A stretch of DNA of 64,000 bases from Isoetes taiwanensis (Eukaryota > Streptophyta > Lycopodiopsida > Isoetales > Isoetaceae), in NCBI GenBank assembly GCA_021234155.1, contig JAJEKV010000036.1, positions 5,090,209 to 5,154,208 of the forward strand, given 5' to 3'. Each line of letters starts with the position of its first letter. Position 1 is the stretch's first letter. The notes under the pieces were generated by a model. That model searched no databases and was not told where the DNA came from. It was given only the letters and a program-made list of their open reading frames with translations. A program made the translations under genes and the position numbers. Below are positions 1-64,000 of this stretch, in pieces.

Positions 1-76
1 AAGATGTGCCCTTTTTTGAGTTTGATCCTTGTTTGCCGACCCAAACACCGATCGGTCGATAGTAAGTAAGGAAGAT

Positions 77-250
77 TCGAAAGCATTAGTTTGAATGAAG
101 CATGCCCATTTTGTTACGCATGCATCACCGACATTGATGAGATGTTTCCTTGCCAATCATTATTGTCGAAAGTGAAAAAATGCATATCATGTGGCATGTT
201 GTGTAGCACATTTCGTAGCATCTTTCCACGCCATTATTTTCTAAAATGAA
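77..250 (+). other. Cysteine-rich coding-like stretch, unidentified
   Basis: One frame stays open for about 58 codons and carries the spaced cysteine pattern CPFCYACI...FPC...KKCISCGMLC, which looks like a zinc-binding module rather than random translation. There is no clear start, and the frame ends in TGA near 250. It could be an early exon of the phosphatase-like pseudogene that follows, but no splice site ties them together. I do not recognise the family, and a chance ORF remains possible. Confidence 0.2.
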
Positions 251-439
251 TGTATCCGGACAATGTTTTGGTTTGTAAAATGCTTTACATTATGTTGTTA
301 TACAAATTGTGGACATAACATGTCAAAATCATGGTCGCTTTTTCTTGGATTAAAGGGGTCCGAGAAGTCCAAGATTAGCATAACACTAGATTCGCATGGT
401 TGGTTTGTATTCATTTTATTTTAGCTCACACTAGGTACT

Positions 440-825
440 TAATGAATGCTACTTGTGAAAACAGAGAAATTGACCATGAAAGATGTCACCTCCACCCCAA
501 AGATCCTCAGATCATATCCCAAGGAACAGAAACTTTTGCCGAGACGATTGAGCACAACATTAACAATTGGGAATGGTGTGATGGACAATGTTTCTTACAA
601 ACAGCAGAAGGACAATGATGGTAACAAAAGTTCTTAATATTTTTCAATATGCTGGATTTATTGCAGAAAAACATGACCATTTGTATTTTATTATACATCG
701 ACAACACAGATAGTCAAGGGCAATCAGCAACTGATTTGGAATTTCACGATAAGTACAAAAACCTGATATCCATTGAAGAGAATCAACGAAACACTGCAGT
801 CTTGATTCCACCAGGTAAGCATATG
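440..825 (+). pseudogene. Possible upstream exons of the FCP1-like gene
   Basis: Two coding-like pieces lie before the phosphatase domain. The first, about 446-620, is a Lys/Arg-rich stretch ending next to a GTAACA donor-like site. The second, about 690-815, contains LEFHDKYKNLISIEENQRNT and ends in a GTAAGC donor-like site. Between them the sequence is AT-rich like an intron. The spacing fits a multi-exon N-terminal region for the gene at 1253-2257. Assignment rests on position and splice-like ends only, because the amino-acid sequence itself is not recognised. Confidence 0.25.
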
Positions 826-1252
826 TAAGTTTGCTAGGGTATTCCTTTGACGTATTCGTGACAAAAAATGTTAAGTTGTTTGATAAGTTGTTTGGTTAAA
901 CTCTAGTCGTAGGGTCCTATTGCAAGAACTGCATACAGGATACAACTTCTTGCAAAGATAAGTGGTTTGACTACTACGTGTTTGTTTATGTACGACATGT
1001 TGGTTATTGTCACATCGATAATAGCACTACCGATTTAATAGTTGTTTACACTTCTAAGCTTTTGCAATCCATGTAGTGTCTAAGGGCCCACAAACGTAAG
1101 ACTCAAATGAGAAACATGCCGCGGCACAATCGCCTCATCCCCTTTTGAAAGAAACATGATGTGCGCAAATTCATCTAACAATGGAAAGACTTTTGCATGT
1201 CAATCAAAAATTAGCTAACTCCATTAGGCCGTGTATTGTTTAACTTTTTGCA

Positions 1253-2257
1253 TTGTATAGTAATGACAAAATGACGATTAATAAGATATATCGGTTATCT
1301 ATAGGAGATGAGAGGGTAGCTGCTGCAGCAAAAAATGACAATCTCGGGGAAGCCCGTGGCAGCCTTCGTACTCCATCATGCAGCCCGATCTTGAAGGCAA
1401 AAAACGGAACATCTTATCCGTCCAAACCGAAGGATCCATTTCACCTGGTAATTTCTTTTCCTTTAGATTGATTTTAAATTTGTCTGTTTAAATATATGCT
1501 GAGAGGTACATTTGATTATAGGAAATACAATAAGTTTAGCAACGAGGAAAAGTAAACCGGGGCAGGCATTTGGTAGTCCTTCCATGTCCCCATGTACTAA
1601 AAGGATCAAATCACATAAAAAGCTTCTTGTTTTTGAGCTTGATGGTGTCTTATTGAAGCTATTTGAGAACACGGAACCATTGCCCAAATTGTGGTCATGG
1701 ATCTGGCAGTAACTAAAGCACCTTAATCATACAAAGTTAGCTGTTTTAAGGCCCTAGGGCAAGGGATCTTCTAGATTGGTGCATGGAGCATTTTGAGATT
1801 GTCGCTTGAAAAGATTGAGCAAAGATCACACACCAATCTCATTATGAATCAAATGTTTCAACAAGTCACAAAACGTAAATTACAATTTACTTGGTCTTCG
1901 TGAAAGTGCACAAATACATCATTCAAGATTGACAGTAAAAACCTCTTATGTTGAAGGAGCCGGAGCAAGGTTTATCACGAATCAAAGGGAGTGTGGACCT
2001 AAAAGAATACATTGTTAATAGATGATATGTTGTACCATGGTTTCAAAACAGCCCGCATTCAATGGTATGTCCAATACTTATCAACCATCTCTCGAATAGA
2101 TGGTGACTTCCTCTATGAACATTTGAAACCTTGGTTAGAAGGACTGTTAGAAGCTGAAAGTGTGGAAGTCTATGCCAAAACGAATCCATTGACCAACTTT
2201 CTAGACAAGGTTTCTAAAAGAGCAGTGGAGATTCTCAAGAAATATCGGTATCATTGA
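1253..2257 (+). pseudogene. Decayed FCP1/NIF-like HAD phosphatase
   Basis: Related to the FCP1-homology (NIF, PF03031) HAD phosphatases. One exon ends at 1447 before GTAATT; the next begins at 1522 after TTATAG. It opens the domain with HKKLLVFELDGVLL, the family's LLVLDLxGLL strand, but the nucleophile aspartate is Glu. Further pieces follow in shifting frames: DLLDWCMEHFEIVA near 1765, KLQFTWSS-stop-KCTNT near 1880-1910, then an open piece at 2012-2257 with LLIDDMLYHG (family LLVDDSPYKA) and WLEGLLEAESVEVYAKTNP (family YLEGLAxAxxVQEYVxxNxF). At least two stops and a frameshift break it. Introns are retained, so this is a decayed gene rather than a retrocopy. Confidence 0.65.
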
Positions 2258-2910
2258 CATTGATTGAATCGAAGACTATAAAAGTCCGATGTTCTTCTAT
2301 ATGTTGTGCCATTCGTACACTAATTATTTTATGTTAGTTCATTATGTACACAACAGATGATGCTGGTGATGGTAGTAATACATCAGAAAGCATGGCGCTT
2401 CCGAACAGACATGTAATGCCTCGCAAAAAACATTTCCATTTGTATGTTAATCATGCTTTGAAGAAGGTTTGCATCAAAATAGAACAATATATCATTTCAA
2501 TACTTTACAATACACAGGTACCCAAATATCTGCTTTTGGTATTCAAGTATTTGCCTTTGATAGACCTCATTATTCAAACATTGCAGTGTCTTAACAAGGC
2601 GATCAAGTTGTATTTCAATGTGTTGAGCAAATGTTGATAGAGATAAACATGTGCAACCTAGTGTGAGTAAATAAACGCTGCGTAAAAAAAGTGATGCGTG
2701 AAAAAAAGTTGAAACCGAGGCCTCTCGCATAAAGCTCGCAGCAGAGCTTCTTCAGCCATCCACTTTAGCCAGTCAGAATGTTCATGGATATTGCTGGATG
2801 TTTTTCAATTGGGTTGGATGTTGATCCGATTCTGAAGGTGCTGAATATTTTTTTGAAGTTCAAGAGCATATGGAGTTGAGGATCCACTTTCCCAGCTCCC
2901 TTCACCATTT
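2258..2910. other. No supported gene
   Basis: AT-rich sequence. A 97-codon open frame at 2344-2637 starts with ATG but has no recognisable domain and ends in hydrophobic low-complexity sequence; I treat it as chance. It may contain the decayed 3' end of the phosphatase gene. Confidence 0.4.
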
Positions 2911-3248
2911 GCTACATCCATTTCATTGTCTTTCAACAACGAACCGTGGAAAGAAACTAGCAATATGCTACATCCATTCCATTGTTATTCAACAACAACT
3001 GAAACTATGGAAAACAAACTAGCAATTTGCAATATCCATTTCATTGTTTTCAACATCTGAAACCATGGAAAGAAACTAGCAATTTGGTATATCCATTTCA
3101 ACATATTATGGAAAAGAAAATAGTAATTTTCTAGATCCATTTCATTGTCTTTCAACATCTGAAACCAAGGAAAAGAAACTAGCAATTTGATACATCTATA
3201 TCATTGTTTTTCAACATCTGCAAGTATGGAAAAGGAATTAGCAGTTTG
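2911..3248 (+). repeat. Tandem repeat, about six copies of a 47-62 bp unit
   Basis: The unit reads roughly GCTACATCCATTTCATTG, then TTCAACATCTGAAACCATGG, then AAAGAAACTAGCAATTT. Copies begin near 2911, 2967, 3029, 3086, 3131 and 3189; the copy beginning near 3086 is shortened internally. The copies have diverged by substitutions and small indels, so the array is not recent. No coding frame survives across all units. Confidence 0.85.
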
Positions 3249-3615
3249 AGAAACACAATGTTCCTTTACTTAGTAAAGATCCTTCAGTTTGTTGCAAAGA
3301 TCCGTGTTGTTGAGTTGCTGCGATATGGACAGTGGCGTTTCCATGGTAGCAAACACCATCACGATTCACATTGTGAACTTCGCTGCCATTATATAATTGC
3401 AATACAATTGTCTTCTATATCCCAGGGTCTCTAAGAGAACAACGTGAGTATATCATTTCATTGCATCAAAGGGCGGCATTGATCTGTTACAGGTTGTGCA
3501 TAGATCACGTGAGCACAACTTATAACAGTTCGTGGTAAATCCAACAAGTATATTAATGACTGCCACCAATATTGCAATGAAAGTTTAATAAAATCAAAGT
3601 CATGACGTCATGTAG

Positions 3616-3985
3616 ATCGTTTGCCTTCAGCAAATTTACATGCATTAAGAATAATGGCATATGTGATAACGCCCGCATGACGCCTTGGCATTGCATGATC
3701 TGAAATAGTTCCATGGCTTCTCCGCTCTATTGTTCTCGCATACATGCCGAAGCTAAAGTAGAGCTAAGCTATAGTCATGACTTCTACATCATGACATGAC
3801 GTTCCAAATCTAGCATACATGTCTACAAGGCCAGAGTCTACATCCGAAAAATCAAATGCCTCATTCAAAAGGAAACTGTAAAATCGTTTGCCTTCAACAA
3901 ATTTACATGCATTAAGAATAATGGCATATGTGACAACATCTGGCATGACGCCTTGGCATTGCATGATCTGAAATAGTTCCATGGC
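3616..3985. repeat. Direct duplication of a PPR fragment (about 103 bp, 267 bp apart)
   Basis: The segment 3616-3717 recurs at 3883-3985 with only a few differences, mostly in a short block (CGCCCGCATG against CATCTGGCATG). Both copies encode, on the minus strand, the same end of a pentatricopeptide unit, so the duplication postdates capture or decay of the PPR gene. Confidence 0.85.
3764..3985 (-). pseudogene. Pentatricopeptide repeat (PPR) protein fragment
   Basis: The minus strand encodes MELFQIMQCQGVMPDVVTYA followed by IILNACKFVEGKRFYSFLL and SGLVDMYARFG. This is the consensus layout of consecutive plant PPR motifs: F..M...G..P..VTY..IL.AC, then an S/L-type motif with LVDMYA..G. PPR proteins bind organellar RNA, and complete ones usually have ten or more motifs; here about two remain, with no start context or transit peptide. 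It is a relic of an organelle RNA-processing gene. A shorter copy lies next to it at 3616-3717. Confidence 0.75.
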
Positions 3986-4234
3986 AAAAGTAAAAGCAAA
4001 TATGAGAGTATTTAATTAGAGGAACTATGAGGATTAAGAGTATTTATCCCCGCTTGAGCAATTTGAACAATTATGAGAAATGCAATGATCTGAACAATCA
4101 TTTATCTGAGTCAATACTTTAAATTCAGCGAGCTGGTTTGTGACCTGCAACAACAGAAAGATATCAATGGAAATTCTGTTCTAAAACAGTAATGTTACAT
4201 TCAAATAACAATTACAAAGTATACCTTCAGAATG

Positions 4235-7200
4235 TTATTCTTCATCATCTGATAATACATCTGGAAGATTGTCTAGAATCTTCTCACTATCAGCTTCTCT
4301 AAGTGTGTATACAATCTTGCCCTTCACTTTCGTTTTTTTGCTTGGCATGTCCACTTTAATTGCACAAATTTGGGTTGCATAAACTATCGCCTTTGGCTCA
4401 TTTGAGCATAAAACATAGCTTGTACGTGATCTTGGTGCCTTTTTAAAATAAGTACCTTCAAGAAGTTCCTCTCCTGCATAAAATGTTTGTCCATTCGCCT
4501 CAAAGTCTTCCTCCACAACATACTTAGTCCTTGTGCATAGTACCATCCAAAATAGTGCACCCTCGTCATTATCCTTTGGAGCTACCACAGCAAACGTATC
4601 ACCTACTATTACTGCATCACTCAACATGGCTGACCCTGAGGAGAAAATTGTTCTTTTGGATTTGCGTTGCTCAAATTCATCAGCTAGAACGTTGCTCGGT
4701 TCAATAACTACAAGCTTCCAATCATCTACATACTCTTTGTTCATACATTTACCCCATTGAGCATCAAGGCAATTTGCACAAAAGCACGATAAATGTCTTA
4801 CTTGCAGTTGGGTAGGACATTCTGGATTGAATGCATGAACAGAATGGATGTTTCGTGTGTCCTCCACTGTCTCTGCTGCCCAAAGGTTGTTTCTATTCAC
4901 ATCCACCACTTCCCAAAACCATCTTCGTACCGGCTTCTTATTCACACAAGATGATGGAGCAACAGATGAGAATCTCTCCCTAGCTATCTTCACGATATCT
5001 GCTGCACGTTCTATTTTCAGATCCTGCAATCTCTTCATCAATTCCCTCAACCATCTCTTCAATTTCGCAGCTTTTCCATCATGCTCCCTTTCCCATGGTT
5101 GGAGCAAAAAAAGTTCCACATCATTTGCATCCAGTGGCTTGTGCATACCTTCCGACAAAGTAAAAAGGTCTTGCTGCCTTAAACTGAGACGCTGCTCCGT
5201 CGGAAAAGACCCAATGCTTATTTGGATCCATTCCTTGTTGTTGCATAAATTCATAATGCATCATAAATGCATGCTGAACAAACAAAGTATCATGCTTTGT
5301 GTCATCTGATATATAATAATGAGTATCCTTCATCACATCATTTGACACAGGATCTACAAAGTATGTAATATGCACTAAGATAGAAACTTGTTTGCTAGTC
5401 CAATATGCAGATTGAACTTGATTTTGTAGTTGGATACTAAAATTTCTCAAGAAAGTCTACAACCGACAAAAAGAGTAACGTGGAAGATTTTCCAAACAAT
5501 TACGTAAATTGTTTGGCCACTTATGCCCGAAACTATGCAAAGAAACTTAGCCAACCTATCAATCAACTTGTGTACTAAAGCTCATGGCTCGGTTTCTTTC
5601 CACAAACGCTTAAGTGTCTTCTTTGGTTTTCCCCACTTATCTTTTTCCGCCTTCTTCATAATCCCAAGATTCCCAACTAATAGATCCTTCGCTTGCTAAC
5701 TCTTATGACATATAGATAGTCGGGATATGCCACAATTAGTGCAAACTCCATCTATACAATCTTTTTTGTGGAATTCCTCATTCTCCTCCTTTGACAAAGA
5801 ATAGACCCGCCACAACTCTCAGAAGTTGTCTTATATTTTTTTGTCTTAGCAACACACGCTTTCTCCCACATCATGGCATACATCACATGTACAACTACAA
5901 GGATTCACATGTTCCTTTCTCAATCTATTAAAACCATCTAAAAGCATTTGCAACCAAGCACGTGATGTATGCAACAACAAGAGTTAAATTGCTTCAATTT
6001 CAATACGCACCACGGTTTTAATTTCTCAAATGCCCTTTGGCGGATTTTCACCTGCCGATATTGCTCTTTGAATTTAAGAAACATTTCGACCGATAATAAC
6101 AACAATAGTAATTAGTTTACATGCATGATGTGTGAGGCGCACAACCAAGACTAACTACAACTAGAACTGAATCTATTGCACCTAAAACTGCTAGTTAGGT
6201 CTGCTTTGATTCTACAACTACAACTATTTGGTCCGCTATAACTATTACCTAACCTCGAACCTATTAACATGTAATACTACTACCGTAATCTAGAACCGAC
6301 ACCTCAAATCGCCACAGAATCAAGACGTGCCACTAGCATCTGCAGAATTCAGCACATGCAACCGCTACTTGCAACTTCGACTACACCGCAACTATCTCTA
6401 AATCAGAAGCTTTTAGTTAGGATTGCAAGCTAAAACTATAACATTTCACACTATAACCTGTGAATTTTGACCGCAACTTGCAAATTGAGTCAAGAAATGG
6501 AACTATAACATAAATTACTACTATGATTGGGACTCCAACTTGTGGGTATAAAAGTACTCTTACCGCCTTTCACAACTACATAGCGCCTTTATCATAGGAA
6601 ATTCAAAGCAAACACCATTCATCAAACACATATTTTGAGTTGAATCTAACCAAATAAAATACATCAAATATGCTACAAAAACTTTCAAAGTATAAAGCAC
6701 AAAATAAGGCAATAACTAACCTGGGTGTCTTCTAGATAATGAGTTGCATGCTCCTCTTTAACATTCTTCTCCAACCTTTTATATTTCACATCTTTCACGT
6801 TTGGCGAGACCCTAGTATTTATGTCCCAAAAAATTCGACCAACTCGATAATATCATTTCCAATTGAATCAATCCTCTTGGACCTTCTATAAAACACCCAT
6901 CCACTTTTATTTGTGTCTATCTCCTTGTATTTATCCCTTGCAATCGCAATATTTCTTGGATGGATGCCTAAAACTTTTCCCAAGCTTCTCTTACTAAAAG
7001 TTTCATTGGTGCAACCTTGTCCAATAGACATCGCAAGTACACTCTGCTTTGTACCATCGAATCATTCCCTAGTAGAGGATTTTACCGATTGGATATTCTC
7101 TCTAATATTATCAATCAAATGGTTCTTCACCTCTATATTCTTAAATCGGGCGCCAAGAAACTCTCCAACATTCCTTTTGCTTCATGAACTCATTCGTAAT

Positions 7201-7281
7201 TTCTTTTTGCTTCACTGTCCATTTGAGAAGTTTTTTCTCACAAACAAGAGCACTAAACTAGCTACAATTTTATTCTTTTGA
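4235..7281 (-). mobile_element. Degenerate DDE-type transposase gene, unclassified family
   Basis: Read on the minus strand from about 7281. Order of pieces: a basic N-terminal stretch ending EEHATHYLEDTQ before a GTTAGT donor-like site near 6719; a Cys-rich part near 6060-5700 with FEKLKPW, NSCCCIHH, NPCSCTCDVCHD and DCIDGVCTNCGISR; then an open frame 5450-5121 with YISDDTKHD and HWVFSDGAASQFKAARPFYF; and, one frame over, 5254-4235 with EREHDGKAAKLKRW. I read SDGxxSQFK and the later xHDG..A.LKR as parts of an RNase-H-fold DDE catalytic core seen in cut-and-paste transposases. The 339-codon C-terminal frame continues with a Cys pair cluster and a beta-rich region somewhat like a BAH domain. 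Several frameshifts and stops show it is dead. I found no terminal inverted repeats. Confidence 0.6.
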
Positions 7282-7440
7282 ATTTTACTGGCTGATACCA
7301 GTAGAACACTCTTGCATAATAGCTATCTTCTCCTCTTTTTTGACGCTTTTCTCGCCTTCTCTTTTTCAAAGTTTTTGTTTCGCTTGTCCTCTTTCTTTTC
7401 CTTCTGGAATTGTCTGCTGTATCTTCCATCACTAGCTATA
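7282..7440 (-). other. Lys/Arg-rich N-terminal extension candidate
   Basis: On the minus strand one frame encodes a dense run of Lys, Arg and Glu (FQKEKKEDKRNKNFEKEKAR) ending in KKRRR and a stop. It lies just upstream of the transposase remnant and could be its nuclear-targeting or coiled N-terminus, or simply purine-rich low-complexity DNA. Confidence 0.25.
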
Positions 7441-9374
7441 TTTATCAAAGAATAGAGAAGCAATGGAGGCTTACCGATACCGGCCTAAAACCAGATTTCA
7501 AAAATCAAGTGGCAATTCCTCAAAGATAGAAAAACAACATGGCTTCTTCTCAAACTACACATACCGGTGGATGCAAATTGGATCCCCGATACAAAGAGAA
7601 GAAAGCAAAATATGAAGAAAGCAAAAGAGAAGAAAACAAACGGAAGAATTTTTGAAAAAAATAAGAAGTAAAATTTGGCCTTTTGATTTCGTAAAGCCAT
7701 CAATTTACATAGAAAATCATATATAGTGCATTACGGTTGCTAGCATACCTGTTTTAGAGATAATCACGCATTTCTTCCGAGAGACCTGAATGAGCAACTC
7801 GATTTCATGTGGTTCTCCTCCATTTTTTCACATTGCTCTTTGCCGTAGATAGGAAATTAGCATTAAGTAAAATTTTGAATTCCTATCTCGTGAGTTGTTA
7901 GACCATTAATGCCAAGAAAATAGTGGTAACAAACAATATTTTAAAAGCTAGCACACTGACTACTTTTGTGACTACTTTTGGGGGGACAGGGAGGACAGCT
8001 GACTTGAGACACTATATCATGCTCCCCCCCATGAGAAAGGGGTCTAAAGGAGTCTAAAGGCGTTGAAGAAGGTCTTTTGGTCGCAGCTGAATGATGGAAC
8101 TGAATTCTTGTTGAAATACTATCTATCTATCTATTCTAGAATTAGATGTGGTTATGATAGATATCTTGTAGCCCTAAGGTTATGTGGACATGGGAATCTG
8201 TAACATCATTCATCTGAGCAAATAAAAAAATGCACGCACGTGTTACAATGACACCAATCTGGCAATAGATGCATGTAATTTGGATAAAAAATTCACACAG
8301 TGAAAATGATCAATCTTTATAACATAAGCAGCGCAATACATTGTAGAGTACCCCATAGATTATACTACCAAATTAGGATCTACAACTTTGACAGCACAAT
8401 AATTACCTCTACTCGGTCCAGTTTCAAGAGCAGTTGAAGTACCTCTTCTTCAGTTAGGTGAGAAACGAAAGCATTGTTTGAGATAATAAGGCTTAGGAGC
8501 CAGATTTGGAGACGGTTAGGCCAATCTTGCAGCAGCCAGCCATGTAGACGTTGAAAAATCCTGCAACAAATTGACTCCACAATGAAATCCATTTAAAGAA
8601 TCTGCCAAGTGAAAGCATACAGATCTTAGAAAAGTTTAGAAAGAAAAAATAGATGCATCCAGCAAATAAAAACTTATTGTGTATCTTTATCTTCATCTTT
8701 CTTGGATTTAAGCATAACAGCTTGCGCCTAAAGTATTGCTTTTCTTTCCAACAATGAAATTGTAAACCCAAACTTATAACATTTATGTGCAGCCAAATAA
8801 CATCATCCTGCTCATGCCTAGGATAATCACAGACACCTTTAATATTCTACTTAGTATCAACAATCAAGATGGATCTATATTATTGTATTTACATAATGAG
8901 AAAGGTTGGAAAAGCAAGAAGTAGAGAAAAGGTTGCAACCCTTTCCATCGTGATCCCATGATAGAAGTAAACTAAGTAATTGGTTGGATTAATTGTTCAG
9001 CCCTCATACTGAAATAACAAAGGTCTCGTGCATGCATGTCATGTAGAGAAGGATCACATCCAAATAAAATTTATAGTCTAGTAGAAAGCATCAAGCCAGA
9101 GGATCAATGAGTGATCAATCTTGTGAAGCAAGCTACAGCATTTTCGTGACAATTTGAAAAGAACCTAATCCACCCATAAGAGATGTTTTCTCAAAGCATG
9201 ATAATCTGAAAAGAAGCTAATCCGGCCATAAAAGATGATTTCTCAAAGCCAAAAGGTAGTCCAAGATGAGGAAATGGATAACCATCGGAAGCGACCCATT
9301 TTGTAAAATGTAAACAAAACAAATAAATCAGAGAAATATATCACCTCGGATAAATCCCCTGCAGTATCCAGATA
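7441..9374. other. No supported gene; weak exon candidate
   Basis: AT-rich. On the minus strand near 8592-8405 an open stretch contains FVSHLTEEEVLQLLLKLDRVE followed directly by GTAATT, which resembles an exon with a donor site. I do not recognise the protein. The rest shows only AT-rich filler. Confidence 0.3.
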
Positions 9375-9508
9375 ATCTCACCTACTTGAAAAGCAGGAAA
9401 TTTGACAAAGTATTCGTCCAGATTTCTTCCTACTTTGGAGGATCTCACCTACTTGAAAAGCAGGAAATTTGACAAAGTATTCGTCCAGATTTCTTCCTAC
9501 TTTGGAGG
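9375..9508 (+). repeat. Perfect 67-bp tandem duplication
   Basis: The 67 bases at 9375-9441 are repeated without a single difference at 9442-9508. Perfect identity points to a recent duplication, or to an assembly artefact. It is not inside a recognised gene. Confidence 0.9.
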
Positions 9509-12449
9509 TTATACGAAGCACCATCAGTAGAGCAATGTTTTGCATCCTGAAAGTGCAAGCATGCAGTACATATTTCATAAAGACTACAAATACAAAACAT
9601 CATACTGTGATCAAGTACATACGGATCGTTTACAATACAACAAACCCTTGAATCCATCCCTAAACCATCTGCACACTTATTCGACAAACGTGGCTTCCAT
9701 GCCGTGCTATTTATCCGCAAAAAATTGGCGATAGCTGCCTCCAGAATCCAAATTCTCAAGCGCATGCCCGATATTTAGAACTTCGGGAATGTTTTCAGCC
9801 AACGGAAACCTAGAAAATCATAGGAAATGAGTTAAAAAAAAAATTCAAAAAAGTTTTGGTCAAACACGAAATTTCAAATTAACAAGGTTGATAATATGTT
9901 TTGGTTACCATTGTAATAATTTTGGTTTTAAAAGTTATCTAATTCTTAACTAGATTACTTAACTAGTAATGTGAACAAAGGTTTACCCCAAGGGCAATCC
10001 AAGAAGCATTAGAGAATGATTAAGCAAACATACCAAACAAATTTGAAGTGTATGCCATTCATATTCTAGACTTCCATTTGATAGCATCTCTAGATACATT
10101 CCATTGACTCATCAATCCACTACCAATTTCGATTCTAAATTAGGTGTGCATATGTAGCAACAATCCAGAAGCGACATTCAAAAGAGTCTCACTATTTCCA
10201 ATTTTGTTGTATTCGAGCTTGAAGATCAAGATTGCAAGGGAATATCCTTGGGAGCTCTTAAGCGTCCAACCAGAGCCGAGATTTCCATATAAGTTTTGGT
10301 TATAACCGAGCTAACATGTTCAGTCATCACAATTAGCTAGACATTTCACTAGGCCATCACCTTAAAGGAAAAGAGGACATATGAAGGGATCCAAGAACGA
10401 CGTTGATCAGATATTGATGCTTATGGCTAAGATATTCAAGTTTGAGTTATCTTTAATAGGGTTTCTACTTGATTTTGTCATCAGCGGTCTGGCAAAGGGG
10501 AACTTACCTCAGGGCACAAAAGGACATCTCCATTTATTTGACAATGGATTGAATCATGAATCTAGAAGAAAATATGCCTTAGTTAGAGCCACATGAAGTC
10601 TTGGACTTTATCGCAATCTCATCTATCATGTGAACACTTGGAGGAGCATCTTCTCGAGTCTCTTATCGAGGAGAATACTTAGCTTCGAATTATTCAAACT
10701 GTTGTATTATGTATCTGAAAGCCTATGATTAAGCAGTTAAGTGATCTGATTAATCTACGTAAACCTCATATTTAATATCCTATGTGGTGACTAAAAATGT
10801 GGTGACTAGAAAGGGAGAGCAGAAGCCGGAGATTCAAGCAACAAGACAACGCAATGCAAAGGAAATGTGTGTTCATGGAATCAGGCTTTAATGTCCACAA
10901 GCTACAGAAGCCTGCAACTGTCACTGGTCAGTTTTACCTTTTTCTTTCAAAGATATGTAGCATAATTTATGCATTCACTTGACGCCTTATAATTATTGCA
11001 GAGATGTACATATGGTTTTGGAATATGGCCAATGAAGAAACATATCCATCATCATTTCTGGTAGATGATTTGCCATAGAATAATGCAGAGAAGAAAGTTT
11101 TATTGCCTATAGCCAAACAACTTGCAAGATGCAGATCTTATGCGATCTAATATGGATCTCATATGAGCTATCATAAAATGGAAAAAGCTGGCACTGACGC
11201 CTCATTCTATGTCTTTGCAGTGCAAATGTGAATTGTTACTTGAAGCTGTTATGATTATGTTTGCAAGTATTGTTTTTCTAAGTTTTCAACCATATACATG
11301 TTGGACATGTATCTATACAAAGTTTATTTGAAAACAAAATAACAGCTTGAATTTTGCCTTTTGTTGTATGGTGAATTTTAGTTAGTTTGTTGTTGTAATT
11401 CTTTGTTTGACTTGACTAATTACGTATCTTGTATTTGGAGTTGGCTTTGGATGCGGGTATAGCATACGTGCTTTAATATATTCTTCTTTTTATTAAGTAA
11501 ATTGTCACTTGAATATCTAGAAAATAAACAAGAGATCATATACAAAGGTGGTGTTGGATGAAACATCACTCAACATTGCCATCCTAAGGGAAAACTCCAT
11601 GTTTCTTTATGCATGAACTTGAGGTAGGTGTTTGGAATTTTCTACTATTGCTACATGAACTTGAGTTAGGCATTTGGAATTTTCAACTATTGCTATTAAT
11701 TACTTATCTTTCCATTCTCCTTAGTCTTACCACTGGTCTTATCATTAAGGTAAAACGTTATGTAAATTCTTATTGGTATCATGAACAAACTAGTCTTGAT
11801 TTGGTGGTTTCATGGGAAGCAAATGTCATGAATGTAACGAAATTAAACTTGAAAAAGGGGTGTTTTCTGATGATGTGGCTGTACCATTGTCTAGGCAAAG
11901 CTCAATGAACCAACCATTGTCTATGCAAAGCTCAGTGAACTATTTCCAAAGTCGTGAGTTCAATTCAACGGACAGTAAAGTGTTCACCTTCTCATAGAGA
12001 GGTTTCTATGTGCATAGATTGCTTATAGCCTTGCCTTATGTATTGGCTATGAGATATTGCCTATTCATCTAATATGCAGTAAGAAGACATTAAAAAGTGG
12101 GAGTTGCATACAACACTGCTTTGAAAGACCAATATGATACCATGCATTAAGACCAATATGATACCATGCATTAAGATTAAGTGTGAACAAAGGCAAGACA
12201 TCGTGTTTCCAAAGTGAATCTACGGAGTTATCATTTACGGGTTATAAACTTCTGCCCAACAACGTTGGGCCTTTTATTACTAATTACATATAACTTATAA
12301 CTTAGGGGACACAACCGTACTACATAGTGTAGGTAGATAGGTGCGATATACAACAGTACGTTTATTATTGGCATGGCCTTGGATTGGTTTGCTTATTTAC
12401 CAGTGAGGTTTGGCGCGAAAAGGAGAACAAAAGGTGAGCTCGTCAAAGT
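9509..12449. other. No supported gene; scattered exon-like pieces
   Basis: Mostly AT-rich. Short exon-like bits occur at about 10866-10930 (FMESGFNVHKLQKPA) and 11001-11150 (MYIWFWNMANEETYPSSFLV), the latter after a TTGCAG acceptor-like site, but they hold stops and are not recognised. A 14-codon phrase is duplicated at 11609-11690, and GACCAATATGATACCATGCA is duplicated near 12130-12170. Confidence 0.35.
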
Positions 12450-12649
12450 TTAGTCCAGGAAGTTACAGCCGCTCTGGCATCCTGGGCCGCAGTACTCAGG
12501 CGTAGATCCGCACTCACCCCATTGGCTGCAGCACAGTTTATTTTCACAGGTTGCTCCTCCTGCTTGCTTCCCACAAGCCTGCGCATAGGCTCCACTGCGC
12601 AGCGCAAAAGCACAAAACAAAGCAACGAAGAAGCTTCAACATTAGCCAT
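12450..12649 (-). pseudogene. Hevein-like chitin-binding peptide gene with one frameshift
   Basis: The minus strand encodes a near-perfect single hevein domain (chitin-binding type 1, PF00187) of eight cysteines: [31 protein letters not shown], then a stop at 12450-12452. The conserved Ser-aromatic chitin-contact block and the CC pair are present. Immediately upstream, in the same frame, is a hydrophobic [11 protein letters not shown] core followed by small residues, a good signal peptide. The only good ATG (12649, MANVEA) lies in a neighbouring frame: one base is missing near 12633-12636. With it the product would be about 66 residues, a secreted domain without the C-terminal extension of hevein or class I chitinases, like antifungal hevein-type defence peptides. 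The domain itself shows no decay, so a sequence error or very recent loss is possible. Confidence 0.8.
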
Positions 12650-14224
12650 CTTGTGTTTTGTTGTTTTCAACTTGAACCTGCTTCAGATGATGGGCATTTA
12701 TATTACCGCAACATGCAAAAATATTTCTGCCGTGTAGCAGCACGTTGGCCGAATTCTAATTTCATCTAGAAGTTCTTTACACGTTTGGATGGCTAATTTA
12801 ATGTTTGGATTGCGGAATCAGGTGTAACAGGATCTCGGAATCAGGTGTAGCCAGCGTTGAGACGGTTGCTAAAATCAAGCAGTTCTATTATTGGAAAACT
12901 GCTCAAGTATTATTGGAGTAATTTCAGGACATGAAGTTACCTTAGGGCTTAATCTCAGCCTAAACATGTGGCAATTCATGTACTTACAGATTATGAAGTT
13001 GAATGCTAACACGCTTTTCAGTGCTTGGGCAATGTTTGTGTTTCTATCTTGTTTGATCATTGAATTGATCTTGAGTTCTCTTTGAGTTCTATTCGATCTC
13101 TTGAATCATACCCTGTTTAAGTGCTAACAGCCAGGATGATGGAATCAGGTGCAGCACTCGTGGCGCCCAACAAATGCCTATTGTTATGTGGTAAAGGATT
13201 TTAGAAAAATCGTCCTTTTCTTATAGGAAATGATATCTGATTTACAGCAAAGTACACTGATATATCCAGCATACAAGAAGGGGTTCACTCAGATATACCA
13301 GCATTCATTTCTATCAGCACCACATATGAATGCTTCAATCTCAAAGAGATCCCAAACTTGGCTTGCTCATATGCCACTTAACTTATATGCAGCAAAAAGG
13401 TAATACCGACAGAGAAGATTCATTTTATAACTCATTCAGAGATTATGATAGTAACGCAAAGTGCATGCAAAAGTTGCTAACGTAGTGTCTGAAACCTACA
13501 TGTAGTATTCCATATATCAGAGGATAGTCCTTAGGATTTGTTATTCTGTTTGTACAGACTTATGATTAGAAGAACTTAGACAGAGCTCATGTTCCGCAGC
13601 ATTGGAGGACCCCATTGTTGTTGGAGACACAGTTGTAAAAAGTGAGAGTGGTGAACTGGTCTTGGCACTGAATTCTCCAACATGAATTTGCAAATCCGTA
13701 ATAAACATCTGGCTGAAATTACTGTATATTTTGATTAAAATTATTTTACGCAAATCTTCCGCCACTTGCAAGAGCGGCGCCGCTATACTCTGCTTGTCCA
13801 TTTTCGTCAGATTCCTCTACCTACTTGGCCGCTACATCCAAGATCCTGCAGAAAATCTCTGCTACATCCAAGATCCGCTACTCCAATCCTCCATCGCTTC
13901 TCTAGAATGGTAAGCCGCAGGTTTTTTGCAGGTTTTACCTGGTCTGTGATCATGGAATACTATGCTCTGCTCTGCTCTAGATCTCCATAACGGCATCAGA
14001 AACAACTGATTCAATGAATAGATGCATTAGAAACAGATGAATAGATGCAGAATATGTGATTAGATGCAGCAGAACATGTGAATAGGGCTTCAGAAACCTG
14101 AATAGAGCATCGAAATAGATGAATATGGCTTCGGCTATGGCTCATCTAAACCGGATTTATGCATGCATTTGAAAGCCCCTAAGATCCGGCAAGGATTTAC
14201 AGATAAAATATCTCGCACAAAATA
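12650..14224. other. No supported gene
   Basis: Includes the 5' flank of the hevein-like gene. The rest is AT-rich with short, unrecognised open frames. Around 13995-14130 the phrase GATGAATAGATGCA recurs in degenerate form several times, a weak simple repeat. Confidence 0.4.
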
Positions 14225-14308
14225 CACCCAAAACTCACCAGATCAGTTTCATTGAGCTCCAATCTGCACCCAAAACTCACCAGATCTGTTTCATTGAGCT
14301 CCAAGCTG
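14225..14308 (+). repeat. 42-bp tandem duplication
   Basis: Two adjacent 42-base units (14225-14266, 14267-14308) beginning CACCCAAAACTCACCAGATC differ at two positions only. Confidence 0.85.
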
Positions 14309-14347
14309 CATCCCGAACGTAATTTCAGCCAGAAGTTTATTACGTCC

Positions 14348-14480
14348 CGTTATCTACGCCGGGGCCTCGTTATGCTCTCGTAGGGCCTCTCGGCGACGCC
14401 ACCGGCCTCGGCGCGGCCTCGGCCGGCGGCGCCGCCTCGAGGCCCTACGGGGCATAACAAGCCCACCGGCGTAGATAACG
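14348..14480. mobile_element. GC-rich foldback MITE-like element (133 bp)
   Basis: The left end CGTTATCTACGCC and the right end GGCGTAGATAACG are exact inverted repeats. Pairing continues inward for about 45 bases through GTTATGC and CGTAGGGCCT with a few mismatches; the centre is a GC-only purine/pyrimidine mix rich in GGCC and CGG. The flanks TACGTCC (left) and TAGTCC (right) may be an imperfect target-site duplication. It sits in an AT-rich background, and a 92-codon frame across it is an artefact of the palindrome. Confidence 0.7.
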
Positions 14481-14786
14481 TAGTCCAAAACCACAAACAA
14501 GGTTTCCGTTGTTTTCAATGCGCAGATTGCTCCTGTTCGTAGTGCGGCAATTTGCATGTAGCTCATTTCGTGAGAAGCCAATATTGGTGCACAACACCGA
14601 TTTTCAGATATTCTAAAGACCAAAAACACCACAGAACTTCTCTACTTACATAAACAATAAAACAGACTCTAGGAAGCATAAACACCACAGAATTTAGGAA
14701 GAATTAGAATAGCACAGAATCTTTGTACTTACATGGGTTTCTGCCAGACAGAATACCAAGATAATGAGAATAGAATAGAATAGAAT

Positions 14787-16085
14787 AGTTTTTTTATCGT
14801 CCACTGAGACCAATCGGCCTATGGGACCCAGAAGGGGCCTTGACAAAACTTATTACTTGTCGGGTTAAAAAACCCCCGCCCCGAAGGGTTTTCGAGGGAA
14901 AAACCGTGGCAGTAATAAGAATGCTGTCAAACTGTACAAGTATACATCATCATGAAATAAATGTGTATGTACATGTCAAGTCGTGCGGGGACATAGGCGA
15001 TCTCGCATGTCCATGACCTCGAAGGTATGATCCTAGCATCCGTCTGGGATCGCCGTGCTCAATGTCACATGTAGCGGTGGGGCGACCAGCTTCGGCATAA
15101 GCGTCCGGTTGATCATATCTTTGGGCAACTTTGAAGGGTATGAGATTCATCCTCAATGACTCCCATTTGGCGGCATTGGCCAGCTGGCGTGGCTCACCAA
15201 TCCATCTGCTGTCTCAATTCGAAGATGATGTGCCCTGTCGCGAATGGAGGCAATGAGTGCGTCTTTTCATGGGCAAGTGGGTGCGCGGGTAGCATTGTGG
15301 GCCTCTCGTTCAATGTGGGATTTATGTGGCGGGGTAGTGTCTTTGTCTTGACTGTTCAAGGCGGCATCCCAAAGCGCTTGCGATGAAGCAAAGCGTCAAG
15401 ATATTACCTCAAAAGCTATGGCGATGCATACCTCATTTGCACATGTATGCACTGCGCATTGCTCTGCACATTCCATCTAGCCATCCATTGAGCTCTCTTT
15501 TCCTCCGGCATGCCTTGAAGCGTTGTGGCCCCATTGCCATGATATAAGCTAGTTTTGGGAGGCGAGCATCGTCCATGTTGACCACCTTACGGAAATAGAC
15601 AATGTGGCGATCAAGGGCCGCCCTCTCGAAGAGGCAAGAATCTGTTTCTGCGGTAGAATTTGATATGGGATGTGGACTTCACCCCTAGTGCTTTCGTACC
15701 AAGAAGGCTTTTGCACTGCTCCAAGTCATTCAAGTAGCGAGGGATACTCTTGGGCCCCATACTTCAACCCCCTTATAAAAGGGCGGGCTCCACTAAGACT
15801 TTGAGCAGGTGTGGTGATGGGTCCAATCATACAACTCCGCTCTATGACTATTGTTTTGCATTGCATATAGTGCTTTCCAGCCCGCCGTAACTCGTAGCCG
15901 TATGGATGTGTCCCAGTGCATAGTAGACGGAAACTCCACTCCCAAATATTTGTATGTGGATGCTACTTCCACATTCTGCCCTCGGTAACGGAAGGAGGGG
16001 ATCCTCGGCTGTCGTGAAGATGATATGAAAACCACCTTAGTCTTGGCCAAGTTGACGTGCATATCAGTCGCTTGACAGCTCGGTT
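14787..16085 (-). mobile_element. 5'-truncated L1-like LINE copy
   Basis: From about 16085 downwards the minus strand encodes the thumb end of a non-LTR reverse transcriptase: DMHVNLAKTKVVFISS, FRYRGQNVEVASTYKYLGVE and RVTAGWKALYAMQN. After frameshifts, LVEPALL, IPRYLNDLEQ and TKALGVKST follow near 15790-15680, which is the region C-terminal to the RT in plant L1s. It ends near 14787 in a short T run, which reads as the A-rich tail on this strand. Everything 5' of the RT thumb is missing, the usual result of aborted target-primed reverse transcription. Many indels; inactive. No convincing target-site duplication was seen. Confidence 0.75.
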
Positions 16086-16586
16086 TGATGCCATTGCTCT
16101 GTTCTTTCGGCGTCGAATTTTGGTTTGTATTTGTAGTAGACAATTTTATAGTTTGGCCATCTATGCCACGTTACTTTCCCATTGTACAGCACTACTAGTC
16201 ATCTTGGACACTTATGTTCGCCCGGCCTATATGTGTTAATGCCTATATGTGTTAATGTGTTTTTGTGTTCATCAATGAAGGTATCGTCCTCATAATATGC
16301 TAGATCAATGGTGTCAGATTTTACACCTCACACCCCCTATATGAACACACTCACTCCCCATACGCCTCACATATGTACATCAACAACAACACACACAAAA
16401 TAAACAATAGATCCACATTACACAAATATTTGCACCAAGAAACAACATGGAAATACGTATGTGAACTCCAAGTCACACATAAAGACCATAAACACGGCCG
16501 TAGCCTCACAAAACAGCAAACTAAATCACATTTACATGGCCTCCCATCTGCAGGAAGCATAGCTGCCCCATCCTAAAGCATTTCAA
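16086..16586. other. No supported gene
   Basis: AT-rich, with a short direct repeat TGCCTATATGTGTTAATG near 16225-16260 and a CA-rich low-complexity stretch at 16370-16400. Nothing coding is supported. Confidence 0.4.
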
Positions 16587-17141
16587 CTACTCCAATTGTA
16601 CAACTCTACCTCGCCTCGGCCCTCTAACGACCATATCTCCATCCACCACGATGGCGATTGGAACAACGGCCGCTGGCAAAGCGATGTACTTTCCAAGCAA
16701 GTTAGGTGGATGCAACAAATGATTGATCGTCTCTACCGTCTCCGGCCGCGGAGAACCACGGACTGCGGAAGAAATGGATTCCGCGATCAAACAATCGAAT
16801 AACACAGCTGAGGAACCCTCAATCAATCCACACGCCACAAAACTCAAATCACCTACATATTCCTTCTTGAATATACAGAAAAATTTCTTCACCTGGCAAG
16901 CAAGCACCCTGCAAAATTCTGACAGTGGAAGTCCCCAACACACCAAAATCCTACTCTGAAGAACACCCAAGAAGCCAATCTTCAGTGCGCTGAGCCCTTC
17001 CAGTTCACAACAAGCGGAATCAGACAGCAAAGACAGCAACAAAACCAAGGAATTCAACACCTCATGCTTCCCCTGCATCACCAAATCCCTTGGAACAGAA
17101 CCTAACGACATCTTGGGTTCGGCAAAGGCGCGATCGAACAT
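16587..17141 (-). CDS. Hypothetical protein, 184 codons
   Basis: The longest uninterrupted ATG-started frame outside the recognised genes. It starts at 17141 with MFDRAFAEPKMSLGSVPRDL after a purine-rich GGGGGGTGGAGAG leader, and ends at 16587. The middle is rich in Leu, Val and Cys (NSLVLLLSLLSDSACCELE), and the C-terminal part has KYIALPAAVVPIAIVVDGD. No clean transmembrane helix or known motif is visible and I do not recognise the family. The surrounding DNA is richer in G+C than the neighbouring spacer, which favours a real exon. It could be the only exon or the first of several. The opposite strand also has open frames, so strand choice is not certain. Confidence 0.4.
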   Translation of the reverse strand: MFDRAFAEPKMSLGSVPRDLVMQGKHEVLNSLVLLLSLLSDSACCELEGLSALKIGFLGVLQSRILVCWGLPLSEFCRVLACQVKKFFCIFKKEYVGDLSFVACGLIEGSSAVLFDCLIAESISSAVRGSPRPETVETINHLLHPPNLLGKYIALPAAVVPIAIVVDGDMVVRGPRRGRVVQLE

Positions 17142-20021
17142 CTCTCCACCCCCCAGCTAGCCACCACACCGCCCGAAGGCAAGAATCGCACCCTCCGGTT
17201 TTGCTCCGGCCGCTTCCATCAGGCTGCTCTTAGCAGCCCCGTGAATAGAAGCCCTGTTATTTCCGACCATGCAAGGCATACACAGAGAAAACTCGGACTC
17301 CCCTCAGACCATACAAAAACAAAAAAAAATCCCCCTTCTTCCGGCCCACCTACGCCAAAATCATAGGAATCTGATATTTTGGGGACGTAATGCCTCTTCG
17401 CACCATGCATGTTGGCTTGCTTTATTAATTTATTTATTATGAGGATTTGAGAATAATATCTAAAACAGCTATACAATTTACTTTTTTGACAATTGATATA
17501 TAGCTATTCTCACATAAGGCATATCCCTTTATGCATAGGGCCCCCAAAAAAAAAAAAAAAAAAAAAAAAAAAACCAAAAGTTTAAAACTATTCTATCTTC
17601 TATAGAAAATAATGCCCAACGTTGTCGGGCTATGATGCAGTTGCTTAAAGGCGATTGTAGAGCTATATGCAGTTGTTGACCATTGCAATATTCTAAAATT
17701 TGGTGCCACATTAGCGATGGTCATTTCAAGATAAACTAAGATGTTAATGTATTTTTATTGACCAACTTGTACAACCCTTTTGGCAATTAGAATAGCATAT
17801 ATTCACAATAAAGAAACAATAACCAGGGCAAAGATTTGATTGTGGAGGAAGTTTTAATTGTTGTATACACAAAGATAAAGGTGACTTCAAGTTCAAACTT
17901 CAATCTAAGTTAAGATAGTCAATTGAAAAGTGTACAATCTTATATATTGCCTTGGTCGGGCATAAAAGACAAGAGTGAGGTGATTGCAAAGCTTAAGATG
18001 AAAATATGTAAAATGCAAAAAAATTATGATTATGTTTGGTATGCCATATTTTGTTGTATAGTTTTTGTCATTATTCTTTATCCTTGTATTCTATGTGCTT
18101 TATTTGTTGAGATAAAGCCGTGGTGAAGAGTTAACAAAGTTGCCTATCAAATACTCATTTGAATGTCTGTTTGTTTGCAAAAGTTTCTTTTGGTATGTTG
18201 GGACAAAACTGAATCTACAACTTAGACATAAACCACATAATAACATCTCTTGCAAATGCAGATAGGAAGCATTTTCTTGCTATTAGATATTGAGAAATGT
18301 ACGATAGACATATTATTATGGCATCCCATTGTTAATTTCGAGCAAATTTCATTGTTGGCTACAGTATTACACAATTGTTTGCCATTTGCATCTTGGCCTT
18401 GCGTGGTGGCTTGCTTTATTAGATACCAAATTGATTATAAACATTAACATGCATTGGCTAGGTTGTTGAGACAAAATCAATCTTGTTAATTTGGGATTTT
18501 CCGGTTTGACTAAAAATATTTTTGGAATTTTTTTTAACTTGATTTCTTAAGATTTTAAGGAGTTTGAATGGTAGGAAAAATTTGAGTCTCAAAAATCGAG
18601 AAAAATCAATTTACTATGGTTTGGATTTGGAGGGAGGGAATTTCGTTTCATAACTCCACCTTCCATTGTGAAAAAATATTTCGTAGGTTCGAATATAGAC
18701 TTACGAAACACAACGGCAGCTCTAGCGCCATGCTTCCTCTTCTTGCAGTGCTGCAACATCTTTGCCTGCCATGGTCAGATCAATAAGCTCAGAGCATAGG
18801 CATCCAAAGTTTTATACTTTTCCTCTTACAGCCTCAGTATAATTGGCAGATTGGTTTGACTTTCTGTGCAGATTGATTTGGATTTTTGGTCAGCAATTCT
18901 TGATGCGAGGTTTGGGATATTTCTTCTTCGGGTATTTTTGTTGAAAATATCGGTGTGCATAGAGGTAATTTGTGAGTCATTTTGCCAGTTACTTTTAGAC
19001 TAGATGGTTCTTGATTCCCATGTTTAAAGAGTGAAGAGGTTAAAGAATTAAAGAAATTTGTAGGTCATTTTGCCTATGGTTATTGATTGCCATATAGTGT
19101 CAGTGCAGAAACATTACAACATCTTATCTATATTCATAAATACATTTCGATGGGGATTTAGATTGAAGAGTGGATGAAGTAGAGGTTTAGAACTAAAGAA
19201 ACGGAGGTAAGGAGTTTTGCTTTTAGCCTAGGTGACTTTTGATATAATGTTATGTGCCCTTGCAAAATCATGTCTTTACGTTTCTTTAGGAATGTTTGGA
19301 AGATTAAACGAGGGAAATGAATTTGTTTATTATTAGAATCTTCATTTCAATTTGTTAAGACGATCCCACTTACATCTTTAGGTGGAGGTACAAACACCTA
19401 TTGATCCTTTGCTTTTCAGATATCCATCTCTGATGGTGACAAAGTAAGCCAATTATTGTCCCTCATTTTTAAATTATAATCTTCTGTGTCTTGCAATCAG
19501 TATTTTGTGTTTCAATAGGAATATCCAGAAGATCAGAGGAATACATAAAGGAATTTGTTTATTATTAGAATCTTCATCTCCAATCTTGAAGATGATCCCA
19601 CATGGAATCTTCATGCAGAGTTAAAAAGGTATGTTGTGCTCCTTGCTATTTAGATCTCCATTGCTAATAATAACAAGGTAAATAACTATTGACCCTTTTG
19701 ATGTACACATTCGACTAGATTTGCAGCCCATCTTCTAAGTCACAAATAGATTTTGAAGGATCATCTCGGTTGTAGTCGCGATGAAGTTCTTGGGAATTAT
19801 GATAAACTTCATGTTCGTGGCAAGCCAACAAGAGCTGTTGGAAGCAATAGATTGAGACGTTGTATTCAGGCAACAACAAGCTATTGGTTTTGCTACAAAT
19901 ATAATAAGACCAAATATTATATATATTGCTAGCTTTTGTTTATAACTATTTGGAATCATATAGCAACAAAAGGAATTACAGAGATGACTAGACATTCTTC
20001 TGTCATGCTGTATTCATGCAG
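17142..20021. other. No supported gene; A28 tract and one duplication
   Basis: The first 150 bases are the GC-richer flank of the preceding ORF. A run of 28 A lies at 17546-17573; it could be a retroposon tail, but I see no element body or target duplication. About 19283-19380 and 19518-19620 are diverged copies of one segment sharing GAATTTGTTTATTATTAGAA and a downstream GATCCCACATG-like phrase. Otherwise AT-rich spacer. Confidence 0.4.
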
Positions 20022-20362
20022 ACAGTCCAGACTCTGAGTGGAGCTCTTCCATTATATGCCATAAGTGACGTGAGAAGAAGAGAGGATCAAAGCATCTTAC
20101 ATCAACTCGTGAATGCAACAGGTATTGGACACGGGGACACTAATTTTACGCATTTTATTCTCATGTTGCCATTTTGATGTTTTTTAATTTGGAAATGTAA
20201 CGGCTCTGATTTAATGCAGGTGTTCTGTTGCATATTGCAGGCAATATGATTATGGTTCGACATTGGTCCGCAGGGAACAACTTTACATACTATTATAAAG
20301 ATGAGTTTCTAGAGGACATTAACATGCATGAAAATTTTCTCTACTCATCCATCACCCTTTAA
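20022..20362 (+). other. Two-exon gene remnant, unidentified
   Basis: A first exon-like piece (20022-20121) follows TTCATGCAG and ends before GTATTG. A second (20220-20362) follows TTAATGCAG and ends in TAA. The frames join in phase across the intron, giving about 80 codons with LPLYAISDVRRREDQSILHQ in exon 1 and HIAGNMIMVRHWSAGNNF in exon 2. Phase agreement and good splice sites make a real gene fragment likely. I do not recognise the family, and no earlier exon was identified. Confidence 0.35.
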
Positions 20363-20629
20363 AATCTGCTGCACATGCCTTAGAATTGGATAAGAACATG
20401 TTCTTCTATCTGCATAAAGTAGGTAAGCATGATTTAGTTTAATAATCTATTGCACGCATTTATTACATGGAGCATTTCCTTAGCTTTCAAAGTTACGTGG
20501 TGATAATTTCCTATAGTTAGATCTTATTCCTATGTTTTTTTTGCACATTCCATTGGGGTACGCTAATCCCATTTCCCTCAAACATAAATTTGTGTAGCCA
20601 TTTTTATCATGATAATGCCATGCTTGGAG

Positions 20630-21760
20630 ATTATAGGCATTGTATGGACGGTTTTAGATCGGGCTCTGGTGCGACTCTAGCCTTCCGGATACGCAATCTC
20701 ATGACATCACCCATCGACACTACTCCAGGTTGCATCTCCCCGGTCCCTTGAGGCAGAAAGGGTTCCATCTCCCCTTCCCGGGGTCTAGAGGTTCCACGCG
20801 CACCTAGAGAATCGTGGCGACACACGATTCGTCTCCGACTTAACCCCCCAAAACAAGAGCCAGATCATCACCTGCAGCTCTTGAGAGGCAGGCACCATTG
20901 CCCCAGGAGGTGTCGGACCCATGCCAGGCCCACTTGAAGTGACCAGCCATAAGCCTAGCCCGCTATGGGGTCCCCAGTAGCCACGCTCAGCAGGGACCCT
21001 CCCTCCGTCTCGCCTCTAGCCCCGTTATGTAGTGCTGAGTCATACCATAGCTCCCATAGCCCGGTGGGTTCCTATGCACAGGCCGCATAATAATAGGAAC
21101 TAAAGGGTCTACCTAGGAGCATTACTAAGTAATGGCTACTAGGTCTCTACCCCCCTTCCCAATACAAGAGGAGCAAACATGATCAACCAACATCATATAT
21201 AACGTAATCATAATGAGAAGAACATCTAAACCTAATCATACATATCTAACTTACAGTTAGGGTTCCTTGATTAGGGTCCAAGATGTTGACTAAGTGTTTT
21301 AGGAAGGCTTTACTAGAGATCATGCTAACCCATCTGGAGTCCTAACTTCCAGATGATCTACCAAGAACTCTAATCCAAATACCTGCTCTCGAGGAACTCC
21401 CTCCTACATCTGGAGTCCTAACTTCCAGATGATCTACCAAGAACTCTAATCCAAATACCTGCTCGCTCCAAGGTCGTGCACACGCTCTAGAAGCTACTGT
21501 GCTAGACTATGCCACAACAAACGACTCCCGAAACGGAGTTTCGAGTGCGAAGAAGGTTCCCAAGATTGTGGAGCTAGAAAAGAGGCCTAGGGTTAGGGTT
21601 TAGGCCTATATAGGTTAGGGTCCACGTGTCATGCCACGTGGCTCCAATGGGATATGGTCGTGTGGCGGTTGCTCAATAGGATAGGGCCACGTGGAAAATG
21701 GCCTTGTCCTAAGGTTATCTTTCTTATTAAAATGGGATGGGGTTGGTAACAGTGCCCGGA
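20630..21760. repeat. Retroelement (LTR-like) repeat, copy 1
   Basis: A stretch richer in G+C than its surroundings, whose 20900-21200 part is clearly similar to 39560-39800: both share CATAAGCCTAGC, GGTGGGTTC, TGTGCACA-like and GGTCTCTACCC phrases in the same order and orientation. A TATA-like CCTATATAGG lies near 21605, followed by CACGTGTCATGCCACGTGG. Size, composition and the TATA-like box suggest a long terminal repeat or its neighbourhood, but I see no protease, RT or integrase motifs. An autonomous element is not supported. Confidence 0.5.
21331..21464 (+). repeat. 58-bp direct repeat, period 76
   Basis: Bases 21331-21388 (starting CATCTGGAGTCCTAAC) recur identically at 21407-21464 with an 18-bp spacer, within the LTR-like repeat. 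Identity suggests a young duplication. Confidence 0.9.
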
Positions 21761-21764
21761 ATGT

Positions 21765-24475
21765 CGCTCCTCTTGCGGGAAGGAGGTTGGCAGCATTGAT
21801 TGCTATAATTTTGAATCCAAAATTCCTATTGAAGGCTGAATCTGTTCTCTAAACTTATGATTTTGGTGAACTGGGTCCGGATCTGTTATGTCGGGTCGTG
21901 CATTTTTTTTTAGCTGAGTAGAACCGACTTGGTTATAGTGGGTTTAGAATTCTCCGTTCACACTCCCCTGCAGTACACATAGATTTGAAGTTGTTCCCCA
22001 AACTTACGATTTTGGTGCCTCCGTATTCTTGAACTGTGTCTGGATCTGTTATGCCAGGTTTGCTTCTATATGCATTTTCTTTGTGTCTTTGAATTCTTGC
22101 TACTTAGCCTAAGCTTAATGGGCATTGGCAGGAGGATTCGTACTGGACCAGTTGAAGCTCCCAGTTCATAACAGTGTCGCAGGCAAGGAATGCAAGCAGG
22201 AGACCTATTCTGTTCCATATGTTTGCTCTCCTCTAGCCATCTCAAAAGCATAAGTATATTTGATTCACGATTTTGTTTTGTGTTGCCAATAATGGCAAGT
22301 GTTCATCTAAATATGTGAAAGCATCTTCTGGCATTTTCTTCTTTCATCCAAAAAAGGGTAAGATCTGGACTGTCACTAGACTCTAGAGTTTCCTATGCAT
22401 TCATTTTAAAAATGGATTATTGTTTTGGCAGCATGCATTAGTTGTATCTGTTGTTGTAACGGAAGTTCGAGCAGCATCTAATTCAAGTCCTCAGATTGGA
22501 GTGCCATTGTTTTCAAGCAGTGAGGTGTGATTTTCCAATGCCATAGATCTGTTTTTCTGCATCCAAATTTTCTCATTTGCCTTATTCTTTTTGTAAAGTT
22601 TTTATTCGAAGTGGGCTTCATTCCCATTACAAGCTTCATTCCCATGACCAGATAAGCAATTATCAAGCCCATCAGGAGTACCTCTCTTTAGAAATTATAA
22701 TTATAGATCTTATTTGTATTTGTTGACGAAGAGCACCATGCAATGGGAAATGCCAGAAGAAGCAACGAAGGATAAAACTTAACCATTACTAGTTCTTGAA
22801 GCTAACTTCAATACATGTGCCTTACATGCCTCCATTCCTATTTTAAGCTAGAAAGTCATATGCCACATCCTAAGTATGAATGCATTTTGTATGCTATTTA
22901 GAAATGCCTGCTCCAACAGATAGTTGCAGAGGCATTTGCTCCGTATGTTTCGACCAATCAGTAGCTTTCTTTGATTTTAGATGTGCGTGAAGGTTGCTTT
23001 CGAAAATGCCGCTTCTTTGAACTTTAGAGCTTTTAATTGGCGATGGGCAATGTTATTGACTCGATTGAGGTTTATCTATCCAAACATACAAGTCTTGAGA
23101 TTTTCTTTGCGCATTAACAAGTTGATCTTCATCTTTGAAAGAAGAAATTTCTTTTCTTCAGCTATAAGTATTAAGTATTACATGTCCTGGCACCAGCACA
23201 TGTGTCCTTTAGTATGAGCCCCATATAGTCCTGCAAAAATTGAACAGTATAATCTGTAGCCATGTGTTTAATGCTATCAATCTTTGCTATTCTAAATCTT
23301 TGCCATTCAGTCCAAAAATTGTTGCAAGAGTGGCATTATGGTGGAATGGCAAATGTGGATTCTGAGGCTCCTTTGGAGAAGATATGGCTTCTGAGTTATG
23401 GCATAACGATAGGTATAAGTTCGATTTTATTCATGGGCCTGCTATTTTCATTGACAAACTGTAAGCATCATCTCCCAATTCATAATCACTTGGTTGATAA
23501 ACCAGTTTAAAAACCTTTCAATATCTCATTCCGTTTTGTATTCACTTGGAATTTGCGAAGGTAAAATTTGAACTTTATATCACGGTGAGCTTCACGACCG
23601 TAATGAGTTACAGAGTTGCAAAGTCTTATGTATACGTAGGTTTAAACCGAAATGAAGATTCAAACAACATTATTTTCATTATTTACGTTATTGTATTAAT
23701 CTGGAAGCTAATATGTACTTGTCGGGTCATATGCTTCTGCCAAGCATTTTTCTTTTTACTTGGCTTTTAACTTCTATGATCTCCATGAATATGATGACTT
23801 ATAAATTTGTCATTTTTTCTTTTTTGAAGCCCACATATGGACCAGGCCTTCAGGATAGTAGAGCACCATTTTGCCGAAGTGTCATTTAAAACAAAATCTA
23901 AACGTTTTTCTTAAGTAGTACATATAAAAAATTATTTTCATATTTTTTCCTTCGTTATCTGCATGTGATTTATGTTTTTCTTTTTGTTAAATCTTTTGAA
24001 GTATCAAGAGTTCCTTAGACATTTTAGTCTGGCACCCAATCTTTGGAACAGTTTTAGTAAAGTCTTCTATTTCAGTTAATGTGTTATTTTGAATGCCTTT
24101 TCTGTGTTCAATATTTCGTTTGCATTTACTCAATTTGATTTTATTGTATTCTTGGTTCAACACGTCTTTTAAAGGAACTAGGCACAAAATGTAAAAGCAT
24201 ATGTGTTGAATCAACTGATGTGTGATTAATGTCATACTAACACTCCGCGGATTTTGGGGAATATAAGCGAACATTGATGGAATCTCATAATATCTAGGGA
24301 AATTTTTCTAGAGTATTTGGAGAATCTTGGAGAATCTTTATAGGATCTTCGTTGGATGACACTGCATTTGGCTTCTAGTCGAATTTGTACAAGCCCTCAT
24401 AGTACAATAACTTGTAATATATACAAGAAATTTATCGCGGCGGCCAAGGCCGCTGCGAACATTTCTCTTCACTTG
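21765..24475. other. No supported gene
   Basis: AT-rich. Two phrases, CCAAACTTACGATTTTGGTG and TGGATCTGTTATG, occur twice near 21850-21900 and 21990-22050 in diverged form. Open frames near 22981-23217, 23262-23510 and 23546-23770 are short and hydrophobic with no recognisable motif. Confidence 0.4.
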
Positions 24476-24625
24476 ACTCACGTATTGGTTTGAAAATGTG
24501 TGCGAAGTTAGAACAATGTTGCGTTCTACCTCCTAGACGTTTTCTCTGTGACTCACTTATTGGTATGAAAATGTGTGCAAAGTTAGAACAACCTTGTGTT
24601 CTACCTCCTAGACGTTTTCTCAAAT
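24476..24625 (+). repeat. 75-bp tandem duplication
   Basis: Two adjacent 75-base units sharing GTGTTCTACCTCCTAGACGT-type sequence with a handful of substitutions. Because 75 is a multiple of three, the minus-strand frame carries a duplicated 25-residue phrase (RKRLGGRTQ...CSNFAHIF), but no gene context supports translation. Confidence 0.85.
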
Positions 24626-24712
24626 TGCACTCTGATGTGAATGTTCTCCACGTCAAATGTTTTACAATCAGATAAATAATAGCTGCTGACTTATTTGCCA
24701 AGTTATCATATT

Positions 24713-24930
24713 TTTAAAAAAGACAATCACCATATGCTGCAGTTCAGATAACATGCAATGGACCTGTATGTGTTTCATGAGCTCTTCATTCTTTATTCAA
24801 AACTGCAGAATACTGACATGTTTAAAAAAGACAATCACCATCATATGCTGCAGTTCAGATAACATGCAATGGACCTGTATGTGTTTCATGAGTTCTTCAT
24901 TCTTTACTCAAAACTGCAGAGCACTAACAT
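24713..24930 (+). repeat. 108-bp tandem duplication
   Basis: The segment starting TTTAAAAAAGACAATCACCA at 24713 recurs at 24821 with a 3-bp insertion and a few substitutions. It lies 90 bp from the preceding 75-bp duplication, so this short stretch duplicated twice independently. Confidence 0.85.
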
Positions 24931-27315
24931 GTACACAGACAATCGAATAAAATACATATGCAATAATACCAGCTGGCATGAAAGTGATGATCTTTGAATC
25001 AACGGATGAAAATGAATCAAAGGCCTTTCGAGTGCTTCTCTCGTTGTCTTGTCGTATCTTGCTTTTAACAGAAATGTTCATAACTTCGGCTCCACACTCC
25101 CTTTGTTGGAACTTCTTGAGATCTTCCAGTATTATATATCGAAGTCGACATTAAAGGGTGCGAATGAAGAAGCGAAGTTGTGGCATTCAAAACATATGAA
25201 TTACCTCTATCCTTTGATTGGCCCATAAGATATGGATGTGATTTCTAAATACTGTACTGAAAAATGCTTGAATTTGTTTGTTGTGATATTTACTTGTATG
25301 CAGCCTAATAAGTCTTAAGTATCTGCTTCCACTTTCTACAACAAAAGCTTAAATCCATCTGCTCTTCTGCCTTGGTTCTATGCCCAAAGATCACACTTAT
25401 CATCTCCTATTCTGTAATAGATGTAGCAAAAGAACGTAATATAATCACTTTATGTGTTTCTACATATTCACCATGCAACACGTATCATCATCGCATCTTT
25501 CTTGGTATTGTACAAAGCGATTACGAGGTCCCAAAGAACAACAATATTGAATAATCGAGGTTAGTTTGAAGCCGCGCGATGGAAGGGCCTACATTTGTTC
25601 AGAAAGTCGTGTGATTGCTTATGGCCCTGACCTTATAGTTGCATGGCTTATGGAACTAGATAAAAATATTACTTCCCAGCAATACAGAGCCCTAACGGTT
25701 CCAGAGTTAACGTAACAATTGTGGGATGCTAAAAAAATGATGTGTGCAACAGATCCCCGCCATGGCCGATACCTAACATGCTCTGATCGGCCATATCCAA
25801 CGGCCATCATCGTTTATCTTTCTTACGGGCTTTTGTGGGTTTGGATAGCATGAAGCATAGGCGATTTTGCTGAAGCAAAGGCGGAAACGAGATGCACATG
25901 GTAGGAGCGAGCCCGAGGCAAAAGCAACGGAAGTGTTTTTTTTCCTTAGGGTTCACTGGGTTCAAATCGGAAGCATGGCGAAGTAGAGATAGTGGGGTGA
26001 AGCATCGCCAAAAAGTCGGTCGAGAGCTGGTCGTTTCGATGTGAAGACAAAAGCAATAAGAAGCAAGCAACATGAATAGGAAACGAAAAACAAAAAGCAG
26101 AGTAAAGAAGAAAAAAGCAAGTTAGGTATCCCAGCATTTTGATGTGCACAATTTTTCCTTCCCCTCCAAAAAGAAATCATTGTGCTAAACGAAACCAAAA
26201 GATAAAGAATGAAGAGCATAACAAAAGCTATGATCTCATACCGATATGTAGCAACAATGACTTCGCCAGCAAGAGAAATCGAGAAGACAAGAATCCAGAG
26301 GACAAAAGTTTTGGAGTTTAATGCATATGAATGCAACATTGATAACAACAGCCGTTAGATTGTTTAAGCTAGTCAAAATCAACGGTCCAAAAATGACGCA
26401 CTCTAGAAATACTATTTAGTACGTCCCAACGAATACAACACCAAAATCATAGAAAAACCATGCCAAAAAGCGTATAAAACTACAAAAAAACCCCCCTGTT
26501 ATTATGCTACATATTCCATCTGTGAGATATCGTTTCTGTTAGACTATGTAATGCACAATTTAACCATACACAAATACATATAAAATTTTAACCTCGATTC
26601 ACTTCTTGATGTTTTTCGTTTATTTCATAATGGGCCTCAAATTAGTCTCGTAATTTATCCAGGGACTTTATCCTGCATTGGCTATGGCCTTCTGATGCTA
26701 AAAAAATAAGGTAAATCTTATAGGTTATTCAATGCCCAACCTCTTGCCATTCCGTATAGCTTCATTTTGTAGAGGTCTCCAGACCTATTATGCATATGTC
26801 TAAGAAAAGTGGGCACTAAATTAAATAAATTGATTTCGAGCTGGGACTTTGAAGACAAAGACACCTAAGGTTTGAAATATGCCGACCTTGGGCAGAGCGT
26901 TCGATATCTAGGTTCTATTGGGCATTGATATTCTATTATCTAGTATTAATTATGGATAGGATTTTATAGATTCCTGGATGGATAGATTTGCATAATAGTG
27001 TAGTGTGGTTGCCTTATCTAACTAGAAGGCCAAATCACGAGAATATCCAAGAAAAACTCTAAATCCATGGGTTCCCTGATCTGGGTTAATTGGGACGTGG
27101 GTAGTGCTAAGAATAAGTTCTGCACCCAGATTTGTGGCTGGTGCAATTTAAACATGCCTCGGATTTCAACTTAGTCCGAGTGGGTTTCAGCCACAATATG
27201 AACTGCATCCTCTGCTCCTGTTCTCTACCAATCTGCTAGAGAGCTCCACTAATCAGAAAGCTTCGCATGAAATTTTTTTGCAAGTTCTGGGTATTGAAGG
27301 GAGGGCTGCAAAAAA
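24931..27315. other. No supported gene; weak membrane-like ORF
   Basis: A minus-strand frame (ATG at 26339 to 25962, about 125 codons) has hydrophobic stretches such as TFVLWILVFSISLAGEVIV and FVMLFILYLLVSF, but AT-rich DNA produces such frames readily and I do not support it as a gene. TCCAACGGCC at about 25798 and TCAACGGTCC at 26379 are the kind of phrase common in plant MITEs and Helitrons. Confidence 0.3.
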
Positions 27316-28691
27316 CACAAGGCACCCAAAAGTTTAACCACTACAATAAACCACCGAAGAACCACTATAGATGTGCTTTTTTTATGCTAAAAAATTTATT
27401 CTTAATAAAAAACACATAACATAGTGGTTTTCATAGCTAGTACATGGTTATTCATATTGGTTTTTTGTTACAGCATGGTGTATTAAAACTGATATTAGTT
27501 TATTACATGTTTTCTAGCATCAACAATGGTCATTCATGTTGGTTTCTTTGTAGCATGGTTTTTTAACACCACTTTAAGTATGTCAAGGGCTATTTATGTT
27601 GGTTTTTTATTGTCATAGTGCTTAAAGAGGTTGAAGTAGTTTATATCATGGTTTCTTATACCAATATAAATGCTATCGTGGTTATTCATGCTAGTTTCCT
27701 ATCATTACAATGTATGTTATAAAATGATTGTGGTTTGTAACTTGTTTTTCAATATCGAGCTAATTGTCATGGTAATTATTGGTAGGTATCACCTAAAAAG
27801 ATGTGGCGATCCTTACTGGTTACTCATAAGGAACATATAAAACAATTGTCATAATTAACCGCACCAAACCACTATAGATATGGTTTTTGTAATTTTTTTG
27901 TTTTTCGAAAGATGTCAAACGTTATTCAAATATCAAGCAAATGAGTACATGTGGAAATACAAAGGCATCTTTTGTAATTTCTAATTTGTCATTGTTTAGT
28001 CTTTTGTAATTTTTTTTTTTCCGTCTTTGCAAGACCAACATACAACAATGGTTTTCTAGAACTATATGGCGGTTTTGCATACACACTTCTTACATTAACA
28101 AGTAGAGGTTTATAACATGGTTTGCAATTTTTCAATATCAATTTAATATCCCTTGTCTAAGTATATATTGAGAAGTAAAATGTCATATTATAATGGTCTT
28201 GAAAATGATCTTTATAAATCCACAATATCCATGATTTGTCTAATGGGACTCAATAACATTTATGCTACTTAATAAAAATGTAAAATGTTGTTTTTTCATA
28301 TCTAGGTCTTCCTCCCACCCCCTTTTTGGGTCAATTGTTTATTATTGTATATGTTGAAAATTTAGCATGTCATTTCTTAGAGGTTTTGTAGATGGTTCAT
28401 TATATTATTTTAGATTGAATACTCATTTAAATTAAATTGACGAAAGTAAAAACCTTTATCATAGCAAAAATAGTACATACTTGGCCATACCAGGTAAATC
28501 CAAGTCCATAATGAGTCTAGGAAGATGTTGTGACCAAAAGCCCATAACTTCTAAGACATAAAAACTTCTCAATATAAATGTGCCATTCCTGCTACTAAGC
28601 CCTCGTTGAATTGTGAGAGAAATATTTAGCTACATCTTTTATTCAATGCTCATCTTCTACACGAGGAACAATCTAACCATTTAAAATGCTT

Positions 28692-28835
28692 TAGGGGGTG
28701 TTTGCACAGAAGGACCATAAGGAGGAGCTCTGCAAGGTGAGGGCAGCCCGCCTGCGAAAGAAATGGGCAGTGTACAAGGGAGGTGCAGCAATTATTCTAG
28801 ACCAATGGCCTTCCAATCCTTGGATTGGCTATGTC
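28692..28835 (+). other. Exon-like fragment inside the CACTA-like element
   Basis: An open stretch with strongly protein-like composition: HKEELCKVRAARLRKKWAVY followed by GGAAIILDQWPSNPWIGYV, then TAG. It is GC-richer than the surrounding AT-rich spacer. I do not recognise the protein; it looks like captured host coding sequence. Confidence 0.35.
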
Positions 28836-30403
28836 TAGACAATTTTAGAAGCACAGAATTACTACTAGCATTAGCATTATCTTTGATAAAGACATGGTTC
28901 CATGGACTGCAAGATGGATGCACAACTTTTACGAATTCACCTCAATATCATCTTTATATAGAGAGTGCTCAATTCCATTGAATTATTTTGTGATCTTTAA
29001 ATATAGAATACAATTCCATTAAAAACTTCTACTTGTGGCATATGGCAAGCCGCATGGCATGATATTAATACCCTTTTGCTTAAAACTGTTAATTGGAGTT
29101 ACGGCAAATGCAGTTGTTGATATAGCCTTCCATGTTGAAGTACATCAACGTGCTCCCACTATCAAGATCTAGAATAACATAGATCAAAATCAACATGCTC
29201 CATCAATCACATTTTGAAGGTAAACTCAAGGGTTGATTAATCATTGGTAAATCTAGAAACAACAAACCAATATATCACCATGCATTATACATGGAGTTCA
29301 CCAAAGTCAGTGCATCAAAATTGCAACTGGAGACTTAAACATGGAGGCATGTGCACTATATGGTTAAAACATCGAGATACAAAATTTTGTTATACGTAAC
29401 AATGAAGAGGTGCAAATAACCAACCTTCTTTCAGAATCTCAACTGCTACATTTAGAGATGGATGGTGCGCTGCATAGACAAAAGATACGTCATTAATTAT
29501 TCATACTTCTAAAGCATCCCATGAAGTTTCAAGAACATATTCCATTAGCTAATTCATTACTTATAAAGTATCCCATAATGATTTAAATTTATCAACCAAG
29601 TTGATGATGGAGTGTCCATGTGTTTGCTATTAGAAGGATAAAGAAATTGCATAGCACAGAAGAAACTAATAGTTTGGAAACATCTCAGCCAGATCAGTTA
29701 AGTGCATTTTTCGATACCTCGACATACATGAACATTTGTTATCCCACGACTATTATCCTCAAAAAGCCCAAAAAGATGTTCTTCCAGTATCCCTCGTACT
29801 GCCAGCTTTGCTCTGCATCTCCATCACCGATGTCCCATAAAGAACATTTCTATAAAAAAAATACGAGGCCTTACAATCCTGCAGGTGAATGAATTGTGTG
29901 AGATTTAAAGAAACAAAACATGCTATTAACATCCCGCAAGTATCCTCAATATCATGAATGTTTGAAACAACATACACAGGTTTTAAGAAAAGGATACAAA
30001 AATTGAAATCTACAAGTTATTAAGCAATATCCTCAATATGAGAAGAATGGAAGCTGGTTTCCAACATCATTAGCATCTTAGAATGATGCAGCGACATGGA
30101 AATATTATTATGCAGACTATCCATAATGCTTATTAACGAGAGGATGGAATGACACTTAATAAGAGACTATGAAGGTTAAATTTCACAGCATGTCATGGTT
30201 GTTCGCAATTTGCTGTGTGTGAAATTTGAAAAGGGATAAGCAGCTTTGAATAAGAAGATGAGAACTAACAATCTACATTGTAGTGTGACATAGAATAGTC
30301 TGCTTTGGCGAAAGGAATAGGTATCCTGAACTGAATATACAACAAAACCATAGGCAGGAAGTTCAAAAAAGCATGGAGATCAAGCAAAATGAGACAAACC
30401 CAC

Positions 30404-30742
30404 CTCTTTTTTGGGATTATAATTAGTCATCTTTTCGACCTCCTCCTTGGACAATGGCTTCGAATCTGTATAGGTCATGGGAAGAGGCAAAGCCTGGTCT
30501 GAATTCAAGCCGGAGCCTTTTTTCCATGGCCACCATTTCCATTTTGCACAAACTTTAGAATCCCTAATAGGGCGACTTCTCAATCCTTCACCTACACCCA
30601 AGTCACTGGGACCAAGAATCTGCGGCCACCTAGTATTATCTACACTCGCAGTGCAGAACAGACTAGATGGGTTCTTGTATGAATAATAGAAGGTTGAGAA
30701 GAATGCAAGTGCGGCACAATAGAGGAGCTCAACATTGAGCAT
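30404..30742 (-). CDS. First exon of an unidentified membrane-anchored plant protein
   Basis: Starts at an ATG (30742) and stays open for 113 codons to 30404, where AAAAAAGAG meets a GTGGGT donor. The N-terminus MLNVELLYCAALAFFSTFYY is a good signal anchor or signal peptide. The rest is soluble, with TRWPQILGPSDLGVGEGL, then KWKWWPWKKGSG and ALPLPMTYTDSKPLSKEEVE. The MTYxDSKPxSKEEhxK phrase reminds me of a plant family with a DnaJ-type Cys-rich zinc centre further on, but that region is not found downstream and the memory is weak. No stop or frameshift. It lies inside the CACTA-like element, so it is either a captured exon or a gene into which the element has been mis-delimited. Confidence 0.5.
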
Positions 30743-31454
30743 CCTTGTCCGCTATACTGAATTCTGATTCAATCTCTTTGCCACTTCTGCTGAATCAGTT
30801 CTCCATAAACTGCCAACAAAATAAGCATGCAAGGCATGCGACATGGAAAGGCTGATGTATAGTCGCCATAGGAACGTCTCCAGCAACGTAGAGAAATCTA
30901 GTAACAGAAGCTATGGCGAAACACGCGGAATCAGAAGGGGCGTCTATGGCGCAAAAGGTCTTCCCTTATTGCTTTGCTGGCACCCGTGCAATTTATATTG
31001 CTTTTTTCTTTTCTCTATTTTTTGCCTGATGACGCAGAATCTTTTAGAATATTTAAGCGAATTTTTGCCTATAGCAATTATCTTACCTACATATATGATT
31101 AGTAGAAAACAAAAAGTGATTTTCAGGCCAAAAAAAATCCAAAAATAAATATTTCAGGGAGAAAAAACCTAAAAAAAAATTACATTTGGCGTCGGAAAGG
31201 GATTCCGGTGAGGACGGCTAGGGATTATGTCGTGTGCTTATTGGGTCGAGCGCCAAAGTCATGGATGTGGATGTACTGAAATTGGGCGCTAGGGTTTTAT
31301 GGCGGATAATCGCCTGGGGTTTAGATTCGCGTGGCTTTAGGAGGGCGATCTCGTTTGATCTATGGTGAGGTATGATTCAAAATTTAGATGGGTGCATCTG
31401 GTTTTTTGGAGTACGGCTTGATTCGGTTAGTTTTTTTTTTTTTTTTTTTTTTTT

Positions 31455-32205
31455 ATGTGATGGAAAACGAGGTAGGGTTGGTTGCACGGGAAATAGCAAA
31501 ATTTCCAGATCACGCATCATATTTAGAGGAAGCTAATGAGATGCGGAGTATGATGAACGTTGCACAGGCCAAGTTATATGATTATGTTGGTGTAACCATA
31601 GAATAGGCAAGAGCTAAGGCTCCGATTTTCATCCATGGGGCAGGTGGAACAGGCAAGAGATTTTTGTTGAGTGCCATATGTCTTTTTATCAGGGGGCGAG
31701 GGCAGATTGTATTGCCTTGTACGGTCACACCTTCGGTAGTGGCATCATACCCAGGTGGAAGATTTGTGGAGTTATTGTTTCAAATCCCTGGAATTGGCTA
31801 TGGTGTTGCTGTAGATTCAGCAATGGACATAAGTTCAGAGGAAGCTGTGCTGCTTAAAAAATCAAGTGCTATTATTTGGGACGAATATCCCAGAATGAAC
31901 AAGGCAATTATCAAGTCTGTGGATGCCCTTCTGCGACAAATTTGCAACAATAGCTATCCTTTTGGTGGGAAATGTGTTATAGCGTGTGGGGATTTTAGGC
32001 AGATCCCAGCGTTGATGGAAGAGAACTGCTCATTTCTATTTGCATGTAATGTGTGTGTTAGTGACTTCAATATGCGCCTTCTTACGGAGGTATAAATTGT
32101 TTGTGTGATTGTGACTTGGTTGTATATTTACAGGATAAAAATGGACGTTGACTGATATTTTGATTGCAGGCTATAACAGAGGAGGATGGAATGATGATTA
32201 GTGAC
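31455..32205 (+). pseudogene. Helitron/PIF1-like helicase fragment
   Basis: Encodes the N-terminal part of a superfamily 1 PIF1/Helitron helicase: IFIHGAGGTGKRFLLSA (Walker A; the usual GKT/S is GKR), SSAIIWDEYPRMNKAII (Walker B, normally IIWDEAPM) and FGGKCVIACGDFRQIPAL (motif III, GDFRQxLP). A TAG at 31604-31606 interrupts the frame just before Walker A, and the frame then stays open to 32095. GAG at 32088-32090 precedes GTATAA, and TTGATTGCAG at about 32168 could be the acceptor, after which the frame soon ends. Motifs IV-VI are absent. Lost Walker Thr and truncation mean no helicase activity is expected. A T24 tract (31431-31454) lies just upstream. Confidence 0.75.
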
Positions 32206-33983
32206 GTGTGATAATTGTTTGACAACAAGGGGTAGCTAGTGCTGTTCAGCTAGTGATCTTTAGTGAGAATTTGATAATATTTAGGTAATATTGGTTGCAG
32301 AGTTTGAACAAGAAGCTTTGTGAGACATATATGTATATTTTGTTCTCGTTTATAAGATGAATAATGTACATTATGCAAATTGTACTGATTTTAAAGCGTA
32401 TGCATATAGGATAGCTATGTATAGGATAAGAATGTTTTTAATACTATTGCAAAAATGTATTTAATTCAATGGTGCAGATGAACGGCCTGGATTTCAATCC
32501 AGGCCCTATCATTCTATTGGCCTGCCGTTTGTGTTTGTACGTTCCCGCCTTTGGACCTCATTTTTCGTATGGGGCTCATTTTGGTGTGTGGGTATGTTGA
32601 TTCTTGCTGCCGACTATGGCGATGGGCTGCCGGATTTGCCTTCTTACTGTCGGATTTGCTAAGCCACAGCCAGATTAGCTCCAGATTTGAAGCCGTAATT
32701 TTGCATGTTTCTAGAACTGGCTGGATCTAAAAGCTGCCATAGCCACAAGAATCTTTGTTCTCCATAACCGATGGATGCTCAAAGAAGTTGCATACTGGCT
32801 TGGCCGCTGCTTCTCTTTCGTCATAACTTCTGTACAAAATCCCAGCAATATTTACATGGCAGGGTTCAATGGCATTTCTGCTTGCAAAATGGCGATGGCC
32901 TAACAGCCCATTACTGAAAATCACAAGCTCGAGAAGGCTTTGGTACTGTATTTCTACTCTTGTATTTGTAGTTTTTAGTATTTTAGTTAGGTTTCAAAGT
33001 TAGGGTTCCTTCCTTTCTTCATCCAAAACGGCAGGGAATTGGCGCCGCCATGCAAGCCAGCAAATCGATTTTTATTTTAGGGTAGCCGATCTGCGCCATC
33101 TACAGTTGGATTTTTGTGCAAGGTAATCGCTGGAGCAGGATATATGGCAGGCTTCTGGGATTTTCGGATATTGCATCAACAATATCAGAGCCAGAGCTTT
33201 GGTGCACGTGGCTGGGCAACAAACTGGATCTGGATTGTGGGGTATTGCAACATGCCAGATTTGCTGTTCTAGCTTCTAGATTTTCTTCCTTTAACGTTTC
33301 ATCCTCAGTCTTCTCCAGATAACAGATTTTTCTCGTCTCGTTAGGATATGATGTTTGATCTTGCCTAGTTCACTTGAAGTATCTTGTGAATCAGTTATGC
33401 ACGCTTGAACTGTACTGGTGCTGAGCAAATAGATGACAACCAAAGCAGACGAAAGTTGAATCGGAGATCCTTGCCTACATCTCTTTCAATATTCAACATC
33501 GCATGTATGTAATCCTCCATGCTCATTATTTTTATTTGGGATCTCATCTTATCTATTAACTATTCTTTAACTAGACTGTGGCATTTTTCCCATGGGGATC
33601 TCTCACATATGATGTCTTGCCACAACAGAAACATATGGGTTTTTTAATCCAGCCAAATTCTTCTTGTGGGTGTTCTTCACAATCCTGGTAAGCCATAGAA
33701 AAAAACAAAGCCTTCTAAAGTTTGTTCTGATTTTCATTTTCTGATCAAACTCACATTTTTGTATATGATTCTCGTTCATTTGGCCAGATTTTTTTGGTAA
33801 AAATTTGCAAAATGGTGGTCCCTTTTGATGAGAAACTGGGCCTGTCAGAATAATAAGAACCAGATATATTTAACATCCTTGAGGTTGCCCCTGTTTATTA
33901 AAGGCCTTGTGTTATTGTCAATGTCATGCTAAGCTTTAGAGAAACTTTTTTGGTTTGATAATAATTGTTGTTTGCTTGTTTAG

Positions 33984-34168
33984 GCTCTGAAGGAAGCTGT
34001 CACAAAATGCCAGGATAAGATCTTGAAGCCAAATGATATTAAGGCTATTTAAAGTGCAGAAGCCCTAACTACTGGTATATCAGGTGGCCCTGCTATTTAT
34101 GCTTCTGGCGTTTTGGGGATTCTAAGAACACAATTCTTGGAGATGCAATTAATTCCTGGTCTTTTGAG
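33984..34168 (+). other. Exon-like fragment with one stop, unidentified
   Basis: After a pyrimidine-rich TTGCTTGTTTAG acceptor, one frame reads ALKEAVTKCQDKILKPNDIK, a TAA, then SAEALTTGISGGPAIYASGV and more, ending before GTGCCTG. Apart from the stop the composition is protein-like on both sides, indicating a decayed exon. I do not recognise it. It lies in the right half of the CACTA-like element. Confidence 0.35.
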
Positions 34169-34754
34169 GTGCCTGAAATTTGTAGTTCCTTCTTTTTTAA
34201 AACGCATTTTGTTGGTTTATGAATACTTGCATTGTACAACCGGATTTAGCATTGTACATTGCTATACATTTTTTAGGTCTTCAATAAATGTATATCTGAG
34301 TTTAACAGCATGTTGTGAAGCTTCACTGACGTACCAACCGTTTCTTTTGAGTAAAATGTTTATAGGATAGGATATCACAGATAAGAAGAATGTGATTTAA
34401 GGCATTTTTGAAGTATTTACTTTGGAGATAATGGTAACTGAGGTTCGAATCCTCAGAGCTCCTTTCTATTTGTTTTTATTATTTGGTTTTGCAAGCTCAT
34501 GGGATACTCCTTTTGATGATGTTTTTTAACCACTCGGGGTATATGAATATGCTTTAAAAAACAAGACATTAGTGATATTTGGCATTGACCGCTTGAAAGA
34601 ACGCACCAACTAGGAAGGGTTTCGACAAAGAAACCACTACAGTCAAGCGAATAAAATAATATGGTGTTACAAATTAACTTACAATGTTTTGGACGATTAA
34701 ACACTAATGATTTATATAGATTAACTTAAAATGTTTTGGAAGACAAAACACTAG

Positions 34755-34890
34755 TGATTTATACTAAAACCACTACGGTTTTGATCTACTAAACATGCAA
34801 GGCTTGAGCTATTAAACAATCATGATTTATACTAAAACCATTATGGTTTCGATCTACTAAACATGCAAGGCTTCAAGCTATCAAACAATC
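34755..34890 (+). repeat. Tandem duplication in the right subterminal region
   Basis: The phrases TTTATACTAAAACCA, GATCTACTAAACATGCAAGG and TAAACAATCATG occur twice in order at about 34758-34826 and 34828-34893. They contain the ACCACTA / ACCATTA subterminal motif of the CACTA-like element, so this is how its subterminal repeats multiplied. Confidence 0.7.
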
Positions 34891-35227
34891 ATGCCTTATG
34901 ACATCTAAATCCATTGAGGACCATATAAAACTACCACATCACTTAACCATGCTAGTTTAGAACTCTAAGAACCACGCTAACATAACACTCTACTAAACCA
35001 CGTCTTTTTACCACTTTGCTATACCCCATTCACAAACCATATATATAAAACTCTATATTTAATTATTACTATTAACCATGTTAGGAAACCATCTTATTAA
35101 ATACTATATCAAAACCGCATAAGGTTTTAATGAAATCAACCCACAAAGACGCATTGCTTTTATTAAATAGTTTTTCATATAAACTAGGGTAAAAACCCAT
35201 ATAGGTTTTCTTTTTGGGTGCCTTGTG

Positions 35228-37050
35228 AAATCTCCAGAGAAAAGGATTTCAATCAGCCTATAATACAATGATGGCAGTTTGCATTGACAAATTGATAATA
35301 TTTGGGAGCAGCTCTGATTTCTATAATACTTCTCAAGATTTAGCATTTGAGATCTTTGTGTCGCCCGCATGGTTCGTTTATTGCAATATCTATGCACTTT
35401 GCAAACAATATGTTACAACTTCATGTTTGCAAATGTATAACATGGCTAATCTGGTGAGACAATTTTGGTTAGATCGCACTGGCATGAACTAACTTGGTTG
35501 CATGCTCTACCGCATTGATGTAGGTTTATCTACCTTCAGCACCTTTTGCAGTAGCTTGTGTGGTAGAAACTATTGGCACTTGAAATTGCTTACTCATTAT
35601 GCAGTGCCATAAAAAGGTTTGATATGCTTTATACTTAAGGACTGTGACAGGCAGGTCATGTTCTTTCTATAGATTCAAGGTTACACATGAAGTAGTTCTT
35701 AAATTTATGTTTGCAGAGTCCAATTGTTGTAGGTGCATTATGCAAGTTAGTTGATTGTGAGATACTGCTTCCATTAGATGAAAGGCATTGTAGTGGTTGC
35801 AATCACTTTGTTGTTGGATGCTTCCATTAGATTTGTTTCTTTATATTTAGCTATTTTGCAGCCACTAGCCTAATGAATGATAGGTATGGCTCTAGCTCAT
35901 CTAGTATAAAAATCATGCAATATTGGTGGTAGTGATTTTTTTTTTTTTTTTTTTTTTTTTTCCGGTGAAATACTTGACGCAATTATCTCGGGCAAATTTT
36001 TTGTTATATTGTCTAATGCTTAAATTAGTGCCAGTGAAACTAGGGGCGTGGTGGTGACTTAATGAATAGGCATTTGGGTTCAAGGAAAAAATTAAGGAAC
36101 TTTTATATTCAAAGTGGTGAAACCGACTTGGCTAAAGTATGCCAAAAGTTGAGGTGAAAGCTTCTAATGTTTAGCTAAACTTTCTAAATTTTGTCACCAG
36201 TGCTTTCTTACGTTTGGCTAAACTTTTTTATTAAAAAGAAAAATCTTCTATCTTTTGACTATTTTGCACTAATTCAAGACCTAAATATTAACTGACCATA
36301 ATAAATATAAAGGCTATAGCATAGTTTGGCTAAAGTAAACTAAACTTTGACATAAAAGCTTCTAAGTTTTGGCTAAACTTTCCAAATTTTGGCAGTTACA
36401 CTTTCTTGCGATTAGCTAAAGTCGGAGGAAATGGAGGTGGGGCGTGAAATAGACTTGGCTAAAATTTTATTTGTCTTAGCCCAAAAAGGGCTATAGTTTA
36501 GCTAATTTTTTTCCAACAAAGGCCAAAATTTCGCCATTTAGCTAAGTTTAGCCACTAATTTTTTCCATGTTTGGGTTGGGTTGTCCTTCACCTGAGTTGA
36601 CAACTTAATCACAATGCCGTGGGAGGTGAGCAAGTAAAGTCTCATCAATGTGTTATGTGTTTGTCTTCAATAGATGGAATTAGAAGAGGATCTAGAGAAC
36701 AAATAATCGTAATACATTTTACCAATCATAGTAATAATAATAATGGTGGATTTCAACTAAAACAAGATCTCTTGGCTTGTTTGTGTGTTAATTTATGGCA
36801 TGTAGACACAATTTGGCGTAATGAAACTAACCGAGCTGTAATACATTTCACCAACCACAAGAACTGGTGGATGCCATCTAAAACAAGATCCAATCTATGC
36901 TTGTTGGATATGTCAAAAATGACATGTAAATACTGGTTTAAAAATGGAAATTGATCTCTATTTTTTTCTCTAAGAGGTTTCTTTTTCAACTGTATTTTTG
37001 GCATAGTGGTAGAACAAAAAAATATCTCGAAGTTGCATTCAATGTAGGGT
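35228..37050. other. No supported gene; T26 tract and diverged duplications
   Basis: A 26-base T run lies at 35936-35961. Around 36120-36420 a segment with TTTGGCTAAACTTT and AAAGCTTCTAA phrases is present in two diverged copies. Around 36700-36900 the phrase GTAATACATTT(T/C)ACCAA followed by ACTAAAACAAGATC-like sequence also occurs twice. Short open frames here are unrecognised. Confidence 0.4.
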
Positions 37051-37054
37051 GGTT

Positions 37055-37145
37055 TGAAGTAGGTCCCAACAAAGCAATGTTGGTGTGATGTGTCGTCCAT
37101 ATATCTAAGTCGATGTTGTCAATGTGGCATGACGTAAAAATTGTT
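37055..37145 (+). repeat. Dispersed repeat, copy at 37.1 kb
   Basis: Contains ACAAAGCAATGT, then a variable spacer, then ATGTTGTCAATGTGGCATGA. The same blocks in the same order and strand occur at 47470-47530, showing a dispersed repeat family. About 37155-37255 and 37477-37553 also share TCCTTTGTCTTA and ACATTAAAAACACGTA-like blocks. No coding signal. Confidence 0.6.
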
Positions 37146-37722
37146 TTTTTTAAAAACTTTTTATTCCTTTGTCTTAAGCTTGCACTATTACTAATTATTC
37201 GTTTGACGTCCAAAAGAAGTGTACATTAAAAACACGTATTTTAAGAAACTTGAATGCACATTCCTTTCCATGATTCGAGAATAGAGGGTTCGGCCCTAAA
37301 AATCCAGCATTTTTTTGGAAATTTCCAACAAGTAAAAAATATTTTCAACAATTTTCCAAAATTATAAAAACAAAAAGTCCGCAAAATTCACCATAAAATG
37401 CCCCTCAACAAACTTTTTTTTTATCTTAAATGCCAAGTAGCAATTTTTTCTTGGTTACTTCAATTGCTATTTGGAACCATCCTTTGTCTTATAAGCCTTA
37501 ATTATTCTTTGACCATCAAAAGGAGTATATATTAAAACACGTAATATAAAGAACAAGCGGGGCAGAATAGTCCCCACCTATAATTTCCGAAGTATATGTG
37601 AAACATGTGTTGCCTAAACATGTGGAACTTTTGCGAGCCACAAATCTTTAAATGACAAGATTGGCAACGGATAGGATAGGATAAATAGGTGCAGAAACAA
37701 GGCACAAACGAACACATTTACA

Positions 37723-38197
37723 ATGGCTCAATTGGAGCAAAGGTGCAGCTCAGAATTTGAATTTTGGTCAGAATGTAACAGAGAAAGTAGCTGTATGGTC
37801 TCGACGGATGAAATTTCTCGTGAGAAAGCTGGTTTTGTTGCAAAATCACCCTATGGTCACCGTTCCTACTCTCATCCTAATTCTGATGCTGGTTCATATT
37901 GCGTCTGACAGACCCAAACAAAAGCTCAATCGGCATATGAAGGCTATTTCTAGAAAAAAACGAACTTGCAGAATGACTCTCCGATGTCCGAGGCCTCCTA
38001 ATCAGCGTCAGGTTGTATTGGCCGAAATAGTGCATTTAAGCATGCATGTATTCCGGCTTTCTCTCTCTCCTTCTTGCGACCAAGTCGTCGCTAAAAAAAA
38101 TGACTCTATTAAGCAAACAAGTTGTAAGCTTTTGATATTTGAGAGGTGCATTTACATACACACAGTGCATTTACGTCCAGTAGTAGTCAATCTATGA
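37723..38197 (+). pseudogene. Possible membrane-protein 5' exon with a frameshift
   Basis: ATG at 37723 gives MAQLEQRCSSEF; about 40 bases later the neighbouring frame continues with NVTEKVAVWSRRMKFLVRK and a hydrophobic stretch VTVPTLILILMLVHIAS, a plausible single transmembrane segment after basic residues. That second frame has no ATG of its own near its start, so a one-base indel in an originally single frame would explain the pair. The rest (to 38197) is basic and unrecognised. Confidence 0.25.
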
Positions 38198-38826
38198 GAG
38201 AGGTGCTTTCACGTAGAGTAGAGGACACAAGTGTCACTGGGTTCCCTCCCTCCTAATCATGATTAAGAGAGGAAGAGCATCTTAAAAATCTTCAATCACA
38301 GCTTGTCTCATATCATCAAGATCCAGCCATTGGGAGCTATCCCATCCATCAAAGAAGAAACTCCTTTCCGGCGACGATTATTGTGATAACTCTAAAGGGT
38401 TATTGCTATAGCCTCCTAGTCGTTCAAATTGGGTCCCATAGCCGCCATGAAGATAATCCACCCAACTCCTGATTCAAGGGATTAATGGCTCCCCGGGACC
38501 AGCCATCGATCACACCTTGGTAAGTCGTTGCCTCACCAACCAGCCTAATGAGACGCAAGTACCCACTTAGCCTAGTGCGTATTCTGCAGAACACGCCAAG
38601 GAAGCCAAGAAACCTTCCTTACACCCCTAAAGCAATTGAATGAGTTGTTATAAAAAAACATAGATTCAAGACAAAAAAAAAATCACATTAGCTCATCAAT
38701 ATATTGGTTAAAGTAGTCTTATCGTGACATTGAGTTATTTTAGTAGAGGTTCGAGCCCCGTATTTCATATTCTAAAATCTTAGGCAAAACCGTATAGAGG
38801 TTCGATATTCCCAGCGAAATCGTATT

Positions 38827-39345
38827 TCATATTTCAAAATCATAGGCGCCTCCAATCATAGATAAATTTGTGAAACGAGAGGTGCTCACAGGCCCCAACA
38901 TACGATCTGGGTCGTAGGATCGATTTAATCCGACGAATGGATAGTCTAGGGTGCAAAATACCATGTTTATTGCAAGATCTCTATGCATCACATATAGCCA
39001 ATCTCGATCATTAGGTGCCGGATGTAGGTATACTTGTTCACACTTCTTTGGAAAAATATAAGGTTCGTTGTCTTCTGGAATCAATCGCTTGGAATTGATA
39101 AGCATTAAACCATTGAGGCCTTGACGAAATGGGGCACCTTTGCCTCATAGTTGTGCATCATACCATCTAATTCGAAACAAGACTTTAGTAAAATTTCTAA
39201 AGTCAAGTGCTAATATTTGTTGTATCTTTTCGACATACTCAATGTCAGCCTCAATCATATTCTTGTCTTTTGCACTTGCACGACTTTCAACTATGAAAGT
39301 AGACATAATTCCACAGTCAAAGGTAACACAAACCTCATCCCTTTT
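38827..39345 (-). pseudogene. CACTA transposon protein fragment (DUF4216)
   Basis: On the minus strand: DEVCVTFDCGIMSTFIVESR, then YVEKIQQILALDFRNF and LFRIRWYDAQL, a stop, then LINSKRLIPEDNEPYIFPKK and CEQVYLHPAPNDRDWLYVM. The order LFxCxWxD ... NxxRLIxxxEPaIFaxQxxQVFYhxDPxxxDWhVVh is the DUF4216 signature found at the C-terminus of TNP2-type CACTA transposon proteins. One in-frame stop at about 39106 breaks it, and the TNP2 core is missing. It lies 3.6 kb outside the CACTA-like element at 27.3-35.2 kb and has no visible terminal repeats of its own. Confidence 0.7.
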
Positions 39346-39469
39346 CTCACATCACCTAAAAATGTCGCCCATTGAAAATGTATCCATTGTATAGTGAAAC
39401 CTACATATTGCACAAAACCAAGTTAAGTCATTTTAAGAAGGTGGCTCAACAATGGAACTATCTTACCCA

Positions 39470-40300
39470 TGCCGAAGGCCCATATACACCGGCCTCTCCT
39501 TGTTGGTCACTGAACCAACTTCATTTCTTGTTGAAGCCAAGCCCTGGGTTACCCATACCTAGCCCACATGCGGTGGCTAACTATAAGCCTAGCACACTAT
39601 AGAAGCCCTAGTCGCCATACTCAAAGAAGGCTCCACCTCCACTTCATCTTTGTGTCCATTATATGGTGCTCAATCTTGGCATAACATCTATAGCCAGGTG
39701 GGTTCTTGTGCACATGCCACATTTATTGGAATTTATGGGAATCTGGCTAGAAACATCTTTATTCCTACTAGCCTTTAGGTCTCTACCCTCTTTATCCCAC
39801 AAGCACAAGAGGCGCAACAAAAGAACTATCATAAATCATAAATCCACTCGTAACTTCAAATAGAATACCAATAAGAGATTAATTATCCATCTAACAAGCA
39901 AGGGTTAATCTCCCGTAATCTCAAGCTAATTAAGCCTACTAAAATCGGTTCTCCAGCTAGGTCCTCACATCTTTCGTGTTCTCCATGCTCACTGGTTGAA
40001 TAGCCTCCTCCTCCTTCTCCACTGGCCCCAAATCAAATTGGGACAAATTGGGGATGAAGCCCCAATTTGGCTGAACCAAATTTGATAGTTCTCCCTTGCC
40101 CAATTGATTTGGGCTAGGTGGCAATTTCCTAAACTAAAGAATTAATAATTAATTGCTAATTGAATCAATTATTAATTGGGTTAATATGCGCCTCCCTAAG
40201 ATTAGAGTTTTTGCCGTAATTTCGAATTAGGATTTGGCGCTAATGCAAATGGCAAGTTTAACTTATCCAACAGGTTGGTGCCACTTGTGCCTAGATTCCC
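39470..40300. repeat. Retroelement (LTR-like) repeat, copy 2
   Basis: The 39560-39800 part matches 20920-21150 block for block in the same orientation (CATAAGCCTAGC against TATAAGCCTAGC, the GGTGGGTTC block, and TAGGTCTCTACCC), at clearly lower GC than copy 1. Beyond 39960 the two copies no longer align by eye; this part has repeated CCAAATTTG / CAAATTGGG phrases and AATTAATAATTAATTG. No coding motif. Confidence 0.5.
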
Positions 40301-40850
40301 CATATTAATTAACATAGCTAATGTTAATTACTATGCCTAAAATCAATGTAATGTACTACCCCATTAAGTCAACACATAAATGGTCAATAAACCCTTACAT
40401 ACCTCTGGTGACGTGTCATGTATTTGTACTTATCTCCATCATATAAAATTGTGGGAGCTGTTTTTTGGTGAGGTGGCAAAAAAACGATGAGGTGTACAGG
40501 GGCAAAAAATTCCACATGAGCAAGTCAGATTGGGATGGGGGGCCAAGCTTTCTTTAGGCAAATAGGCCAATTTAGTCCCTCTGCTTGGCGCTTAGTGCAC
40601 GCCATAGCCACTCTATTGATTTTCACAGGGATTTGAAGCGCGCAAACCTACTTTGATTCGTATATGACACGTGATCGTGTTTGCTTCTTCTAGAGGGTTG
40701 TCTCGATCTTTCATATGTCAAGTTTCTTCTGCTTTATGAACGTCCTTCAAATTAAGGTTTTGGGTCAAGCATTACCATGCTATCTTATCCTTGGCGCTAA
40801 GTGGCATGATCTAGATGTTTACCTGCCTTTCATTCATACTACTTTCGCCA

Positions 40851-41665
40851 GATTATCTCAAGATGAGGGATTCTTCCGTTGTATCTTCTTCCGTTGTATC
40901 CGATTATTCCATTTGAAGAGGCTATTTCGATCGCAAAGACATGGGAATGTTTGCTTAGAAGACCGTAACTCTAACTCGCCATGGAAAATGCCGTTAAAGG
41001 AATCGGGTGAGTTCTCGGCTTCCTATCTTCTAAGATTTAGAGTTGATAAAGTTTTGGCCGAAACGCCTTGAAGCCCTATGTTTTTTCACAGAGGGATTCT
41101 AATTGGCATGCCTATCTAAGCCTGCTATGCTTAAAGTGTTTAAAACATAGTTAGATGTACCGATCAGGCAGTGACAAATTAGATTCCCTGGTCTTGTGAT
41201 TTGCAGGCAGTTGTACCATTAAATACATGGGTTTTCATTTCAACCCGAGAGTTGCCGATTATCTCAAGATGAGGGATTCTTCCGTTGTATCTTCTTCCGC
41301 TGTATCCGCTTATTCCATTTGAAGAGGCTATTTCGATGCAAAAGCATGGGAATGTTTGCTTGGAAGACCAAAACTCTAACTCCGCCATGGAAATGTTTGT
41401 TAAAGGAATCAAGGTGAGTTCTACTTCCTATCTTCTAAGATTTAGAGTTGATAAAGTTTTGGCTGAAACGCCTTTGAAACCCCCTATGTTTTTTCACAGA
41501 GGGATTCTATTTGGCATGCCTATCTAACCCTGCTGTGCTTAAAGTGTTTAAAACATAGTTAGATGTACAGATCAGGCAGTGATAGAACAGATTCCCTGGT
41601 CTTGTGATTTGTAGGCAGTTGTACCATTAAATACATGGGTTTTCATTTTGAACCTGAAAGTTGCC
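40851..41665 (+). repeat. 406-bp tandem duplication covering the GID1 5' end
   Basis: Bases 40851-41256 recur at 41257-41665 with about a few percent differences. The unit contains a presumed 5' leader, a nine-codon first exon, its intron with a GTGAGT donor and a CAG/TAG acceptor, and the first 50 bases of exon 2. In the first copy exon 2 is cut off at 41256 where the second copy begins; in the second copy exon 2 continues. Confidence 0.9.
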
Positions 41666-41794
41666 TATAATCTAATAAGGCGGCCAGACGGGACATTCAA
41701 TCGCTACTTAGAAGAGTATTTAGACAGGAAGGTAAAGGCCTCTATCACACCTAAGGATGGAATGGCCCCAATCAAGGTCCCTTTGATCATATAA
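41387..41794 (+). pseudogene. GID1: GID1-like gibberellin receptor, 5' fragment
   Basis: GID1 is the soluble gibberellin receptor of vascular plants, related to carboxylesterases. Exon 1 (41387-41413) reads MEMFVKGIK and ends before GTGAGT. Exon 2 starts at 41615 after TTTGTAG with AVVPLNTWVFILNLKVAYN, then LIRRPDGTFNRYLEEYLDRK, the N-terminal lid signature of GID1 (VVPLxTWVLISNFKLxYxxLRRPDGTFxRxLxEaLDRxV). The single intron near residue 10 is where known GID1 genes have theirs. The frame meets TAA at 41792-41794 after 59 codons of exon 2, and one frame over PFDHIS continues briefly. The catalytic-fold part with HGG and GxSxG is absent, so this is a truncated copy of about 68 of the usual 340-odd residues. 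A second exon 1 (ATG 40981, MENAVKGI) sits in the upstream duplicate. Confidence 0.85.
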
Positions 41795-43876
41795 GTAAGA
41801 GTCCGACTGAATGAATTCTGACAAGAGAGTTTAGTTGGGCAACAAAAGGATTTTTGAATTTACCCTGCTATTCTATATTAAACAAAAACCTAGTAGCTTC
41901 AAATGCCCAAGGAACTCGAATGCATCTTAGCAAATTCTTAAGGTTTAATCTTATTTTTATCATAAAAATGAATTGCCTTAGAATTGTTTCTAGAAACAAA
42001 CAGAATAGTTCTCATACACTAGGGTAAATCAAGGCAAAAACCTAATAGCTTCATGCACCGAAGGAACTCGAATGCATCTTAGCAGTTCTTAAAGTTTAAT
42101 GGCATTTTTTATACCACCAATAAAGAACTCGGCATTACCCCAAGGGTTGCTCTAAAAAATGCCCACATGAAATTACTTTATGGTTTACGTGATCAAATGA
42201 GTTTTGTGCCGAATTTGGGTAGTGAGGATTCAAAGCATGAATAGATGGGGATCTACAGATCGGGAAAGAATGAATATTGTATATGATATTTTATATTCAT
42301 TCCATCTTTTAAGAAAAGAAAGTTATACTTTCCATTCTAAAATAATAAATAAATATATATATGAATAAATAAAAAAATAAAGATGAGTAATAACATTTTG
42401 GTCCCAAGTTGCACCCGTATCCATATCTCACCATACACACAACACACATTCACATAGTCTTCATTTCACCCACACCACTACTTCAAAAACCCTTCGAACT
42501 ATCGCAAGCGCAACGCCAAGAAAAATCGCCTTGTAGTATATAAATACATGGAATGTCACAGTCTTGACCGGGAGGAGCTTCCTCCAACCTCAGAAACCTA
42601 GAGACCAACTCATGTCAGTATCCTTACTAGTTTTTTCTTTTTTAAAGCATTCTTCATGCCCATTGGGCTTTGAAGAAGCTGCTGCATTTGACTATCAACA
42701 GCTCATTGTATCTTGATAGCCATCTCTGCGGTCCCCGTATGGAGCTGTGCAATATGTTCCCTAACTTCTTGATCGAAGTGTTCCTGAGTCTAGAACATAG
42801 TGTATAACCTGTTTGTGGCTATATTAGCCCAAAGCTCTGTAATGCCTGACCTATCATGGTGTCGCTCAGGTTGTGCAAGTTCAAATCGAGCATGAAATGG
42901 CTGCATGCGAAGCTTCATGCTACCTGTGGCCAGTTGCTTGTTTCACAATGGAGTGCTGAAGTTTCTATCTATTCATTTAGACACAGAAGCTTAGCTTCAA
43001 AGTCTTCAACATCCGCCTGGACTTGCTCCTAGAGCTCCTCAGATGGCTGGTCTAGAGTAGCTTGAGAACGGCTTGCTTCTATGTTTAAGTGCCTGCTATA
43101 TGGCTACCTAACCAAGCGTGTTGCTTATGTCTTTGCCCTTGCCTCCTTTCTTAGGAGAGATTGTGACCAGTCATTCTTACCTTTGAAATTCCTCATCATT
43201 ATTTTTGCTTCTAACAAAAGTTTGCCTGTTGTGATGGGTCTGTCCTATGCAAGTACTGGTTGAGATTGTGCTAGAAAGAGATCGTTCCTATCTATCATCA
43301 TCTCCATGACAGTTGGTAGGTCCTTCAATATTGATTAACATTGCTAGTTATAAGCAGCTACTAACTTTTAGACATTTGTCAGAATGAATCCAAGCATTAA
43401 TGCCATTTCTATTTGTCCAAAATACTCAATGCTTTCCTACCCAAAAAAACCCACAAATAGCAACTTTCAAGCCCATATAGCTTGCAAAATGTGCCCTTTG
43501 CCTTTGAGGCCAAATTATAGCTACCTCCGTATGCCAATAGTGTAAAACATAACATACACAATCTCACACTTTAAAGAAGATTGAATTTCCAGGCCAAGGG
43601 GAACCCAAATATGCATTACCAAAAACATAAATTGTTCCTTCAATTCCAAAAAGCTACGTTCTAGGAAGATGCCAATGGAGAAGCAGCAATGTGTGGTCTG
43701 ATGGCGCCCTAATGCTGCTGAGGCCAAGATGATGCCAACGAAGAAAACAACAGTGTCTGGTCCAATGGCGCCCCTCGCGTTGCCTCACGACAATCATCAA
43801 TAAATTAGCCATCCACTAATGCCACATAATGCAGCGAGGATTTCCAACCTAGACCCTCAGAAAAGGTATATCTAAC
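41795..43876. other. No supported gene; decayed repeats
   Basis: About 41885-41960 and 42032-42105 are two diverged copies sharing AAGGAACTCGAATGCATCTTAGCA. 42270-42390 is AT-rich low complexity with AATAAATAAATATATATAT. On the minus strand 42900-42640 encodes, with stops, a helical Gln/Met-rich phrase (FDQEVREHIAQLHTGTAEMA) that resembles gag-like or coiled-coil transposon protein but cannot be assigned. AATGGCGCCC and GATGCCAA(T/C)G(A/G)AGAA phrases repeat near 43670-43770. Confidence 0.35.
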
Positions 43877-43995
43877 AACAAGGAAACTGGGGAGTTCATT
43901 CCGCATCCGGAATGGAAAACGGCGGCTTGATTCCGCTCAGCAGGTCAGAAACAGGTAATTTGAAGCAAAATTTTGTCTCCCCCAGTTTCCTTGTT
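43877..43995. mobile_element. MITE-like foldback, about 119 bp
   Basis: AACAAGGAAACTGGGGAG at 43877-43894 is inverted at 43977-43995 (CTCCCCCAGTTTCCTTGTT, one extra C). A small internal palindrome TTCCGCATCCGGAA lies near the left end. Immediately to the right another imperfect inverted pair (CCTGGAA..CAGATTCCAG / CTGGAATCTGTTCC..AGATTCC) extends the structure to about 44090. No target duplication seen. Confidence 0.55.
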
Positions 43996-44590
43996 GGGCG
44001 GCCTGGAACTGGGTCGCAGATTCCAGGACCACGCCCCGGCTCCCGCCGGTCGCGGGACCCCTGGAATCTGTTCCCCAGATTCCATGCCGCCATACAACAT
44101 ATAAAACGACATATTCTACAAACCCACCTCCCAAGGTTTTGCCTTCGGGAAACTCAAATAAAACCTATACTCGTAGGTCACCTACATAAGAAACTTCAAA
44201 TCAGCAACTATTCAAATGAATACAAGTTCACACCTTCAGAACTCTGCCCCATAAACAACCTTATCCAGGGATTTCAAAGAAATAAGCAATGAGGAGATTA
44301 GATTGAACTTTATTTAGTATGCCCTACTTTACATTTACCAGGTTTGCCTTACTATATTCAAATGAAAGAGATTGCAGTCATTTTCCAAGCAGCCAAAATT
44401 TTATGGTAAGAATCAAAACTTTTTATAGTAAAAATAATAAATAATTAGATAAAAAAACAATTGCGAAATAAAGGACTTTTTGGCACTATCTGTGATGTAA
44501 TTTTTACTCCGAGTAGTTTTGGATTGTCCTGGCGATTAATCCTGTTCTCGGCCAATTCAAGCTGCAGATCCAGTTGGGCTAGAGAAAAGT
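43996..44590. other. No supported gene; 3' flank of the RING-H2 gene
   Basis: GC-rich inverted-repeat remnant to about 44090, then AT-rich sequence. It should contain the 3' untranslated region of the minus-strand RING-H2 gene; an AATAAA-like TAATAAATAATTAG region lies at about 44435. Confidence 0.3.
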
Positions 44591-45288
44591 TCAACGATCT
44601 GGGTTTTGATCTGTAGAAATAGGCTCTGTTTGAGGCAGATCCACTCTTTCTGGCACATCCGGCGGATTTGCAGCTATGGCAGAAGGATCGGAAGCAGGGG
44701 GCGCCGGAATTGGGGGGACCAACAAGCTCTGCCTGCAAAGAGGGCAAGAAGTTCTTGAATAAAGCCACAGATCGATGCATTCAGAATGGAAACAGTGGCC
44801 GCATCTGGGAAGAACCCTAATCTTGAATTCGTGTTCTTCAAATTCGGCCAAGCAAACGGCGCAGCTGTCCGAATCCACCAATTTTTTGTCCTTAATCTTA
44901 ACCAAATCTGCATAATCAAGCTCTGGAATGCCTTCAATCACGCCTCTCATACTGCCCAGATGGTCTTCTTTCGAGCAATCGAAGCCCAGGCGTCTAGAAC
45001 TGCCGCTTGTGCTTGCAAAATCAAGACTGCTTCTGCCGGAAAACGCACTAAATCTTGAAGAATCCATGGGGCCTGGGGCGGATATGGTGATTCTTGTATT
45101 GGGCCCTTCTGATCCGGGGCTTTGTGGTGCTGAATCTGGTAGAAAATCTCTTGCGGGCATCAATCTTCTCAGGCAGAAGGCGATTAAACCCATTATGCAA
45201 AAATCCCCAATAATCCTCCTCCTACTATGCCCACCAGAACCAAATCCGGCGTATGATGGGAATTATTCGTTGCTGTGCTTCCTGCCAT
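44591..45288 (-). CDS. ATL-type RING-H2 E3 ubiquitin ligase, split by a one-base frameshift
   Basis: The frame from 45193 to 44591 (200 codons) holds a canonical RING-H2: [20 protein letters not shown] followed by [14 protein letters not shown] and TSCPLC, with ligands C-x2-C, C-x-H-x2-H-x2-C and C-x2-C and the ATL-type proline before the third ligand region. Upstream lies a Ser-rich linker and FCLRRLMP. The true start appears to be ATG 45288, [14 protein letters not shown], followed by [15 protein letters not shown], the transmembrane segment that ATL ligases carry before the RING. That piece runs into TAA at 45195-45193 one frame off. One extra base in the A5 run at 45199-45203 would join both into a single protein of about 232 residues with a continuous membrane helix. 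Domain order (short N-terminus, helix, linker, RING-H2) matches single-exon ATL genes, which direct membrane-linked ubiquitination in stress responses. No other damage is visible. Confidence 0.85.
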
Positions 45289-45857
45289 CGCCAGAATCCC
45301 CCGTTTTCTTCAAAATGTCGCCTCTTTTTTTATTTGGCCGCCATAGCTAAGACCTCCAGCTTCCTTCTAGCTCGCTCGCATTCGATTCTTCATTCCGGCG
45401 CCATGTCTAGATTCTACTCTATCCCCTGCTTCCTTCAAAATTTCTACCCACCCAGATCCTCTGTTTTTGCCCAGTAGTTCGAAAATACATCAGAATTTAC
45501 TTCACAGCTAAAATTTTCAAATGGGCATTAGAACTTTGTGCCCGTTCATCAATTTTCAACTCGATGCTTCAGCTCCCAGACAGAGTCTTCGCCCTTTGCC
45601 GGTTTTGGTGCTAAATTTTTTCCAGAATTTTCACAGTTGCAGCCACCCAATAAAGAGGAGGATAATTTTTTTGGCAGATCCGGATGGGCAGACTGATCAT
45701 AACCGATGCATCATCAAATTCTTGCGTTGGGAGGCAGAGGAGCTGCCGCCGTACAAAGCATCTGTGGTGCAGTGGTGATAAAGGATGACGTTTTTTCCAA
45801 AATAAAAATGACCTTAATTTAGTGAACAAACACGTTATATATCCACCATTTTTGCCC
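45289..45857 (-). promoter_or_regulatory. 5' flank of the RING-H2 gene
   Basis: Sequence upstream of the minus-strand ATL gene. The first 200 bases are C/T-rich on the plus strand (purine-rich on the gene strand), typical of a leader. No clear TATA box was recognised. Open frames here (45253-45477, 45521-45778) have no motif. Confidence 0.25.
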
Positions 45858-46095
45858 GTTCAAACCCTTAGCCTTAAAAAAATTTCTTCCCTCCATGTTT
45901 CTTAACCATGTTCAAACCCTTAGCCTTAAAAACATTTTCTTCCCTCCATGTCTCTTAACCATGCACTTAGTCATATGTCCACGATAATGTCCGCGCCAAT
46001 TTGAGGGGAAGGGGAGGGGGTGAGACCATGGAATTTGAATATGTCCACGGTAATGTCCGAGCCAATTTGAGGGGACGGGGGAGGGGTGATGACCA
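45858..46095 (+). repeat. Two adjacent tandem duplications (52 bp and 66 bp)
   Basis: GTTCAAACCCTTAGCCTTAA starts at 45858 and again at 45910 (52-bp period). Directly after, ATGTCCACG(A/G)TAATGTCCG starts at 45975 and 46041 (66-bp period), each ending in a G-rich stretch on the plus strand (GAGGGGAAGGGGAGGGGG and GAGGGGACGGGGGAGGGG). Both pairs have diverged slightly. The G-runs could form quadruplexes. Confidence 0.8.
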
Positions 46096-46099
46096 TAGA

Positions 46100-47686
46100 A
46101 ATTTTAACGTCCAAGAGAAGCCATAACATATAGGACGCTTTACAACACACCTAGATGGGTCCTGCCCCACCATTGTACATGACTAAAATGGGTCTTTCCC
46201 CCACCAATTTACAACGATACATTAAATACGTCTCCTTAAGTTTGCTATATTTCTCATTACATTCTAGATGCATCACCATTTCATATACTCTTATAATCCT
46301 CCGTAGCCGTGAAATCTTGCTTGATAGTTCTATATGAATCATCATATGTCCTAAGTGGTGCTGTCAAGTGATATGACGTTAAAATTACTAACTACTAATT
46401 ATATGTAGCACTAACTACTACTTATATATAGTTCACATTGTAGCCCATACCATCCTATACTACCTAATACATTTGGCTAGTAACCCCTTCATATACTTGT
46501 ATATATGCATCATGTTAAAAGTCTCTACCGCAAGGAAGTTTTGTCAAACTCAAACCTATGTACCCTAGGATGGTAAATTTGAAATCTCTTCAATGCCAAC
46601 AAGATTGCGAGACTTGACTGTGACTTGGGTACTTGAAGTGCGCTAATTCTCGCCTCCTATATTCTACAATGTATAGTTGATGGGGGTACTACAAATATTG
46701 GTGTTGTTTGTGTGTCTTATAAGCTCATTGGTCTCTATTGAACAAGTGAACGTTAAAAATGCTCTTCATCTACCTTGAAAAAAGAAATAACACAATACAA
46801 TTCTGCTTTCCGTCATGGTATTTTCGTGTAGAATTTATTCACCAACCAGCCATTTTCTAATAGTCAATAAAAATGTCCAAGGACATGAATGAGCACAGAC
46901 TCCAAGGAAATAATGCTTATCACCATTTAGTTTAATTTCCTCATTTGTCTTCTCATTTCTACTATAGTATTCAAATGTTGTAGCATATGCTTGTGTTCCC
47001 CCCATTAGGAACAAGGCCCAATGTGCCACCCACTTGAACAAAAAATGCAAGATGTACATGAATAATCCATAAGTATCAACGACAATGAAGCGAAGCAACT
47101 TGTATGCAAATGGACAAGATATCGAGAAAAATAATCCGAGGGTATGCTTATATGAATGTGCACTATGTTCGATGTCAGCTTCACTTTTGATGTTGTTGTA
47201 ACTTCTACAGCTTATTTGTGTACACTTGTTAATCTTTATTTTTTCTGGATTGTAGGCGATCTGTACTCGTTCGGTAGGTTTGTCAGCACTCCAAAGGTTT
47301 TCTATAGTATCGGCAGTCTTCAAATGCTAGAGCAAATACAGGAATTACGTATATATAATTGCGTTTGAAAGTCTATTCTGTGTCAATTACATTAGTCCTA
47401 GAACAAATATGCTTCAAGTTCGAGGCCACCAAAAGTCTTATTGAGGTGGTTAGCGGCAGAACCCGACAAAGCAATGTGAGTCTGGTGTTTTCACCATATG
47501 TTCAATCAGATGTTGCCAATGTGGCATGACGAAAAATGTTCCTTCTCCTCCTTGGTTCACGGCTAATCCATTGAGCTAGCATCATGAGAGTGTGGTTGAT
47601 ATTTTATGTTATTACTTTATATATGTCATAGTTTTGGTCAATAACATTAGCAGTTTGGTGATTTTGTGATGATTCTTCTTAAGGAT
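46100..47686. other. No supported gene; one long weak ORF and a dispersed repeat
   Basis: A minus-strand frame of 162 codons (47323-46835) is the longest here; it lacks an ATG near its beginning and contains hydrophobic LLRFIVVDTYGLFMYILHFLF and WALFLMGG. It may be a membrane-protein exon, but nothing identifies it. At 47470-47530 lies the second copy of the dispersed repeat also present at 37055-37145. Confidence 0.3.
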
Positions 47687-47701
47687 ATTAACTCATCTAT
47701 G
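47687..47701 (+). repeat. Target-site duplication of the LINE (left)
   Basis: ATTAACTCATCTATG, identical over 15 bp to 53904-53918. It directly abuts the T23 tract (47703-47725), with one G between, that is the LINE poly(A) tail read on the plus strand. Confidence 0.9.
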
Positions 47702-47834
47702 GTTTTTTTTTTTTTTTTTTTTTTTGAAGGATCAAATTAACTAATATTAATCCAGAATAAATACAAAGATGAACGTTGTTAGGGTACTCCTGCCCACACT
47801 AGGACAAGTACCCACAAGACATATGTGCCTATCT

Positions 47835-50800
47835 ATGACTCATGCCACAAATCTACCGAGACTGTCTACAATGTGGAGGGTTCTTTCCCAGACCGCTGCT
47901 TTGAACTGTTCTTTCCGAGGAGACGCCAGGTAAGAGAGGTATAGCTTGTACCTCAACTGTGGGACCAAAGCCTCAGGCTGCGTCTCCGCATTCCTGAACA
48001 CCTTCATGCGTCGCCGCTTCCAAATGAGCCACAACAACCATGCTTTACACAAATGAAAGGCCGGACTCGAGGGTGGGACCACCGCTAGGGTACACCCCAA
48101 AAGAACCTCTTGACTACAGAGTGAGGTATGGAAGAGGCGCCTGGACCCACCTCCATGCCTACTGGATATGTAAGCAAAGAAACATGCAAAGGTTCGGGGT
48201 CTCCACACATGCACCACACATAGGGCGCCGGTCGGCCGATCCACGGATTGATCCCGTGAACCCACGTGTTCACCCTCGGGGCGATGCACAATCACGCCAC
48301 AAGAATACGCCTTGAATCTTGGGGGCGAGGATTGGGTTCCATACCCATCTCGGATGTAGGCCCGATCATCTCCCGTGTTTGAAGCTCCAACCATCCGGAG
48401 GCGGCTCATCTGAATTGCGAAGCCCATAACAGGATCTCCACGAAATTTGAGGGGTCTACCTTGGGGTGACACTTCCACACACGTCCCGATGCACGTGGAG
48501 GGTTCAACGGCAAAGCATTAGCCACCGCGCCCAAATAGCACAATCCCCTCTTGAAGTTCGAAATTTGTGGCGAAAGATGCGCCAAGGTGCCAGCGCCCAT
48601 CAATATACCACTCCGCCGTCAGCACCCCGTTAATGCCCACTGCGCCGAACCGCGGATCGGCGGGGCTACCGCTAAAAGGTCGCAGCGTGGTCCGAAGCGG
48701 AATCCACCAAAGCGGCGCCTCCAACCGAATGCACCTGGTGGCGTCAATTGCAAGCGGCCAGACCGGACCTGCTCCCAAGCTTCGCAAAGAGCCCCTTTCA
48801 AAATGGAGAGGCATGGCGTATGGCCTAATATCCACGAACAATGCCCAAGGGGGCCTTGCGAGCACCCGGGGCGGCTTGTGGAAAACTATCGAGTGAGACA
48901 ACGGCCCGATGAAGCAAGACCAAGCCCCGAGAGTCGAGCACCTCCTCAAGAATGGCAAGGACGAACTTAGACAAGAGGATCTTGCCATGCGGCCAGAGGT
49001 CGAAGAAGCCCGGAGCCCACCCGCGACCTTTGGGGAGCGCCGCATTTCCACCAAGCCACCTTAACGGCGACCCCCTCCTCATTGCCTCCCCATACAAAGT
49101 TACGCACCATAGAGGAGATTTCACGGACCTTGCTTTCTGGTGCCAAGATGATAGAGGCCATATAAATATGAGTCGAACACAGGCGACTTACTTGTGCTTG
49201 TGACCACGCCCGACCATGGGCGGCTTCCCCCCTCCACCAATTAAAGGTGCGGCCTTGAGACCCACGAAATGTCCTCCCACACGGTGGCGCTGAAATGGTA
49301 GATCTGCCGGGCAAGGATACCCAAAAGCCTAGAACATGTGCCTGCTGACTGAATTAAAGCCAAGGGGTGGGACCGCGATCGCTTGGGCATGGGGTCGGTG
49401 CCGACCCTATCTGGGAACACTTGCCGTCCAATTCATAAAGCCCGGAAGCAAGGGAGAGCATATCGGCTCCTCGCCGTGTTTGACAAATTTCCCTCATCGG
49501 CACAGCCAAGAAGAGGCGAATCCTCGACATCTTACGACTCCCCAATCTGCTGCGACCCATCCAGCCATCCCTCAGCCCCTCGACCACACCGCCTCCTACT
49601 GCGAGAAGTCAACAAGCTGCGAGAGGGCCTCACAACAATGGTAAAGAGGAAGGGTGCCAAGGACATCACTGGCGAACTCCAGCGCCCCCACACTAAAGAT
49701 CGAAGATGACTCACCATGACCCGGGGAGGGTGGCTCACGGCGGGCGTTAAAAGCTTCATCACCATTCTTGGTAAAAAGCTCCCGCATCAAAGGCTAACAT
49801 CATCCTTTTTTGGGAGCGTCCACGAGCGGTATCATATGCCTTTGCGAAGTCCGGCTTCAAATCACGAAATCTGGCGACTTTGTTTAGCGTGCCCGGTGAA
49901 TGCCCTCAAATCGCGGTGCTACATTGCTAAGAATACACTTTGGGAATGAAGCGGGCGCATGGGACTAATGGTCTCCTTCAAGACCACACTGCGATCTAAG
50001 CGAAAGTGCCTTACCAATGATTTTGTATCTTGCCAAACGAAGCGTAATGGGGCGTCAATCGAGGAGATGACGGCTGGTTCCTTCACCTTCGGTATCAAGG
50101 AGATGCGGCCCGTGTTGAGCCTATAGTCCAGCGCATGCACTGGGCGGATCTTGATAGGTGCTTTCACCAAGAGTCCCCACCCGGTCCCAATATTCTTGGA
50201 AGAACTTCGGCCCAGGGATGCCATCGGGGCGAGGGGCACTTGTGGGGGAGCCAAGGCACGGCAAGCCTCCTCCGGCTCACGCTTTGTGGCCCGGGCGCTG
50301 CAACATCTACCTTCTCTCTGCCGACACTTTGCCGCGACACTTTCACGAGCACAATCTCCTCCATCACATCCGTGTAGGGATATCTCTTTTTTCTGAAAAA
50401 TTGAGAGAAGTGCTTGAAAAGTAGCCTGCGATGTCTGCCGTGAGTTGAACCGCGACCATCGGCCAATGCCGGTGGCGACATTGCGGCGGCGTGCTTCTTT
50501 TGTCGGCGCGACCCTGAAGAACATTCGAGGAATTAGTGTCCCCTTCCCATGGCAATGACCCACAGCTTTAACCCTTGCACGAGCAGCCCTCCTAGATTCA
50601 TCTGGCTGCAATGTGGCGCCAAGATCTCATTCTCCGCACCCCATCGGGGCCGATTTGAGACCTAAGGACCTCCAACTTCGCGATACAGCACCTCTAACAC
50701 CTCCCTCTCTTGTCGTGCTTTCGCCCGACTCCCCCATGACTTGGCCGAATGCCTTGACCTCACTAAGGCCCGCACCATTCCCTTCATCCCGAAATTATCC

Positions 50801-51620
50801 TAAAGGTACGAAACCAGATCTGGCGGCATCCCCAAGAAAATCAGCATCCTTCGGTGGCGGTGTTTAATTTAAACAGTCGCAGTCGCGGCTCGCCCTAGCT
50901 GCAGCCGCTCCTTTGAGATCAACGAGGAAAATGGTCGAGGATACGCGGTAGACAAAATGTTAGATGCCTTTGGTAGAGGCGCTGGTCATTTGCCGGGTAT
51001 TCACATAGCATCGTGTGGTCGAAGGATTATGCCGGCCCGATCCCGTCCGATTACCCACGTGAGCGAAGAATTAAGCCCGCCGCCTACCCGGATACAAGGA
51101 GTCCAAGAACATCATCCATCGCTGCCGCTCAAAACCACACTTGCGACTTCCGCCTCCTGCACACATCTATCATGGATGGACTCCACCATATTGAAGTCAC
51201 CCAACAACGGCCAAGCCACATCCGCCCCCAAAGGATGCGACCTTATGCCTTAACGACGCCCATAACGCCCTCTGCGCTGCGCACTATTGTGGCGTGGGAC
51301 ATTCACAATCCCCACTCGTGCGGGCCCTCACGCCACTTGACGATGACCCACCGCCCCGATTGGTCATGGTGAAAGTCACCGCACATGCATCTTCCACGCA
51401 ATGGCGGTCCCACCCTTAGAGGCTCCAGAGGTGGCAACCGGCATAGTATTGCGGCCCACACATGTCCAAGCGATTACCCGGCGTTCCCCACAGGACGCTT
51501 GTGTTCACGAAGGCACAAGATATCTGGATCCAACTTACGAGGCGGCCAACGCCACTCTGCGTTCTTTTTCGCGGTGTGGCGCACCCCACGAACATTCCAG
51601 CTCACTATCTTCTTGTCCAT
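47835..51620 (-). pseudogene. LINE ORF2 (endonuclease and reverse transcriptase), broken
   Basis: Starts at ATG 51620 with MDKKIVSWNVRGV, the first strand of the APE-type endonuclease, then LDPDILCLREHKRP (normally QEHK). The metal-site region GDFNMVESIHDRC lies near 51195. The reverse transcriptase begins near 50150 with LNTGRISLIPKVKEPAVISS; its FADD catalytic box is recognisable only as a damaged remnant near 49500 with bases missing. The C-terminal part (49050-47840) has FHKPPRVLARPPWALFVDI, WYIDGRWHLGASF and a Cys/His stretch, ending LHIVDSLGRFVA-stop. Homologous C-terminal sequence occurs at 63447-63976. Frameshifts are frequent, nonsense changes fewer. Confidence 0.8.
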
Positions 51621-51639
51621 AACTACTACTACTGAGACG

Positions 51640-53892
51640 CAGGATCTTTACGATGCTTCTTTTTCCTTCGCCGTCTTGCCGGGCTCAAACCCGATCCGAG
51701 TCATATGGAACAAGAGCGGCGGATTATCTGTGGAGTGCAACCTCCCGCCTCGAGATCCACCTCATCGCCCCACGAGCATGCCCAGAACCACCTTATCCGG
51801 TTCCATCCCCTCCGAGGAGGCTTGGGTGGATCTTTGCATCCAGTCCGACGGCTGCACCAACCGCTCCTCAACCCGTCCCGAGCCCAACTGCAAGGATTGC
51901 CGCTGCTTTCGACCCGTTCACGAAGGCTGGCGGATGTGCACGCAACCACGGGCCACCGTCTGCGGAGATCACGACCCCCTGCCCCATTGGCGGCTGCCAG
52001 CCCATCATCATCCGTCGCGGCTTCTGCGGTCTATCCGATGCCGGGGCGGTGAGTCCCTGGCCCGAAGGGGCCTCCTCCACCCAGCAGAGCTTGGGGCCGG
52101 AACACACTCCCCATCTGTGGAACCTTCTTCATTGCCTCTTGCGGAGCCCCGGTGTTGGCGGGCCTGCACTTTCGAGAATTGAGCGGGCGACACGGAGGCG
52201 GGAAACATTCTCGAATCTACGCCCCATTCAGCGGCGAGGGAAAACCGAAAGTACCATTCTCCTCCTCCCTAATGTCACCACAACGAGGGAGGCAATGGAC
52301 TATCCGCGGGTAGAGCAACACAAATCTTAGGCTCCCGCACTATGGAGTCGCAATATGACCGCCAATCCCATTGGCAATGCAATCATGAACTCCGGCAACA
52401 ACATATCCGGCGGGAAGATCCATTACACGAAACCAACATGGGATCTTCGGGCCGCCGACAAGGACCGAAGCGCCACGCCAGAGTGTAATCTTTGGTAAAT
52501 CGGTAATTCCCCACATGAGGTCCACCCCTCTCGCTATTATTCTCTCCACTACCGGGGGAGCATCGAACATGAGGAGGAAGAAATTGTTCCCTAGGAACTT
52601 CAGGGACTGAAACGGCGAGATGCCCAACCGCTTGAAGTGAGCCTGCAGCCACCCGCCAACTCTCCTGGTGTCCAGCACTCCAGTATAGTACACCAGCACT
52701 GCGCACGAGACAAGGTTGGAAATCGACCTGAGGTGTTTGCGATGATCAAGCTCAACTTCGGCGGCCCAGGAGAGCGATGGGGTCCACACGGCAACTCCCT
52801 CTTGTTGTGCCGATTCAAGAAGGCCAAAGCCTCCTCCATCCGATAAGTGTCGGCCGCGCCACGATTGTCTTGGGATCCATTCTCGAGAACCGCCCGGGCG
52901 TGAAAGCCGGCTCCACCGTGTCGTTTGTCGCCCACGCGGTCCCTTGCCTAACTCCATGTCCTTCGCCCACGCCCCCCGGACTTGGGATGTCCCCAATCCG
53001 GCGGCTTATGCGAATCTTTGTGGCGTACCACCACACCCCCATGCCCGGCCGAACTACACCGTCACGCCCTTTGCAAAGGATCCTCCGGCAGCGAGACAAG
53101 GCGGTGTGGACTGCATTTTGGAGTCACTGTCTCAAGTGGCGGCATGCTGGCTGGGACCACAAATTCTGCTTGCCCCCACCGCTTGTACATCCCGGCCAGA
53201 AGACTCCTCACCGGACCGCCTTTCCACCCAGGACCTCCATAGGGCCCCCGCCCGCAACCCTAGCTGGCTGCCCACCCAATCCAAAAAGAGCTTCCTTCCT
53301 ATCTCCGATCTCCACAGGCCCTTGCCCCGACCCTGGCTGCTGCGCCAGAGGGGGAGCTTACTGCTGTCCGCCCTACCCCTTCTCCCCCCAACACACTACA
53401 CATCTCAGACCGATGGGTACCAGCCTGCAGTGGCCCGCTATCCCCTCCGCTCATCGCCTCAGCGAAGACGACCAGGTCCTAGCCACAGAGCAACCGGATC
53501 TGTTGGCAACACAAATCCTAGCCCAGCTGGCCGGCCATGAGGCCCAGGAGCTCCCGCGACAACCAACCCTACTCTGATGCTGCCGGATTGGTCAGCACCT
53601 TGAAGCTGCTGCCCCACAGCCCCCGGAATCGCCTCCTCCCCTAACTGCTGCCCAGATGCACCCAATCCATCGTAGATGAACGAAGGCGAATCAACTGTTG
53701 AATCAAAGCCCCGGTGGTCGATTCTGGCGGGCGCCTCGCCACCTTAGGAATCCGCTTAGGCGGAGTTGAATGATTCGCCAGAGCATGAGCATCAGTCCGG
53801 CCGTTGCTAGCTCCTGCCATATCACCCTCAGGATTCCGAACCCCCGCTTAGAGCTCCTGAAGGCGCCGCCTTAGTTCCGCCGCCATCGCCAT
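51640..53892 (-). pseudogene. LINE ORF1 (gag-like, DUF4283-type), broken
   Basis: ATG at 53892 begins MAMAAELRRRLQEL and meets a TAA, then the frame resumes with MAGASNGRTDAHALANHSTP. The middle, best seen at 52996-52340, reads ISNLVSCAVLVYYTGVLDTR, GWLQAHFKRLGI, SLKFLGNNFFLLMF and VDLMWGITDLPKITLWRG. This is the RNA-binding DUF4283 fold that opens ORF1 of plant L1 elements, followed by a Pro/Arg-rich C-terminal part. ORF1 protein normally coats element RNA. At least one stop and several frameshifts prevent expression. Confidence 0.7.
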
Positions 53893-53903
53893 CGTTCTAT
53901 ATC

Positions 53904-53918
53904 ATTAACTCATCTATG
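53904..53918 (+). repeat. Target-site duplication of the LINE (right)
   Basis: ATTAACTCATCTATG, matching 47687-47701 exactly. With the LINE removed, the two sides join into uninterrupted AT-rich spacer. Confidence 0.9.
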
Positions 53919-54853
53919 TTGTATGGGTGTTATCAATGTAAACACTTGTTATTTACTTTAACTCATCCTTGCAGAGCAAGTGGGTTTTAATTGTCACCTC
54001 ATTGTCAACCCTATGACCAAATCTAAAGAATAGACCTCAATCTCATGTCACAAAGAAGCAATGCTTCGTTCTCAATCTCATTGCTACAGAGAACCAAATA
54101 TACAGTAAGTAGCATTTCATGTTGCCAAAAGCTATATAATAGTGTCCTTTCCTAAACGCATTGCCAAATTTGACCACTGATATAGTAATTGACACTTTCT
54201 TACTCCTCTCCTACATCCTCAAACTTATAGATCAACAACAAAATATAGAATAAAATCCATTACGTAAGTTTTTGAAGGACGGAAAAAGCTTATTAATCAA
54301 AGGTGAACATTAAAAAGTGTACATATCTCATCTAGTTGTGTAAGCACAAGAAAATGCTCCTGAAACACGACCCTAAAGCATCATGTACTTACACTAGCAT
54401 ATGAGACTAATGATAAGGAACAACAGAGGTTTTTCTTACAACACTTACATTACATAGTTTTTTCTTAAACTGTTGTTGCTTCGCTAGCAAGAGCATCTAA
54501 TGTCCTTGTTGCTTTGCTGGAAGGGGCATCAAGGCTATGCATAGGCTCTTGATTTTCTCTAATTCTTGCGAGTTCTTGCTTTTGCAACATGAATTTCCTT
54601 TCAAAACTCGCTTCAAAACCATGCTTCAAAAAACAAGATATCTGCTTCTACCTGGTGCTTCTATCTAGTTCTTGCCATAGAATGATCGTTCCAGCAAATC
54701 CTCACCAAATTGAGCATGAAATGGCTCAAACACGAGCTTGACGATGAATCTCATGGAATCCGCTGCTATAATGGCAAGAAAAATTCTAGAAAAGCAAACA
54801 AACTACTGGATCGGGTAATCTTTAGGTGGACGAAGGTTACGGAGGGAAAAGTT
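53919..54853. other. No supported gene
   Basis: AT-rich spacer. A short diverged repetition around 54480-54530 (TTGCTTCGCTAGCAAGAGCATC against TTGCTTTGCTGGAAGGGGCATC). A 134-codon ORF at 54710-55114 owes much of its length to the foldback inside it and is not supported. Confidence 0.4.
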
Positions 54854-54963
54854 CATGAGCACGGAAGTTTCAGGAAGAAACTTGTTGGTGGTGGCGTCGC
54901 TCGCCGTTGGCACCGCTCACCGCTTTTGCCACCAGCAAGTTTCTTCCTGAAACATGCTCATGA
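54854..54963. mobile_element. Foldback hairpin 1 (110 bp, about 40-bp arms)
   Basis: CATGAGCACGGAAGTTTCAGG...AAACTTGTTGGTGG on the left pairs with CCACCAGCAAGTTTCTTCC...ATGCTCATG on the right, with a small bulge and few mismatches; the loop is about 25-30 bases and GC-rich. It may be a MITE or a small-RNA precursor-like hairpin. No target duplication identified. Confidence 0.7.
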
Positions 54964-55206
54964 AAGTTTCTCCTTCCTATGCCTTCAATCCGGATGCTTT
55001 GCACCAAATAAAAAATCGCTAAGAACGGCATCTTCTCTGCCTTTGAAAAACCAACGAGAGAACACGGAATATCTGGCCATTCTCCAAGTTTGCATCCCTA
55101 GAATGTCAAGGTAAGTGGATCCAGATTCCTGCTTGATTCAAGATCATTCTTATCAAGAATGAAAACTCGCTGCACAAAGACCAGTAGAATCTAGTCATTG
55201 CTTACC

Positions 55207-55341
55207 ATGACGTAGTGGAGATAGGAAGGGGCCAGGCATTCTTGCCGCCCCCGATCCGGTCGAAACGGCGCCCCAGGGATTCTCAGGGATTCTCGGGGGG
55301 CGGCAAGAATGCCCTCCCCCTTCCCGTTCCACATCACATCA
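55207..55341. mobile_element. Foldback element 2 (about 135 bp)
   Basis: GGCATTCTTGCCGCCCCC at 55234-55251 is exactly inverted at 55296-55313. Pairing extends outward imperfectly (ATGACGTAGTGGAGATAGG against ATGATGTGATGTGGAACGGG, reading each arm from its outside end). The loop contains a short direct repeat GGGATTCTC. GC-rich in an AT-rich setting. Confidence 0.7.
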
Positions 55342-55973
55342 TCTCTAAAACCTTCAATCCTAAGAAGTATCTTGAATCCTTCCTATAACATTCTAATGTA
55401 TTGAAACACATAGGAGTACACCTCAAACACCATTAACAATCATATGTAAGACGGTATACTTTCTACATTTTTCAGACCTTTAGATATATAGCAAGGAATA
55501 GAATGGGCTATTTACATAGTAAGTAATAGAAATAGATTCACCATCTAGTAGCGTCCAAGGTATAATCAAATATCAGTAAATGAAGATTTCTTTGTTTTAT
55601 TCTACAAATACTTTGACCACCATAGTAAAATTCCCAAAACGAAGCACATGCAATATCACATGAGGAATTTCTATTTTCATAGCTTTGAATCAAACTTGAA
55701 CACTGGCCATCCAAAATTCTTAGTGCAAATCATCTTTTTCTATATCCACTTTATTTTTCTCAGCTCTTTGCAAATCTTATGTAACAAAAATACAATCCTT
55801 GATCGTGCCCACATTATCGCTTTACGGCTTCCTAACTTTTTCCTTGAAGGTCCATAATGTAGCTGGAGCATCAACATCCTGTGTTTTTCCCTTTCCTTCT
55901 TACCATGATGCCCAAATGCTCTGATGCCCCAGTTGAAATGCCATGTGCTCATATCAAATGTTTTGCTAGGGGT
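55342..55973. other. No supported gene
   Basis: AT-rich spacer without recognisable coding or repeat structure. Confidence 0.4.
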
Positions 55974-56074
55974 AATGTTCGTTGGCTGGCCATTATGTGG
56001 GGTAAGTCCACCTGGAGAGCACGTTAGGGCGAGCCAGTAGCCCCACCCCACGTAATGGCCAGCCAGCGAACATT
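55974..56074. mobile_element. Foldback hairpin 3 (101 bp, 30-bp arms, two T/C mismatches)
   Basis: AATGTTCGTTGGCTGGCC (55974-) and its inverse ending at 56074 pair over 30 bases. The only two differences between arm 1 and the inverted arm 2 are T for C, so a transcript of the plus strand would keep the pairing through U:G wobble. The loop is about 41 bases. Consistent with a MITE whose methylated cytosines have started to deaminate, or with a hairpin small-RNA source. Confidence 0.7.
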
Positions 56075-57252
56075 TCCTCTCGAAATGTTAGGGCAGTCCA
56101 CATTTCGCACGTGCCGCCCCCGTTTGTTCAATACGGCGAGCATTAGCAGCCTGCCAGGTGGCACTAGCAGCCTGCCAGGTGGGACAAGAAAGTTATAGGA
56201 TGTTCTTCAAAAAAAAAAAAAAGTTATAGGATGTAATAAAGGTGATAATATGGAGAAATGTGGCCTACCCTAACATTTTGATGACAAAGCAATTGTCATG
56301 ATAAACTTAGTTTAGAATTCATCTTTGCCTAAACCTTGAAAGATCTTCTAATCTGAATGAATACCTATCAAGAGCTCGTACCCGATTCCAGAAAATGGTC
56401 ACGCCTGAAGCCATGACTTGCTCATGCTTCAGCCTGACTGCGTTATGTCGAGTTTAGCTGGCTGCAAAAGGGCTTTTATCATAGCGACCTCCTGTTCCAG
56501 ATGCGATGGACGTTGCTGAAATGGCCCTTTTTGCCTTCATTTTCTTTTCATCCTTTCCATTTGAGATAACCACCAAAAAACTAATCGGAAAATCTTTACC
56601 TAGAACAGGAGGAACATACATGTCGATCAAAAAGAAAGGGCCTGCAAAATTTATTGGAAAAATGTACCCAAAAAAGAAAAAAATTAGCTGTTATTTTTAG
56701 CAAAAAATTTCAAAATATTTGTTTTGGTTGTTGTGGGAGATTTTGTTTTTTTTTTTTAATTTGGAAAAGAAATAAAAATTCAAAAATCATTGGCAAGTTC
56801 ATGAATAACATACAAACCATTAAATACAAATATAACATAAATCCTATAACACACCAAAATAAAAAAAAAAAATTTTGATTTTTTTTTTATAAATATAGCA
56901 CAACTAACACTGTTGCAAATTAAATGGGAGTGTTGCAGCACTCCCATTTTGTAGATTCCCTTTTAAAAAACACCACATTTCTAAAATTGGCCTTTTTTGA
57001 AATTTGTTGAGAATTTGAAGAGGTTTGGTGTTTTTTTCCTTTCATTTAGAGCCATCATTAGACGACAACTTTGTAAATAAAGAAAATAAAAAAAAGGCGA
57101 AATTTAGGCATGAATTGGAAAAGACTGAAATTAAGACAAAAAAAAAACACTGAAATAGGAAGGAAAAGGTAATTTTATTTTTTTAATAAAATTCTATACA
57201 TCAATATTGGCAATTCATTGTAGTAAATAATAATTAATTTAGCATAAAGTAG
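56075..57252. other. No supported gene; AT-rich
   Basis: AGCAGCCTGCCAGGTGG is directly repeated near 56145-56178, and AAGTTATAGGATGT near 56191 and 56221, separated by an A run. From 56650 to 57200 the sequence is A/T homopolymer-rich. A small perfect stem AAATGGGAGTG/CACTCCCATTT sits at about 56922-56949. It should include the 3' flank of the methyltransferase gene. Confidence 0.4.
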
Positions 57253-58756
57253 TCAAAGATCTACATCATAGTCCTCATTATTTTTCTTGCTGGTCTCAAC
57301 ACTATCTTTCTCTGCCATCTGCTCCTTTGTTGGAGACTTATCACCTTTTGATTCTGCCTTGTCCTCTGGAATAGTAGCTAAAGCTACTTCTTTAAGCTCT
57401 GCAAAGGTGGCCTCGTCGTCTAGTGAGCTTGAGAAAGGAGGTTGTATCTCTAAGGACATCAGCTTAGCATAATCAGATGAAGACTTTGCCCCTAAATCTT
57501 GATTTTTATCTGGTAAAGTAGGTAAGACAGCCAATCTCATCCTCTTCACAGCCTCCTGGTCAATGTCCACGGCTACACAATTGCGGCCCTTCTTAAGTGC
57601 ACAAGCAATAGTAGTACCAGAACCAGAAAAAGCATCAAGCACTCAATCTCCTGGACGCGAGAACATGTCCAGGAGATGGTTGATGAGCTTTTGTGGTTTC
57701 TGATAGTGATTTACAATCCTGCCTTGTGCACTTGGGTCCTGCAATTTCTATAAGAACGCTGAAAACTCTAGGACGTTTGAAAAATTTTGGCAGGCGGCAG
57801 TGTTAAGTGCTCCATGGTTCTCTTCCCGTCAAAACTCCAGTAAGCAACATGAAGGTACTCCACCTTGCTGAGCAACCTTGGTCCTCCACCATGATAATTG
57901 ATGTTCGTTCTGTACCTAGTAACATATTTGAAGTGAAGTTAGCAAAAACAAGAAAACAATTCGAAAACTAGAACCAAAGTAATCCTATTCCGAAATACGA
58001 AATGTAATTGAAGAGGCTAGCAACTGTATTCTGGAATAAGACTTACCGCACTGTGTTTTCATATCCCACGCCTCGAACCGGAGAACCGGTGGTTTTAAAA
58101 GCGGATTCTACCAAGCCAGCCTGCATGCTAGAATGGAATACAACTAGACGCCAATGCTTGGCCATTGTGATCTGCTTGATGCAATCAATGAATACATTGA
58201 ACTCGGAAAATTTGAAGGGTTGGTCGTCATAGCGGCTAGCAGTAGGGAAGGTCTGCAAGAACCAAAGTAAAGTCCTGTGGCTTAACCGTTCCGACTAGTT
58301 TCGTGCAATCGCCATGAATGATCGAAAACAGGTTGTTTTGATCAAACATGCAAAATCTTTCATAGTCGGAGGGTTCTGCATCAATAGTCCTCCTTTCAGC
58401 TAACGACCTCTCTTCCCATGCAGTTCTAAACAAGTGCATGAAGCCCTCGGGAAGGTCTTTGTTCTTTTTCTTGCTCTGTAAGAGAAAATAAAACTACTAT
58501 TGTTAACACATCGCAGGTTAAGAGGAAATAAAATGAGCAGACTTACCCAGCCCTCAAAGTTTGGAGCGTAGGGCTTTTGCAAACGTGAAGAAAAGTCAGT
58601 ATGCTGTACTTACCACCTGCACCTCTGGTTACGAACCACTGTGTTTGAAAATTTTCGTAAACCGCAGGCTCATCCGTGTTCTTCGTCTGCTTCATTGGAT
58701 GTGGCCGTTGGACCAGCTTAAGCACTTTCTTTGGTGCTTTCTTGCTTCCTTCTTGC
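57253..58756 (-). pseudogene. Bacterial-type DNA amino-methyltransferase (N4/N6, beta class) gene with introns, broken
   Basis: Belongs to the N6_N4_Mtase fold (PF01555) that methylates adenine N6 or cytosine N4. Exons: 58756-58614 (Lys-rich linker, then ENFQTQWFVTRGAGG, GTAAGT donor); about 58573-58547 (PYAPNFEGW); a clear 71-bp GTAAGT...TTACAG intron at 58546-58476; 58475-58047 with LFSIIHGDCTKL and TLVLADLPYC, the motif IV position (usually DPPY or SPPY, here DLPY); intron 58046-57916; then 57915-57738 onward with INYHGGGPRLLSKVEYLHVA; then NHYQKPQKLINHLL (the HPTQKP element) and VLDAFSGSGTTIACALKKGR, the FxGxG AdoMet site, followed by VAVDID. Motif IV before motif I is the beta-class order. 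Damage: a frameshift just after DLPYC near 58248, another near a T run at about 57780, a TAG near 57755, and TGA at 57643-57645 where a Trp codon is expected just before VLDAF. A Ser/Lys/Glu-rich tail ends at 57253. Spliceosomal introns show eukaryotic residence. Confidence 0.8.
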
Positions 58757-58871
58757 CTACCAAAGTAATGTTTATAACAACACTAACAATTGCTAATTTG
58801 TGCATTAAATGAAAGCAAAAAGAAGAAAAAACAGCCAGAAAAAAGTTGCACAAGCACAACAGGAAAAAGGT

Positions 58872-59856
58872 CATTTAGCGACGTCTATAGCGACGTCTAG
58901 GTCACGTCTATGCGACGCCCGACGACGCGGATACGTGACGCCGCATCGACATCGCCGCCGCATCGCCGCGATGCGACGGCGCCGCATGCGACGCCTGGCA
59001 GACGTGACACGCATATGACGCTAGACGCGTGACACGTATCGTGACTTAGACGTCGCATGCGACGTGACACGTGGAATATACACGTGGAATATACACGCGG
59101 AACATCAACAAAATCCACGAAAAGCCGTAAAAGCCCGGTTTACGCCGCATGCGGCGTGACACGTGGAATATACACGGGAATATACACGCTGAACATCAAC
59201 AAAATCCACGCTGCGTCGCAGCCACGTATACGCCGCGATGCGACGTGACACGGGAATATACACGCGGGAATATACGCCACATACGCCACATATACGCATC
59301 GACGCGTCATACATTCCGGTGATACACGACGCCGCATGCACGCCACCGCAAACATCCACCGGGCGAGACACTGCCGCCCACCAGCGCACAAGTCCACCCC
59401 GGCATGACATGGGCCAAGTATTAGACCGCCGCGATGCGACGGACGCCGCAATTGTCCACCCTCGGGCGTGACACCGCCCTCTTCCCCGGCGCCAAGTCCA
59501 CCCGGGCGTGACAGATGGGCTGGCATCAGATGCTGTATGCGACGCGGACGCCGCAATCGCCCACCGGGCGTGACACTCGTTTCTCCACTGGCTTCAAGTC
59601 CACCGGGCGCGATGTGATGGGCCAAAGTCATCAGACGCCGCAGCGACGCGGACGCCGCAGCATCCGCCACAGCGACACCCGCCGCCCACCGCACAGCGCC
59701 CACTGGCGGGCGCGGATCCGCCACGCCACGATGTCGACGCCGTCGCGTAGACGTCGCATGCGACGTTCCTGCGACGTGGCGTCGCATTGACGTCGCATGG
59801 TCACGTCAATTATGACGTCACGTGACTCAGACGTCGCAAGCCCACGTCGCTAAATG
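58872..59856. mobile_element. CpG-dense repeat with 13-bp terminal inverted repeats (985 bp)
   Basis: CATTTAGCGACGT at 58872-58884 is exactly inverted at 59844-59856. The interior is packed with CGCATGCGACG-type palindromes and CpG, unlike anything else in the window. Two internal tandem arrays occur: about three copies of a 90-bp unit (59055, 59147, 59235; CATGCGACGTGACACG followed by GGAATATACACG and often AACATCAACAAAATCCACG) and about four copies of a 105-bp unit (near 59340, 59441, 59546, 59650; GGACGCCGCA..GTCCACCGGGCGTGACA). Long open frames on both strands are by-products of the repeats. It resembles a non-autonomous DNA transposon by its termini, but no target duplication is certain. 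It lies just upstream of the methyltransferase exons, probably within or replacing its 5' part. Confidence 0.6.
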
Positions 59857-59985
59857 TTCATTCTCTTGTTGTGAAGCATGCTTTTTCGTGTGCCAAATTA
59901 ACTAAAAAGTGATTTGTAAAAGCTAAAAACAACAAAAACAAGGACAATATTTTCCGAAATACCAAATACATATTCCAGAATACAA

Positions 59986-60132
59986 AGTGTATTCCAGAAT
60001 ACACTCCGCCTAAAGTCAAAAGGCAAAGTGTATTCAATACACTTTGCTTACACAAGAAGGGCAAAGTGTATTCCTGAATACACTTTGCCCTTCAGACGAA
60101 AGGCAAAGTGTATTCCGGAATACACTTTTGCC
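59986..60132. repeat. Four consecutive palindromes built on GCAAAGTGTATTC/GAATACACTTTGC
   Basis: Palindromes at 59986-60005 (AGTGTATTCC/AGAATACACT), 60023-60047 (12-bp arms, one-base centre), 60059-60090 (15-bp arms, two-base centre) and 60102-60132 (15-bp arms with one extra T). All share the same arm sequence but have different centres. The core TATTCCGGAATA recurs outside the cluster at about 60393 and 60439, and a related TATTCTGGAATA near 58028 inside a methyltransferase intron. Confidence 0.9.
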
Positions 60133-60530
60133 CACCAAAGTAAACTATAAAAGATCCAAAAGACGTACTATATACTTTACATGCTTACCTGTCCATAATT
60201 TTCGCTATATAAACCAGAATACAACAACCGTGAATAAGAATAGAAGGCGCTCGCTCTGACGAATACGCTCTGTGAAAGCGGAATACGCAACTGAGGCGCT
60301 CAATTTTCTTTTTTAAAGGTAGACTATTGTCAATTATCTTTTTCTATGTAAAGTGGAATACGTCTTGTCCAGACAGTCTGGACTAGCATATTCCGGAATA
60401 GGATGCACTCACACAACAAATGCATCACACCAAACAGTATTCCGGAATAGCTTTTTGTATTTTCGAATAGAAATTGCACAACCGCCTAGTGAGTTACTTA
60501 AATGTCCCCATTGTTTTGCAGTTGTTTAAG
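60133..60530. other. Spacer with isolated TATTCCGGAATA motifs
   Basis: No gene. Two isolated copies of the palindromic motif (near 60393 and 60439) and a short palindrome GTCCAGACAGTCTGGAC at about 60368. A TTGTTTTGCAG acceptor-like site lies just before the ORF that starts at 60531. Confidence 0.5.
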
Positions 60531-61181
60531 ATGGTTAACCGCGTCGTGAACAACCTTCCACCACCATTTGTTTTCTCTAGTACCTCTACTTCAGATGGAA
60601 CACGTGACGCAGATGCTTCTCCGACTCCTACCTCGACAAGGTCTTTGTTGCTCCTCGAAGACACTCCGAGTCCAATAACTAATAGACTGCCACCACCTTT
60701 CCAAATCTCTCAAAGTCCAGTAGGAAACCGGTTGCCACCTCCTTTCATTACCTCACCTGTTGCACGTAGTAATCTTCCACCACATTTTTGTACCAGCTTT
60801 AGAAAAATAAAGCTCAAATTCTTACTTGTAGGGCACACTCACGATCAGATTTACCAAATGTTCAGCAGATTTTTTGTGCGCCTTAGAAGGAAGAAGGTTT
60901 TTTCTCTTCCTACTTTAGTTCGAATTATTGAAGATTCTTACACTCCCATTCCAATGATTGAGCTTCTTAAAGAGACTGCTGACTTCAGAGAGTTTGTTTT
61001 CTCTCAACGTTCAGGCAGAGAACAAGCTGTGAACAAGTTGAATGATCTCACCTTTCAACATCACATCAAGTTCTACTTGAGGGATGGACAAAGCTTCTTA
61101 CAGGGGAAGAAGTACACCACAACTAAGGACTGGAGTCCACCAGAGGGATTGCGCTCCCTTATCCAGACACTTGCTTCATAG
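60531..61181 (+). CDS. ORF with Pro-rich repeats and a DUF7869-like tail
   Basis: ATG 60531 opens a 216-codon frame. Residues 1-95 are Ser/Thr/Pro-rich and carry a repeated NxLPPPF element (NNLPPPF, NRLPPPF twice, SNLPPHF). From about residue 100 the character changes: KLKFLLVGHTHDQIYQMFSR, FFVRLRRKKVFSLPTLVRII and HHIKFYLRDGQSFLQGKKYT. The LxVGHTHxxIDxxFSR phrase is the conserved end of the DUF7869 domain found in transposase-like proteins of plants, oomycetes and invertebrates. CAGCTTTAG just before AAAAATAAAGCTC could be a splice acceptor, so the N-terminal half may be intronic or a separate exon, making the single ORF a chance fusion. After the stop, another frame continues with ERAEQLPLKNPKNNVCIID. 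The conserved N-terminal part of the domain is absent, so this is a fragment. Confidence 0.55.
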   Translation: MVNRVVNNLPPPFVFSSTSTSDGTRDADASPTPTSTRSLLLLEDTPSPITNRLPPPFQISQSPVGNRLPPPFITSPVARSNLPPHFCTSFRKIKLKFLLVGHTHDQIYQMFSRFFVRLRRKKVFSLPTLVRIIEDSYTPIPMIELLKETADFREFVFSQRSGREQAVNKLNDLTFQHHIKFYLRDGQSFLQGKKYTTTKDWSPPEGLRSLIQTLAS

Positions 61182-63410
61182 AACGTGCTGAGCAACTGCC
61201 TCTCAAAAATCCTAAGAACAATGTGTGCATTATCGATTAAAAATCTTTGGGATGTAAAGAACTCCCAAATCCCACCTTTTCAATCTCCAAATCTTAGGAC
61301 TGTTATGCAACACTCTCTATATTTAGTGATAGATGAAAATACAAATTCGTTTTTACATTTTGCGCTGAAGAAAGTAAACCCAAATAGCTACCATAAATTG
61401 TATTTTCTTAACGCGACGGATGGTATTTTATTATAGTGCAGATTTTCTATCTAAATTTGACATGAATGGATACAATTAACTTACGTTCAAGCTATTTCTT
61501 CAACAACATAACTTCAGAATGTAAGCACCGACATCTATTCACTCATGCATGGGCCTTATTGAATTGTCTAATGCAACACGTGAATAATTGGTATGAAAGA
61601 ATCATGACTTTTCTCCTCCAAGTTATTATTCTGGGTAGGATGGCTTCTAATTTTGATGGCATTATAAACAAAATCATGGCATGCTTCAAATAGTAACCTT
61701 GCAATGTAGTAACCTGGAACCATTGCTTGAGCACAAAAAATGCAATGACAAACACTAGAAATATGCTATTTGGAAGGGCTAATAGAATCTGCCTCTACAA
61801 ATAGAAAAGCTTGATATTGAGAAGTCACATCCAATGTCGTATTGTAAAACGGCTACTTTGGTGCAAACTCAAAAGTAATACTCACAAAATCTTAATTACT
61901 TCTTTTAACTATACTTAGCTAAACAAAAGACAATCCTGAAGCTTGACAATCAGAAAAGACAACTTCAAATGCAAGAACATTGTTGTAGAAAGTGCCCCCA
62001 CTTTTTTTTCAATTATGTAGGGATCCTTTTTTTTCAATTATCTATTCTAGGATCCTATCTTATGTGTGTTATGTTCATGGCATTGGTGCCATGTGCAATA
62101 TGCCTATGATCAAGGTAAATAGCATAATCAAAACCGCAAAATTTATTTTCCAAAGCAGGCCAGTTGTAGTTTGATATTGCAATATCAATTCTATATTCAA
62201 CCAAGAAAATGAACTTGACATTGCAATTGCACAACTACATTGAACAAAAAATAGAACAACATTGTTAGTAAGAAAAATGAACATGTAAGAAACCTACAAT
62301 ATCACCATTGTGGGCGGCGCGTTTTATCTAGGGGGGTTCACATAGTTTTGGCCATACAAACCATGTGAGTGGCCCGAAAGGGTTTGTTTTCCCCTTAAAC
62401 CGTACATATACTCGTACCTAGGGGTAGCTTTTTGGGGTTTTTAGGGCAATTTTGGTACCGTATGTGGCTGGAAAGGGGGTTTCTAAAAAAAATCAAACGT
62501 GTATACAAGGGGGTTTTTGCCGACCCCTTGCACGCAGGTGGCATACCCCCTATACAATAGGTGTACCCCCTGGGGTTTTATCCAATTCAACTATAGGTCC
62601 CAGGGAGAGAGATGTGATGAAGCAAGACAGAACCTGGGTCTGATCTTAGGGCCTCACATTCTAAGGACTAATTAAGGGTCTTAAAGGCCATTCTTTATAC
62701 CTTTATTTGGGGCTTTAGTTTACGCAAGCATGTAATGAGAAAGTTTTAAACTTCAAACATATGATGCACCAATAACACTATCATGCAAAATCTATTTGTG
62801 TCTAAACTAGTGCCTAATCCCAAAATGCCTTGGTTATTATGTGAGAGGCAAACAAGAAATCCATTCTTAGCCTGGCAGAAATCATGCAACACTGTTAAGG
62901 TCAGAACATAGTTGTATTAGTACAAACTAGATATTTAAAGTTCAACCCACAAACAATCTCGCATTTGTTTTTACGAGACAACAAAACAACAAATATGCAA
63001 GCACACCTTCGGGGACCGGAGGGCAACCCTCCGTGCACAGCACCTTGTTTATTTCTGTTCGCCCCGTCGAATTTTTTTGGGCCGCAATATAAGTCTATAT
63101 TTTGATGTCATGTGTTTTGGAACAAATCTGAATGGGCGTCTGGCAGTGATAAGCTACAAGGCACATCGGCGAGAGTGGCGAGGTATAGTGGTGGATCTTT
63201 TAAGGCAATGGACAGTTCGACATGCTTCTGGCATGGCTTCTTCTTCTATGACCTTCTGCTTCTATGGTGCAAGCGTCTGCTTCTATGGAGTTTCAGAGCA
63301 AGAAGAATCGACTTCTATGGCACTCTGCCGCCATAGCCAAGCCGAGCTGAGGCTTCAAATTTGTAAGTCCCCTTTATTTTTTTATTTTTTTTAAGAAGTT
63401 CCCTTTATTC
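61182..63410. other. No supported gene
   Basis: The start may hold the frameshifted end of the preceding ORF (to about 61236). TTTTTTTTCAATTAT is directly repeated near 62002 and 62029. From 62310 to 62640 G- and C-runs alternate (GGGGGTTTTTGCCGACCCC), giving weak local hairpins, perhaps an old element. At 63210-63330 the phrase CTTCTATGG recurs several times. No recognisable coding motif. Confidence 0.4.
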
Positions 63411-63419
63411 TGGCCTTGG

Positions 63420-64000
63420 ACTCTTCTGGCTTTCCCCAAGGTTCTGGTGTCGAAATTCATCTGGCAGTTGTTGCAGGAGCAACAATCCCCAGGATTGGCT
63501 CTGTTGGCACAGTCGCTACGCCACTCTATTGTGTTTAGGAAGCCAGCAATTCCGGCTCAGTTGCCGTGGGCTTTGTTTGAGGATTTGCGGCCATTCCCTC
63601 ATGCTTCGCCTTTTCTTAAAGGTCTCCTCAAGGCCTGGAAGGTGGTCAAGGTTCTCTTTTCATTGGACCCTAGCAGGTGTATGGTAGCCTCCTCGCCCTT
63701 TCTTTGGGTACCCTTGGATTCTCGCATCTCCCTTGGCCTCTTCCCTACACCCGTGTATTTTCGGCGCCGATGGATTGCTGCGGGGTAACATCCATCCGCG
63801 GATCGGTATTGGGAGGGTCATCTCACCGCGCCGGGGAGTTTTTAGGGATCGATTTGGCCTTCTGGCGGGACATTCGGACTTGGGCGAGAATTGCGAATGC
63901 TATTCCATTGCGCTTGTCTTCTCAAGTCAATCGCGTTTGGAAGTCGATAGTGGACTTGATGCATCTCGGTTTGTAGCATCGGCTTATGGGCTTCTAGCGC
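63420..64000 (+). mobile_element. LINE copy, C-terminal ORF2 region (continues past the window)
   Basis: Plus strand: LVSKFIWQLLQEQQSP, ALLAQSLRHSIVFRKPAIPA, LPWALFEDLRPFPHASPFLK, FSLDPSRCMVASSPFLWVPL, then a frameshift and LAFWRDIRTWARIANAIPLR. These correspond piece by piece to the C-terminal part of ORF2 in the complete LINE (LLSKFVLAILEE, SLSHSIVFHKPPRVLARPPW, ALFVDIRPYAMPLHFERG). It starts abruptly around 63420, so it is 5'-truncated, and it runs off the end of the window. Stops and a frameshift make it inactive. Confidence 0.8.

Follow-up and report, generated by a model that had tools for sequence, protein, structure and literature searches.

What is an intron-containing DNA amino-methyltransferase of prokaryotic type doing in the nuclear genome of the lycophyte Isoetes taiwanensis? 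The locus lies in a stretch of 64,000 nucleotides, hereafter the window, whose initial annotation recognized the methyltransferase from its motifs, connected it with the N4-cytosine writers of bdelloid rotifers and liverwort sperm, and mentioned a transposon-borne methylase as an alternative. The motifs are indeed there. DLPY is encoded on the minus strand in a reading frame at 58236-58493, and NHYQKP and VLDAFSGSGTT follow on the same strand in the last exon (approximately 57256-57917), which taken alone matches PF01555 with an E-value of 7.6e-7 and 29.7 bits against a curated cut-off of 26.7. On the evidence given below, we consider that the locus is probably the decayed remnant of a DNA transposon that encodes its own DNA methyltransferase.

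The repeat holding the locus extends from 56906, where a terminal inverted repeat with one mismatch begins, to 61216, where homology to intact copies ends. Its parts are as follows:

56906-61216, minus strand (methyltransferase orientation): probable remnant of a DNA transposon with DUF7869 and methyltransferase genes, aligned to intact copies L014, L016 and L012; truncated on the DUF7869 side
56906-56930, plus strand: terminal inverted repeat at the methyltransferase end, one mismatch to the family repeat
57256-57917, minus strand: last methyltransferase exon with NHYQKP, VLDAFSGSGTT and acidic tail; frameshifted, open frame starting at 57642
58049-58478, minus strand: motif IV exon (ADLPY) spread over two frames; tblastn pieces to exon A at 58478-58242 and 58237-58049
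58574-58768, minus strand: piece of a 5′ exon of the same methyltransferase gene, 75.6% DNA identity to L014 4069-4260
58870-59860, no strand: GC-rich repeat within the window element, absent here from intact copies and without homology to the element; extent set by eye
59970-60131, no strand: part of an array of palindromic repeats of the TATTCCGGAATA type between the genes; more copies near 57985, 58026, 60390 and 60439
60019-61216, plus strand: decayed divergent gene for DUF7869, the presumed transposase; aligns with L014 and L016 in two blocks and has lost an internal part at about 60796

As a functional gene the locus fares less well than its motifs and intron, both of which stand, would suggest. 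A stop codon lies in frame immediately ahead of VLDAFSGSGTT, the frames of both catalytic exons are broken, and alignment of the last exon with exon B of an intact copy (tblastn) contains 3 stops and 11 gaps. The ParB-like exon of intact copy L014 found no match anywhere in the window by DNA alignment. The right terminal repeat is present at 56906-56930 and is adjoined by AACT at 56902-56905, the place expected for a target duplication; the left end was not found in the window, this side of the element being gone. What is left of the second gene can still be recognized, its open frame at 60471-61181 matching PF25273 (DUF7869) with an E-value of 4.7e-19. The window copy is dead and makes nothing, and many other copies are broken as well. 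The GC-rich repeat at 58870-59860 is rich in GACGTCGCATGCGACGTC-like palindromes, and a part of it (59720-59874) has an 86.5% match to DNA flanking another copy.

Several other features of the window were recorded. A protein of 223 amino acids encoded at 44591-45262 on the minus strand belongs to the RING-H2 type (zf-RING_2, E = 2.9e-12) and is likely a plant gene, and a fragment of a PIF1-like helicase, possibly from a Helitron, lies at 31607-32095 (E = 7.5e-27). GC content rises to 56-58% at 48001-54000, compared with about 38% around, and long open frames overlap there on both strands. An open frame of 341 amino acids with many Cys motifs (4235-5260, minus strand) reached the cut-off of no Pfam family; it was considered as a companion of the DUF7869 elements and rejected, matching only itself among the loci examined.

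A bacterial-type enzyme in a plant assembly might simply be bacterial or other foreign DNA. The assembly was not axenic, and its authors are reported to have removed contaminant contigs (PMC8566536), of which some could remain. The initial annotation had itself named a contaminant contig without plant flanks as an outcome that would overturn its reading. The window, however, belongs to a scaffold of more than 14 Mb (C1041) and contains the RING-H2 gene and the PIF1 helicase fragment, and copies of the element occur on many scaffolds, inside Gypsy-type and PPR-type reading frames. On scaffold size, neighbouring genes and spread of copies we reject contamination, which is now barely conceivable. 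The two catalytic exons are separated by a GT-AG intron whose borders are identical in all nine paralogues compared. The initial description, an intron-bearing amino-methyltransferase of prokaryotic type in the nuclear genome of a plant, is upheld.

Copies were counted, as the initial annotation had proposed, over the 1,658,258,908 bases and 1110 contigs of the genome. PF01555 gave 1444 rough candidates and DUF7869 (PF25273) gave 9908; in each case the best 150 were scored, and all 150 passed the cut-off. At least 24 of the best 150 PF01555 matches lie no more than 15 kb from a best-150 DUF7869 match, against an expectation of 0.41, and such pair counts are lower bounds because both lists hold the best 150 matches only. 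DUF7869 is located upstream and on the opposite strand in 22 of the 24 near pairs, 17 of them at a distance of 5.1-6.0 kb. The copies are scattered across many scaffolds. In the intact copy L014, DUF7869 is matched with an E-value of 1.1e-52 and the last methyltransferase exon scores 67.4 bits with PF01555. Its methyltransferase gene consists of an N-terminal part with no Pfam match, a weakly ParB-like part, an exon with D[L/I]PYG and a final exon that encodes DAFSGSGTT and then an acidic tail. The same layout was found in a second deep Isoetes subfamily (C1034:30715000-30729999), whose methyltransferase is about 54% identical. A search with the ParB-like part of this subfamily gave 2858 candidates; among the best 150, which were scored, 17 have a top DUF7869 match no farther than 15 kb away (on the opposite strand in 16 cases), and 4 are near a top methyltransferase match. 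Divergent DUF7869 and methyltransferase genes thus share one element that is present in many copies in the genome.

Alignment of copies gave a length of about 8.1 kb for the intact element (C1051). Twelve elements were examined with one end pattern, and each of the ten with both ends found is bounded by an exact 4-bp target duplication (TTAA, GTGA, TAAG, AAAC, AAGA, GACC, ACCT, GCTA, ATAT and ATAA). The pattern had been widened after a first pass with a narrower repeat type, which left C1077 and C1027, carrying the second repeat type, unanchored. Inverted repeats adjoining the duplications start with AACA, or with AATA at one end, and the 32-base right terminal repeat has 602 exact matches in the genome versus 0 for the reversed pattern. 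We also identified an empty site: when the flanks of one element were joined with a single copy of the duplication, all 40 scored matches crossed the junction, the best at 99%. The joined flanks of this element read, in our interpretation, as a Gypsy-type polymerase. Joined flanks formed an open reading frame at all four sites tried, which were chosen by eye from the ten, and we read the host frames at insertion sites as Gypsy-type and PPR-type. The Isoetes elements possess the two hallmarks of cut-and-paste transposition, terminal inverted repeats and target-site duplication. What had been listed last among the early proposals, a methylase carried by a transposon, is thereby favoured by the divergent DUF7869 pairing, the duplications at ten of ten elements and the empty site.

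These data also bear on the idea that the enzyme is an epigenetic writer of the host, acquired from bacteria in the manner of bdelloid N4CMT or the liverwort sperm enzymes and found near repeats by chance. Introns, plant flanks and conserved catalytic motifs would all agree with such an origin. The hundreds of copies, the target duplications next to terminal repeats, the empty site and the divergent DUF7869 partner would not, and Pfam searches of the five exon pieces of the L014 methyltransferase gene (E up to 5) revealed neither a chromodomain nor any other known domain. For the window locus the host-gene reading is refuted, and in general we hold it to be highly improbable; a single domesticated copy may exist elsewhere in the genome. 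The transposon reading is retained in what follows.

Which base would the transposon enzyme modify? In intact copies the exon with motif IV (DLPYG or DIPYG) is ahead of the exon with motif I (DAFSGSGTT), i.e. the motifs are in permuted order, and the catalytic motifs are preserved in the intact copies compared. A profile of five copies matched 11 sequences in the PDB, the best being CcrM (E = 4.8e-11, positions 52-286), followed by MboIIA and RsrI; CcrM was also ranked first by NCBIfam. N4 enzymes typically have S at the first place of motif IV. The residue is D in the Isoetes enzyme, and a DNA cytosine-N4 methyltransferase chain matched by the profile (E = 0.0048, 47 positions, 235-281) is far behind CcrM. 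Production of N4-methylcytosine rather than N6-methyladenine would nevertheless be compatible with that weaker match and with the breadth of PF01555, which spans both activities, the base not being fixed by motif IV alone; the authors of the Ectocarpus study likewise keep both bases (PMC12477816). We regard an N4-methylcytosine product as unlikely. Since CcrM is the best match of solved structure, adenine is favoured, and N6-methyladenine looks the likelier product. The early tie to the N4-cytosine writers of bdelloids and liverwort sperm, the latter enzyme (Marchantia DN4MT1) being known to us by description only, is not supported, given the D[L/I]PYG motif and the far better match to CcrM.

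Twenty copies were compared that had been chosen by rank among the 150, not at random; the closest pair is 97.6% identical over 1.77 kb. Median dN/dS came to 0.060 for the exon with motif IV (55 pairs from 11 copies, dS undefined in 27), 0.026 for the part with motif I (91 pairs from 14 copies, dS undefined in 12) and 0.159 for the acidic tail, with 0.38 in one close pair; as the values come from intact, ungapped copies with broken ones excluded, and dS was often saturated, they indicate constraint and not its exact strength. The catalytic exons are thus under apparent purifying selection, as judged from their sequences. This bears on the suggestion that the methyltransferase is a useless passenger which one element happened to pick up. 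Capture of genes by transposons is common, and the decay of many copies would suit a passenger, whereas low dN/dS in catalytic exons of diverged copies would not, nor would the recurrence of the two-gene arrangement in both deep Isoetes subfamilies and in the Azolla-type contigs described below. A passenger role is, in our estimate, very unlikely.

The remaining parts of the two proteins are less clearly classified. One stretch of the Isoetes methyltransferase gene produced weak ParB-like matches (phrog_1033, E = 2.3e-4; TIGR03764, E = 0.001; DUF6551, E = 0.0023); over all Isoetes matches E-values span 2e-4 to 0.02, below curated cut-offs where these are given. The same libraries yielded no ParB match in four Azolla-type exons and, in the second Isoetes subfamily, none except DUF6551 at E = 0.03. 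Alignment with eight cyanobacterial ParB-family frames (hhalign) had a probability of 0.2%, and a tblastn search of phages with the ParB-like exon found no match. The region may be called ParB-like in a weak sense only. In a cyanobacterial locus (L090, 1468-2823) a frame of 451 amino acids matches ParB_N at its start and, by our reading, looks like a degenerate methyltransferase at its end; it is a possible bacterial parallel of a ParB-methyltransferase fusion. DUF7869 has conserved motifs, assigned by eye as IDGMDQ, QLDNT and HTHxxIDQMF, that would fit a DDD transposase, and a sequence search against solved transposases found no match. Structure predictions had pLDDT values of 38.8 for the DUF7869 protein and 40.2 for the Azolla-type ParB-like exon, and neither model was used. 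We found no paper on DUF7869 in the openly licensed literature.

A scan of genome contigs detected eight loci outside Isoetes: seven contigs (L067-L073, run ERR2144891) of a metagenome-assembled genome of an uncultured Trichormus sp., all matching the methyltransferase profile, and a short Nitrospirae match. DUF7869 is again divergent from the methyltransferase in five of the seven contigs, the other two being 5.1 and 4.0 kb long. DUF7869 has eight matches in the Trichormus assembly and none in 59 other genomes of its family. Trichormus azollae is the cyanobiont of the fern Azolla (PMC5901025). Judged by their introns and by this distribution, the contigs most likely come from a fern, probably as contamination from Azolla, and we refer to them as Azolla-type. 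A cyanobacterial representative genome (uncultured Trichormus sp.) thus appears to include plant transposon contigs.

Comparison of one Isoetes with one Azolla-type copy revealed a phase-2 intron at the same place, inside a W codon; the Azolla-type gene has an additional intron in motif I. The inverted repeats of the Azolla-type element C142 start with AACAC, and no matching 4-bp duplication was found in C142 or L069, the two Azolla-type elements of which each end was read. A tblastn search of phages with the methyltransferase gave 987 records, all below 60% identity, and six of the 25 listed were taken further. Scans of viral contigs returned no locus with a single protein, none with A3 and A2, and four weak loci with A1. 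In a tree of 20 rows, 13 transposon rows were separated by one branch (100/100) from the seven outgroup rows, i.e. six phage enzymes and CcrM, and the Azolla-type (97/96) and Isoetes (96/97) rows were separate from each other; two truncated Azolla-type loci were left out, the L069 row was without part of motif I, and the program warned of long branches. The tree and the shared intron fit vertical descent and horizontal transfer alike.

If the enzyme acts on its own element, recurring palindromes are, at a guess, candidate binding or methylation sites. Raw counts of TATTCCGGAATA in four Isoetes copies are 7, 10, 6 and 11, between the genes and in introns. The window element contains three exact 12-mers and eight sites with at most two mismatches, and there are none in positions 1-56000 of the window. 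The second Isoetes subfamily has no TATTCCGGAATA but five TATGAATTCATA, and the Azolla-type element has neither of the two. Another candidate, the sequence GGAATATTCC, is present in 7 of 11 Isoetes elements no more than 90 bases from the left end, and at a comparable place in the Azolla-type C142 element.

Our observations concern the anatomy, copy number, target duplications and sequence constraint of the elements only; a mode of action can be sketched from them as follows. DUF7869 would be the cut-and-paste transposase, probably of the Sola-1 type. The second protein would bind DNA of its own element, perhaps via its weakly ParB-like part, and methylate it, most likely to N6-methyladenine. 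The likeliest use would be marking of the control region of the element, with the family-specific palindromes between genes and in introns, and such marking could tune expression of the transposase, time transposition or resist silencing by the host. Marking at palindromes is weakened as a view by the lack of TATTCCGGAATA in the second Isoetes subfamily and the Azolla-type element. One may go further and picture a lineage of self-methylating transposons whose bacterial-type amino-methyltransferase has stayed functional since before the lycophyte-fern split, as a shared phase-2 intron and sister clades might indicate. The enzyme would place N6-methyladenine on the family-specific palindromes of the transposon's own promoter and introns; it would be a major source of adenine methylation in the genomes concerned and a means of evading silencing by the host. 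We put this forward tentatively and consider it doubtful.

Claims of N6-methyladenine and N4-methylcytosine in plants usually come without an enzyme. Here a vascular plant genome contains many intact-looking copies of a bacterial-type enzyme, carried by a transposon and not by the host. With an enzyme named and candidate sites at hand, a prediction follows that the marks, if real, should be on these elements. Where an enzyme of this sort is annotated as belonging to the host or to a contaminant, the label can be wrong.

How does the Isoetes element compare with known systems? The nearest parallel is Sola1-1_Ec32 of Ectocarpus, where a gene opposite the transposase encodes a protein of 1104 amino acids with a ParB-like region and an N4C/N6A methyltransferase (Dinatale et al. 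2025, PMC12477816). According to the same source, such proteins are suggested to bind and modify their own transposon, with N4-methylcytosine and N6-methyladenine both left possible, and cases from green and red algae are cited there (Iyer 2011, Petroll 2025). Both systems are DNA transposons with the methyltransferase gene on the strand opposite the transposase, as found for the presumed transposase in 22 of 24 and 16 of 17 near pairs and in five Azolla-type contigs, and both encode an amino-methyltransferase, joined in Ectocarpus to a ParB-like region and in Isoetes to a part with weak ParB-like matches. They differ in that Ectocarpus, a brown alga compared here by description only, has one giant family of 21.5 kb, while the element described here occurs in vascular plants, is compact at about 8.1 kb in Isoetes, has no genes beyond the two that were found, and forms several subfamilies with many copies.

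Sola elements in general are described as having 4-bp duplications, inverted repeats and lengths of 2-9 kb, and as being present in the moss Physcomitrella and seemingly uncommon in flowering plants (review PMC10741241). The duplication length and size of the Isoetes element fall within this description, and its inverted repeats and, by our reading, three conserved aspartates of the presumed transposase add to the likeness; DUF7869 would likely be linked to Sola-1. The enzyme itself resembles N6-adenine methyltransferases of the beta class such as CcrM (PDB 6pbd and others), in which motif IV also precedes motif I, but it has DLPY or DIPY instead of DPPY, introns, extra N-terminal regions, an acidic tail and a location in a transposon. 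Bdelloid N4CMT is likewise a bacterial PF01555-type enzyme with introns in a eukaryote, although it is described as belonging to the host, bearing a chromodomain and marking transposons (PMC8885841), whereas the Isoetes enzyme is carried by the transposon and no chromodomain was found in it. Other mobile elements bear DNA methyltransferases too: Dam-like methylases are reported in DIRS elements and cytosine-5 methyltransferases in retrotransposons (PMC5890265), and methyltransferases in Mariner elements of giant viruses (PMC3627910). These are retroelements or viral, have enzymes of other families and, in the passages of these sources that treat them, are mentioned with no DUF7869 partner. We met no report of a ParB-methyltransferase transposon in lycophytes, ferns or vascular plants in the openly licensed literature. 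As the kind is already on record in algae, the Isoetes element is an addition to a known kind, and ParB-methyltransferase transposons, hitherto algal, extend to land plants and, among these, to vascular plants.
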